A DNA stretch of 51,520 nucleotides. It comes from Dysgonamonadaceae bacterium (GTDB lineage Bacteria > Bacteroidota > Bacteroidia > Bacteroidales > Azobacteroidaceae). The first letter of the stretch is position 1. Every line of letters starts with the position of its first letter. The position numbers were made by a program, and so were the translations under genes. The notes beneath the pieces were generated by a model. That model ran no database searches and had not been told where the DNA came from. It was given only the letters and a program-made list of their open reading frames with translations. The stretch is taken from assembly GCA_031256775.1 (NCBI GenBank), contig JAIRPX010000281.1:1-51520 (forward strand), in the 5' to 3' direction. This document shows positions 1 through 51,520 of the stretch, one piece after another.

Positions 1-77
1 TGTCTCGTTTAAAAAACTTTTCTTGCATTACTTCGTAAAACAACTCTGCAAATTCTTTTAAACCGTGCTGAACAAAA

Positions 78-180
78 GCAGCGTAGCTGCAACATCTTTG
101 TAGCCGTGTGCGTAAGCGCACGGCTACAAAGATACTGGCGCTACGCGCCTTCTCGCAAAACACAGGGTTTTACGGGTGAA
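78..180 (+). repeat. Module B repeat: cluster of three small hairpins
   Basis: Three nested palindromes follow one another. GCAGCGTAGCTGC lies at 78-90. A long hairpin has 15-bp perfect arms at 94-108 and 119-133 (ATCTTTGTAGCCGTG). GGCGCTACGCGCC lies at 137-149. The unit ends in a CTCGCAAAACACAGGGTTTT tail. Closely related copies lie at 20612-20825 and 44963-45053. The rest of 1-446 shows no credible coding sequence. It carries only repeat debris and the promoter of the following gene. Confidence 0.85.
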
Positions 181-373
181 CCACGATTATACTTACTAAA
201 ATATACAGCCTTCGCTGCTCAAGCGTTTATTTGAAATCGGCTGCATATATTCCACTAAACTCGTTTCCATGACAAAAATTCAGGGAAATTTACAGGAAAA
301 CTAAATAGGATTTGAAGAGTTTTTCACAATGAATCCCTGATATTTATTTGAAATATAGCATCACTGTTCGTAT

Positions 374-417
374 TTTTATTCGTTTGTGTGTAATCCCAAA
401 ATTTTATGCTAACTTTG
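374..417 (+). promoter_or_regulatory. Promoter of meaB-like gene (module P copy)
   Basis: The -7 box TAACTTTG at 410-417 matches the Bacteroidota TAnnTTTG consensus. TTTG at 383-386 is a possible -33, although its 23-bp spacing is somewhat long. The segment TTTATTCGTTTGTGTGTAAT upstream closely resembles the sequence before the -7 boxes at 31557 and 34746, so this promoter belongs to a repeated module. Confidence 0.6.
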
Positions 418-446
418 TATTTTGAAAATTATAATAAATTAGTTTT

Positions 447-1553
447 ATGCAGGAGCATCCCGAAAACGATCCACAATATAAAGGTCTTAGCGTTAAACAC
501 GGCGTTTATTCGCCGCCTGTGGTCAATCCTTATTTAATCAAGAGGAAAAAACGGCAAGATCTTTCTTCCGGCGAATATGTCGAACAAATTTTAAAGGGTA
601 ACATAACTGTTTTAAGTCAGGCGGTTACATTGTTGGAAAGTCGAAAAGCAGAACATCAAGTGATTGCACAGGAAGTAATTGAGAAGTGTTTACCTCATTC
701 GGGGAAATCTGTTCGCATAGGAATAACAGGAGTACCTGGTTCGGGGAAAAGTACGTCCATCGACGCATTTGGTATGCATCTGATTCGCGAGCGAAACAAA
801 AAGCTTGCTGTATTGGCAATAGATCCCAGTAGCGAAAGAAGCAAAGGAAGTATATTGGGGGACAAGACCCGCATGGAAGAACTTTCGCGGGAGACGAGTG
901 TTTTCATTCGCCCATCGCCATCAGACGGTTCTTTGGGCGGAGTTGCCCGCAAAACCCGCGAGACCATCATTCTCTGTGAAGCAGCCGGTTTTGACAGCGT
1001 ATTTGTAGAAACGGTCGGTGTGGGGCAATCCGAGACAGCCGTACATTCGATGGTTGATTTCTTTCTTTTAATACAACTACCCGGCACCGGCGACGAATTG
1101 CAGGGAATCAAGCGCGGAATCATGGAGATGGCAGACGGTATTATTGTGAACAAAGCCGATGGAAACAACATAGAAAAAGCAAACCTGGCAGCGTCACAAT
1201 ATCGCAATGCCTTGCATCTGTTTCCTTTACCTGCATCCGGCTGGTCTCCCAAAGTTATGACTTATTCAGGATATTACAAACAAGGCATCTCCGAAATATG
1301 GGATATGATTTATGAGTACATTGATTTCACAAAGAAAAACAGTTATTTTGATTACAGAAGAAATTCGCAAGCCAAATATTGGATGTATGAAAGCATAAAC
1401 GAACAGCTGAAAAATCATTTCTATCAATCGAAAGAAATAGAGAAAGAATTGATTATCAATGAAAAGAAGGTTATTAATTCCGAAATAAGTTCTTTTATAG
1501 CTGCTCGAAACATGCTAAATATGTATTTTAAGCAATTTTGTTTTGAAATATGA
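447..1553 (+). CDS. meaB: Methylmalonyl-CoA mutase-associated GTPase MeaB (ArgK family)
   Basis: G3E-family P-loop GTPase. In this family it guards and reactivates adenosylcobalamin-dependent methylmalonyl-CoA mutase, gating cofactor loading by GTP hydrolysis in the cytoplasm. Visible motifs are Walker A GVPGSGKST (about residues 95-103), the LAIDPSSERSKGSILGDKTR segment typical of MeaB, VETVGVGQSE (switch/Walker B region) and the base-recognition motif NKAD. At 368 residues it is slightly longer than the usual 310-340, with an N-terminal extension. It stands alone behind its own promoter. No mutase or epimerase gene is in the window, so its partner must be elsewhere. The ATG follows an A/T-rich leader about 29 bp after the -7 box. 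The family is clear. The partner mutase is inferred. Confidence 0.9.
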   Translation: MQEHPENDPQYKGLSVKHGVYSPPVVNPYLIKRKKRQDLSSGEYVEQILKGNITVLSQAVTLLESRKAEHQVIAQEVIEKCLPHSGKSVRIGITGVPGSGKSTSIDAFGMHLIRERNKKLAVLAIDPSSERSKGSILGDKTRMEELSRETSVFIRPSPSDGSLGGVARKTRETIILCEAAGFDSVFVETVGVGQSETAVHSMVDFFLLIQLPGTGDELQGIKRGIMEMADGIIVNKADGNNIEKANLAASQYRNALHLFPLPASGWSPKVMTYSGYYKQGISEIWDMIYEYIDFTKKNSYFDYRRNSQAKYWMYESINEQLKNHFYQSKEIEKELIINEKKVINSEISSFIAARNMLNMYFKQFCFEI

Positions 1554-1572
1554 CAGTTTATTACTAATTTTG
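1542..1572 (+). promoter_or_regulatory. Bacteroidota-type promoter of ssb
   Basis: TTTG at 1542-1545 (-33) and TAATTTTG at 1565-1572 (-7) are separated by exactly 19 bp, the canonical spacing. The -33 element lies inside the last codons of the meaB-like gene. The ATG of ssb is 34 bp further on. Confidence 0.75.
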
Positions 1573-1606
1573 GCGCGAAATCTTAACTTATTAAAATTTT
1601 AATAGT

Positions 1607-2125
1607 ATGTCAGTAAATAAAATTATTTTAATTGGAAACGTGGGCAAAGACCCTGACGTAAGGTATTTTGACAATGGAGGAGCTGTTGCTAATTTTACTT
1701 TAGCTACAACAGAGAAAGGCTATACTGCTGCAAACGGGACTCAGGTTCCCGACCGCACAGAATGGCACAACATTGTGTTATGGAGAGGTTTAGCTGAAAT
1801 TGCTGAAAAATATGTCCGCAAGGGTACAAAATTGTATGTTGAGGGAAAAATACGTACCCGTAACTACGATGATGCACAAGGGGTTAAACGCTACATAACT
1901 GAAATTTGGGGCGACCAGATGGAATTGCTTGGCGCCCGACCGGACAATCCCAATGCGAGTGCGCCTTTTCCTGTTCCTCCTGGTGCAAGCCAGGCAAATC
2001 AGTCACAGGCGCAGCCTCAACCGCAGCAATTACAGCCTTCGCAAGCAACGCCTCAATCGCCTTTGGCTTCGGAAACGCATAACCCGCCATTAGAATCGAA
2101 TGAAAGCGATGATTTGCCATTCTAA
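1607..2125 (+). CDS. ssb: Single-stranded DNA-binding protein
   Basis: Cytoplasmic ssDNA-binding protein that coats single strands in replication, recombination and repair. The OB fold fills about residues 1-112, starting MSVNKIILIGNVGKDPDVRY and including the WHNIVLW and KLYVEGKI strands. A Gln/Pro-rich disordered linker (about residues 118-165) follows, and the acidic tip ends in DDLPF, the partner-docking peptide recognised by many repair proteins. The length of 172 is normal for a bacterial homotetrameric SSB. It is followed by a strong hairpin terminator (2131-2167). The ssb-gldE-gldD order is a known Bacteroidota neighbourhood. Identification is secure. Confidence 0.97.
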   Translation: MSVNKIILIGNVGKDPDVRYFDNGGAVANFTLATTEKGYTAANGTQVPDRTEWHNIVLWRGLAEIAEKYVRKGTKLYVEGKIRTRNYDDAQGVKRYITEIWGDQMELLGARPDNPNASAPFPVPPGASQANQSQAQPQPQQLQPSQATPQSPLASETHNPPLESNESDDLPF

Positions 2126-2130
2126 AAAAT

Positions 2131-2167
2131 TAAGGATTGAGGAACTTGCAAGGTTTCTCAATCCTTA
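2131..2167 (+). terminator. Rho-independent-like terminator after ssb
   Basis: TAAGGATTGAG (2131-2141) pairs perfectly over 11 bp with CTCAATCCTTA (2157-2167). The stem can extend inward through an imperfect GAAC/GTTTC pairing, and an AT-rich run including ATTTTT follows. Its position between ssb and the TTG start of gldE suggests ssb is partly uncoupled from the genes behind it. Confidence 0.75.
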
Positions 2168-2196
2168 GTTCAATTTTTAACTAAATTTCATTTATT

Positions 2197-3508
2197 TTGG
2201 AAGCGGATATATTTTCAGGCATTCAATTTTCACCTGTTTCGGCAAGCGCAATTATTGCTTTTATTTGTTCTGCCATGCTGTTATACATCTCTGCATTAGC
2301 TTCAGCTTCAGAGATAGCATTTTTTTCGCTAACTCCTGCAAACAAAAGCGAAATAGAAGATGGCGAATCTTCGTCCGACAAGATAATAGCGTTCCTTTTA
2401 CTTCGTTCCGACAAATTATTGGCAACCTTATTAATATGGAACAACTTTGTCAACGTTGGAATTGTAGTATCAACCACCTACGCTATTCATCAATTCATTG
2501 ATTTTGCAAAAGTTCCCATATTCGGATTTATATTTGAAACGATCTTTTTAACTTTCATAATCCTGCTTTTCGGGGAAATTATTCCTAAAATTTATGCACA
2601 GAACGACCCTTTAAAATTCACAAGGAGGATGGCTCATTTCCTCAGCAGTTTGGAGAAAATCACCCGTCCGCTTTCATCTTTATTAGTAAAATCTTCATTA
2701 TCAATGAATACTATGATGAAAAAGAAAAGCGGAGACGTATCTGTTGACGAATTGTCTAAAGCTCTGGAACTTACATCCAAAGAACTGCCGGAAGAAAAAG
2801 ATATGCTGAAAGGGATTATTTCCCTTTACAATAAAACGGCTGTAGAAATAATGACTCCGCGCTTAGACATAGCCGATTTAGATATTACAACCAAATTTAA
2901 AGATGTAATTTCCTATATTATAGAAGTTTCGTATTCTCGTATCCCTGTTTATTCAGAAAGCGGCGACGACATTCGCGGCATCTTGTATATCAAGGATTTA
3001 CTTCCTTACTTAGAACAGTCGGGCGATTTTCACTGGCAAAAACTTATTCGCTCTGCATTTTTTGTTCCCGAAACAAAAAAAATCGACGACTTGCTTGAAG
3101 AATTTCGTAAAAACAAAATCCACATGGCAGTTGTTGTCGATGAATTTGGAGGAACGTCGGGCATTGTTACGATGGAAGATATTTTAGAAGAAATTGTTGG
3201 AGAAATCAACGATGAATATGATGATGAAGACTGTAAATTCACCCGCCTTGCCGATGGCTCCTACATTTTCGACGCAAAAATATTACTGACGGATTTTTTC
3301 AGGACGACTGGTATAGATTCTAAAATATTCTGCAAACTGACAGGCGAAGTTGACACTTTGGCAGGTTTGGTTTTGGAAATCAAAGGCGATTTTCCTGAAA
3401 ATAAAGAGATTGTTCAATATGAAAACTATTTCTTCCAGGTGCTGGAAATGGATAAAAAACGAATACTTAAAATTAAATTCAACATCGACCAATCGCCAAT
3501 AAACGACA

Positions 3509-3516
<8 letters not shown>
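2197..3516 (+). CDS. gldE: GldE-like CNNM/CorC-family membrane protein
   Basis: Integral membrane protein of the CNNM/CorC hemolysin-like family, annotated GldE in gliding Bacteroidota and present in many non-gliders. An N-terminal DUF21 membrane domain (about residues 15-190, with hydrophobic spans near 15-40, 70-95 and 105-130) precedes two CBS domains (about 210-335, including VEIMTPRLDIADLD and VVVDEFGGTSGIVTMEDILEEIVGEI) and a C-terminal CorC_HlyC domain. The start used is TTG at 2197, giving MEADIF. The next ATG (2275) would cut into the first membrane span, so the TTG is more plausible. The 3' end overlaps gldD by 8 bp. Biochemical role is uncertain; family members are linked to divalent-cation transport. 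Confidence 0.88.
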
Positions 3517-6096
<2,580 letters not shown>

Positions 6097-6106
6097 TTGA
6101 ATTTTT

Positions 6107-6640
6107 ATGAATAATTTCCTAATTGAAAACAAGATAAAGAAAACGCTCAAAAAAAATGAATCCAGGCAGAAAATCTTTCGTAATTTGAAAAAAATACGCA
6201 CGATTTTGGTATTGCTTGATACAGAAGATTATGAAGAAGTTGACGTTTTCATTGACCATTTGGAAAGAATGGGCAAAAAAGTAATTTCGTATGCTTATAA
6301 AAATAAAAAAGACGAATACGACTATTCGGAAACTCCCTATATAATAATTGATCACAGAGAAATATCCGGAATTTTTAAAAACAAACTTGAAAAAATTGTA
6401 GCGGAAGTAAAAAAAATGCACTACGATGCTCTATTCGACATGACAATCCGGAAAACTCCTGCAATAGAATATGTTGCAGCAAGTGCAAATGCCTATTTAA
6501 AAGTTGGTTGCAAAAAAAACTGTCAACAGATCTACGATTTTACCATCTGCCCGATAAAGAACAGTAATGAAGATTCTTTTAATACGCGGGAATTGGGGAA
6601 ACAGATACTTCATTATTTATCAACAATCAGGTCGATTTAA
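6107..6640 (+). CDS. DUF6913 family protein
   Basis: A 177-residue, basic, probably cytoplasmic protein without signal peptide or membrane span. It resembles the Bacteroidota-restricted DUF6913 family, found next to ligA in many Bacteroidales. A lysine-rich N-terminal helix (residues 1-32) precedes an alternating alpha/beta region (IRTILVLLDT, KKVISYAYKNK, YIIIDH, YDALFDMT). The C-terminal part contains a CKKNCQQIYDFTI segment. Function is unknown. It starts 10 bp after ligA and is surely co-transcribed. The family assignment is from memory of the pattern and neighbourhood. Confidence 0.75.
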   Translation: MNNFLIENKIKKTLKKNESRQKIFRNLKKIRTILVLLDTEDYEEVDVFIDHLERMGKKVISYAYKNKKDEYDYSETPYIIIDHREISGIFKNKLEKIVAEVKKMHYDALFDMTIRKTPAIEYVAASANAYLKVGCKKNCQQIYDFTICPIKNSNEDSFNTRELGKQILHYLSTIRSI

Positions 6641-6693
6641 GAAAAGCAAAATTAAAAGTTATCCATGAATTATGGGAATATTTGTGTTGTTTG

Positions 6694-6723
6694 TTGTCAG
6701 TTAATATTTTTTTTTTACCTTTG
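6694..6723 (+). promoter_or_regulatory. Promoter of the DUF2723 operon
   Basis: The -7 box TACCTTTG lies at 6716-6723. TTG at 6694-6696 is 19 bp upstream, and TTTG at 6690-6693 is an alternative -33. The element is 52 bp before the ATG at 6776, in the 135-bp gap after the DUF6913 gene. No repeat modules are present in this gap. Confidence 0.65.
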
Positions 6724-6775
6724 CGACTTGTAAAAAAACGCTATTACAAAGATTAATTACAAAAATACCTGTTTT

Positions 6776-9700
6776 ATGAAAATATACAGATGGTCAAATA
6801 ACATTGCAGGCTGGGTAGTTTTTATCATCGCAGCCGTAACATATCTTCTTACTATTGAGCCAACTGCAAGCTTTTGGGATTGTGGAGAATTTATATCGTC
6901 AGCATATAAATTAGAAGTAGGGCATCCCCCCGGAGCCCCAATTTTTATGCTAACAGCCAATCTGTTCACTCAAATTGCTTCCAGTCCGTCAATGGTAGCG
7001 ATGATGGTTAACGCTATGTCGGCGCTGTTCAGTGCATTGACTATTTTGTTCCTGTTCTGGACTATTACTCACTTAGCCAGGAAACTTGTCATTCAGGATG
7101 GTTCTCAGAAAATCACTCTGTCGCAAACGATTACAATTATTGGCGCAGGACTTGTAGGCTCGCTGGCTTGTACGTTTTCAGACAGTTTCTGGTTTTCGGC
7201 GGTAGAAGGCGAAGTCTATGCCTACTCTTCCATGATGACAGGCGTAGTGTTCTGGCTGATACTTAAGTGGGAAGACGTTGCCGACATGCCTCATTCCGAC
7301 AGATGGCTGATTCTGATAGCGTATCTGATAGGAATTTCAATAGCTGTCCACCTTCTTAATCTTTTGTGTATTCCGGCAATAGTACTGGTTTATTATTTCA
7401 AACGCCATCCTAATCCTACAACTAAAGGTGCATTGCTGGCGCTTCTAATTTCTTTTGTAATAGTCGTTTCTGTATTATACGGTTTGATGCAGGGCATTAT
7501 GGAAGTTTGCGGATGGTTTGAACTGCTGTTTGTCAATGTATTCAAACTGCCTTACAATTCAGGCGTAGTGTTTTATACAGTGTTGGTTTTAAGCGTATTA
7601 TTTTGGGCTATATGGGAAACCATGAAGAAGGGAAAAGATTCAAGTACTGCAAAAATCAGTTTTATTCTTTCCATTTTCCTTTTGGGAATCCCGTTCTTTG
7701 GCAGTTATTATGTGCTGGGCGCTATCATACTGATAGTTCTATCTGCCTACCTGTTTATGTCAAAAAAACTCAATATGGTTGCGCTAAATACAGTATTAAT
7801 TGGATTACTGGTAATTGTGATAGGCTATTCATCATACGCGCTTATCATTATCCGTTCCACGTCTAATACTCCAATGGATCAAAATTCTCCTGAAGACGTT
7901 TTCACTTTAAGATCATATTTAAGTCGCGAACAGTATGGAGAACTGCCTTTGCTTTATGGACAAACATTCGTTTCAGAACCTAAACGCGAAGTACAGGGCG
8001 AATATGTAGTTCCTGTGATGAAAGATAACGGTCCGGTTTGGGCGCAAATAGCAAAAAAGGATTCATCAGAAAAAGACAGGTATTTTGTTGCCCATCGAAA
8101 AGAACGGGCTGTTTATGTTGACGAGCTTAATACTTTCTTCCCCCGCATGTACAGCACCGACGCCCGACATGTACAGGCATATAAGGAATGGTGTAATTTT
8201 AAGGGGAAACGGGTAAAAGTGACAACGCCTCAAGGACAGAAAACCGTACTTAAACCTACTTTCGGTGAAAATCTCAAATATTTTTTAAATTATCAGGTAT
8301 GTTTCATGTACTGGCGTTATTTCATGTGGAATTTTTCCGGACGTCAAAACGACATTCAAGGCAATGGCGAGATTATGAATGGGAACTGGATTACCGGTAT
8401 AAAATTTATTGATGAAAATTTATTAGGGTTGGGACCTCAAGATAATATGCCCGACAGCATAGCTAAAAATAAGGGACACAACAAGTATTATATGTTGCCA
8501 TTGCTTTTAGGCATATTAGGCATATTTTTTCAGATATTTTCCGAAAAAAGAGGCAGCCAGCAATTCTGGACTATTTTCATGCTTTTCTTCATGACAGGTT
8601 TGGCAATTGTCATCTATGTTAATCAGTATCCGTTCCAGCCTCGAGAACGCGACTATTCTTATGCAGGCTCTTTCTATGCTTTCTGTATCTGGATAGGATT
8701 GGGCGTTATACCTGTAATAAAATTATTGGAACGTACAAAAAAATTATCGCCGGTAGTCGCTTCAGCATTAGGCTCTCTCCTTTGCGTGTTAATTCCTTTG
8801 CAAATGGTTTCTCAAACATGGGACGATCATAACCGCTCAAAACGATACCTTACGCGCGATTTCGGTTATAACTACCTGACTACCTGCGAACCAAACGCTA
8901 TTATCTTTACCAACGGCGACAACGATACTTTCCCGCTCTGGTATGGACAGGAAGTAGAAGGTTACAGGAAAGATGTTCGTGTTTGTAACCTGAGTTATCT
9001 GCAAACAGACTGGTATATTGATCAGATGAAACGCCAGTCTTATGAATCAGATCCGTTGCCTATCGACTGGAAAAGATATGATTATATAGCAGAAAAGCAC
9101 AATGCAGCTTATGTAATGCCTCAAACTGATTCTCCGCTTGAAGCAGGAATGATTTTGGACAGAATCAAATTGGGCGAGACCCGCAGCAATAGACTTGCCC
9201 GTATTCAGGATATAGATATTGTAGAAACAAACAAAATACTTATCCCTGTTGATTCGGCAGGCGTTATAGCAAATGGATTAGTAAAACCGGAAAATGCCGA
9301 CTGGATTCCCAGCCACCTGCTGGTTGACTTTGGCGAAAGGGTTAATAGCAAAGGACAGGTAGTTGCGCCAGCAAAGCAAACTCTGCTCAAACATGAAATG
9401 ATGATACTGGATATGTTGAAAAACAATTCCGACTGGTCTCGTCCAATTTATTATGCCATGACGGTAGGTTCAGAACAATATCTGCGATTGGACGGTTATT
9501 TCCGCCTTGACGGAATTGCAAATCGAATTATGCCATTTCCTACCGCCGAACATCAGCCTGTAGGCGTGGAACAAATGTATGATAATTTGATGAACAAATA
9601 TAAATATGGTAATTTAAGTCAGCGTGGATTATATGTGGACGAAAACTCTATGCGAATGTGTAGGACCTTCCGCACACTGTTTGGATTACTCGCAAATAAA

Positions 9701-10102
9701 CTTGTTGAAAAGGGAGATACTGTAAGAGTTAAAGAAGTCTTAGACAAGTCTTTACAGGAAATTCCTTCTTATAATGTACCTCACGAATACACCTCTTCTT
9801 TCAATTTGGCAGTTTTGTATGACATGATTGGAGAAAAAGAAAAAGCAAAAGAGATATACATGGATTTGGCGCAGCTTTATTTAAAGGAACTGGACTGGTA
9901 TTCGCGTATGAAAAATTCGCAGTACAAGAACGTTATGAAAGAAGTTTATTTTAATTTAGGTTATATTGAAGATATTCTTCATTTTTTCAAGAATAACGAC
10001 TATACGCTATTTGAACAATATAACTCTCAATATGAGCAATATGTGCAGCGTTTCAATGCTTACGTTACGCAACTAAATAAAAAAGGCGGACTTAACCGGT
10101 AA
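6776..10102 (+). CDS. DUF2723 (TMEM260-like) polytopic membrane protein, putative protein O-mannosyltransferase
   Basis: Large inner-membrane protein of 1108 residues. The N-terminal DUF2723 domain includes the hallmark SFWDCGEFISSAYKLEVGHP followed by PGAP (about residues 32-56), with an Asp/Glu pair in the first periplasmic loop as in GT-C glycosyltransferases. About a dozen hydrophobic spans fall within residues 10-370 and 560-670. A soluble C-terminal half carries DNDTFPLWYGQ, SRPIYYAMTV and a TPR-like tail. Human TMEM260 is an O-mannosyltransferase, so a role in glycosylating exported proteins is a reasonable inference, not shown here. It heads a transcription unit with a polysaccharide deacetylase 9 bp downstream. 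Confidence 0.88.
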   Translation: MKIYRWSNNIAGWVVFIIAAVTYLLTIEPTASFWDCGEFISSAYKLEVGHPPGAPIFMLTANLFTQIASSPSMVAMMVNAMSALFSALTILFLFWTITHLARKLVIQDGSQKITLSQTITIIGAGLVGSLACTFSDSFWFSAVEGEVYAYSSMMTGVVFWLILKWEDVADMPHSDRWLILIAYLIGISIAVHLLNLLCIPAIVLVYYFKRHPNPTTKGALLALLISFVIVVSVLYGLMQGIMEVCGWFELLFVNVFKLPYNSGVVFYTVLVLSVLFWAIWETMKKGKDSSTAKISFILSIFLLGIPFFGSYYVLGAIILIVLSAYLFMSKKLNMVALNTVLIGLLVIVIGYSSYALIIIRSTSNTPMDQNSPEDVFTLRSYLSREQYGELPLLYGQTFVSEPKREVQGEYVVPVMKDNGPVWAQIAKKDSSEKDRYFVAHRKERAVYVDELNTFFPRMYSTDARHVQAYKEWCNFKGKRVKVTTPQGQKTVLKPTFGENLKYFLNYQVCFMYWRYFMWNFSGRQNDIQGNGEIMNGNWITGIKFIDENLLGLGPQDNMPDSIAKNKGHNKYYMLPLLLGILGIFFQIFSEKRGSQQFWTIFMLFFMTGLAIVIYVNQYPFQPRERDYSYAGSFYAFCIWIGLGVIPVIKLLERTKKLSPVVASALGSLLCVLIPLQMVSQTWDDHNRSKRYLTRDFGYNYLTTCEPNAIIFTNGDNDTFPLWYGQEVEGYRKDVRVCNLSYLQTDWYIDQMKRQSYESDPLPIDWKRYDYIAEKHNAAYVMPQTDSPLEAGMILDRIKLGETRSNRLARIQDIDIVETNKILIPVDSAGVIANGLVKPENADWIPSHLLVDFGERVNSKGQVVAPAKQTLLKHEMMILDMLKNNSDWSRPIYYAMTVGSEQYLRLDGYFRLDGIANRIMPFPTAEHQPVGVEQMYDNLMNKYKYGNLSQRGLYVDENSMRMCRTFRTLFGLLANKLVEKGDTVRVKEVLDKSLQEIPSYNVPHEYTSSFNLAVLYDMIGEKEKAKEIYMDLAQLYLKELDWYSRMKNSQYKNVMKEVYFNLGYIEDILHFFKNNDYTLFEQYNSQYEQYVQRFNAYVTQLNKKGGLNR

Positions 10103-10111
10103 TATTAATAT

Positions 10112-10726
10112 ATGCTGATTGAGCAACCTCCCTTTCTGTACAGACTTTTTTTTCCGGGAGCGCATTGGCGATTCAACCCGGAAGAAAAAGCGGTATATTT
10201 AACATTCGACGACGGACCTATTCCGGAAATCACTCCATGGGTGCTCAATTTATTGGATAGATATGGAATAAAAGCAGCTTTTTTTTGCGTAGGTGAAAAT
10301 GTCAGTAAATATCCTGACATTTATCAAATGCTTATTGATAAAGGACATGTAGTGGGGAATCATACTTTCCATCACTTGCAGGGTTTGAAAACTCTTACAA
10401 AAAACTATCAAAAAGACATTGACGAGGCAGCCAAATTGATAAACAGCCGTTTTTTCCGTCCTCCTCACGGTCATCTCCGCGTACCTCAGTTCATTAATAT
10501 AAAAAAAAGCTATGAAGTCATAATGTGGGATGTGGTAACTCGCGATTACAGCAAGTATATGACTTCAAATCAAGTATTTGAAAATGTTAAAAAATATACA
10601 CGAAACGGATCGATCATTGTGTTTCACGATTCGCTTAAAGCAGGCGACCGAATGAAAGAAGCGTTGCCTAAATCTATAGAATGGCTTTTGGAACAGGGAT
10701 ATAAATTCAGATTGATAGGAGAATAA
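10112..10726 (+). CDS. Polysaccharide deacetylase family protein (NodB domain, CE4)
   Basis: NodB-fold metal-dependent deacetylase acting on N- or O-acetylated sugars. Motif 1 is TFDDGP (about residues 30-35), with the catalytic base Asp and a metal-ligand Asp. Motif 2 is NHTFHH, with the two metal-binding His. Motif 3 is RPPHGHLR. A late motif is IVFHDS. All catalytic positions are kept. The 204-residue protein is essentially the bare domain, without a clear signal peptide or membrane anchor, so a cytoplasmic or unusual location is possible. Its ATG is 9 bp behind the DUF2723 gene, and it ends 7 bp before the oxidoreductase. The substrate is unknown. Confidence 0.9.
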   Translation: MLIEQPPFLYRLFFPGAHWRFNPEEKAVYLTFDDGPIPEITPWVLNLLDRYGIKAAFFCVGENVSKYPDIYQMLIDKGHVVGNHTFHHLQGLKTLTKNYQKDIDEAAKLINSRFFRPPHGHLRVPQFINIKKSYEVIMWDVVTRDYSKYMTSNQVFENVKKYTRNGSIIVFHDSLKAGDRMKEALPKSIEWLLEQGYKFRLIGE

Positions 10727-10733
10727 ACAGCTT

Positions 10734-11708
10734 ATGAAAAAAAAATATAACTGGGCAATATTAGGCGTTTCCCGCATTGCAAACAAGTTTGCTAACGGCT
10801 TGAAAGAATTACCCAATGCCAATTGCTACGCCGTAGCATCCCGTTCTCAGGAAAGAGCGGAGAATTTTAAGGCAAATCACAATTTTGAAAAAGCATACGG
10901 ATCGTATGAAGACATGCTCGCCGATCCGCAAGTGGATATAGTTTACATATCGACTACCAACAATTTGCATTTCGAACATACGATGATGTGCATCAAGGCA
11001 GGCAAAGCTGTCCTGTGTGAAAAACCTTTTGCATCAAATTTGGAGCAAGTGGAAAAAATGATTGCCAAAGCTCGCAAAAAGAATGTATTCCTGATGGAAG
11101 CCCTGTGGAGTCGTTTTTTACCTTGCATGGTTAAATTCAAGGAATTGGCAGAAAACAAAGCAATAGGGAAACCGCTTCTGTTGCAGTGTAATTTTGGTTT
11201 CATCTCGCCATTCGATCCTAACAGTCGTTTATACGATCCGGCGCTTGGAGGCGGCTCAATTCCGGATATTGGTATCTATCCTATATTTACGGCAATATAT
11301 CTGTTTGGCACACCAACAGATATAAAAGTAATGTCTGTTCCCGCTCCTGCCGAAACAGACTGGACAACTTCTATCCTTTTAAAACACAAAGGAAAAGAAA
11401 TAAGTATGCTTACGTCTTCTTTTGAAACGATTTTAGATAATGAAGCCCGTCTTTACGGCGACGGCGGATATTTAAAATTACATTCGATGTTTCACATGCC
11501 TACCAAGTTAACTGTTAAGAGAAATGACGGCGGTGAAGAAGAAATTCACGTTTATTCTACCGGCAACGGCTACAACTATGAAGCTGCCGAAGTTATGAAC
11601 TGCCTTGATAAAGGCTTGACGGAAAGCCCGGAAATGCCTCTGTCATTTTCCCTTGAATTGATGAAAGTTCTGGACGAAGTAAGCCGAAAAGCTAAGAAAG
11701 ATTTTTGA
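10734..11708 (+). CDS. Gfo/Idh/MocA family oxidoreductase
   Basis: NAD(P)-dependent oxidoreductase, typically acting on sugars, inositols or diols. The N-terminal Rossmann fold starts WAILGVSRIANKFA, the GVxRIA variant seen in the dihydrodiol-dehydrogenase-like branch. CEKPFA (about residues 98-103) carries the conserved EKP lysine that contacts nicotinamide. The C-terminal alpha/beta domain contains GGGSIPDIGIYPI, with the conserved Asp/Tyr region. The 324-residue length is normal. It is the third gene of the DUF2723 unit, 7 bp after the deacetylase, and its TGA is close to the GNAT start. Substrate unknown. Confidence 0.9.
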   Translation: MKKKYNWAILGVSRIANKFANGLKELPNANCYAVASRSQERAENFKANHNFEKAYGSYEDMLADPQVDIVYISTTNNLHFEHTMMCIKAGKAVLCEKPFASNLEQVEKMIAKARKKNVFLMEALWSRFLPCMVKFKELAENKAIGKPLLLQCNFGFISPFDPNSRLYDPALGGGSIPDIGIYPIFTAIYLFGTPTDIKVMSVPAPAETDWTTSILLKHKGKEISMLTSSFETILDNEARLYGDGGYLKLHSMFHMPTKLTVKRNDGGEEEIHVYSTGNGYNYEAAEVMNCLDKGLTESPEMPLSFSLELMKVLDEVSRKAKKDF

Positions 11709-11713
11709 GAGTC

Positions 11714-12205
11714 ATGTTGCGTAAAGCAGTTATTTCAGATGCAGGTTGTATTGTAAACATATACAACTATTATGTTGAAAATACGACAATTACCTTTCAT
11801 GAAGATAAAGTTTCCATAAATGAAATGGAACAAAAAATAGAAAATATCCTGAATAAAAATTATCCTTTTATTGTTTTGGAAGAAGACGGATATATTGCAG
11901 GATATGCCTTGCTGAATGACTGGCGACCGCATCATGCTTATAAAATAACTCTTGAAACAAGCATATACCTTGATCCCTGTTTTGTTGGGCGAGGATTAGG
12001 AATCGCTTTATATAAAGAACTCATAAATAATGCTAAAGATTTGGGTATTCATTCCCTGATAGGAGTTCTTTCCATTCCTAACGAAGCCAGCCGGAAAATT
12101 CATACTAAACTTGGATTCCAACTGGCAGGAATTATCAGGGAAGCGGGATTAAAATTCGGTCAACTGATTGATGTGGAATTTTGGCAGTTAATAATTAACT
12201 GTTAA
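11714..12205 (+). CDS. GNAT N-acetyltransferase (phosphinothricin/MnaT-like)
   Basis: Acetyl-CoA-dependent N-acetyltransferase of the PAT/MnaT-like subfamily, whose members acetylate phosphinothricin-like compounds or methionine derivatives; the true substrate is unknown. The fold is visible in order: MLRKAVISDAGCIVNIYNYY, then ITFHEDKVS, VLEEDGYIAGYALLNDWRP, the acetyl-CoA loop VGRGLGIALY (Q/RxxGxA-type, about residues 95-104) and NEASRKIHTKLGFQLAGIIR. A TTG three codons upstream (11705) overlaps the previous stop. The ATG at 11714 is preferred because homologues begin at MxRKA. It is the last gene of the unit, and sufS follows 45 bp later. Confidence 0.88.
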   Translation: MLRKAVISDAGCIVNIYNYYVENTTITFHEDKVSINEMEQKIENILNKNYPFIVLEEDGYIAGYALLNDWRPHHAYKITLETSIYLDPCFVGRGLGIALYKELINNAKDLGIHSLIGVLSIPNEASRKIHTKLGFQLAGIIREAGLKFGQLIDVEFWQLIINC

Positions 12206-12250
12206 AAGTTTTTCCGGTAAAGAGTTTACATAATTATTTAAGATAAATTC

Positions 12251-13480
12251 ATGAATAATATTTCATTAGATATAGAAAACATACGTAAAGACTTTCCCAT
12301 ATTAACGCAGGAAGTTTACGGTAAACCGCTGATTTACTTGGACAACGCTGCGACTACGCAAAAACCGCGCTGTGTGATTCAGAAAATGGAAGAAATTTAT
12401 TCGACCATCAATGCGAATATTCATCGTGGCGTACACAGGCTAAGCCAGTTAAGTACCGAATCGCATGAAGAGGCGCGCAAAACTGTACAAAACTATATTC
12501 ATGCCGCAAAACCGTCTGAAATTATTTTCACACGCGGAGCTACCGAATCTATCAATCTGGTAGCGAGCAGTTTTTGTCGTTCTCAATGTAAGGCTGGCGA
12601 TGAAATCATTCTGACAGCAATGGAACATCATGCGAATATTGTTCCCTGGCAAATACAACGCGATATTTATGGAATTGAAATAAAGGTAGTTCCTATTTCA
12701 GAATCAGGTGAAATTGATTTGAAAGATATAGAAGAACGCATTTCTTCAAAAACGAAATTTATTTCCGTAACCCATGTTTCCAATGTACTGGGAACTGTTA
12801 ATCCAATCGGAGAAATCATCCGATTAGCTCACAGCTACAATATTCCCGTTCTAATTGACGCCGCTCAGTCTATACAACATATTCCATTAAATACTAAAGA
12901 ATTAGACTGTGATTTTTTAGTTTTTTCATCGCATAAAATGTATGGACCCAACGGCTTAGGCGTTTTATACGGGAAAGAATCCTGGCTGGACAAACTGCCG
13001 CCATATCAAGGTGGCGGAGAGATGATTGCTCGTGTTTCATTTGATAAGACTACGTTTAACGAGCTGCCATTCAAATTTGAAGCCGGTACTCCTGATTATG
13101 TAGGCTCGGCGGCGCTGGCTGAGGCTATTCGTTATATCGAAAAAATTGGACTTGAAAACATCCGGCAATATGAAACCGTACTGTTTAATTATGCAAAAGA
13201 AAAACTTTCACAAATTGAAAACATCAGATTTATTGGTTCGCCAACACTTGGTAGCTGTTCGGTTATTTCGTTTCTTGTGGGCAATATTCATCCTTATGAT
13301 ATGGGAATGTTGCTCGACAAACTGGGAATTGCTGTGCGAACAGGGCATCATTGTGCGCAACCGCTAATGGATGCTCTTGGCATTGAAGGAACTTTGCGCG
13401 CGTCGTTTGCATTTTATAATACAAAATCAGAAATTAACGCTCTAATTAGTGGCATTGAGCGTGTGACACGGATATTTTGA
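12251..13480 (+). CDS. sufS: SufS-type cysteine desulfurase
   Basis: PLP-dependent class V enzyme that releases sulfur from cysteine for Fe-S cluster assembly. Visible signatures are YLDNAATTQKP near the N-terminus, TRGATESINLV (PLP phosphate), EHHANIVPWQ, the PLP Lys in FSSHKMYGPNGLG (about residue 229), and the catalytic loop RTGHHCAQPLM with its Cys near residue 364, which places it in the SufS (group II) branch. The 409-residue length is standard. Unusually for a suf gene, no sufB, sufC, sufD, sufE or sufU neighbour is present on either side. The upstream gene is a GNAT, and an independent transcription unit follows. No clear promoter box was found in the 45-bp gap. Confidence 0.95.
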   Translation: MNNISLDIENIRKDFPILTQEVYGKPLIYLDNAATTQKPRCVIQKMEEIYSTINANIHRGVHRLSQLSTESHEEARKTVQNYIHAAKPSEIIFTRGATESINLVASSFCRSQCKAGDEIILTAMEHHANIVPWQIQRDIYGIEIKVVPISESGEIDLKDIEERISSKTKFISVTHVSNVLGTVNPIGEIIRLAHSYNIPVLIDAAQSIQHIPLNTKELDCDFLVFSSHKMYGPNGLGVLYGKESWLDKLPPYQGGGEMIARVSFDKTTFNELPFKFEAGTPDYVGSAALAEAIRYIEKIGLENIRQYETVLFNYAKEKLSQIENIRFIGSPTLGSCSVISFLVGNIHPYDMGMLLDKLGIAVRTGHHCAQPLMDALGIEGTLRASFAFYNTKSEINALISGIERVTRIF

Positions 13481-13500
13481 GATGGATTTTGCCATTGATA

Positions 13501-13531
13501 TTCGTATATTTGCTTTTTTATATTAACTTTG
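13501..13531 (+). promoter_or_regulatory. Promoter upstream of the DUF4105-secA unit
   Basis: The -7 box TAACTTTG is at 13524-13531. TTCG at 13501-13504 lies 19 bp upstream as a weak -33 element. The ATG is 21 bp after the -7 box. Confidence 0.6.
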
Positions 13532-13552
13532 CGGACAAATAATGACTGCTGA

Positions 13553-14740
13553 ATGAAATATTTTTTAGTAATTTTTCTGTTATTCAATATTTTCTTTGCA
13601 AAAGCTCAGACAAATTATGACAATTTGCAGGTGAGTTTGCTGACTGTTGCGCCACGTTCAAGCGAAATATATACCATCTACGGACATACGGCGCTCTATC
13701 TGTATGATCCTGTGTTGAAAATAGATACAGTATTAAACTGGGGTACGTTCAACACCGATATTCCGTATTTTCTGTTCCGCTTTATCGCCGGAGAAACTGA
13801 TTATTTTTTATCGGCGTCTTCCGGTTATGTCTTTTATTATCTTTATACAAAAGAAAATGTTACCGTAACCAAGCAGGTTTTAAATATTCCCAACGAAAAA
13901 AAAGAGGCGTTATATAATATGCTGATGTATAACCTTGCGCCTGAAAATTGCGAATACCGCTATAATTTTCTTTTTGACAACTGCACTACCCGTCCCCGCA
14001 ATATCATTGAACAGTTTTGTGGAGGGAAACTGCTGTATCCCGAACAGGCAAAAAAGCCTACATTCAGAGATTTAATACATTCCTGCACAAAATTTTATCC
14101 GTGGATGTCCTTTGGTATCGACCTGATCATTGGCAGTGGCGCCGATTCATTACTGTCATTTCGTCAGGAATTGTTTTTGCCTGAAAATCTGATGCGCGCA
14201 CTGGATCGTGCAACAGTAATTTCCGATAACGGAACAAAATATCCGGTCGTTACATCTTCGGAAATAATTATCCATTCATCCATTGATGAAATTTCCGAGC
14301 CTGAATATCCAAATTCTCCTTTTGTAACAGGAATTGTTATTTTACTGATATATTTAGTTTTAGCAGTTACGAAAGATGCAGGGAAGCTGATATGCAGGAT
14401 TCCTTTTGCCTTTTTGTTTCTGACGGCAGGGTTGGCAGGATGCTTAATTGCATTTCTATCCTTTATTTCGTACCATCCTTGTACACAATATAATTGGAAT
14501 ATTGTTTGGTTGCATCCGTTTCATTTCTTAGGATTTGCCGGATTCTTTTTCAAAAAATCTTATTTTCTTATTCGCTGGTATCATTGGATTAATTTAGCAC
14601 TTTTGTTGGTTCTATTGTTGGCTTGGTTTTTGATACCTCAACAATTAAATCCGGCTAATGTCCCATACATGCTGTGTTTGGGCGTGGTTTCAGCAAAACA
14701 GGTAATTAAAAGTAAAAAATGGATAAATATAGGAAAATAG
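13553..14740 (+). CDS. DUF4105 (Lnb N-terminal periplasmic domain) membrane protein
   Basis: A signal peptide (MKYFLVIFLLFNIFFAKAQ) is followed by a periplasmic DUF4105 domain (about residues 22-250), with YTIYGHTALYLY and the Cys/Asn-rich FDNCTTRPRNIIEQFCGGK. The His and Cys placement recalls papain-like Lnb/NlpC folds, so a peptidase-like or lipoprotein-modifying activity is possible but unproven. Four hydrophobic spans occupy about residues 262-390. The related Lnb proteins transfer or cleave acyl groups on lipoproteins in Gram-positives; extending that here is inference only. The 3' end overlaps the next gene by 22 bp, which indicates co-translation with the PafA-like protein. Confidence 0.85.
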   Translation: MKYFLVIFLLFNIFFAKAQTNYDNLQVSLLTVAPRSSEIYTIYGHTALYLYDPVLKIDTVLNWGTFNTDIPYFLFRFIAGETDYFLSASSGYVFYYLYTKENVTVTKQVLNIPNEKKEALYNMLMYNLAPENCEYRYNFLFDNCTTRPRNIIEQFCGGKLLYPEQAKKPTFRDLIHSCTKFYPWMSFGIDLIIGSGADSLLSFRQELFLPENLMRALDRATVISDNGTKYPVVTSSEIIIHSSIDEISEPEYPNSPFVTGIVILLIYLVLAVTKDAGKLICRIPFAFLFLTAGLAGCLIAFLSFISYHPCTQYNWNIVWLHPFHFLGFAGFFFKKSYFLIRWYHWINLALLLVLLLAWFLIPQQLNPANVPYMLCLGVVSAKQVIKSKKWINIGK

Positions 14741-16323
14741 AAAAATCTCGTTCACTCGTCTACTCGTTCACTTGTTTACTCATCTACTCAATCCCGATGC
14801 AGGCACAGCCGGTAATCGAAACACCACGACTTGTCGTCAGCATAGTCGTTGACCAGCTAAGGGGTGATTATTTACAGTATTTCAGTTCCGTATATGGCGA
14901 AAAAGGATTCAAACGTTTGATGAACGATGGTTTGAACTACCACAATGTTGAGTTCGGATTTCCTAACCTTAACGAAGCCAGCTCAATAGCAACTGTTTAT
15001 ACAGGAACTTATCCTTTCTCTCATGGAATATGCGCCAGCGAAAAATTCGATGTCGAACATAACCGGGCAGAATCAATTGTTGCAGATAATAATTATCTTG
15101 GGAATTACACTTCCGACAATTTTTCGCCTTTATCCCTGTTGAGTTCCACACTTGGCGACGAGCTTAAAATTGCTACCGGAGGAAATGCTGCTGTTTTTTC
15201 CGTAGCCCCTGAAGCAGAAGAAGCTATACTTTCGGCAGGAAGATACGCCAATGCCGCTTTCTGGTTAGACAATTACAACGGCAAATGGGCTACAACTACA
15301 TATTACAAGGACATTCCATGGTATATAGAGCGATTTAATGCCACAGAAGCTGTCGGCAATTTCACTGAAAAAACCTGGTCTCAGGCATATTCACATTATA
15401 TTGGTTTTCCATATTATTCCAAAACGGGAAGTTTTTTCACCTATCGTTTCGGTAAATCCGAAAAAGACCGTTACATTAAAATCAAACAAACGCCGCTTAT
15501 CAATGCCGACGTCACCGCTCTTGCCGGTAAATTTCTGGAACATGGCGATTTTAACAATCGAAACTGCCCCAATCTGCTTATGCTTACATATTATCTCGGC
15601 AATTATAAATTTGGCGACAACATTAACGAATTTGGCTATGAATTGCAGGACGCTTATTATTGCTTGGATAAAGAACTTGAAAAACTGTTTGATATTATTG
15701 ATAAAAAAGTGGGGATGCGCAATGTGCTTGTTATGTTAACTTCCACAGGTTATTACGATTACAACACGCGATTTCCCAATGGATACGAGCCATTAGGCAT
15801 ATTTTACCCGAATCGCTGTACTGCTTTGCTAAATATGTATTTAGCAGCAACTTACGGACAGGGGAACTGGGTGGAAGGCTATTTCAATAATCAGATTTAT
15901 TTAAATAGAAAATTAATTGAAAATAAACAGCTTAACCAGAAAGATTTTATTTCAAGTGCCGCCGAATTTGTAGCTCAATTTAGCGGCATACAGGATGTTA
16001 CTACTTTAGGACAGTGGCTGGTAGACGACGCCGGTCGCTCTGCCGCATTTCGTCGCGGTATGAATAAAAAATACAGCGGCGATCTGTTCATCGAATTACA
16101 GCCCGGATGGATTACGGCTACCGACGCCAATTCAAAGAACGGGCAAAAATATGAACGCAGTACGGCTATTTTGTGTCCTTTGTTTTTTTTAGGAGAACAT
16201 ATAAAAAAGGAACATGTGTATCGAAAAGTAAAAGCGACGGAAATTGCGCCCACGCTATCGTTTATTTTAAGGATTCCACCTCCTAATGCAGCCAAAGATA
16301 TGCCTTTACAGGAATTTTATTAA
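14719..16323 (+). CDS. PafA/alkaline-phosphatase-superfamily protein lacking catalytic residues
   Basis: Secreted 534-residue protein that aligns along its length with PafA-type phosphatases: VVDQLRGDYLQYF, the YTGTYPFSHGI segment, AGRYANAAFWLD, LQDAYYCLDKEL, NNQIYLNRKLIE, and ATEIAPTLS near the end. Nearly all catalytic positions differ. The nucleophile motif TGPGHAS reads EASSIAT. The DxxGH metal motif reads YKFGDN. TADHG reads TSTGYY. The late HG ligand stretch has no histidine. Only the Asp in VVDQ remains. I infer a pseudo-enzyme with a structural or binding role. The signal peptide ends near MQAQ. It overlaps the DUF4105 gene by 22 bp and lies 54 bp before secA. Confidence 0.82.
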   Translation: MDKYRKIEKSRSLVYSFTCLLIYSIPMQAQPVIETPRLVVSIVVDQLRGDYLQYFSSVYGEKGFKRLMNDGLNYHNVEFGFPNLNEASSIATVYTGTYPFSHGICASEKFDVEHNRAESIVADNNYLGNYTSDNFSPLSLLSSTLGDELKIATGGNAAVFSVAPEAEEAILSAGRYANAAFWLDNYNGKWATTTYYKDIPWYIERFNATEAVGNFTEKTWSQAYSHYIGFPYYSKTGSFFTYRFGKSEKDRYIKIKQTPLINADVTALAGKFLEHGDFNNRNCPNLLMLTYYLGNYKFGDNINEFGYELQDAYYCLDKELEKLFDIIDKKVGMRNVLVMLTSTGYYDYNTRFPNGYEPLGIFYPNRCTALLNMYLAATYGQGNWVEGYFNNQIYLNRKLIENKQLNQKDFISSAAEFVAQFSGIQDVTTLGQWLVDDAGRSAAFRRGMNKKYSGDLFIELQPGWITATDANSKNGQKYERSTAILCPLFFLGEHIKKEHVYRKVKATEIAPTLSFILRIPPPNAAKDMPLQEFY

Positions 16324-16377
16324 TAAAAGCGAGATTAGAAACAAAAATATAAATGAAAAAATAAAATATATATAATT

Positions 16378-19300
16378 ATGGGTTTTAACGAGATTTTATC
16401 AAAATTATTTGGGAATAAATCCCAGAGGGATTTAAGGGAAATAGATCCTTACGTAAAAAAAGTACAGGCTGTTTATCCTGAAATCGAACAGTTGTCTAAC
16501 GACGAATTGCGCCAAAAAACGCAGACAATCATGCAAAAAATACATGACGCAGTTGAAGAAGATACAAAAAAGATTGACGAATTGAAAGCAAGTATCGAAA
16601 GTCTTGAACTGGAAGAAAGAGAAAAGGTTTGGGCTGAAATTGACAAAATAGAAAAGGGCATCCGCGAAAAACAGGAGAAAATTTTAGACGAAGTTCTGCC
16701 TGAAGTGTTTGCTATTGTAAAAGACACCGCCCGCCGTTTCAAGGAAAATGAAAAAATCATCGTAACGGCTACCGATTTCGATAGAAAACTGGCTGTTACT
16801 CATGATTTTGTTTCCATCGACGGAAATAATGCCGTTTATTTAAACAAATGGAAAGCAGGTGGCAACGAAATAACTTGGGATATGGTACATTACGACGTTC
16901 AGCTCTTTGGCGGAACAGTACTTCACAACCCTAATCCCAAAAAATATGAAAAAGATACGGAAGATCCCAAACTAAGTAAACGGGTGCGCGGATATATTGC
17001 AGAAATGGCTACGGGAGAAGGAAAAACATTGGTAGCTACTCTTCCCGTTTTTCTTAATGCACTGACTCACAGGGGAGTTCATGTCGTTACCGTTAACGAC
17101 TATCTGGCTAAACGCGACTCAGAATGGATGGGACCTCTATACATGTTTCACGGTTTATCCGTTGACTGTATTGACAAGCATCAGCCCAATTCCGACGCTC
17201 GCCGCAAAGCTTATGAAGCCGATATTACTTTTGGCACAAATAATGAATTTGGTTTCGATTATCTGCGCGATAATATGGCAATTAATCCGAAAGATTTAGT
17301 ACAGCGCGAACATAATTACGCCATCGTTGACGAAGTTGACTCTGTTTTAATCGACGACGCCCGCACGCCCCTGATCATTTCAGGTCCTGTACCAAAAGGC
17401 GAAGATCAGCTGTATGAGGAATATCGCAGCCGCGTAGAGCATCTGGTCAGCGTTCAGAAAACACTTACCAACAAACTGTTGTCGGATGCGCGACAAAAAA
17501 TAGCATCTACTAATCAGGATGACCAGAAAGAAGGATTTGTCCTTCTGTTCCGCTCTTTTAAGGGAATGCCTAAAAACAAAGCTCTTATTAAGTTTCTAAG
17601 CGAACAGGGAATAAAAGCCAATATGCTTAAAACGGAAGAATATTATATGCAGCAGCAAAACAGGGAAATGCATATTATTACCGATCCCCTCTATTTCGTT
17701 ATTGATGAAAAAAATCATTCTATTGAACTTACCGACAAAGGGATAGATCTTCTTACAGGAAATTCCGACGACCCCCAATTCTTTGTCCTTCCGGATATTG
17801 GAATACAGATTGCCGAAATTGAAAATGCAGGAGGAAGCGATGAAGAAAAACAGGTTAAAAAAGACGAACTGCTGCAAAACTATGCCGTTAAATCAGAAAG
17901 GGTTCACACTATCAACCAGTTGCTGAAAGCTTACTGTCTCTTTGAAAAAGACGACGAATATGTAGTTATCGACAACAAGGTGAAGATTGTGGACGAACAA
18001 ACCGGACGTATTATGGAAGGTCGCCGGTATTCCGACGGATTGCACCAGGCTATTGAGGCTAAAGAGCGCGTACAGGTGGAAGCTGCCACACAAACTTTTG
18101 CAACAATCACCTTGCAAAACTATTTCCGCATGTATCATAAACTTGCGGGAATGACAGGAACGGCGGAAACAGAAGCTGGCGAATTTTGGAATATCTACAA
18201 ATTAGACGTAGTGGTGATCCCAACCAACCGACCAATCGACCGTCGCGATATGAACGACCGCATCTACAAAACAGCCCGCGAGAAATACGCGGCAGTAATC
18301 AACGAAATTGTTGCACTGCGCGATCAGGGGCGTCCGGTTCTGGTAGGTACAACTTCCGTTGAAATATCTGAACTTCTAAGCAGAATGCTTACAATGCGTA
18401 AAATATCTCATAATGTATTGAATGCCAAACTGCACCAGAAAGAAGCCGAAATTGTGGCGCAGGCGGGACAGACAGGAACCGTAACTATTGCAACAAACAT
18501 GGCTGGACGTGGAACCGACATCAAACTCTCGCCGGAAGTGCGGGCAGCTGGCGGTCTGGCTATCGTTGGTACGGCAAGACACGAATCGCGTCGTGTTGAC
18601 CGCCAGTTGAGAGGACGATCCGGACGACAGGGAGATCCTGGATCTTCAGTGTTTTTTGTTTCGCTCGAAGACGAACTGATGCGTTTGAACGCTTCGGAAC
18701 GTATAGCAGGCATGATGGACAGATTTGGGTTCAAAGAAGGCGACGTTCTGGAACACAGCATGTTGAACAAAGCGGTAGAACGCGCTCAAAAAAAGGTGGA
18801 AGAAAATAATTTCGGCATCCGGAAACATTTGCTGGAATACGACGACGTGATGAACTCGCAGCGCGAAGTAATCTATACGCGCCGCCGCCATGCTTTGATG
18901 GGAGAAAGAATCGGTTTGGACGTCCTGAACATGCTTTATGACACATCCGGCGCTATTGCCGAACAGTTTGTCGAAACGAATGATTATGAAGGACTGAAAT
19001 TTGAACTGTTTAAAACAATGGCGCTGGAAGTACCTTTTACTGAGGATGCAATAAAAGGCATGAAGCCTGAAACCATTACGGAAACAATTTTCGAAGCTTC
19101 ATTAGACAGTTTCAAACGAAAAACCGACAGAATGGCGCAAATAGCTCAGCCTGTTATAAAAAGAGTATATGAAGAACAGGGCGACAGATATGAAAATATT
19201 GTTATTCCGGTAACGGACGGGAAACGGATGTATAACATCGTATGCAACCTGAAAGAAGCCTACAATTCTGATTCAAAAGGAATTGTGAAATCGTTTGAAA

Positions 19301-19746
19301 AAGCGATTCTGCTTCATTCCATCGACGAATCATGGAAAGAGCATCTGAGGGAAATGGACGATTTGAGACATTCTGTTCAAAACGCAAGTTACGAAAATAA
19401 AGATCCTTTGCTGATTTACAAACTGGAATCTTTCGATCTTTTCAAAAAAATGGTAGATGAAATGAACCGCAAAGCCGTCGCCGTCCTGATGCGCGGGCAA
19501 ATTCCCGTACAGGAACCGGAACAGGTTCGCCAGGCTACGCCGGAAAGAAAGACCGATTTCAGCAAATACCGTACACGGAAAGACGAGATTTCCGAAAGCC
19601 GCAGGGTGCAGGGAGAAGTTGCCGGACGCGACACCCGCGAACAGCAAAAAACCGCTCCTATTCGTGCCGAAAAAACTGTTGGGCGAAACGACGCATGTCC
19701 TTGCGGTAGTGGGAAAAAATATAAAAACTGTTGCGGCAGAATATAA
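16378..19746 (+). CDS. secA: Preprotein translocase ATPase SecA
   Basis: Motor of Sec-dependent export. Walker A-type motif [45 protein letters not shown] (DEAD-like motif plus preprotein-binding entry), [20 protein letters not shown], and the helicase arginine motif in [15 protein letters not shown] are all present. The C-terminal SEC-C zinc motif is [13 protein letters not shown]. The length of 1122 is longer than Escherichia coli SecA (901) and typical for Bacteroidota, which carry insertions around the N-terminal and preprotein-binding regions (for example about residues 50-105 and 355-520). A DUF4294 gene begins 4 bp after its stop. Confidence 0.98.
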
Positions 19747-19750
19747 ACAG

Positions 19751-20344
19751 ATGAAAATTCTGCAGTTTTTGTTTTTGATGTTTATCCTGTTACAGGTAAT
19801 AAACGTTCATGCGCAAAACGGCGACTATAAGGAAAACATACCTCCGTTTATACTTGAAAACGGAGATACTGTTAAAACGCTGGTTTTGAACGATATTTAT
19901 TTTTATCCAAATCAGATATTCGGTAATCAGGAAAATGATGCAAAATACAAAAAACTCGTTAGGGATGTAAAAAAAACTTTACCATACGCCAAACTTATTT
20001 ACGCAACTCTCATTGAAACGTATGAATATATGATGACTTTGCCCGATGACAAGGCGCGGGAAGAGCATCTCAAACTGATGGAGAAAGAATTGTTTGCAGA
20101 ATATAAACCGGCACTTAAAAAGTTAACCCTTTCGCAGGGAAAACTGTTAATTAAACTTATCGACAGGGAATGTAATCAGACTTCATACAACTTGTTGAAA
20201 GCTTTCTTAGGACCATTCAGAGCCGGTTTCTGGAACTTTTTTGCTGGAATGTTTGGCGCCAGCCTGAAATCAAGCTGGGATCCGGAGGGAAAAGATGCGG
20301 CAACAGAAAGAGTTATTGAATTAGTAGAAATGGGGGTACTGTAA
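19751..20344 (+). CDS. DUF4294 family secreted protein
   Basis: A 197-residue exported protein with signal peptide MKILQFLFLMFILLQVINVH cleaved after the AQ that follows. It belongs to DUF4294, restricted to Bacteroidota. Conserved-looking stretches are LNDIYFYPNQIF and the helical core KLVRDVKKTLPYAKLIYATL; LIDRECNQTSYNLLK and AGFWNFFAGMFG follow. An upstream in-frame extension to 19619 would run inside secA and place 44 residues before the signal peptide, so the ATG at 19751, 4 bp after the secA stop, is chosen. Function unknown. Its placement behind secA suggests an envelope or export role. It is the last gene before a repeat-filled convergent region. Confidence 0.85.
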   Translation: MKILQFLFLMFILLQVINVHAQNGDYKENIPPFILENGDTVKTLVLNDIYFYPNQIFGNQENDAKYKKLVRDVKKTLPYAKLIYATLIETYEYMMTLPDDKAREEHLKLMEKELFAEYKPALKKLTLSQGKLLIKLIDRECNQTSYNLLKAFLGPFRAGFWNFFAGMFGASLKSSWDPEGKDAATERVIELVEMGVL

Positions 20345-20470
20345 ATACGGCGCAGAAAACTAAAAACTATTTGCTGGCGCAACTTTCGTGTATCTTTTCG
20401 CTGACGCTGGTTTGTAACCCGTGCTTGTTTTATGCTATTATCCTCTGCACGGCATGGTTTTGTGCAACGT

Positions 20471-20557
20471 CATTGCGAAGGCGAAGCCTGAAGCAATCCA
20501 GTAATTAGTTTTCAGTTTTCAGTTTTCAGCTGGATTGCTTCGCTAACGCTCGCAATG
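20471..20557. repeat. Module A inverted pair (REP-like composite hairpin)
   Basis: CATTGCGA at 20471-20478 pairs with TCGCAATG at 20550-20557, and GAAGCAATCCAG at 20490-20501 pairs with CTGGATTGCTTC at 20530-20541. The loop is a TTAGTTTTCAGTTTTCAG tract. The same architecture occurs at 32134-32237 and 36506-36620. The surrounding part of 20345-20611 holds other repeat pieces: GCTGGCGC debris near 20375, and a stretch near 20446-20470 that resembles (in reverse) 32236-32260. Confidence 0.85.
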
Positions 20558-20611
20558 ATGAGAGGCGACGTACTTTCGCGCCAGCAAAGAAGCTAAGTCA
20601 CAAAAGGGATT

Positions 20612-20825
20612 ATCTGCAAAACCTTGTGTTTTGCGAGAAAGCAGCGTAGCTGCGACATCTTTTTTAACAGCAAATTAATTCATAAACATGAAATGAATAA
20701 AAATTAAGGTATCGCAGCTACGCTGCTCTGTTATATTCCGTACATCCTTTACCGTGCGCTTACGCACACGGCTACAAAGATACTGGCGCTACGCGCCTTC
20801 TCACAAAACACAAGGTTTTGCAGAT
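20612..20825. repeat. MITE-like element with 22-bp perfect terminal inverted repeats, containing module B
   Basis: Positions 20612-20633 and 20804-20825 are exact reverse complements over 22 bp, beginning ATCTGCAAAACC. Inside are GCAGCGTAGCTGC (20641-20653), its counterpart GCAGCTACGCTGC (20714-20726), the palindrome CCGTGCGCTTACGCACACGG (20752-20771) and GGCGCTACGCGCC (20785-20797). No ORF fits within it. No clear target-site duplication was seen at the ends. Confidence 0.75.
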
Positions 20826-20858
20826 GAGCCTTGAAAACTAAAAACTAAAAACTAATTC

Positions 20859-20991
20859 CTGGATTGCTTCACTAACGCTCGCAATGACGTTGTACAAAAT
20901 TAAACCGCATAAAATATAAGTCGCGTCAGCTAATTCATAATTCATAATTTATAATTATTTCTGGATTGCTTCGCTAACGCTCGCAATGACG
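20859..20991 (-). repeat. Two module A copies in direct orientation
   Basis: CTGGATTGCTTC...CGCAATGACG occurs at 20859-20889 and again at 20961-20991. Each is followed by GTTGTACAAA. Between them are AAATTAAACCGCATAAAATA, shared with 36617-36636, and an AATTCATAATTTATAATTAT tract. The gap 20345-21029 between convergent genes contains no credible gene. Confidence 0.85.
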
Positions 20992-21029
20992 TTGTACAAA
21001 TAAATTATGATAATTGAATAATTCATTTA

Positions 21030-21929
21030 TTAATCTGTGGTGTGATAGAAATCCAGCGGTTCTACATGTACGGTTGCAATAATTCCAAAATGCTTGCTAA
21101 TAAGCATTTCAATGTTGGTTGCAATTTTATGTCCTGTTTCTATGGTGAGATTTTTTTCAAGTTTAATATGTAATGTTAATTCCTTGTGAGTTACATAGTT
21201 ATGTATGTGGAAATGATGCAACTGCAAATCGTCGGGATAGATATTTTTTACTTTTCTTGTGATTTCATCAATTAATTTCGGATCGGCTTCTTCCCCCAGC
21301 AGTTTTGCTATTGTTTCTTTTACAATTTTATACGCGGCGTAAAGCAGCATAATGGAGATGATAAATCCAAGTAGGCTGTCGATCCACCAAAAATATTTGG
21401 CAAACCATATACCCGCTAATACCACGAGCGACGACAGAGCATCGCTACGATGATGCCACGCATCGGCTTTAATAGTGATATTTCCTGTTTTACGCGCGAT
21501 GCAGAAAGCATATTGCGCCAGTATTTCCTTGACAATTATAGACGTTATCGTAATCGCCACTGCAATTGTTCCAAAATGAACGGTTTCTTTGTGAGTGAAA
21601 TGGATGACTGATTCCTTGAAAAAATCCAAAGCAATGACAGCCAGAAAGAAAGCGATAAAAATTGATGCGATTTGTTCCCATCGTCCATGTCCGAATGGAT
21701 GTTCCTTATCGGGTTTTTTCGCCGAAAGTTTTACTGCAATTATTACAACTGCCGAACTGACCGAATCCGACAGCGTGTGCCATGCGTCGGCTGTCAGTGC
21801 AATTGAGCCTGTCAGGATGCCCGCCCACAGTTTCAGTACAAACAGCGCAGTATTGACGAATATCGAAACCAATCCTTCCGCATACCCCGCTTTTGTCTTG
21901 TTTACGGATGAAGTTTTATCATTATTCAT
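21030..21929 (-). CDS. Cation diffusion facilitator family transporter
   Basis: Inner-membrane efflux transporter exchanging divalent metal ions (Zn2+, Fe2+, Cd2+ or Mn2+) for protons. Six membrane spans lie within about residues 15-210. The metal site is formed by DAWHTLSD in TM2 and DAWHHRSD in TM5. His and Asp in both helices favour Zn2+-type specificity. A cytoplasmic C-terminal domain (about 210-299) contains the [11 protein letters not shown] histidine cluster typical of CDF regulatory domains. The length of 299 is standard. It is the last gene of a minus-strand unit and overlaps the end of smpB by 4 bp. No metal-responsive regulator lies nearby. Confidence 0.93.
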
Positions 21930-22381
21930 TTTTTAAAAGCCCTGTCCATGTCGCGTTTGTCGTCTTTTTCCCTCAGCGACTGGCGTTTATCATACGATTT
22001 TTTTCCTTTGGCAACAGCAATCACTAATTTTATCAAACCTTTTTCATTCATGAACAGCTTGGTTGGGACAATGGTAAAACCTGTATTTTTAGACAAAGTT
22101 TCCATTTTACGGAGTTCTTTCCTGTTCAGAAGAAGTTTCCGGTCTCTGCGGGCTTCATGATTGTTGTAAGTTCCGTAAAAATATTCAGCGACATACATAT
22201 TCTTTACCCAAAGTTCATTTCTGATAAACGTACAGTAAGTATCTGTCAGTCCGGCTTTTCCCAAACGAATAGATTTTATTTCCGTTCCTGCAAGCGCTAT
22301 TCCCGCCACAAATGTTTCGATAAACTCATAATCGAAAGAAGCACGCTTGTTTTTTATTACAATATTGTTATTTGATGCCAT
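21926..22381 (-). CDS. smpB: SsrA-binding protein SmpB
   Basis: Small basic protein that brings tmRNA to stalled ribosomes in trans-translation. Motifs are [11 protein letters not shown]-like opening (here [20 protein letters not shown]), [14 protein letters not shown], and the C-terminal tail [20 protein letters not shown], which enters the mRNA channel. The length of 151 is standard. It ends 4 bp inside the cation-efflux gene and starts 4 bp after the Yip1-like gene, so translation is probably coupled. The tmRNA gene itself was not seen in this window. Confidence 0.97.
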
Positions 22382-22385
22382 ATTT

Positions 22386-22958
22386 TTATATTTTCATGCC
22401 AGGCATTAGCAAGTTTATCAATTGCTCAAGCGATATTGGCAAAAGCAATAAAATTATACTTGCCACGACTGTAAATTTTATGAGATATTCTTCGCGCATT
22501 TTCAAATAGCGCACAGCTCCCACCCAAATGATATAGACTGAATAAAAGACAATTAACAGAAGAGGCGACATGCTTGGACTTAAAGAACGAAGCATTGCCA
22601 CCAGATAAACCAAGACGGATGCGTAACCTATAAATCGCTCTGTTAAAAGTTTTTTATGGTCATTTTTGAATCTTGGCATTACAAATTCCGACATTATGAA
22701 TAAAGACAAATAAAAACTTCCAAAATAAACTGCAATTTGTTTAATCACTGCTTTCATAGCTATTTGCATATCAAATTTGCCAGTTTCAAAAAGCGCTCCC
22801 ACAAAAGCAAAAAGTGCAATTATCCCAAAAACCGGATGCAAATAGTTTTTGTAGAAGTTTTCATTGTCTTTTTCGTTTTTTTCAGCCAGATTATCCCATT
22901 TTTTAGTTGGTTCGGTAATCAGTCCAAAAAACAAGATAAAAATATTTTTCCACATCAA
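22386..22958 (-). CDS. Yip1-like polytopic membrane protein
   Basis: A 190-residue inner-membrane protein with five predicted hydrophobic spans (about residues 45-65, 75-100, 110-130, 135-152 and 160-185). It opens [20 protein letters not shown], followed by WDNLAEK, a pattern seen in Bacteroidota Yip1/DUF1282-like proteins. No catalytic motif is visible and function is unknown. It begins with two consecutive Met codons, so the start could be one codon later. It lies 3 bp after the lipoprotein gene and 4 bp before smpB. Family assignment is moderate. Confidence 0.7.
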
Positions 22959-22961
22959 ATA

Positions 22962-23711
22962 TTATTTTTTTAAACTTAAAACCGTTATAGGAGAATTTCC
23001 ATAGCTACGGTAAACCGGCGCTCCGTCAACTGTTCCCGACTGATATTTGAGATTGAAATTTACATACCTGAATATAACCTCTTTATTTAAACTGTAAATA
23101 GAATCCTTTCCGTAGGCAGCAAGCATGGGATTCATATCAATTGCCTCTTCTGTGGATACAGAAGTCTTGCTGTCGCCTGAAGTTTCGTTGTCTTTTTTGG
23201 ATTTCAGGTAAACAGTATGGATTCCATTTTCATCAACAGAATCGGGATTACATATTGCTTCCAGCTTGTACAGCTGATTTGCGTTACCCTGCTGATCGGC
23301 TATAACAAATATTTTTCCATCGAAATAAATTTCTCCGAATATCTGCCGAATATTGTTGATACTGTCATTATGGTCGTCGATCATATCTCCGCCTTCAATA
23401 CGAAGTGTTCGTTTATTCAGCGGATAGATAGAAACATTAGTGGCAGTGTAGTATAAAGAGCCAGTCGGCTGATTGTCAAAATCAATAGTATAACTTGCTC
23501 TCATACAGTCGCCTTCTTTCACTTTTCCCTGCAATTCCGGCACCAAAAGAGGCTCCGGCGCATTCATTGTCAAATCCATAATTTCGGGATTATAAACCAT
23601 TACGGCATAATAGGAATATGAAGCGCGATTGCCTCCCGAATTTAAACATCCTGTGAAAATTGCCGTCATTGCCGTTAACGACATAAAAAATAATAACTTC
23701 TTTCTAATCAT
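22962..23711 (-). CDS. Lipoprotein of unknown function
   Basis: A 249-residue predicted lipoprotein. The signal peptide ends in the lipobox IFTGC (Cys about residue 22), followed by a flexible Ser/Asn-rich stretch. The body looks beta-rich (LRIEGGDMIDDHN, EIYFDGKIFVIADQQGNANQLYK) and ends in NSPITVLSLKK. It recalls NigD-like and other Bacteroidales beta-sandwich lipoproteins in size, but I could not match a family. It is the first gene of the minus-strand unit ending with the cation transporter, and it diverges from the acyltransferase pair. Confidence 0.8.
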   Translation of the reverse strand: MIRKKLLFFMSLTAMTAIFTGCLNSGGNRASYSYYAVMVYNPEIMDLTMNAPEPLLVPELQGKVKEGDCMRASYTIDFDNQPTGSLYYTATNVSIYPLNKRTLRIEGGDMIDDHNDSINNIRQIFGEIYFDGKIFVIADQQGNANQLYKLEAICNPDSVDENGIHTVYLKSKKDNETSGDSKTSVSTEEAIDMNPMLAAYGKDSIYSLNKEVIFRYVNFNLKYQSGTVDGAPVYRSYGNSPITVLSLKK

Positions 23712-23764
23712 AGCTTTAATATTTTTTTTATTAGTTTGAGAAAAAACTCATGAAATTTTTTTCA

Positions 23765-23792
23765 CAAAAGTATAAAAAAAAAGTTACCTTTG
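23765..23792. promoter_or_regulatory. Divergent -7 boxes between lipoprotein and GlsA-like genes
   Basis: On the plus strand TACCTTTG (23785-23792) stands 23 bp before the ATG at 23816. On the minus strand TACTTTTG (complement of 23765-23772) faces the lipoprotein start at 23711. The two boxes are only 12 bp apart, so the two transcription units may compete for polymerase. No clear -33 element was found for either. Confidence 0.5.
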
Positions 23793-23815
23793 CTGTATTT
23801 TTTAGTAAAATAATT

Positions 23816-24640
23816 ATGAACACGGAACAAATATTTCAAATAGACATTCATAATGTCCTGAAAAAGAAGTCGCCTCAGTTATACAAAAAGATTCCTAACT
23901 TTTTGATTAACGGTTTTACCAAATTTATCTGTTTGGACTTGTTAAATGATTTTATCGGGAAAAATTCTGATTTGAGCGGAGTTGACCTGTTGGAAAAATT
24001 TTTAGATACGAGAGGCGTATGCTTTAATATATACGGAGAAGAAAATATTCCCGTTTTTGAAAACAAGTGCATATTTGCTTCTAATCATCCTTTGGGAGGA
24101 TTGGACGGAATTTGTCTCTCTGTTATTATAGGAAAAAAATACGACAAGCGGATTCGATATTTGGTTAACGATATTTTGTATTTTATCAAGCCGTTACAAA
24201 ACATATTTGTGCCGATTAATAAACACGGCTCACAAGACCGGCAGGCGGTAGTTGCTATTAACGATGCGCTGGCTTCCGAAAACCAGATTATTACTTTTCC
24301 GGCAGGTTTATGTTCCAGGAAAATAAAAGGAAAGATAACTGATTTGGAATGGAAGAAAATGTTTGTAACAAAGGCAGTTGAATACAAACGGGATATTGTG
24401 CCGGTATATTTTGAAGCAAAAAATTCAAACTTTTTTTACACAATTGCAAACATTCGCAAGAAATTGTGCATAAAAAGTAACATAGAAATGTTACTTTTGT
24501 CGCGGGAAATGTTCAAAGCAAAGAAGACGGTATTTAATGTCTATTTTGGCAAACCCGTTTCCTGGCAAACGTTAGATTCAACCCAAACGCCTCAGCAATG
24601 GGCTAATTGGTTGAAAAAACAAGTTTATAGTATTAAATAA
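23816..24640 (+). CDS. glsA: GlsA-like O-acyltransferase (lysophospholipid-acyltransferase fold)
   Basis: PlsC/OlsA-like acyltransferase. The catalytic motif NHPLGGLDG (about residues 89-97), the basic stretch FVPINKHGS, and FPAGLCSR (motif III, about 162-169) are visible. The next gene is an OlsB/GlsB-type N-acyltransferase. This pairing is known for glycine- and ornithine-lipid synthesis in Bacteroidota, where GlsA adds the second, ester-linked acyl chain. An in-frame ATG at 23750 would place the promoter -7 box inside the coding region and add 22 unconserved residues, so 23816 is used (274 residues). Assignment to glycine lipids rather than another acylated amino acid is inference. Confidence 0.82.
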   Translation: MNTEQIFQIDIHNVLKKKSPQLYKKIPNFLINGFTKFICLDLLNDFIGKNSDLSGVDLLEKFLDTRGVCFNIYGEENIPVFENKCIFASNHPLGGLDGICLSVIIGKKYDKRIRYLVNDILYFIKPLQNIFVPINKHGSQDRQAVVAINDALASENQIITFPAGLCSRKIKGKITDLEWKKMFVTKAVEYKRDIVPVYFEAKNSNFFYTIANIRKKLCIKSNIEMLLLSREMFKAKKTVFNVYFGKPVSWQTLDSTQTPQQWANWLKKQVYSIK

Positions 24641-24659
24641 AAACTAACACGCTCGAAAT

Positions 24660-25661
24660 ATGGAAGATATTATCCTTAAAATTGACAGGGATGTTTTGAA
24701 AAAAGAACTGACTCCTGACAAGTTATTCAGAAAGACAAATAAATCAGGAAACGAGATTTATTTGTTTACGTCGCAAAATGCCCCAAACCTGATGCAAGAG
24801 GTTGGACGGCTGAGGGAAATCGCGTTTCGCTACTACGGAGGCGGTACGGGAAAGTCGATAGACATTGATGAGTTTGACATGATGGAAACGCCTTACCGAC
24901 AATTGATTGTATGGGATCCGCAGGCAGAGGAAATTTTAGGCGGCTATCGTTTTCGCTGTGGGAATGAAGTCACATTCGATCAAAATGGACAGCCTAATAA
25001 TATAGCGACAGGCGAACTGTTTCACTTTTCGCAAAAATATATTCAGACTTTCCTGCCTCAAATGGTTGAGCTGGGGCGGTCTTTCGTTTCGCTTGATTAT
25101 CAGTCTTCAAAATACGGAACGAAGGGACTGTTCGCATTAGACAATCTTTGGGATGGACTGGGGGCGCTTTCTGTGAGTGACCCCGATTTTCGCTACTTCT
25201 TCGGTAAAGTAACTATGTATAACACATATAATACGGAAGCGCGAAACATGATTCTTTTCTTTCTTGACAAATATTTCAAAGACAGGGAAGAATTAATCAC
25301 GCCAATCATTCCGCTGCAAACAGATATGGACTATGAAAAATTAGACACTCTTTTTGACAAACAGAACTATAAGGACGATTACAAAATACTTAATGCCGAA
25401 GTGCGAAAATACGGCATTAACATTCCGCCCCTGATAAGCGCCTATATGAATCTTTCTCCCAGTATGCGCGTTTTTGGCACTGCTGTAAACCAGGAATTTG
25501 GCGAAGTGGAAGAAACAGGTATTTTAATAGATTTTAATGATATATTCGAAGATAAAAAGAAAAGGCATATCGAATCATTTTTGAAAGAAAAGCCGTCGGT
25601 GATACTTTTGAAAAGGCTTCGGGGAATGATAAGCAAAAAATACAAGAAAATAATTAAATAA
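24660..25661 (+). CDS. glsB: GlsB-like N-acyltransferase (hemolysin/OlsB family)
   Basis: A 333-residue acyl-transferring GNAT-fold protein of the hemolysin-like/OlsB type. Key regions are LREIAFRYYGGGTGK (about residues 47-61), DIDEFDMMETPYRQLIVWDP, EILGGYRFR, ELGRSFVSLDYQSSKYG (about 139-155) and the long C-terminal helical part. By family it forms the amide bond between a 3-hydroxy fatty acid and glycine or ornithine, the first step of the lipid made with the upstream gene. The 19-bp gap to that gene indicates one operon. Such lipids affect envelope fitness and stress tolerance in Bacteroides. Repeat modules start almost immediately after its stop. Confidence 0.82.
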   Translation: MEDIILKIDRDVLKKELTPDKLFRKTNKSGNEIYLFTSQNAPNLMQEVGRLREIAFRYYGGGTGKSIDIDEFDMMETPYRQLIVWDPQAEEILGGYRFRCGNEVTFDQNGQPNNIATGELFHFSQKYIQTFLPQMVELGRSFVSLDYQSSKYGTKGLFALDNLWDGLGALSVSDPDFRYFFGKVTMYNTYNTEARNMILFFLDKYFKDREELITPIIPLQTDMDYEKLDTLFDKQNYKDDYKILNAEVRKYGINIPPLISAYMNLSPSMRVFGTAVNQEFGEVEETGILIDFNDIFEDKKKRHIESFLKEKPSVILLKRLRGMISKKYKKIIK

Positions 25662-25860
25662 TTAGGAATTAAGAATTATAAATTATGAATTGGCTGGCGC
25701 AACTTTCGTGCTTTCATGCCTTCGTTGCTTTCGCGCTTTGAAACCATTTTTTTAGCCCGAATGAGCTTGATTTTCATAACCGCAGGCGAGCGATAGCGTT
25801 GCCTGCGGTTAATTCGTGCATTCGTCCCTCCGTAAACAAAATATCACCGTTTTGTAACAG
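25662..25860. repeat. Mosaic repeat region with module C hairpin
   Basis: AATTAGGAATTAAGAATTAT-type 7-mer tract (about 25661-25690) is followed by GGCTGGCGCAACTTTCGTG (as at 20375). The module C hairpin at 25777-25811 has arms TAACCGCAGGC and GCCTGCGGTTA. A second copy of module C is at 34474-34508. No coding sequence is evident in 25662-25905. Confidence 0.8.
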
Positions 25861-25879
25861 AAAAGTTACATAGCAAGCC

Positions 25880-25887
25880 TACTTTTG
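25880..25887 (+). promoter_or_regulatory. -7 box upstream of the TonB receptor
   Basis: TACTTTTG matches TAnnTTTG and lies 18 bp before the ATG at 25906. TTTG at 25851-25854 is a distant -33 candidate (25-bp gap). The box overlaps an in-frame TTG (25885), which is one reason not to use that codon as the start. Confidence 0.5.
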
Positions 25888-25905
25888 CACAAAATTATTT
25901 TTCAC

Positions 25906-28698
25906 ATGTACAAAATTTGCTTGCTCATAATAGCAGAACTACTGTTTTTTCAATATCTTTCTGCTCAACCGATTAAAGGGACTATAACAGACTTCCAAAC
26001 CGGCGAGGAATTAATCGGTGCAACAATCGTCTGGAAAGAAAACCCGATAGTCGGCACGGTAAGCGGTTTAGATGGCAGCTTCCGACTGGAAAGCGCCGTC
26101 AATACCGGCACATTGATATTCCGGTATATAGGATATGAAACGTTTGAATATTCTGTTACAGGCGGCGATTCCGAATTGACCATCATGCTCAAACCGTCTG
26201 TTCGACAAATCAATGAAGTGTCTGTTTACAGTTATGCCGCCAACGATTCGGAAAACGGCGCGCGAAATATCGAAAAACTGGCAACAAGCGTTATGAACGT
26301 TGTCAGTGCAAAAGCCATTGAAATATCGCCGGATATTACGGTTGCCAATGTTGTGCAGCGTATTTCAGGCGTTACGGTCGAACGCAACAGTAGCGGAGAC
26401 GGGCAATACGCCATTCTGCGCGGGATGGACAAGCGCTATAATTATACATTGGTCAACGGCGTTAAAATTCCAAGCCCCGACAATAAGAACCGTTTTGTCC
26501 CGCTGGATATTTTCCCCTCAGAATTACTTGATCGTCTGGAAGTTACAAAAGCCCTGACAGCAGATATGGAAAGCGATGCAGTTGGTGGCGCCATCAATCT
26601 TGCGATGAAAGATGCGCCGGAAAAACAGCAGATTACCGCCAATTTATCAACCGGCTACAACGCTCTGTTTTTGGACAGGGATTTTTATTCATTCGATACA
26701 AAAGCCATTTCAAAACAGTCGCCTTATGAGGCTTACGGTGAAAGATATCCTGCTAAATCGCGCGATTTCAATAAGAATGTCATTAAAATGCAATCAGGAA
26801 ATGCGCCTCTGAATCTTTTCGGCGGATTTTCCTATGGCGACCGGTTGTTCCGTAACCGGCTGGGAATTATTGTTGCCGGAAGTTTTCAAAACAGTTATCG
26901 TGGCAGCAACAGTCTGTATTTCAGTAATACAACCGCCACGAGCGATGCATCAAACTTACCGGTTTTAACAAATAAAAACAATCGTACTTATTCCGAGCAA
27001 CAAAAGCGTTATGGACTTCATGCCAAGCTGGATTTTAGGTTCTCTCCATTGCATAAATTGCAGTGGTATAATGCTTTAATGGATTTTTCCAATATGCAGG
27101 TGCGCGACAATGAGAAAACGGAATTGAACATAGGTTATGATCCGGAAAACGGCGATTACAATCTTGGATTCGATACGCGCTTTCGCCTTACCCATCAGCA
27201 AATTATTAACAGTACATTAAAGGGTATCCATTATTTTTTGAAAAATGAGGCTTTGAAAATCGACTGGTCTGCCGTTTATTCCAAAGCATACAATGAAATT
27301 CCTGATAACAGTTCGGTTTATACCAGTGCCAGAGTGAAAGACTGGAAAATTAATTCCGTTTCTGTTGTTACGACTCCTTATGGCGCAGAACGCCGCTGGG
27401 AACATAATGACGATAAAGATTTGGCAGGATATTTCAACGCCAATTATATGCTTCTGTCGGACAGGATGAAAATGGATTTTTCCGCAGGAGGAATGTATCG
27501 CGACAAGCATCGTACCAGTTTTTACAACAGCTATCTTTTTCTTCCTTACGACGAATCCAAATCCTCCATGAACAATAATTTAATTAAGGGAACGGATTGG
27601 AATGATTACAGCGAAATCAAGTTCAATGTCTATAATCCATTCGGATCTACCGGCAATCAGTTGAATTACGACGCTTCGGAAAAAATAGCCGCAGGTTACG
27701 GACAAATCAAATTGCAATTCAGTCAGTTGCAGTTAATTCTCGGTTTGCGCATTGAAAATACCGATCAAGGATACGATCTTAAACATGCTATTGAAGGTGT
27801 GAAGAACAAGGGAAATCAGCGTTATACCGATTATTTACCAAGTTTGCACTTCAAATATTCTCCATGGAAAAACAATAATATCCGCGCTTCGTACTACAAA
27901 TCGCTCAATCGTCCCGGATTTTTTGAAATTGTTCCCTATCAGATTCTTAGTGAAGAATATACAGAAAGGGGAAATCCGGAATTAAAACATACGATAGCTC
28001 ACAATGTGGATTTTCGCTATGAGTATTTCCCGCGTCCATCGGAGCAAATTATGGTCGGACTGTTTTACAAGCGTCTTAAAAATCCCATCGAATACGGCAT
28101 TCTAATCGAAGGTCAGGGTACGTTTTACCAGCCTGTAAATTTTGGCGACGCCAACAATTACGGTGTGGAAATAGATCTTGTGAAATATTTCCATTCATTC
28201 GGAATTAAAGGCAATTATACATTTACGCAATCGCAGATAACTACCACGAAAGTGTTTAACTACAACAATCCAGATCCTTCTTCGTCGGAAAAGATACTGG
28301 TAAAAAACGTGGAACAGACACGTCCCTTGAATGGTCAAGCCAAGCACGTAGTCAATCTTTCGCTTTTGTATAAAGATACGCAAAACGGCTGGGACGGGCA
28401 GCTGGCTTTTTCTTATACCGATGATCGTCTATATGCCGTTTCCCGATATTTGGACAACGATATTTGGCAAGCCGGATATATTCAAACTGATATTTCGATT
28501 GAAAAAAAATTCAAATCCGGAATTATTGTTTTCGCGAAAGCAACCAATTTGTTGAATACGCCAATGGTTTTGTATTTGAAAAAACAGAATCCGGCGAATG
28601 AAAAAGTAAAGGACTACGAAAATTATAGCAACGGAACGTTAGTGCGCCGTGATTATTATGGACAGAACGTACAAATTGGAGTGAGATACAGGTTTTAA
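25906..28698 (+). CDS. TonB-dependent outer-membrane receptor with carboxypeptidase-like domain
   Basis: Outer-membrane active transporter. From the ATG at 25906 (930 residues) it has a signal peptide (MYKICLLIIAELLFFQYLSA), a CarboxypepD_reg-like beta domain (about 20-105, KGTITDFQTGEELIGATI), a plug (about 125-230, with VNGVKIPSP and ALTADMESDAVGGAINL) and a 22-strand-type barrel ending VQIGVRYRF with terminal Phe. No SusD-like partner follows, so this is not a classic Sus pair. The following lipoprotein and phosphatase genes suggest uptake of a phosphorylated or phosphate-bearing ligand, which is inference. A TTG start 7 codons upstream is possible but falls on the -7 promoter box. Confidence 0.93.
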   Translation: MYKICLLIIAELLFFQYLSAQPIKGTITDFQTGEELIGATIVWKENPIVGTVSGLDGSFRLESAVNTGTLIFRYIGYETFEYSVTGGDSELTIMLKPSVRQINEVSVYSYAANDSENGARNIEKLATSVMNVVSAKAIEISPDITVANVVQRISGVTVERNSSGDGQYAILRGMDKRYNYTLVNGVKIPSPDNKNRFVPLDIFPSELLDRLEVTKALTADMESDAVGGAINLAMKDAPEKQQITANLSTGYNALFLDRDFYSFDTKAISKQSPYEAYGERYPAKSRDFNKNVIKMQSGNAPLNLFGGFSYGDRLFRNRLGIIVAGSFQNSYRGSNSLYFSNTTATSDASNLPVLTNKNNRTYSEQQKRYGLHAKLDFRFSPLHKLQWYNALMDFSNMQVRDNEKTELNIGYDPENGDYNLGFDTRFRLTHQQIINSTLKGIHYFLKNEALKIDWSAVYSKAYNEIPDNSSVYTSARVKDWKINSVSVVTTPYGAERRWEHNDDKDLAGYFNANYMLLSDRMKMDFSAGGMYRDKHRTSFYNSYLFLPYDESKSSMNNNLIKGTDWNDYSEIKFNVYNPFGSTGNQLNYDASEKIAAGYGQIKLQFSQLQLILGLRIENTDQGYDLKHAIEGVKNKGNQRYTDYLPSLHFKYSPWKNNNIRASYYKSLNRPGFFEIVPYQILSEEYTERGNPELKHTIAHNVDFRYEYFPRPSEQIMVGLFYKRLKNPIEYGILIEGQGTFYQPVNFGDANNYGVEIDLVKYFHSFGIKGNYTFTQSQITTTKVFNYNNPDPSSSEKILVKNVEQTRPLNGQAKHVVNLSLLYKDTQNGWDGQLAFSYTDDRLYAVSRYLDNDIWQAGYIQTDISIEKKFKSGIIVFAKATNLLNTPMVLYLKKQNPANEKVKDYENYSNGTLVRRDYYGQNVQIGVRYRF

Positions 28699-28743
28699 AT
28701 TAGGAATTAAAAAATATTTTCAAATTAAAAGAATTAAAAAAAA

Positions 28744-30354
28744 ATGAAGAGAAAATCCTTATTATTTACGATGGCTTTATTAGCCGCAAATTGTTTTTTA
28801 TTCACAAGTTGTGAAAAAGAGAGTGAAGATCTTTCGGTGAAAGGCATTACATTGTCGCCCACCATGCTAACGCTTAAACCTGGCGAATCGCAAACGATTA
28901 CGGTTACGATTTTTCCGGAAAATGCAACCAATAAGAATGTTAAATGGTCGAGTAGCGCTTCCGAGATTGCAAGCATAAGTGAAAATGGAGAAGTAACAGC
29001 CGTTAAATTGGGTTCAGCTACGATTACCGCTACTACTGAAGACGGCGGAGAAAAAGCAACCGTTTCTGTTTCTGTTGTCGCTAATGATCCTGAAACCGTA
29101 GGAGAAAAAGGTAAAACAACTCCGGTAAACGGTATTTGGAAAAAATACACTGCAATAAATGTTGCCGGTCAGATTTATGTTCCTTCGGGACAGTCTTTGA
29201 TTGTCGAAGAAGGCGTGGAAGTAATAATCAACGCCGATGCTCAGGACAACAGCAACACAAAGATCGAATTTATTATAGAAGGTAGCTTGTATTGCTACGG
29301 AACGTCCGGCGCGCCCGTCACATTTACCGTTCCATCCGGTAATCGCGACGAAAAAACTACAGGACGTTATTGGGGCGGCATTATCGGCAGTTCCACCTGT
29401 TCGGAAATCCTGCTCGACAACGTATTAGTTGAATACACGGGCGCAATTACTACCACTGCATCGCCTTCCGTTACCAAAGGTCTTTTCAAAGCTGGCGGCG
29501 GCGAAGGCATGGTGGCTTTCAACACTAACAATCCGAAGGGAAAATATGTGATAACCAATTCTATTTTCCGCTATACGGGCGAAGATGCAATTTATGTGCA
29601 GGGCGGCGAATGTATTTTTACTAATAACCTGTTTTATGCGGTTGGTAATGAAGGCGGTGAAGCGATTAATGTGAAAGCCGGTTGCAAGGTTGACGCTGCT
29701 TTCAATGTTATGTACAGTCCCAACACGAATGCATTCAAATTGTCCAATTCGGGCGTTGGCGGCGATCGCTACCAGGCGCAAATCAATGCTTACAACAATA
29801 CGATTATCAATGCCGGTTGGCGACGCGATCCGGGCAAACCCAAAGGCGGTTCGATTTGGGCAGAAGGCGGTTTGGTAAATATCTTCAACAACTTGATTGT
29901 GAACTGCATGTTCGGAGCAAAAGCGCCTAATTTCGGGAAAGGCGGAGAAGAAGGCGTTGTCGTCGAAAGTGTGATTGATTATAATTTCTATGCTTCTGGA
30001 ACGGCAGAAAGTAATGTTACTCAGCATCAGGAAAATGGCACGAAAACGGCTTTTGACGGATTCAAGCCCGGCGTAAAAGATGTGGTTTACGGCGCTCATG
30101 ATGTACGTGGAAGCGCTCAGGGCGCTAATGATCCGCAGTTTGTAAATTTTCCGTTTCTTACCAATCCGCCGCTGGATTTCAAATATAACGAATCGTGGAA
30201 TCTGCATTTGCAGGCAAGTTCTCCGGCATTGAACGCCAGTATCGTGAAAACCGGCTTTACTCCGTATTTCAGCGCTTCAGGTTTGGTTTTGAATAACAAT
30301 ACGTACAAATCGCCTGTTCCTGCCGCTTATTTTGGCGCTTTTGGACAGAATTAA
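28744..30354 (+). CDS. Lipoprotein with Ig-like (Big_2) domain and right-handed beta-helix
   Basis: A 536-residue surface lipoprotein. The signal peptide ends in LFTSC (Cys about residue 22). A bacterial Ig-like Big_2 domain covers about 33-112 (ITLSPTMLTLKPGESQTITV, WSSSASEIASIS). The rest looks like a right-handed parallel beta-helix with repeating Asn/Gly-rich rungs (for example FIIEGSLYCYGTSGAPVTF, NNLFYAVGNEGGEAINVKAG, NAYNNTIINAG). It ends in AAYFGAFGQN and has no T9SS C-terminal domain. It probably acts as a binding or glycan/polymer-handling partner of the upstream receptor, 45 bp away. The ligand is unknown. A hairpin follows at 30385. Confidence 0.85.
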   Translation: MKRKSLLFTMALLAANCFLFTSCEKESEDLSVKGITLSPTMLTLKPGESQTITVTIFPENATNKNVKWSSSASEIASISENGEVTAVKLGSATITATTEDGGEKATVSVSVVANDPETVGEKGKTTPVNGIWKKYTAINVAGQIYVPSGQSLIVEEGVEVIINADAQDNSNTKIEFIIEGSLYCYGTSGAPVTFTVPSGNRDEKTTGRYWGGIIGSSTCSEILLDNVLVEYTGAITTTASPSVTKGLFKAGGGEGMVAFNTNNPKGKYVITNSIFRYTGEDAIYVQGGECIFTNNLFYAVGNEGGEAINVKAGCKVDAAFNVMYSPNTNAFKLSNSGVGGDRYQAQINAYNNTIINAGWRRDPGKPKGGSIWAEGGLVNIFNNLIVNCMFGAKAPNFGKGGEEGVVVESVIDYNFYASGTAESNVTQHQENGTKTAFDGFKPGVKDVVYGAHDVRGSAQGANDPQFVNFPFLTNPPLDFKYNESWNLHLQASSPALNASIVKTGFTPYFSASGLVLNNNTYKSPVPAAYFGAFGQN

Positions 30355-30384
30355 TAATTTTGCGAAATAAAATCCCTTTTCAAG

Positions 30385-30417
30385 AACTTTCCATTGTTTT
30401 TAAAAACATGGAAAGTT
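30385..30417 (+). terminator. Hairpin between beta-helix lipoprotein and phosphatase genes
   Basis: AACTTTCCA (30385-30393) pairs with TGGAAAGTT (30409-30417), and TGTTTTT (30395-30401) pairs with AAAAACA (30402-30408), with one bulged T. It is 30 bp after one stop and 25 bp before the next ATG. It could be an attenuating terminator or an mRNA-stability element that sets the ratio of the two products. Confidence 0.55.
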
Positions 30418-30442
30418 TAAATAATTTAAAACATAAAAAAAC

Positions 30443-31387
30443 ATGAAACGAACATTTTTTTCAATACTGATTATATTCGCTACGATTATTTCTTTCGCTC
30501 AGGATAATCTTTCAGTTACGCTTCCGAAAGTATCCAAGTCGGCAGTTAATTTCATTGTTGCCAACGATTTAGGACGCAATGGTTATTACGAGCAAAAACC
30601 GATAGCAAAAATCATGGGCTACGTTGCCGAAAACATGGATATTGAAATGGTTGCAGCAGCGGGCGATGTTCATCATTTTGAGGGTGTTGCAAGCATAGCC
30701 GATCCGCTTTGGATGACAAATTACGAACTAATCTACGATCATCCGGAGTTGATGATCGACTGGAATGTTGTTTGCGGCAATCACGAATATCGCGGCAATA
30801 CTCAGGCTGTGCTTGATTATACGCATGTCAGCCGCCGTTGGAACGCTCCTGCAAAGTATTACACGAAAGTAATCACGTCGAAAGACGGTGGTTCTTGCCG
30901 TTTGGTATTTATCGACACCACGCCTTTGATGGATAAATACAGGAACGATACAGTTACGTATCCCGATGCGTACAAGCAAGATGCGACGGTTCAGTTGCAA
31001 TGGATAGATTCTGTTTTGTTACATTCTTCGGAAAAATGGAAAATAGTTATAGGTCATCATCCTTTATATGCGGAAACTAAGAAAGATGAAGAAGAACGCA
31101 TTGATATGCAAACGCGATTAGCTCCCATTCTGGAGAAAAACGGAGTAAACGTCTATTTTTGCGGGCATATTCATAATTTTCAGCACATTCGTCATGCCGG
31201 TTCGTCGGTTAATTATGTAGTTAATTCAGCCGGTTCGTTGTCGCGTCCGGTCAAGTCTGTTGAAGGAACAGTTTTTTGCAGTTCCGATCCTGGTTTCACT
31301 ATTTGTTCGGTTGATAATAAAGCGATTAAGTTTTTCTTTATTAATCATAAAGGAGAAGAAATTCATAATTATACAGTGGTTAAGTAA
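30443..31387 (+). CDS. Secreted metallophosphatase, tartrate-resistant acid phosphatase (TRAP)-like
   Basis: A 314-residue exported phosphatase (signal peptide MKRTFFSILIIFATIISFA). It follows mammalian TRAP closely: FIVANDLGRNG (metal Asp), GDVHHFEGV, VVCGNHEYRG, VSRRWNAPAKYY, VIGHHPLY and FCGHIHNFQH give Asp, Asp, Asn, His, His and His ligands. The Tyr of TRAP's GDNFYFTGV, which binds Fe(III) and gives purple acid phosphatases their colour, is His here (GDVHHFEGV). The metal pair is therefore probably not the classic Fe(III)-Tyr site. It follows the TonB receptor and beta-helix lipoprotein and probably releases phosphate from organic phosphate in the periplasm. Confidence 0.88.
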   Translation: MKRTFFSILIIFATIISFAQDNLSVTLPKVSKSAVNFIVANDLGRNGYYEQKPIAKIMGYVAENMDIEMVAAAGDVHHFEGVASIADPLWMTNYELIYDHPELMIDWNVVCGNHEYRGNTQAVLDYTHVSRRWNAPAKYYTKVITSKDGGSCRLVFIDTTPLMDKYRNDTVTYPDAYKQDATVQLQWIDSVLLHSSEKWKIVIGHHPLYAETKKDEEERIDMQTRLAPILEKNGVNVYFCGHIHNFQHIRHAGSSVNYVVNSAGSLSRPVKSVEGTVFCSSDPGFTICSVDNKAIKFFFINHKGEEIHNYTVVK

Positions 31388-31399
31388 AAAAATAATAGT

Positions 31400-31563
31400 A
31401 AAATTTCGCGTATCTTTATTCTGTAAATTCTCTGGATTGCTTCGCTGTAAACAGCTCGCAATGACGAAGTATTATGCTACGTCATTGCGAAAGCGAAGCT
31501 TGAAGCAATCCAGAGAATTTTTATTCATCTATGTATAAATCAAAAAAAATTTCGCGTATCTTT
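31400..31563. repeat. Module A hairpin flanked by 18-bp direct repeats
   Basis: AAAATTTCGCGTATCTTT occurs exactly at 31400-31417 and 31546-31563. Between them is a back-to-back module A pair: 19-bp perfect arms at 31425-31443 and 31502-31520 (AAATTCTCTGGATTGCTTC and its complement) and inner 10-bp arms at 31457-31466 and 31480-31489 (CGCAATGACG). The gap 31388-31582 has no gene. Confidence 0.85.
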
Positions 31564-31564
31564 G
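31520..31564 (+). promoter_or_regulatory. Promoter of GNAT gene (module P copy)
   Basis: The -7 box TATCTTTG (31557-31564) lies 18 bp before the ATG at 31583. The upstream TTTATTCATCTATGTATAAA resembles the module P sequences at 374 and 34712. The box lies within the second copy of the 18-bp direct repeat. Confidence 0.6.
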
Positions 31565-31582
31565 TATATGTTTTAAGAATTT

Positions 31583-32095
31583 ATGGAAGATAAAATAACA
31601 TTCAGGAAAGCAGAAGTAACAGATACGGAGCGGATTTGGCAAATTATTTTGCAAGCCAAAGAGCAAATGCGTTTGATGAATAGCCGTCAATGGCAAGACG
31701 GCTATCCTGCTATTGAAGACATAACCGCCGATATTGCAAACGGTTATGGATATGTATTGTGTGAAAAAAACGGTGTTATTGCATACGGCGCCATTGTTTT
31801 TGACGGCGAACCGGCTTATGAAAATATTAAGGGAAAATGGTTGACTGATTTGCCTTACGTGGTGGTACACCGTCTGGCTGTTGCCGATGAAGTCAAGCGG
31901 AAAGGTATTGGAAGTTTATTCATGCGTAAAGCGGAAGAACTCAGCCTGCAAAATGGAATCCAAAGCTTTAAGGTAGATACTAATTTTGATAATGTATATA
32001 TGCAAAAAATTCTGTATGCTTTGAATTTTACTTATTGCGGCGAGATTTTTTATGAACACGGAGAACGCAGGGCGTATGAGAAAAAAATTGGTTAA
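31583..32095 (+). CDS. GNAT family N-acetyltransferase
   Basis: A 170-residue acetyl-CoA-dependent acyltransferase. The N-terminal half reads ITFRKAEVTDTERIWQII, then a Trp-rich stretch SRQWQDGYPAIEDI. The acetyl-CoA-binding strand and loop are VHRLAVADEVKRKGIGSLFM (about residues 93-112), with the R/Q-x-x-G-x-G/A-type KRKGIG. The C-terminal FKVDTNFDNVYMQKILYAL and FTYCGEIFY fit the fold. The substrate cannot be told. It is a single-gene unit flanked on both sides by repeat regions. Confidence 0.88.
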   Translation: MEDKITFRKAEVTDTERIWQIILQAKEQMRLMNSRQWQDGYPAIEDITADIANGYGYVLCEKNGVIAYGAIVFDGEPAYENIKGKWLTDLPYVVVHRLAVADEVKRKGIGSLFMRKAEELSLQNGIQSFKVDTNFDNVYMQKILYALNFTYCGEIFYEHGERRAYEKKIG

Positions 32096-32133
32096 GAAAC
32101 AGAGACACGTAGCGCAAAGGCGCGAAATCGTGT

Positions 32134-32333
32134 CGTCATTGCGAGCGTTAGCGAAGCAATCCAGAAATTAGTTATCAGTTTTTAGTTATCAGTTTTTTTA
32201 GTACTGGATTGCTTCAGACTTCGCCTTCGCAATGACGTTGCACAAAACCATGCCGTGCAAAGTATAATAACTGACAACTAATAACTGACAACTGATTCGT
32301 CATTGCGAGCGTTAGCGAAGCAATGACGAATCA
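32134..32333. repeat. Module A composite hairpin plus a chimeric palindrome
   Basis: Arms CGTCATTGCGA (32134-32144)/TCGCAATGACG (32227-32237) and GAAGCAATCCAG (32153-32164)/CTGGATTGCTTC (32204-32215) enclose an AGTTATCAGTTTTTAG tract. A second palindrome has 14-bp perfect arms, TGATTCGTCATTGC (32293-32306) and GCAATGACGAATCA (32320-32333). In that one the GCAATCCAG end has been replaced by GCAATGACG. No gene is evident in 32096-32477. Confidence 0.85.
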
Positions 32334-32419
32334 ATTTTTAGCTTTTTAGTTCATACCGTGTCTTTTTTTGTCTCAAAAATAATTTATTTTCATATTGTGA
32401 CTAAAATTGTTTTTCTTTT

Positions 32420-32452
32420 TTTGCAAACATCAGCGAATAACCTATACCTTTG
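32420..32452 (+). promoter_or_regulatory. Promoter of the DUF3575-DUF3868 unit
   Basis: TTTG at 32420-32423 (-33) and TACCTTTG at 32445-32452 (-7) are separated by 21 bp. Transcription would begin near 32460. Confidence 0.65.
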
Positions 32453-32633
32453 CGATGTTTTTTGAAAATAAAGAAAGATGAGGCATAAAACAATAATCTG
32501 TTTTCGCAACAGTTACAGACAGCAACATAAGCAAAGTGAAAATTCATCAATGGTTACAGACAAAATGATTGATAATAAATCGTGTATAAATTCGTCAACA
32601 TCTTCCAATCCTGTTGAACGGGGAAGTAAAAAA

Positions 32634-33215
32634 ATGGCGCCACTGAAAATTGTTTTCTATTCAATGTTTTTTTCACTTGTTTTTCTGCATTTTTCAAATA
32701 CCTATGCACAATCGGCGGCGGAGAAAACTAACTTGTTGGGCTGGGCAACGCTGTCGCCAAATATTGGAACTGAGTTTGCTGTGATGAATAAGACGAATAA
32801 ATGGAGCTTGGATGCTCAACTCTCGTATCATCCGTGGAAACCATTTTCAGGAAGGAGCTTGCGTCACTGGCTTGCGTCTCCGGAGTTGCGTTGGTGGTAT
32901 TGCCGCAGATTCGAAGGATCTTTCTGGGGAGTTCACCTGCTTGGAGGAGAATTTAATGTTCATGACCTGCCTTTGCTCGGAATGTCGAAAGAGTATGAAT
33001 ACTCCGGTTATCTTATTGGAGGCGGCATAAGCTATGGCTACCAGATTCCGTTATCACCGCGTTGGGGTATGGAGTTTACAGCGGGGATAGGTTATGTGTG
33101 GATTTCTTACGACAAATACGAGTGTAAGGAATGTCGTGAAAAGGTAGCTGAAGGTAATTATAATTATTATGGACTCACGCGGCTGGGAGTATCGCTTATT
33201 TACTTCCTGCAGTAG
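32634..33215 (+). CDS. DUF3575 domain protein (fimbrial-locus type outer-membrane protein)
   Basis: Exported protein of the DUF3575 family, often encoded near Mfa/Fim fimbrial genes in Bacteroidales. From the ATG at 32634 it has 193 residues with a clean signal peptide (MAPLKIVFYSMFFSLVFLHF, cut after AQ). Beta-strand segments follow that suggest a small membrane barrel (FAVMNKTNKWSLDAQLSYHP, FWGVHLLGGEFNV, SGYLIGGGISYGYQIPL) and a CKECREK turn. The reading frame is open further to an ATG at 32478, which would put 52 unusual Ser/Asn-rich residues before the signal peptide. That start is closer to the promoter but less credible. The DUF3868 gene follows at 25 bp. Confidence 0.78.
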   Translation: MAPLKIVFYSMFFSLVFLHFSNTYAQSAAEKTNLLGWATLSPNIGTEFAVMNKTNKWSLDAQLSYHPWKPFSGRSLRHWLASPELRWWYCRRFEGSFWGVHLLGGEFNVHDLPLLGMSKEYEYSGYLIGGGISYGYQIPLSPRWGMEFTAGIGYVWISYDKYECKECREKVAEGNYNYYGLTRLGVSLIYFLQ

Positions 33216-33240
33216 TTTTGAGTTGCTAAAATTAAAAGTT

Positions 33241-34359
33241 ATGAGAGAGCAATACATAATTAACAAACATTTGGCGTTTTATTTTACGCTGTTTATGCTG
33301 TTTTTTGCAGGGCAACTTTGCGGACAGGAAAATGAAGTTGTAAAGATTACTAATGTATCAAACGTTATATCTGACGACAGTCTGAAAGTGCATTTTACAC
33401 TGACAGCTAACAATCTGGTAATAGGCAGGCAGGAATCGCTAACGCTCTTTCCGCGAATAACAAACGGGAAAATTTTCATTGAACTTCCTGCTGTTGTTTA
33501 CAGCGGCGGACTTCGTTGGAAATTCGACGAGCGCAAACGATTTTTTGATATGCAACCGCAACAGCCTGTTTATCATACATATACAAAAATAAATAAAAAT
33601 GAAGAATACAGACTTGATTATGAAGTCTCTGTTCCTTATTTATCTCAGGTAAAAATGAGCAAATTAATTGTGGAACATCATTATGACGACTGTTGCACTG
33701 ATTATTCTATTCATGAGGATAGTTTTTCGTTTGATATTGAGGAACCGGTAATAGAAGAACCGCCTACGCCAGAGCCTGAACCAGAGCCTGAACCAGAGGT
33801 TATTATACCGGAACCCGAACCAATAGTGGAACCGCCGGTAATAGAAGAACCGGTTACTCCGCCGCCTCCTCCTGAGCCAGTCAAACCAAAAGTTAAAAAA
33901 GAAACGCTCTACATAGAATATCCGGTAAGGGAGTATAATATTCTTGCAAATCATGGTAAAAACCAGTTGGAACTGAATAAGTTGGATAATATGCTGGAAG
34001 GTTATCACGGAAGAATATGGATAAAAGCTTATGCTTCTCCGGAAGGCAGTTATGATGCTAACGAAAAGCTGGCAATAAATCGCGCAGAAGGTTTTAAAAA
34101 ATATCTATTGCAACATTATCAGTTAAGCACTATTAATGTCGCACATGTAGCCGAAGATTGGGAGGGATTGCGAAAACTGATCGTGGAAAACGATATTCAA
34201 GGAAAAGCAGAAGCTTTGAAAATTATCGAAGGTGTAGATGTTTTTGATGGCAGAGAGAAAAAATTGATGAATTTACGTGGCGGCGAATTATGGCGGAACT
34301 TGTCGCAATATTTCAAGCAACTGCGAAGAATAGAAATTGAAATAGAAGACGAAGATTAG
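33241..34359 (+). CDS. DUF3868 domain protein with Pro/Glu linker and OmpA-like C-terminus
   Basis: A 372-residue exported protein. The signal peptide (about residues 1-28, ending LCGQ) is followed by a DUF3868-like beta domain (about 30-180, VVYSGGLRWKFDERKR) and a rigid Pro-Glu linker with repeated PEPEPE (about 185-240) like that of TonB. An OmpA-like domain (about 245-372) contains YASPEGSYDANEKLAINRAE. The linker could span the periplasm, with the OmpA part gripping peptidoglycan. Related genes assist fimbria assembly. The frame extends upstream to 33169, but that overlaps the DUF3575 gene and precedes the signal peptide, so 33241 is used. No fimbrillin gene follows. Confidence 0.82.
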   Translation: MREQYIINKHLAFYFTLFMLFFAGQLCGQENEVVKITNVSNVISDDSLKVHFTLTANNLVIGRQESLTLFPRITNGKIFIELPAVVYSGGLRWKFDERKRFFDMQPQQPVYHTYTKINKNEEYRLDYEVSVPYLSQVKMSKLIVEHHYDDCCTDYSIHEDSFSFDIEEPVIEEPPTPEPEPEPEPEVIIPEPEPIVEPPVIEEPVTPPPPPEPVKPKVKKETLYIEYPVREYNILANHGKNQLELNKLDNMLEGYHGRIWIKAYASPEGSYDANEKLAINRAEGFKKYLLQHYQLSTINVAHVAEDWEGLRKLIVENDIQGKAEALKIIEGVDVFDGREKKLMNLRGGELWRNLSQYFKQLRRIEIEIEDED

Positions 34360-34710
34360 AATATTAGAGTTTAGATATTAGATATTAGAGTTTAGATATT
34401 AGAGTTTAGATCTCGCTGGCGCGGCTTTGTAAGCCGTGCCTGTTTTTTACACATTATTGTAGCGCAATTTTCATAACCGCAGGCGAGCGATAGCGTTGCC
34501 TGTGGTAGTAAGAATGTAATAAGCAACTTCGTATAACACAGGGTTTTACTGGTAAGAACTCATATTTAGTATTTTATAAAATTATTATACCAAACTCACG
34601 TTAAAATATATTTTTTCGGAAGAATTTACCCGTCTATGTGTAAATCGAAAAAATTCATGTATATAAAGCAACGTTGTTGCGAAAGTGAAGCCTGAATCAA
34701 TCCAGATAAT
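34360..34710. repeat. Mosaic repeat region: 7-mer tract, module C, degenerate P and module A
   Basis: An AGAGTTTAGATATT tract (34365-34410) runs from just after the stop codon and is followed by a GCTGGCGCGGC segment. The module C hairpin is at 34474-34508, with imperfect right arm GCCTGTGGTAG. A fragment resembling the module B tail (ACACAGGGTTTTAC) lies near 34518-34532. A degenerate module P copy lies near 34627-34668, followed by a module A half (TTGCGAAAGTGAAGCCTGAA). No gene is visible in 34360-34827 apart from a 9-codon ATG-to-stop run at 34779. Confidence 0.75.
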
Positions 34711-34711
34711 C

Positions 34712-34753
34712 TTTATTTGTTTGTGTGTAATTTGAAAATTTCATGTACCTTTG
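34712..34753 (+). promoter_or_regulatory. Promoter of the small-ORF/EreA-like unit (module P copy)
   Basis: The -7 box TACCTTTG lies at 34746-34753. TTTG at 34720-34723 is 22 bp upstream. The stretch TTTATTTGTTTGTGTGTAAT nearly repeats that at 374-393 before the meaB-like gene, and a degraded copy lies at 34627-34668. Confidence 0.6.
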
Positions 34754-34827
34754 CCGTATTAAATAATAAAAAAGATTTATGAAAAAATATATTATTTTTT
34801 TGACGTAATATATAACAAATTTATCTT

Positions 34828-34935
34828 ATGTTTTGGAGGAACAAAGAAAAGGCTAAAAATTTAGAAGAATTATTGGAACAATTTTCAATAGATGCTATCC
34901 ATTTAGTAGAAACGGAAAACGATATTCAATCATGA
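34828..34935 (+). CDS. Small 35-residue protein coupled to the downstream gene
   Basis: ATG at 34828 opens a 35-codon frame: MFWRNKEKAKNLEELLEQFS, then IDAIHLVETENDIQS. It has a basic N-terminus and an acidic amphipathic helix, with no signal peptide or Cys. Its TGA (34933-34935) overlaps the ATG of the next gene (34932-34934) in an ATGA arrangement, the usual sign of translational coupling. It lies 75 bp after a promoter -7 box. I recognise no family. It could be a real small protein, a leader peptide that sets translation of the secreted protein, or a gene remnant. Confidence 0.5.
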   Translation: MFWRNKEKAKNLEELLEQFSIDAIHLVETENDIQS

Positions 34936-36488
34936 AGAAGTTATTTATATTTTTATTATTGGTTATCGCTTGTACAGCAAGCCATTCGCAAGATTTTGTC
35001 ATAACAAGTGTGGATAAACAAGTGAAAGAATATGGGGAAAAATTTGATTTTTCTACGCCATTGGATGCTTATGTTTCTTTTCAATATTTGTTGGCAAAAG
35101 GGAAAAATAGTATGTTTCGGAATGTCAGTTCGTTTAAAATCCAACCGGCTATCTCTAAAAATGCAAAAGATGTCGGCGTTCCGGAAAATTACAAAAACTT
35201 TCTTATTAATCAGACAATTAAAGGAGTTGTAACTTATAAAGATCCTGTTGCAGCCGTTGTCTGTTCGTATCAAGATTCTCTTTACTCTTTTCGTTATTTT
35301 ACTCTTGAAGAAAACCAATGGTTAAACTGCGGGGAAGATGTGGCAACCGGTTTATCCGCAACTTACGAAAAAGTAAAAAATAACTTAGGCAAAAAACTTT
35401 TGATATTGCGTAAAATCAATGAAATAAAGCAATATCCGACAGATACTATGGCTTTTGTAAATTATCTGGAAAAACAGGGAAAAATTCCTCAAAAGTATAT
35501 TATTGAAAAACTTATTAAACATAGAATAGTTGTTTATGGAGAGATTCACCGGCGAAGAATTTCTTGGGAATTAATGCAGGAAATTATTAATGACCCGACT
35601 TTTCATAAGACTACCGGCACAATTTTCATGGAATTATCATCCGACAAGCAAAATTCTATTAATAAGTTTTTTAGCAATAAAGAATTAGATACTGAAATTA
35701 TCAAGAATATCTTTCGGGAGATGCAATTAGATGGTTGGTACGACAGGGGCGGGTATGAATTTCTTATTTCATTGTGGAAATTGAATAAGAGTTTGCCTGA
35801 AAAAGAAAAAATCAGAGTGGTTTTCGCAGATGTTCCTATGCCTTTAAGTACATTAAGAACGAAAGAAGAATATAAAGATTTTCAAAAAAACTTTAGAGAC
35901 AGGAATGAGCAAATGGCAAATATCATAGAATATACCGTAAAAAACTCGCCGGACAAAAGACATAATCTGTTTATTGTAGGAATGGGACATGCCTGTAAAT
36001 CGCCAACAATTCACAAGGTAGGCGAATCTCCTACGACAAATTATTCTGCTGTATATCAGCTGGTAGAACGGTTTACTGATGATGATGTATTTTCTATAAT
36101 GCCACACGTTCCGGGCGCAAACGGAAAAGCAAGAGGCGGTATGTTTGATTATGCTTTTGCATACAGAGGCAATAAACCTGTAGCCTTCGATTTACATGAA
36201 AGTCTCTTTGGAAAAGAAGTTTATGAATCTTATGAAGACAATGCCGGAACTTATGAAAACAATTACGATGGATATGTTTTTTTGTGTCCTTTGGAAGATG
36301 AAGAAGGCGATTATTTTTTGTTTGATTTAATTACCGATGATTTTGCCGATGAAATAAAAAGGCGTACAATTGTTGTGGATGCCGAAAATGAAAAATGGTT
36401 CGACGTCGAAAACAAGAACATCACAAAAGAAGCTATGCTCCAGTATTTCAAAAAAGCGGTTAAACCTAAACGGTGGGGAAATATATGA
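34932..36488 (+). CDS. Secreted EreA/ChaN-like fold protein (TIKI-type superfamily)
   Basis: A 518-residue protein with signal peptide MKKLFIFLLLVIACTASHSQ. The C-terminal two thirds recall the erythromycin-esterase/ChaN/TIKI superfamily: VVYGEIHRRRISWELM (GE-x-H motif, about residues 200-215), GTIFMELSSDK (Glu), DGWYDRGGYEFL, RVVFADVP, and a late GMGHACKS His near residue 354. These are the places where the family binds metal or catalyses hydrolysis. Substrate could be an ester, heme or peptide; none can be told from sequence. N-terminal about 180 residues are unassigned. Coupled by ATGA to the 35-residue ORF upstream. The superfamily call is moderate. Confidence 0.65.
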   Translation: MKKLFIFLLLVIACTASHSQDFVITSVDKQVKEYGEKFDFSTPLDAYVSFQYLLAKGKNSMFRNVSSFKIQPAISKNAKDVGVPENYKNFLINQTIKGVVTYKDPVAAVVCSYQDSLYSFRYFTLEENQWLNCGEDVATGLSATYEKVKNNLGKKLLILRKINEIKQYPTDTMAFVNYLEKQGKIPQKYIIEKLIKHRIVVYGEIHRRRISWELMQEIINDPTFHKTTGTIFMELSSDKQNSINKFFSNKELDTEIIKNIFREMQLDGWYDRGGYEFLISLWKLNKSLPEKEKIRVVFADVPMPLSTLRTKEEYKDFQKNFRDRNEQMANIIEYTVKNSPDKRHNLFIVGMGHACKSPTIHKVGESPTTNYSAVYQLVERFTDDDVFSIMPHVPGANGKARGGMFDYAFAYRGNKPVAFDLHESLFGKEVYESYEDNAGTYENNYDGYVFLCPLEDEEGDYFLFDLITDDFADEIKRRTIVVDAENEKWFDVENKNITKEAMLQYFKKAVKPKRWGNI

Positions 36489-36505
36489 TGCAAAGCACGA
36501 TATGG

Positions 36506-36690
36506 TTTTGTGCATCGTCATTGCGAAAGCGAAGCCTGAAGCAATCCAGCATTGAAAACTAAAAGCTGAAAACTAATTTCTGGATTGCTTCGCTAACGCT
36601 CGCAATGACGATGCACAAAATTAAACCGCATAAAATATAACTGAGAACTGAAAACTGAGAACTAAAAACTGAAAACTGAGAACTTTAATA
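36506..36690. repeat. Module A composite hairpin with 20-bp arms, plus ACTGAAAACT tract
   Basis: TTTTGTGCATCGTCATTGCG (36506-36525) pairs perfectly with 36601-36620, and GAAGCAATCCAG (36538-36549) with CTGGATTGCTTC (36580-36591). A GAGAACT/GAAAACT tract follows at 36640-36683. The remainder of 36489-36774 shows no gene. Confidence 0.87.
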
Positions 36691-36774
36691 ATACTCGTAA
36701 TGACGAGACAGCGCAACGTTCCCCGTGTCTTTTGTCTCGTTTATCCTTGTATTGCATAATCATTTGAAAAATAT

Positions 36775-36805
36775 TTTGTTATTTTTCAGAAAATAACTAC
36801 TTTTG
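36775..36805 (+). promoter_or_regulatory. Promoter of alpha-2-macroglobulin gene
   Basis: TTTG (36775-36778, -33) and TACTTTTG (36798-36805, -7) have exactly 19 bp between them. The ATG is at 36841. The transcribed leader begins with TTTGAAGAGTTTTTCA (36802-36817), a 16-mer also found at 311-326. Confidence 0.75.
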
Positions 36806-36840
36806 AAGAGTTTTTCATTCAATTTTTTATACTTGTTTTT

Positions 36841-39800
36841 ATGAAAAAGATAGCGTTTCGCTTGGTTTATGCAGTTTTGCTGCTTCCCTGTGCATTTGTT
36901 TCGTGTAACAGAGAATTAATTCCTGCTTCCGAATATGTTCCTTATATCAGCGCCTATTCGGGTGGTCTGATTTATTCTTCGTCGAATATTCGAATTGAGC
37001 TGACGGAAGATCAAGCCGGTGCGAATGTTAATGAAGAAATAAAAGAAAAATTGTTTTCTTTTTCTCCTTCCATCAAGGGAAAATCTTATTGGGTTGATAA
37101 TCGCACAATTGAGTTTGTTCCAAATCCAGGCTCGCTAAAAAGCGGAAAAACATATAAAGCCGAATTTAAGCTGGGAAAAGTTATGAAAGTAGATAAACGC
37201 CTGAAAACTTTCAAATTCTCGTTTAAAGTGGAAGAAAAAGATTTTGATCTGCAAATAAATCCAATAGATATTGTTGATCATTCGCTTGTTTCGGTGACGG
37301 GAGTTATTTATTTAAACTACGAAGTTGAACTGGAAACCGTGAAAAAAATGTTGTCTGTTCGTGCAAAAGGAAATCAAACATTTTCGCCTGTGATAGAAAA
37401 TAGCGAAGATGGAAAAACGTTCCGCTTCACGATTAAGGATATTCAGAGGAAGAAAAATGATATAGACATGGAAATAACCCTCGACGGAAAATCTTCGGGT
37501 ATTGAAAAAACGCTTTTGAGAGCGGTAACTATTCCTGCATTGGACGTTTTCCGTGTGATGTCGGCTGAACTGATTTCAGAACCTGAAACAGGCGTGCGAA
37601 TCACATTTTCTTATCCCGTTTCTACCAAACAGGATTTAAAAGGACTTATCACGATTCCCGAATTATCAAACTTTACGCAACAGGTGCAGGACAACAAAGT
37701 TGTGATTTATTTCGAACGAAAAAACCTGACCAAAATCACGCTGAATGTAAACAAAGGCATTAAAAATACGAAAGGCGAAAAAATGAGCGAGTCATTTTCT
37801 ACTACTTTGGTAATCGAAAAATTAAAGCCAAAGGTTGAATTACTCAAAACGGGAAATATTATTCCGTATTCCGAAAATTTGCTTCTTCCTTTCAGAGCTG
37901 TAAACCTTAGCGCTGTAGACTTGAAAATAATAAAAATTTTTGAAAACAACGTAATGATGTTTTTACAGGTCAATACGCTCAATGGTGCCAGCGAATTGCG
38001 AAGGGCTGGACGCTTAGTTTACAAGAAAACTGTCCATCTGGAAAATAAAAATACGCAGGAATGGAAAAATTATTCCATTGATTTGTCAAAAATGATGCAG
38101 CAGGATCCGGGCGCTATTTACAGGATAGAACTTTCTTTCAAGCAGGAATATTCCACTTATCCCTGCGACGGCGAGCATCAGGCGTCGAATGTTCCCGATG
38201 AAACGTTGACGAAAATTCAGTCGGACGAACTTACCAAAGATGAAGAAAATTACTGGGACTCTCCTTATTCTTACTACGATAACGATTACGAATGGTATGA
38301 TTATGACTGGGAAGAAAGGGATAATCCCTGTAATGCAAGTTATTACATTGGTTCTGAACGAAAAGTATCGTGCAATGTGGTCATGTCGAATATAGGCGTG
38401 ATAGCCAAATCCAATTCCGACAACAAATGGTGGATAGCCGTATCTAACTTGTTGGATACCAAGCCTGTTAGTAATGCCGAAGTCACTCTTTACAATTACC
38501 AGCTACAGCCGGTAGCTAAAGCTACGACAGACGCTGAAGGTTTTGCCACCGTAACTCCGAAAGGGAAACCGTTTTTATTAGTTGCTTCGGCTAACGGGCA
38601 AAAAACATATTTGCGATTAGTTGACGGCGAAAATAATTCGCTTAGCCGGTTCGACGTTGGAGGAAAGGAAATCAATAAAGGTATTAAAGGATATATCTAT
38701 GGCGAAAGGGGCGTTTGGCGTCCGGGCGATACGCTTCATATTTCCTTTATATTGTATGATCCCGAAAAACGTATTCCCGAAAATCATCCCGTCTCATTTG
38801 AGTTATATAATGCCAGGGGGCAATTCCACAGTAAACAGATATTAACGCAGGGAGTTAATGGTTTTTATACTTATAACGTCCCTACGAAAGACGACGATCC
38901 GACCGGACAGTGGAACGCTTATGTTAAAATAGGAGGCACATCTTTCCATAAGCTCTTGCGTATCGAAACAATAAAGCCAAACCGTTTGAAAATCAACCTT
39001 GCTTTGCCCGGAGGCGACAGAATTGATGCGGGTTTGGAAAGTGCCACCGCCGTAGTGACGTCTTCATGGCTGACTGGAATTGTTGCCCGCAATCTGAAGA
39101 CCAAAGTGGAAATGACGCTTACAAAAGTAGGTACGCAATTTAAAGGATACGATAACTATATTTTCAATAATCCTGCCAGCGATTTTTCGTCGAGCGAACT
39201 GGAAATATTTAATGGAACGTTGGATGAATCGGGAGAGGTAAAATTCAATTTCAAAACGCCTAAAGCAGAAAATGCACCCGGAATGTTGAACGCAAATATC
39301 GTTTGCAGGGTATTTGAACAGGGTGGGGACGCAAGTATTTATACCCAAAATGTGCCTTATTCGCCTTTTAAGGCTTATGTTGGTATCAATTTAAATCAGA
39401 AATCCGACAGCTATATAGAAACTGATACCGACCACCGCTTCGACGTTGTTACGTTAGACGCAAACGGCAAACCTGTCAATCGCAACAACTTGGAATACAG
39501 TATATACCGAGTTGGCTGGAGCTGGTGGTGGGAACATAACAGCGAATCTTTTTCAACTTATGTTAACAGCTCTTCATACGAGCCTGTTGCAAAAGGTAAA
39601 TTAAAAACTGTTAACGGAAAAACAAGTTTTAATTTTATGCTTAAATATCCGGATTGGGGACGTTATCTGGTTTATGTAAAAGACAAAGACAGTGGACACG
39701 CTACTGGAGGGTTAGTGTATATCGACTGGCCCGACTGGCGGGGACGTTCCAATAAATCTGATCCCAACAATATCAAGATGTTATCTTTTTCTACCAGCAA

Positions 39801-42390
39801 AACGACGTATGAAGTAGGCGAAGATATTACAGTAATTATTCCCGCTTCGGGAGGAGGTTCCGCGCTGATAGCGCTTGAAAACGGAACAACAATTTTAGAC
39901 CGTATGTGGCTTACATTGTCTGAAAAAGGCGACACAAAATATACATTCAAGGCAGTACCTGAATTAGCTCCTAATTTTTATATTCATATCAGTTTATTGC
40001 AGCCTCATGCGCAGACAGCAAACGACTTGCCTGTACGGATGTATGGCGTGATTCCGGTTATGATTTCCAATAAAGAATCTGTTTTGAATCCGCAGATTGA
40101 TATGCCGGACGTGCTTCGTTCAGAAGAGGAATTTACAGTAGAAGTAAGCGAAAAAGCAGGTAAACCAATGACTTACACATTAGCTATTGTGGACGATGGT
40201 TTGCTTGACCTGACTAATTTCAAAACTCCGAATCCATGGAACGAATTTTATGCCCGCGAAGCGCTTGGAATCCGCACATGGGATATGTATGATTATGTTA
40301 TTGGCGCTTTTTCGGGAAAATATTCGGCTATGTTCAGCGTTGGAGGCGATGAAGATATGAAGGCTAACAATACTAAAGCCAACCGTTTCAAACCGGTAGT
40401 TAAATATTTGGGACCGTTTGCTTTGGATAAGGGCGCGAAAAAGAAACATAAAATCGCATTGCCTACTTATGTCGGATCTGTCAGGACAATGGTTGTGGCT
40501 GGACAAAATGGCGCTTACGGAAAGACTGAAAAAACAACTCCTGTACGTACTCCTTTAATGATTATGTCTTCACTGCCAAGGGTAATCAGCGCAAATGAAG
40601 AAATTACGCTTCCGGTAAATGTCTTTGCGATGGAAACTTCCATAAATGAAGTGTCGGTAAAAGTAGAAACGACAGGATTACTTCAGGCGACAGACAAAAG
40701 CAGTAAAACAGTCAGTTTCGCAAAACCTGGCGAAGAAATGGTTTATTTCTCAATGAAAACAGGCAGTAAAACGGGAGTTGAAAAAGTAACGATTACGGCT
40801 TCAGGAGGAGGAAAAACATCGAAAGAAACGATTGAAATTGCAGTGCGAAATCCGAATCCTTCAATCATTCTTTCGGATAACCGCCTGATAAATGCTGGAG
40901 AAACAGTTGAACAGGAATACCGGTTAACAGGTATTTCCGACGACGACTGGGTGAAACTCGACGTGTCGCGTGTTCCTTCGATAGACGTAACCAGCCGTTT
41001 GGATTTCCTTTACAATTACGACCATTATTGTTCCGAACAGTTGACTTCAAGGGCTTTACCTTTACTGTTTATTTCACAGTTCAAAGAAGTTGACGCCGCA
41101 GAAGCAAATGCTATCAAAACAAATATTAGCGAAGCAATTAAAAAGCTCTACGGACGACAGTTAACTTCGGGAGGAATAGCCTACTGGTCAGGTGAAAACT
41201 ATGCCAACGACTGGATTACGAGTTATGCAGGCGCTTTCCTTGTTATGGCAAAAGAAAAAGGATATGAAGTGAACGACGGCGTGTTGAGCCGCTGGAAAAA
41301 TTTCCAGAAAAAAGAAGCTCAAAACTGGTCGCCGGTTTCCAATTCGTCCGACAGTTACTATGTGCGCTCGTCCGAGTTACGGCAAGCCTACCGGCTTTAT
41401 TCACTTGCATTAGCCAATTCACCCGAACTGGGAGCTATGAACAGGCTGAAAGAAACAAAAAATCTTTCGCAGCAGGCTCGCTGGATACTGGCGGCGGCTT
41501 ATGCGCTCTGTGGAAAAACAAAACCGGCTGAGGAACTGGTATTTAATATATCTACAACCGTCGAATCTTATTATTCCTCATACACTTATGGCTCATCCGA
41601 CCGCGACGAAGCCATGATTCTGCAAACTATGGTATTGCTTGGGCGATTGGAAGAAGCATTTAAACAGGCGCAGAGAATGGCGCAGCAATTGTCGAAACAA
41701 AAATATTACGACACGCAGTCAACAGCTTTTGCATTAGTTGCCATAGGAAGTTTAGCTGAAAAAACCTCCGGAACAATTGAATTTGGCTGGACTTTGAACG
41801 GTAAAAAACAGGACGCAGTGAAATCAGCTAAAATGGCTTATCAAATTCAGTTGCCGAAAAAGCCGTCGGAAGGAAAAATATCTTTTACAAATAATGGAAC
41901 AGGAATACTTTACGCAAGTTTAACGGCAAAATCGCGACCGCTCAACGACACGCTGCCGCCAGTTGCAAACAATCTGCGCTTGAACGTTTCATATACCGAT
42001 TTGGCTGGTAAACAAATTGATATAAAAGAAATTAAGCAGGGAACGGATTTTATAGCTGTTATCGAAATTACAAATACAAATCCTGCGAACAGTTATTCCG
42101 ATATTGCCTTAACGCATATCATTCCTTCGGGATGGGAAATTTTCAACGAGAGGATGACTTCGGGCAACGAAAATATTGCTGTTTCAGATAATTATACATA
42201 TCGAGATATTCGCGACGACAGGATACTGACATATTTTGACTTGCCGAAAGGAAAACGTAAAACTATAAGAATACGCTTACAGGCTTCCTATGCAGGTTCG
42301 TTTATCTTGCCTGCCATATTGTGCGAAGCAATGTACGATACTTCTGCACAGGCAAGAACTGCGGCAGGAAGAGTAAAAGTAGTAAAATAA
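36841..42390 (+). CDS. Bacterial alpha-2-macroglobulin family lipoprotein
   Basis: An 1849-residue periplasmic lipoprotein protease trap. The signal peptide ends in the lipobox FVSC (Cys about residue 22). A string of MG (macroglobulin) domains follows, with the MG2-like ERGVWRPGDTLHISFILYDP near residue 620, and the A2M family domain (YVGSVRTMVVAGQNGAYGKT). The thioester motif is CSEQ at about residue 1397 (41029-41040), set in YDHYCSEQLTSRALP, so covalent trapping should be possible. A thioester-domain alpha/alpha toroid and a receptor-binding-like C-terminus follow. The usual partner, penicillin-binding protein PbpC, is not adjacent; mtaB follows with a 1-bp overlap. Confidence 0.93.
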   Translation: MKKIAFRLVYAVLLLPCAFVSCNRELIPASEYVPYISAYSGGLIYSSSNIRIELTEDQAGANVNEEIKEKLFSFSPSIKGKSYWVDNRTIEFVPNPGSLKSGKTYKAEFKLGKVMKVDKRLKTFKFSFKVEEKDFDLQINPIDIVDHSLVSVTGVIYLNYEVELETVKKMLSVRAKGNQTFSPVIENSEDGKTFRFTIKDIQRKKNDIDMEITLDGKSSGIEKTLLRAVTIPALDVFRVMSAELISEPETGVRITFSYPVSTKQDLKGLITIPELSNFTQQVQDNKVVIYFERKNLTKITLNVNKGIKNTKGEKMSESFSTTLVIEKLKPKVELLKTGNIIPYSENLLLPFRAVNLSAVDLKIIKIFENNVMMFLQVNTLNGASELRRAGRLVYKKTVHLENKNTQEWKNYSIDLSKMMQQDPGAIYRIELSFKQEYSTYPCDGEHQASNVPDETLTKIQSDELTKDEENYWDSPYSYYDNDYEWYDYDWEERDNPCNASYYIGSERKVSCNVVMSNIGVIAKSNSDNKWWIAVSNLLDTKPVSNAEVTLYNYQLQPVAKATTDAEGFATVTPKGKPFLLVASANGQKTYLRLVDGENNSLSRFDVGGKEINKGIKGYIYGERGVWRPGDTLHISFILYDPEKRIPENHPVSFELYNARGQFHSKQILTQGVNGFYTYNVPTKDDDPTGQWNAYVKIGGTSFHKLLRIETIKPNRLKINLALPGGDRIDAGLESATAVVTSSWLTGIVARNLKTKVEMTLTKVGTQFKGYDNYIFNNPASDFSSSELEIFNGTLDESGEVKFNFKTPKAENAPGMLNANIVCRVFEQGGDASIYTQNVPYSPFKAYVGINLNQKSDSYIETDTDHRFDVVTLDANGKPVNRNNLEYSIYRVGWSWWWEHNSESFSTYVNSSSYEPVAKGKLKTVNGKTSFNFMLKYPDWGRYLVYVKDKDSGHATGGLVYIDWPDWRGRSNKSDPNNIKMLSFSTSKTTYEVGEDITVIIPASGGGSALIALENGTTILDRMWLTLSEKGDTKYTFKAVPELAPNFYIHISLLQPHAQTANDLPVRMYGVIPVMISNKESVLNPQIDMPDVLRSEEEFTVEVSEKAGKPMTYTLAIVDDGLLDLTNFKTPNPWNEFYAREALGIRTWDMYDYVIGAFSGKYSAMFSVGGDEDMKANNTKANRFKPVVKYLGPFALDKGAKKKHKIALPTYVGSVRTMVVAGQNGAYGKTEKTTPVRTPLMIMSSLPRVISANEEITLPVNVFAMETSINEVSVKVETTGLLQATDKSSKTVSFAKPGEEMVYFSMKTGSKTGVEKVTITASGGGKTSKETIEIAVRNPNPSIILSDNRLINAGETVEQEYRLTGISDDDWVKLDVSRVPSIDVTSRLDFLYNYDHYCSEQLTSRALPLLFISQFKEVDAAEANAIKTNISEAIKKLYGRQLTSGGIAYWSGENYANDWITSYAGAFLVMAKEKGYEVNDGVLSRWKNFQKKEAQNWSPVSNSSDSYYVRSSELRQAYRLYSLALANSPELGAMNRLKETKNLSQQARWILAAAYALCGKTKPAEELVFNISTTVESYYSSYTYGSSDRDEAMILQTMVLLGRLEEAFKQAQRMAQQLSKQKYYDTQSTAFALVAIGSLAEKTSGTIEFGWTLNGKKQDAVKSAKMAYQIQLPKKPSEGKISFTNNGTGILYASLTAKSRPLNDTLPPVANNLRLNVSYTDLAGKQIDIKEIKQGTDFIAVIEITNTNPANSYSDIALTHIIPSGWEIFNERMTSGNENIAVSDNYTYRDIRDDRILTYFDLPKGKRKTIRIRLQASYAGSFILPAILCEAMYDTSAQARTAAGRVKVVK

Positions 42391-43688
42391 TGATTGACAG
42401 GCATATATTTGAAAATAAGAAAGCCGTTTATTATACTTTGGGATGTAAATTAAACTTCGCTGAAACATCGTCTATATGTAAATATTTATCGGAGAATGGA
42501 ATACGAAAAGCGTTGCCCGGAGAAAAAGCTGATATTTGCATCGTGAATACCTGTTCCGTAACGGAACTGGCAGATAAAAAATGCCGACAGGCTATCAGGA
42601 GAATTAAAAAAGAACATCCCGATTCTTTCCTTATAGCTACTGGCTGTTACGCCCAGCTAAAACCGGAAGAAACAAGCAGGATAGAGGGCGTGGATTTGGT
42701 GCTGGGCGCTAATCAAAAGATGGACATACTGGATTTTCTGGATGCTAAAAATGAAACTAAAATTGCCGTTTTGCCTGTTAAGGATATTAAATCGTTTATC
42801 CCGTCCTGCTCCGGCGGCGATCGTACCCGCCATTTCCTGAAAGTTCAGGACGGATGCGATTATTTCTGTTCATACTGTACAATTCCCTTTGCCAGAGGTA
42901 GAAGCCGAAATGGAAGTATTGCTGAATTAGTTAAAATGGCGGAAGAAGCTGGTAAAACCGGCGGCAAAGAAATAGTTTTAACCGGCGTTAATATTGGCGA
43001 TTTCGGCAAAACAACCGGCGAAACTTTTATCGACCTGATAAAGGCTTTAGACAAGGTAGAATCTGTTGAACGCTTCCGAATATCGTCTATTGAGCCTAAT
43101 CTGCTGACAGATGAAATGTTGGAATTTATCGCTCAGTCAAAACGGTTTACGCCTCATTTTCATATTCCATTACAGTCGGGTTCAGACGAAGTGTTAAAAT
43201 TAATGCGCAGAAAATACAATACGGCTTTTTTTTCTTCCAAAATAAACAAAATTCGTCAACTGATGCCAGAATCTTTTATTGGAATCGACGTTATAGTAGG
43301 TCTAAGGGGGGAAACAGCTGAATATTTTAATGAAACTAAACTCTTTTTAGAAACCCTGCCATTTTCGCAGTTGCATGTTTTTACTTATTCCGAGCGAGAA
43401 GGAACAGCGGCTTTGAAAATCGAACCTGTTGTTTCACCGGCGGAAAAACAGGAAAGAAGTCGGCAATTGCTTGAACTGTCGGCAAATAAACTTGAATATT
43501 TTTATCGTTCGCAGATTGGCTTTACACGCAGAGTTTTATTTGAACATGCAAAAAAGGGGACAAAAATGTACGGGTTTACAGAAAATTACATTAAAGTCGA
43601 AGCAAATTATAATTTAAATTGTATAAATAAATTGATTGATGTAACTTTGCTGAATTTTAACGAAGATAAAACAGCATTAATATTTTAA
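42390..43688 (+). CDS. mtaB: tRNA t6A37 methylthiotransferase MtaB
   Basis: Radical-SAM methylthiotransferase that converts t6A37 to ms2t6A in tRNAs reading ANN codons. The N-terminal UPF0004 domain supplies one cluster (TLGCKLNFAE, NTCSVTELADKKC, ATGCYAQ), and the radical-SAM motif is CDYFCSYC (about residues 154-161). HIPLQSGSDEVLKLMRRKYN and a C-terminal TRAM-like part follow. The start chosen is the ATG at 42390, sharing its A with the stop of the macroglobulin gene (432 residues). The frame is open to 42321 but that lies inside the previous gene. GT2 follows with the same TAATG overlap. Confidence 0.94.
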   Translation: MIDRHIFENKKAVYYTLGCKLNFAETSSICKYLSENGIRKALPGEKADICIVNTCSVTELADKKCRQAIRRIKKEHPDSFLIATGCYAQLKPEETSRIEGVDLVLGANQKMDILDFLDAKNETKIAVLPVKDIKSFIPSCSGGDRTRHFLKVQDGCDYFCSYCTIPFARGRSRNGSIAELVKMAEEAGKTGGKEIVLTGVNIGDFGKTTGETFIDLIKALDKVESVERFRISSIEPNLLTDEMLEFIAQSKRFTPHFHIPLQSGSDEVLKLMRRKYNTAFFSSKINKIRQLMPESFIGIDVIVGLRGETAEYFNETKLFLETLPFSQLHVFTYSEREGTAALKIEPVVSPAEKQERSRQLLELSANKLEYFYRSQIGFTRRVLFEHAKKGTKMYGFTENYIKVEANYNLNCINKLIDVTLLNFNEDKTALIF

Positions 43689-44725
43689 TGAAACGAATCG
43701 GAATAGTTATTCTGAACTGGAACGGTAAATCATTGTTGGAAAAGTTTTTACCATCAATAGTTAAGTACACTGATTTGACGGTGGCTGATATTGTTGTAGC
43801 CGATAACGGCTCGAAAGACGATTCAATGCCTTTTTTAACAGCGCATTATCCATTTATACGTCAAATAGTTTTCGATAAGAATTATGGTTTTGCCGAAGGA
43901 TATAACAAGGCTTTAGCATCATTAAATTATGAGTATACAGTTTTGCTTAATTCCGACGTGGAAGTTGGTAGCAACTGGTTAACAATTGCCATTGATTATT
44001 TGGATGATCATGATGATGTAGTTGCCGTACAACCTAAGTTGCTTTCCTACAACGATAAATCTTCCTTTGAATATGCAGGAGCTTCCGGAGGATTTATCGA
44101 CATGTATGGCTATCCCTTTTGCAGGGGACGTGTTTTTACAAGCTTAGAAAAAGATTGTATGCAATACGACAATCCTGTTGACGTGTTGTGGGCAAGCGGC
44201 GCCTGCCTTATTATCCGTCTGGAAGAATATAAAAAAGCCGGCGGATTCGACGATTATTTCTTTGCTCATCAGGAAGAAATAGATTTGTGCTGGCGATTGC
44301 GGGCGAGAGGAAAACGAATTGTATGTCTGCCTCAATCAGTAGTTTATCATGTAGGAGGAGCTACCCTGAAAATGGAACATCCTAAAAAAACTTTCTTGAA
44401 TTTCAGGAATAACCTTTTAATGCTTTATAAAAATCTTCCGGAAAAATATTACTGGCGAGTAATGTGTTTTCGCTTTTTTGCGGATTATTTCGCTTTCCTG
44501 TATCTCTTTTTAAAAGGATGGCGTCCTAATGCTATCGCAATTCTTAAAGCAAGGCATGATTTCTATAATCAGAAGAAAAAATATAAGGCAATAAGAAAAA
44601 AAAATCTGGAACAGTCGCAAACAGAGCTTCCTCCGGAAATACTGAAAAAACCTTTATTGTGGATATATCATATTTTTCCCCGTGCAAAAGTTTTTCGCTC
44701 AATACACTGGGGAGCTAAGAATTAG
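43688..44725 (+). CDS. Glycosyltransferase family 2
   Basis: GT-A fold glycosyltransferase of 345 residues, resembling rhamnosyl- or N-acetylglucosaminyltransferases in polysaccharide loci. It opens IGIVILNWNGKSLLEKFLPS, followed by VADIVVADNGSKDDS (nucleotide-sugar site), a DxD-like NSDVEVG (about residues 96-102), and the acceptor region WASGACLIIRLEEYKKAGGFDDYFF with HQEEIDLCWRLRARG, the ED-type catalytic segment. A hydrophobic C-terminal stretch (FRFFADYFAFLYLFLKG) suggests membrane association. The start overlaps the mtaB stop by 1 bp. The TAG stop lies within a 7-mer repeat tract, so the repeat region begins right at the gene end. Confidence 0.9.
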   Translation: MKRIGIVILNWNGKSLLEKFLPSIVKYTDLTVADIVVADNGSKDDSMPFLTAHYPFIRQIVFDKNYGFAEGYNKALASLNYEYTVLLNSDVEVGSNWLTIAIDYLDDHDDVVAVQPKLLSYNDKSSFEYAGASGGFIDMYGYPFCRGRVFTSLEKDCMQYDNPVDVLWASGACLIIRLEEYKKAGGFDDYFFAHQEEIDLCWRLRARGKRIVCLPQSVVYHVGGATLKMEHPKKTFLNFRNNLLMLYKNLPEKYYWRVMCFRFFADYFAFLYLFLKGWRPNAIAILKARHDFYNQKKKYKAIRKKNLEQSQTELPPEILKKPLLWIYHIFPRAKVFRSIHWGAKN

Positions 44726-45150
44726 GAATTATGAATTATGAATTATGAATTAGCTGGCGCGCAATAAAACTAAAAACTGATAACTGATAACTAAAAACTA
44801 ATTTTGTTGGCGCGGTTTAATTTTTTGCATCGTCATTGCGAGCGTTAGCGAAGCAATCCAGGAATTAGTTTTCAGTTTTTAGTTTTCAGTTATACTTTAT
44901 GCGGTTTAATTTTGTGCATCGTCATCAAGCGTTAGCGAAGCAATCAAGAAATTATAATAAGAGGTATCGCAGCTACGCAGCTCTGTTTAGATTCTGTGCA
45001 TTCTTACCGTGCGCTTACGCACACGGCTACAAAGATGTTGGCGCTAACGCGCCTTAGCGCCAGCGAAAGAAGCAGACAACTCCTTGCTGGCGCGCAATAA
45101 AACTAAAAACTGATAACTGATAACTAATTTCGCTAACGCTCGCAATGACG
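44726..45150. repeat. Mosaic repeat region with modules A and B
   Basis: GAATTAT 7-mers (44718-44750), GCTGGCGCGCAATAAAACTA (44754-44773) and its exact second copy (45086-45105), a module A half at about 44830-44861, a degraded A half (about 44914-44946), and a module B copy at 44963-45053 with CCGTGCGCTTACGCACACGG (45007-45026) and GGCGCTAACGCGCC (45040-45053). No gene is evident in 44726-45352. Confidence 0.82.
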
Positions 45151-45221
45151 AGATACGCCTTTACACTTTCGCGCTTTTATACTTTCACCAACTGAAATTT
45201 AGTTAAATAACATTAAATATG

Positions 45222-45305
45222 CGCTTAATGCCGAAAATTAATTCAGAAATAACTCCGCATTAATAAAATATTAAGCGAAACATTAAGCGCTACCTTCTAA
45301 ATTTG
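45222..45305 (+). promoter_or_regulatory. TTAAGCG operator-like cluster and -7 box before the GH92 gene
   Basis: TTAAGCG occurs at 45271-45277 and 45283-45289 as direct repeats 12 bp apart, and inverted (CGCTTAA) at 45222-45228. GCGCTTAATG (45221-45230) and CATTAAGCGC (45281-45290) are a perfect 10-bp inverted pair. The -7-like box TAAATTTG is at 45298-45305. The cluster sits just upstream of it, where a glycan-responsive regulator would bind. Confidence 0.55.
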
Positions 45306-45352
45306 TCCGAAATTTTACAAATTGATTTTTAATTTTTAAGCATGATAACGCC

Positions 45353-47569
45353 ATGAATTTAAAAAATTGTTTTTTACTTGTTTTTCTTGTACTATTTTCT
45401 TTCGCCTGTAAAGATGATTGCACAAAGTACGTTAATCCTTTTATTGGAACAGGCGGACATGGTCATACCTACCCCGGAGCTGTAGTACCGCACGGTTTGG
45501 TTCAGCTAAGTCCCGATACACGAACAAATGGATGGGACGCCTGCGCTGGCTATCACTACGACGACAATACTTTGCTGGGATTCAGCCATACTCATTTGAG
45601 CGGAACGGGTATTGGCGATTTGGGCGATATAGTATTCCTGCCTTACAGCGGAGAACTTCGACTGGTTCCTCCAAATGGCGAGGATAAGGAGTTTCATTAT
45701 GGATCTGCTTTTTCGCACGATAAAGAAAAAGCTTCTCCTGGCTATTACAGCGTATATCTCGACGATTATGATATAAATGCTGAACTGACGGCTACCACCC
45801 GTGCAGGATTTCACCGCTATACTTTCCCTGAATCCGACGCTCCCGGAATATATATTGATCTGACGCGGACAATTCACGACCGGCGATTGCTCAATTTTGA
45901 ACTGACCACTGTTGGCGAATATGAAATTCAGGGCATGAAACATTTGAGCGGATGGGCGCCCGACAGATATGTCTTTTTCTACGCCCGCTTTTCCGAACCT
46001 TTTACTTTTGTTTCGGAAGAAACTGCCAAAGCCGTCTTGAAATTTAAACCTACTGCTAAAGGTAAACAAATCCTGGCGAAAGTCGGCATTTCCTTTGTCG
46101 ATTGCGCAGGCGCGAAAAATAACTTGGATACGGAAATTCCCGACTGGAATTTCGATAAAATTCGCGATGATGCCGGTAAGAAATGGAACAGCGAATTGTC
46201 TAAAATCGAAATTAAAACCGGCGATGCTAAAAGTCGCTATATTTTCTATACCGCGCTTTATCATACTGCGTTGGAACCTGTTATGAGTTCCGACGCGGAT
46301 GGACGCTTCCGAACAATGGACAATCAGATTGCTCAGGATAAGGGTTATCAAAATTATTCTATTTTCTCTCTTTGGGACACGTTCAGGGCTTTGCATCCGC
46401 TAAACACAATCATATCTCCTGCGGAAAATCAGGCGATGATTCGCTCGCTCGTCCGGAAATCCGATGAAGGCGGGCTGCTGCCAATGTGGGAGTTAAATTC
46501 CAATTACACAGGATGTATGATTGGCTACCATGCCGTTCCGGTTATCGTGGATTCTTATGTGAAGGGACAGTGTGATTTTGACGTGGCTAAGGCTTATGCC
46601 GCCTGCAAAAAATCTTCTTCATACGACACTGTCAATGTGTCGCCAACCATCGACCGCAATATTTTACATGATAAATTGATGCCAATAGGCAAATACTATA
46701 AAAATACGCTTGGATATATTCCTGCCGACGTAGAAGGACAGTCGGTGGCGCGGGGACTGGAATATGCCTATGACGATTGGCTTATTGCCCTTTTAGCCAA
46801 TGACTTGGGACACAAGGAAGATTATGCGTATTATACTGAACTGAGTAAACTCTACCGTTCCTACTACGATGCTTCTACCGGTTTTATGCGGGGAAAACTT
46901 GCAGATGGTTCGTGGAGAACGCCTTTCGATCCACGTCATTCGGATCACAACAACGATGACTATTGCGAAGGAAACGCATGGCAATGGACATGGTTTGCTC
47001 CTCACGATATGGAAGGGCTGGTTGAATTGATGGGCGGACGGAAACCGTTTATTGAAAAATTGGATTCGCTGTTCTCTATATCTTCCGAAATAACAGGTGA
47101 ACGCGCTTCGGCAGATATTTCCGGACTTATTGGACAGTATGCGCATGGAAATGAACCCAGTCACCAGACTATCCATATCTATAATGCAGTCGGACAGCCG
47201 TACAAAACTCAGGAATTAGTGGATAAAGTTTTACAAACGCTTTATTTTGACGATCCTAACGGATTGTCGGGCAACGAAGACTGTGGCGAAATGTCGGCAT
47301 GGTACATCCTCAACAGTATGGGATTTTATTCATATTGTCCAGGTATCCCTTATTATTCTATTGGCAGACCTCTGTTTGACGAGGTGAAAATCAATTTGCA
47401 AAATGGAAAATCTTTTATTATCAGGGCGGAGAATAATTCGGACGTCAATAAATATGTATCTTCTGCGCTTTTGAACGGAAGGAAACTTGACGAACTCTTT
47501 TTCTCGCATAAAGATTTGATGGAAGGAGGATTACTGGAAATCGTAATGACCGGAGAACCTGTAAAATAA
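45353..47569 (+). CDS. GH92 family alpha-mannosidase lipoprotein
   Basis: Exo-alpha-mannosidase of glycoside hydrolase family 92 (738 residues), a calcium-dependent inverting enzyme that removes alpha-linked mannose from N-glycans or yeast mannan. The signal peptide ends in LFSFAC (Cys about residue 19). The N-terminal beta domain starts YVNPFIGTGGHGHTYPGAVV with VPHGLVQLSPDT and GFSHTHLSGTG. The (alpha/alpha)6 domain includes EGNAWQWTWFAPHDMEG and GNEDCGEMSAWYILNSMGFY, which carry the catalytic acidic residues. The two-helix protein is 36 bp downstream and a SusC follows, so this is the first gene of a glycan-utilization locus. Confidence 0.95.
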   Translation: MNLKNCFLLVFLVLFSFACKDDCTKYVNPFIGTGGHGHTYPGAVVPHGLVQLSPDTRTNGWDACAGYHYDDNTLLGFSHTHLSGTGIGDLGDIVFLPYSGELRLVPPNGEDKEFHYGSAFSHDKEKASPGYYSVYLDDYDINAELTATTRAGFHRYTFPESDAPGIYIDLTRTIHDRRLLNFELTTVGEYEIQGMKHLSGWAPDRYVFFYARFSEPFTFVSEETAKAVLKFKPTAKGKQILAKVGISFVDCAGAKNNLDTEIPDWNFDKIRDDAGKKWNSELSKIEIKTGDAKSRYIFYTALYHTALEPVMSSDADGRFRTMDNQIAQDKGYQNYSIFSLWDTFRALHPLNTIISPAENQAMIRSLVRKSDEGGLLPMWELNSNYTGCMIGYHAVPVIVDSYVKGQCDFDVAKAYAACKKSSSYDTVNVSPTIDRNILHDKLMPIGKYYKNTLGYIPADVEGQSVARGLEYAYDDWLIALLANDLGHKEDYAYYTELSKLYRSYYDASTGFMRGKLADGSWRTPFDPRHSDHNNDDYCEGNAWQWTWFAPHDMEGLVELMGGRKPFIEKLDSLFSISSEITGERASADISGLIGQYAHGNEPSHQTIHIYNAVGQPYKTQELVDKVLQTLYFDDPNGLSGNEDCGEMSAWYILNSMGFYSYCPGIPYYSIGRPLFDEVKINLQNGKSFIIRAENNSDVNKYVSSALLNGRKLDELFFSHKDLMEGGLLEIVMTGEPVK

Positions 47570-47605
47570 CGATAATAATAATAACTATATAATTAATGAA
47601 CTATC

Positions 47606-50600
47606 ATGCTGAATGTTTCTTTTATTAAAAAAATGCTTTGCTTTTGGATGCTATGCGTATGTGCAGGCGTTCATGCGCAGGAGATCGGCTATAACTGGCA
47701 GCTCGTAGCGCCCAAATATGCAACAGCCGACGCTTTTGTTGCGGGACTTAACGTGATGGATTACGGGGCTGATCCTGCTGGCAACACTGACCAGACAGCT
47801 TTATTTCAGCGTTTGCTGGATTTTCTTGGTTCGCGTACGATCAATAAGGGAACGAAAGAAGACGGTACGCCAAATGGCGGAACGCTTTTCCTTCCAGAAG
47901 GTAAATACCTGATTAACGGAAGTCTGGTTATACCCAAAGGTGTAACGCTTCGCGGGGAATGGGAAAAACCTGTAAAAGGACAACCTGTAAAAGGAACGAT
48001 TTTGCTGGCGGCAACCACCAATGCCAAAGGCAAAGACTGTACACAGTTGCCCAACGGAACGCTTGCTACGGCTTATGAACAGTTATCGCTGATAACATTG
48101 CAACCTTCATCTGCTGTGAGGGATATAAATATATGGTATCCCGAACAGGACGCCAATAATATTGTAGCTTTTCCGCCTGCTATTTTATTCGGGCAACAAG
48201 GCTATTGGGGAAACGACTATACCTTAGTCTCCAACATCACTTTGGTTAATGCTTTCGACGGAGTTATTTTCTCGCGTCGTGCAGGCGGCGGAGCGCCAAA
48301 CTGCTATGGTATCTATGGTACTCCATTAAGACGCGGTATAGAAATTGACAATATAGCCGAAGTGGGGCGCATTGATAATGTGGATTTTTCGCCGGATTAC
48401 TGGGCAGGTTCGGGTTTGCCTGGATCGCCTGCTGTGAATGGAGCGCATAAGCAATATATCCGTCAGAATGGAACGGCGGTTGTTATGCGTCGCAACGACT
48501 GGTCGTTTATATGCAAGGTAAAAGCCGAAGGTTATAAAATCGGTTATCATCTGGGCGTATCCTATAATCCGGAAAGGGCGGATAATGAAAATTATACATC
48601 TCCTAATGGACATAATTACGGCATGGAATTTACCGATTGCAAATATGGCGTTTTCATTGAAGCCGTTTCCGGTGCGGGAATGATGTTTTACGAATATAAA
48701 TTCAATAATTGCGATTATGGCTTCTTCTTGACGCGGGCAAACACGGCGCCCAACGGGAAAACTCCAGCCAATTCACCCTGGTACGGTGTTATTCAGGTGC
48801 AAGGCTCCGTTTTCGATACGAATATAGCCTCCGTTTATGCTCCGGAAGAAAATGGAACTAAAATTATGATGAATCAGAATACATTTGACGCGGGCGCTGT
48901 TGATGTTCGCGGCGGATTGATTTCGATTGTTAACTGCGATTTCAACAGCGAACCAGACCATATTGTTCTTGGCGCAAGGGCAAGGGCGATAATTACGGGA
49001 AACCGTTTCAAGGAAGAATCCGGAATAAAAAATGTGTCGATGTATAAGTGCATTATAGATCATAATCCGGTGGAGATGACCGAATTGCCTCATTTTCCCT
49101 ATAAAAATCAGTATGATTTTGTGCAGAAACCGGCTGGAAACGCTTTTTATACAGCCAACGTTTCGGCAGGCTTAGATATTTCAAATACAGATAATTCCGA
49201 TGCTTTGCAGGCTCTGCTGAATCAGGCGGGCAATGGAGGCGGGGGCGTGGTTTTCCTTCCTCCCGGACATTACAGTTTCCGCAAGCCGATTACAATTCCT
49301 TCCGGTGTGGAACTGAAAGGTTCTGTGGATGTTCCGAGTTTGCCCACAGGTCCAGGTTCGGTTATGGAAATCTATGCAGGCAAGGGCGATGAAAACGGAA
49401 CGCCGTTTATCACGATGGAGCAGGGTAGTGGACTTCGCGGGTTGGTTATGAATTATCCCGAACAGGCTATACAGCTGCTTACCGAGCCTGAACTCAACGG
49501 TGGCGACATTTATCATTATCCTTATACAATTCGCGGAAATAAAGACGTATATATTGTTAATGTAGCTTTGCGTACAAGTTATCACGGACTTGACCTGTTT
49601 ACAAACAAATGCGACAATCATTTTGTAGATTATCTTGCCGGACACGTTTTCAAAACAGGTATCCGCGTAGGAGGCAGCTCTGAAGGCGGACATATCTACA
49701 ATTCGCAGTTCAACCAGATTGCATACGGCTCCGGCGGCGAAACAAAATTCGGCGCTTGGGCTAATTCGCCCAACAACAACAATCCTGTTAGGTCAGTCTA
49801 TACCAAAGAACATGCTTATGCCTACGGATATTGCTGGAACAATCTATATTTCATGATAATAGAAAACTGTGCCAATCAGGTTTTGTACAATAATTTCGAT
49901 TTCGGTTCCAATCGCGGATTTACGCTTGGAGCTGGAGCAAACGGCATTTGTCTTGGACAGGGTATTGATCAGGGAATGAATTCTTTTTATATAGATGGAG
50001 TAGGGGATGAAGGTTTCAAATTTATTAATACACAGATAGTTACTACTGCGCCAGGACAAGGCGCTACCGACCCGGGTACGTCAGGTTCGTCGGATGAATA
50101 CTATGACAGGTTGCATAACTGGTTTATGAGGAATTATTTAAATCAGGCTTACCGCGACAATAACCGTTATATACAGACTACATCCAATCTCAACGGCAAG
50201 GTTACTTTCTTTGGCGTTGACTTTTGGGGACAGCCGCAAAACATATCCAATGAGGTTTTGGGCGGGACGCTCGAAATGCAGGCAGGAAATTACGACAATC
50301 CAGGGCAGAAAAATTTTGCTTCCATTGCATCCGGCGCTACTTTCAATATTACCGGCTCGAATATCAACAATATAGGGTTGTTGCTGGAATCTGCCGCTTC
50401 TGCTCCGCAGTTCTACGTGCAATCGTCGATGGTTAACCAGGCGAATGTTATTACTGCCGATTGCGGGCTGTGGCTTAATAATCTTGGCTTAACCGCTTCT
50501 GTTTCGCCCGACGCGGGAGCCTTTATTTCGCGAACAGGATGGATCGCCACCGCTTCAACTTCCAACGATGATGCGCAGAAAAGTCTTGACGGTGATACAG

Positions 50601-51151
50601 AAACTCGCTGGTCGTCTTTGAACGAGCGCCAGAAGCCAGGACAGTGGTTTATGGTTGACATGATTGAAAATCAAACGTTTACCGGAATATATATAGATGC
50701 AGGTTCAAATACCTACCGTCCTGTTTCGGTCAATGTATCTGTTTCTGCCGATGGCGAAAACTGGACGCAGTTAGCTTCGGGAAACAATTTCACGCAGGCT
50801 AATTTTGTAAAACAGACAGCCCGCTATATTCGCGTGGAACAGACAGGCACGGGAAGTTCTTCCTGGCGCATTGCCGAGTTTTATGTTATGAATACCGATC
50901 TTACCGCCAAGCCTGAAATAAAAGGCGACAGGGCGGACGTTCGCGCATGGTTTGCAGAAGGGAGGTTATACATCAATGGACTGACAGGAAAATCGTCGGC
51001 GAAAATCTACAGCGTTGCCGGACAGCTTGCAGCCCCAGTTATGACAGTAAGTGATTCAGCGCCAGTAAATCTTCCTTTGGGAATTTACATTGTTGAAATT
51101 CAAAACAGTGGAAATATTTATCAGAAAAAAATAATAAAAAATAGAAATTAA
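47606..51151 (+). CDS. Large exported protein: two pectin-lyase-like helices, F5/8C domain and T9SS C-terminal domain
   Basis: A 1181-residue protein with signal peptide (cleavage after VHAQ, about residue 25). Two matching pectate-lyase-3-like starts are visible: DYGADPAGNTDQTALFQRLL with GGTLFLPEGKYLINGSL (about residues 52-115), and DISNTDNSDALQALLNQAGN with GGVVFLPPGHYSF (about 526-562). Two tandem beta-helices recall GH55 exo-glucanases, but catalytic residues could not be confirmed. An F5/8 type C (discoidin-like) sugar-binding domain covers about 970-1090 (SLDGDTETRWSS). The tail (LYINGLTGKSS, LPLGIYIVEI, YQKKIIKNRN) is a type A T9SS sorting signal, implying export through the type IX system. 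Co-transcribed with GH92 (36-bp gap). Confidence 0.88.
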   Translation: MLNVSFIKKMLCFWMLCVCAGVHAQEIGYNWQLVAPKYATADAFVAGLNVMDYGADPAGNTDQTALFQRLLDFLGSRTINKGTKEDGTPNGGTLFLPEGKYLINGSLVIPKGVTLRGEWEKPVKGQPVKGTILLAATTNAKGKDCTQLPNGTLATAYEQLSLITLQPSSAVRDINIWYPEQDANNIVAFPPAILFGQQGYWGNDYTLVSNITLVNAFDGVIFSRRAGGGAPNCYGIYGTPLRRGIEIDNIAEVGRIDNVDFSPDYWAGSGLPGSPAVNGAHKQYIRQNGTAVVMRRNDWSFICKVKAEGYKIGYHLGVSYNPERADNENYTSPNGHNYGMEFTDCKYGVFIEAVSGAGMMFYEYKFNNCDYGFFLTRANTAPNGKTPANSPWYGVIQVQGSVFDTNIASVYAPEENGTKIMMNQNTFDAGAVDVRGGLISIVNCDFNSEPDHIVLGARARAIITGNRFKEESGIKNVSMYKCIIDHNPVEMTELPHFPYKNQYDFVQKPAGNAFYTANVSAGLDISNTDNSDALQALLNQAGNGGGGVVFLPPGHYSFRKPITIPSGVELKGSVDVPSLPTGPGSVMEIYAGKGDENGTPFITMEQGSGLRGLVMNYPEQAIQLLTEPELNGGDIYHYPYTIRGNKDVYIVNVALRTSYHGLDLFTNKCDNHFVDYLAGHVFKTGIRVGGSSEGGHIYNSQFNQIAYGSGGETKFGAWANSPNNNNPVRSVYTKEHAYAYGYCWNNLYFMIIENCANQVLYNNFDFGSNRGFTLGAGANGICLGQGIDQGMNSFYIDGVGDEGFKFINTQIVTTAPGQGATDPGTSGSSDEYYDRLHNWFMRNYLNQAYRDNNRYIQTTSNLNGKVTFFGVDFWGQPQNISNEVLGGTLEMQAGNYDNPGQKNFASIASGATFNITGSNINNIGLLLESAASAPQFYVQSSMVNQANVITADCGLWLNNLGLTASVSPDAGAFISRTGWIATASTSNDDAQKSLDGDTETRWSSLNERQKPGQWFMVDMIENQTFTGIYIDAGSNTYRPVSVNVSVSADGENWTQLASGNNFTQANFVKQTARYIRVEQTGTGSSSWRIAEFYVMNTDLTAKPEIKGDRADVRAWFAEGRLYINGLTGKSSAKIYSVAGQLAAPVMTVSDSAPVNLPLGIYIVEIQNSGNIYQKKIIKNRN

Positions 51152-51167
51152 TTAGTAGTACAACGTC

Positions 51168-51520
51168 ATGAAGAAAAAGCTATTATTCGCAGTATTCAGC
51201 CTGTGTTTATGCGCGGGTATGTTTGCTCAGAAAAGCATTACGGGAACGGTAAGAGACGCCTTGTCTGAGCCGTTGCCTGGAGTTTCGGTCACAGTGAAAG
51301 GCTCCCAGCGGGGTACGGTTACTGACATTGACGGTAATTTTTCCATTCCAATTCAGTCGGGCGACAAATCGCTGCTGTTCACTTTCATTGGAATGGAAAA
51401 TAAAACCGTAAATATTGAGAACGAAACTCATATCAATGTGGTTATGACGGAAAATGTCACGCTTCTGAATGAAGTAGTGGTTTCCGCATTAGGTATCAGG
51501 CGCGAAAACAAGTCCCTTAC
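51168..51520 (+). CDS. SusC/RagA-like TonB-linked outer-membrane protein (5' part, cut by window end)
   Basis: Only the first 117 codons are in the window. Signal peptide MKKKLLFAVFSLCLCAGMFA (cleaved after AQ), then a CarboxypepD_reg-like domain (SITGTVRDALSEPLPGVSVT, GTVTDIDGNFSI, LLFTFIGMENK) and the start of the plug, TLLNEVVVSALGIRRENKS, with the EVVVSALG signature of SusC-family receptors. It begins 17 bp after the two-helix protein, so it belongs to the same glycan-utilization operon. A SusD-like partner is expected just beyond the window. Confidence 0.93.
   Translation, partial: MKKKLLFAVFSLCLCAGMFAQKSITGTVRDALSEPLPGVSVTVKGSQRGTVTDIDGNFSIPIQSGDKSLLFTFIGMENKTVNIENETHINVVMTENVTLLNEVVVSALGIRRENKSL

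Follow-up and report, generated by a model that had tools for sequence, protein, structure and literature searches.

A PafA-like gene between lnb and secA

The window is a stretch of 51,520 nucleotides from a Dysgonamonadaceae bacterium. The gene under study, whose product we call pseudo-PafA, lies on the forward strand between a DUF4105 gene and secA. Numbering of residues is that of the window's protein unless PafA is named.

13553–14740, forward strand: lnb (the DUF4105 gene); periplasmic permuted NlpC/P60-like domain followed by about five transmembrane helices
14719–16323, forward strand: pseudo-PafA gene, 534 amino acids; PafA fold without the catalytic site, proposed non-catalytic partner of Lnb
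14719–14740, forward strand: overlap of the lnb 3' end and the pseudo-PafA 5' end, 22 bases
14719–14805, forward strand: probable signal peptide, residues 1–29, cut near AQA/QP, without a lipobox (read from sequence)
14851–14853, forward strand: D45, equivalent of PafA D38 and the sole retained metal ligand; D in 42 of 45 orthologues
14974–14976, forward strand: E86 at the nucleophile position (PafA T79); R, E, K or A in this column of the clade
15601–15618, forward strand: N295 and D300 at PafA D305 and H309 (multiple alignment)
15745–15750, forward strand: T343-G344 at PafA D352-H353; a newly conserved T/S-G in the clade (T in 38 of 45, G in 41 of 45)
16144–16146, forward strand: Q476 at PafA H486 (multiple alignment)
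16378–19746, forward strand: secA, with SecA domains; conserved downstream neighbour in the operon clade, not in the fusion clade

The pseudo-PafA reading frame runs without interruption from the ATG at 14719 to the stop codon at 16321–16323, and adjacency to lnb or a short overlap with it recurs at orthologous loci. An earlier note on this DNA had described the gene as intact, signal-bearing and translationally coupled to the DUF4105 gene, and the 534-codon frame, the probable signal peptide and the 22-base overlap agree with that description. The signal stretch of the window's protein is weakly hydrophobic, with no segment over the threshold, and residues 1–31 have low pLDDT in the AlphaFold model; a similar N-terminal stretch opens nearly every orthologue. 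The gene is under purifying selection, with the signal peptide kept at a median pairwise identity of 0.40.

Pseudo-PafA is a whole-length homologue of the PafA/Phosphodiest fold family, as the same note had read it. The PafA structure (PDB: 5tj3) is matched over residues 30–532 (E value 2.4e-50), and the alk_phos_PafA model NF042991 over residues 29–532 with 296.5 bits, which does not reach its equivalog cut-off of 650; PF01663 (Phosphodiest) scores 64.7 bits, over its cut-off. Structure prediction, which had been proposed as a check, confirmed the fold: the AlphaFold model, built from an alignment of 38 orthologues, has a pLDDT of 87.6 and a pTM of 0.87, and it aligns to 5tj3 with a Z score of 47.0 and an rmsd of 3.2 Å over 486 residues at 28% identity.

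The product of the upstream gene matches PF13387 (Lnb_N, 64.6 bits) and PF25221 (5TMH_Lnb, 107.7 bits), both over cut-off. NF051878 gives 313 bits over residues 4–388, below its strict cut-off of 550, and such scores are also typical of most Lnb proteins outside the Bacteroides family. The catalytic His45 (GHTA) and Cys144 (DNC) are conserved in all 37 aligned operon Lnb sequences. According to two papers from 2026, the enzyme that N-acylates lipoproteins in Bacteroides is now known and bears the name Lnb, and one of the two equates Lnb with DUF4105 (PMC12994826; PMC13103446; both cite Armbruster 2024). The upstream DUF4105 gene is Lnb, the lipoprotein N-acyltransferase, which adds the third fatty acid to lipoproteins.

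Just upstream of lnb, at window positions 13524–13531, TAACTTTG fits by eye the Bacteroidota -7 promoter element TAnnTTTG, with no clear -33 element seen at the usual spacing. This motif suggests that transcription of the cluster may start just upstream of lnb.

The catalytic site is lost throughout the clade

PafA uses T79 as its nucleophile, D38, D305, H309, D352, H353 and H486 as ligands of two zinc ions, and N100, K162 and R164 as monoesterase residues. These positions were mapped by a multiple alignment of pseudo-PafA with 5tj3 and with homologues that keep all of the residues. Nine of the 10 are replaced in the window's protein, those of the monoesterase set by S107 (N100), E165 (K162) and E167 (R164), so that the Thr/Ser nucleophile, the two-zinc ligand set and the monoesterase residues of PafA enzymes are all wanting. 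The earlier claim that nucleophile and metal ligands have gone is correct except at the first metal Asp, D45, which is retained.

Whether the loss is common to the copies beside secA had been posed as a question, and it is: the site is lost in 45 of 45 members of the secA-locus clade. A 29-member subset keeps 0–2 of nine catalytic residues, and chance alone would yield N or D matches as scattered as these. Nine PafA homologues elsewhere keep nine of nine residues in the same alignment; the loss is therefore neither an alignment artefact nor the decay of one copy. Across the 45 orthologues, the columns of T79, N100, K162, R164, D305, H309 and H486 are more variable than 62–93% of columns, and variable former ligand columns in a conserved scaffold are the pattern expected of a structural role. 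Pseudo-PafA is thus predicted from its residues to be catalytically dead.

The possibility that nearby residues stand in for the ligands was rejected because the clade alignment contains no conserved His or Cys near the site. The sole clade-conserved His corresponds to H172 of PafA, a non-ligand residue, and the window's protein has Arg in its place.

Linkage to lnb and secA across Bacteroidales

Loci for the pseudo-PafA clade were taken from a survey of 247 genomes across Bacteroidales. Almost all operon-clade loci have lnb, pseudo-PafA and secA in this order on the same strand; the arrangement is broken in L039 and L053, both of one family, in which lnb is on another contig, and it is incomplete on a few contigs that stop short. 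Parabacteroides distasonis and Bacteroides finegoldii also have the trio in their RefSeq records, annotated as DUF4105, alkaline phosphatase family protein and SecA. The gene is indeed kept beside secA in many Bacteroidales families, as had been claimed, and its linkage to lnb is retained in many families at identities down to about 34%. Lnb is present in 45 of 45 genomes with an lnb-linked pseudo-PafA (42 of the operon clade and three of a second clade, f39) versus 71 of the 202 others (Fisher p = 6e-18, uncorrected for kinship).

Directly 3' of secA, the window encodes a secreted DUF4294 protein (PF14127) at 19619–20344; the listed start of this reading frame falls inside secA, and the likely start is a later Met that precedes the signal peptide. 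A locus-tag search of the literature returned only the uncharacterised PGN_1459, which adjoins secA (PGN_1458) and is a possible counterpart of pseudo-PafA. The main texts of essential-gene papers on P. gingivalis and B. fragilis do not mention the locus, and a literature search, whose scope did not include the Lnb discovery paper (Armbruster 2024), found no biochemical or genetic data on pseudo-PafA.

Lnb also occurs without this neighbor, at 20 of 20 non-Bacteroidales loci and, within Bacteroidales, at several loci that include the lnb-secA pairs of L139 and L140; in the genus to which the window belongs, a genome of 1.2 Mb (L138) keeps lnb alone. Pseudo-PafA is therefore not required for Lnb activity in general; it would be a lineage-specific partner and not part of Lnb chemistry everywhere. 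Some genomes of f39, the family that also contains the fusions described below, have the PafA-like gene and lnb unlinked (L175–L186). By eye, the unlinked copies of L175–L184 sit between genes for a HisB-like phosphatase and a MalY/PatB-like lyase, with lnb elsewhere. Some genomes carry a second, more divergent Lnb homologue in addition to the main one: G027 (L142, L143), G130, G160 and G238.

Evolutionary distances of pseudo-PafA follow those of Lnb with a partial correlation of 0.68 given SecA (reached in 0 of 2000 permutations) and those of SecA with 0.31 given Lnb. The Lnb value exceeded the SecA value in 93% of taxon resamplings, and this order is suggestive only. In a search for an lnb-specific surface, only L47, G128, T131 and N372 were frequent in the two lnb-linked clades and also rare in PafA homologues outside them, active and degenerate alike. 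Four shared residues are too few, so no interface was called. A candidate block, LLNMYLxAxYGxGxWV...YLNR, was rejected as an lnb-specific surface because other PafA homologues have it too.

Fusion of pseudo-PafA with Lnb

Pseudo-PafA adjoins lnb without secA at five f39 loci (L136, L137 and L191–L193). At least 18 distinct species in six genera of this Bacteroidales family carry Lnb and pseudo-PafA as a single reading frame of about 880–990 amino acids (L135, L187–L190, L196, L199–L202, L204, L205, L207–L209, L211, L213 and L214). Among the loci examined, no fusion with SecA was seen. The nine fusions that were scored keep 0–1 of nine catalytic residues. A sequence or assembly error was rejected as the source of the fusions because one frame is present in independent genomes of six genera, with identities down to approximately 30%.

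The hydrophobic segment at the fusion junctions (residues 396–414 in L135) is the former signal peptide, now a sixth membrane segment. With an extracytoplasmic N-terminal domain of Lnb, five helices and this sixth segment, the fused PafA domain would be placed in the periplasm. The AlphaFold model of a natural fusion, for which 18 natural sequences were used, has confident domains (pLDDT 84.6) in an arrangement that is not confident (pTM 0.59); such a pTM would be about that expected from two well-folded domains whose relative placement the model does not fix, and it speaks neither for nor against a fixed interface between them.

On a tree of 94 rows, the fusion label requires at least two changes, and fusion may thus have happened more than once. 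One branch (SH-aLRT 90) separates off the PafA homologues that belong to neither the lnb-linked nor the f39 set; the data are thus compatible with one common origin of the lnb-linked and f39 pseudo-PafAs, provided that the root is placed among the active PafAs. Replacements at the ligand sites differ between the two lnb-linked clades.

A probable non-catalytic partner of Lnb

Because pseudo-PafA travels with Lnb and, in some gut bacteria, is fused to it, it is probably a non-catalytic partner of Lnb and not of SecA. We consider it probable that pseudo-PafA, itself catalytically dead, serves Lnb as an accessory subunit in the periplasm. The fold, the clade-wide loss of the site, the conservation, the genetic linkage and the gene fusion were computed; physical association with Lnb, placement in the periplasm, a shared transcript and an effect on N-acylation are what we infer. 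Under this proposal, pseudo-PafA and Lnb would be made from one transcript, and pseudo-PafA would then be exported and held on the inner membrane beside the periplasmic catalytic domain of Lnb. There, its task might be to stabilise Lnb, to shape or protect the acceptor side of the enzyme, or to present it with the diacylated lipoprotein or the phospholipid donor. Hydrolysis of phosphate esters would have no part in the role.

An independent envelope function, with the linkage and fusion to lnb reflecting mere co-transcription of two periplasmic proteins, is unlikely. It would account for the unlinked copies in the fusion family, for the many degenerate PafA homologues outside any lnb context and for the lineages in which Lnb works without pseudo-PafA, but it fits poorly with repeated in-frame fusion of two domains that are both predicted to be periplasmic, with linkage that persists across many families to about 34% identity and with the fact that zero genomes with the lnb-linked form lack Lnb.

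The earlier note had suggested a structural role in export or in envelope quality control. A periplasmic factor that acts in SecA-dependent export or in the quality control of the envelope would agree with the position directly 5' of secA in nearly all operon-clade loci and in the two named gut species, and with L053, which keeps pseudo-PafA and secA side by side while lnb lies elsewhere. The wider survey does not support SecA as the partner, and we regard this reading as improbable, more so than an independent function: SecA is cytoplasmic whereas pseudo-PafA is predicted to be periplasmic, the f39 proteins adjoin or are fused with Lnb where secA is not adjoining, no SecA fusion was seen, the SecA partial correlation is the weaker of the two (0.31 vs 0.68), and lnb-secA persists without pseudo-PafA in L139 and L140. 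Only one sub-clade has the gene next to secA, and as a partner Lnb is more likely than SecA. Since pseudo-PafA occurs beside or fused to lnb without an adjoining secA, and zero SecA fusions were seen, its role fits lipoprotein maturation, on the periplasmic side of the inner membrane, better than export driven by SecA.

Least probable, by a narrow step, is a cryptic enzyme or ligand sensor whose old pocket would accommodate the head group of a phospholipid or some other ligand, or which would catalyse a reaction without metal; the retained D45, the newly conserved T343-G344 and the action of the lower-Z fold relatives ENPP6 and ENPP7 on phospholipid head groups speak for it, but the pocket consists mostly of columns on the variable side of the alignment, the replacements in it differ between the two lnb-linked clades, and the clade has no conserved His or Cys in place of the ligands.

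A tentative extension of the Lnb-partner proposal, which we hold to be possible yet doubtful, is that the N-acyltransferase of Bacteroidales is a two-component system, with Lnb and a dead phosphatase-fold subunit that would receive the diacylated lipoprotein or control the choice of donor, and that this pairing has been hard-wired by fusion in some gut lineages. If so, a pseudoenzyme would regulate N-acylation or lend it selectivity, and we know of nothing comparable in the Lnt, Lit or Lns systems.

Known relatives and other degenerate PafA homologues

Pseudo-PafA resembles the PafA alkaline phosphatase of Elizabethkingia (PDB: 5TJ3; NF042991) in whole-length homology, fold, signal peptide and scaffold residues but differs in its catalytic and ligand residues (nine of 10 replaced), its NF042991 score below the cut-off and its linkage to lnb. 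PhoK/SPAP and the ENPP phosphodiesterases share the superfamily fold (Z scores of 38.8 and about 25, respectively); unlike pseudo-PafA, these enzymes retain the full site for two metals together with a nucleophilic Thr or Ser. Bacteroides Lnb is related to pseudo-PafA by position, since lnb lies immediately upstream and, in several genera, forms one gene with the pseudo-PafA domain, whereas Lnb is an acyltransferase and the pseudo-PafA domain has an unrelated fold.

In Bacteroidales of the gut and mouth, lipoproteins carry much of the biology of the cell surface, and their third acyl chain shapes how the immune system recognises them. Lnb was reportedly first identified by Armbruster in 2024, and a pseudoenzyme that accompanies or is fused to it is a concrete candidate for an Lnb partner or regulator. 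Degenerate PafAs are common, which matters for counts of phosphatases; the "alkaline phosphatase family protein" annotated at the trio should not be counted as a phosphatase in surveys of phosphorus cycling.

Two loci (L108 and L109), in a family in which no Lnb was found, have a PafA homologue that keeps only D352 and H353 and lies a few genes from secA. More widely, L073–L112 (for example, L086, L087 and L111) are separate Bacteroidales PafA homologues with 1–6 of nine catalytic residues. Many of these have a conserved setting of their own, with gene identities read by eye: a YchF-like GTPase and an M14-carboxypeptidase-like secreted protein upstream on the same strand and PcrB-like, phosphopantetheinyl-transferase-like, GldD-like and GldE-like genes on the opposite strand.
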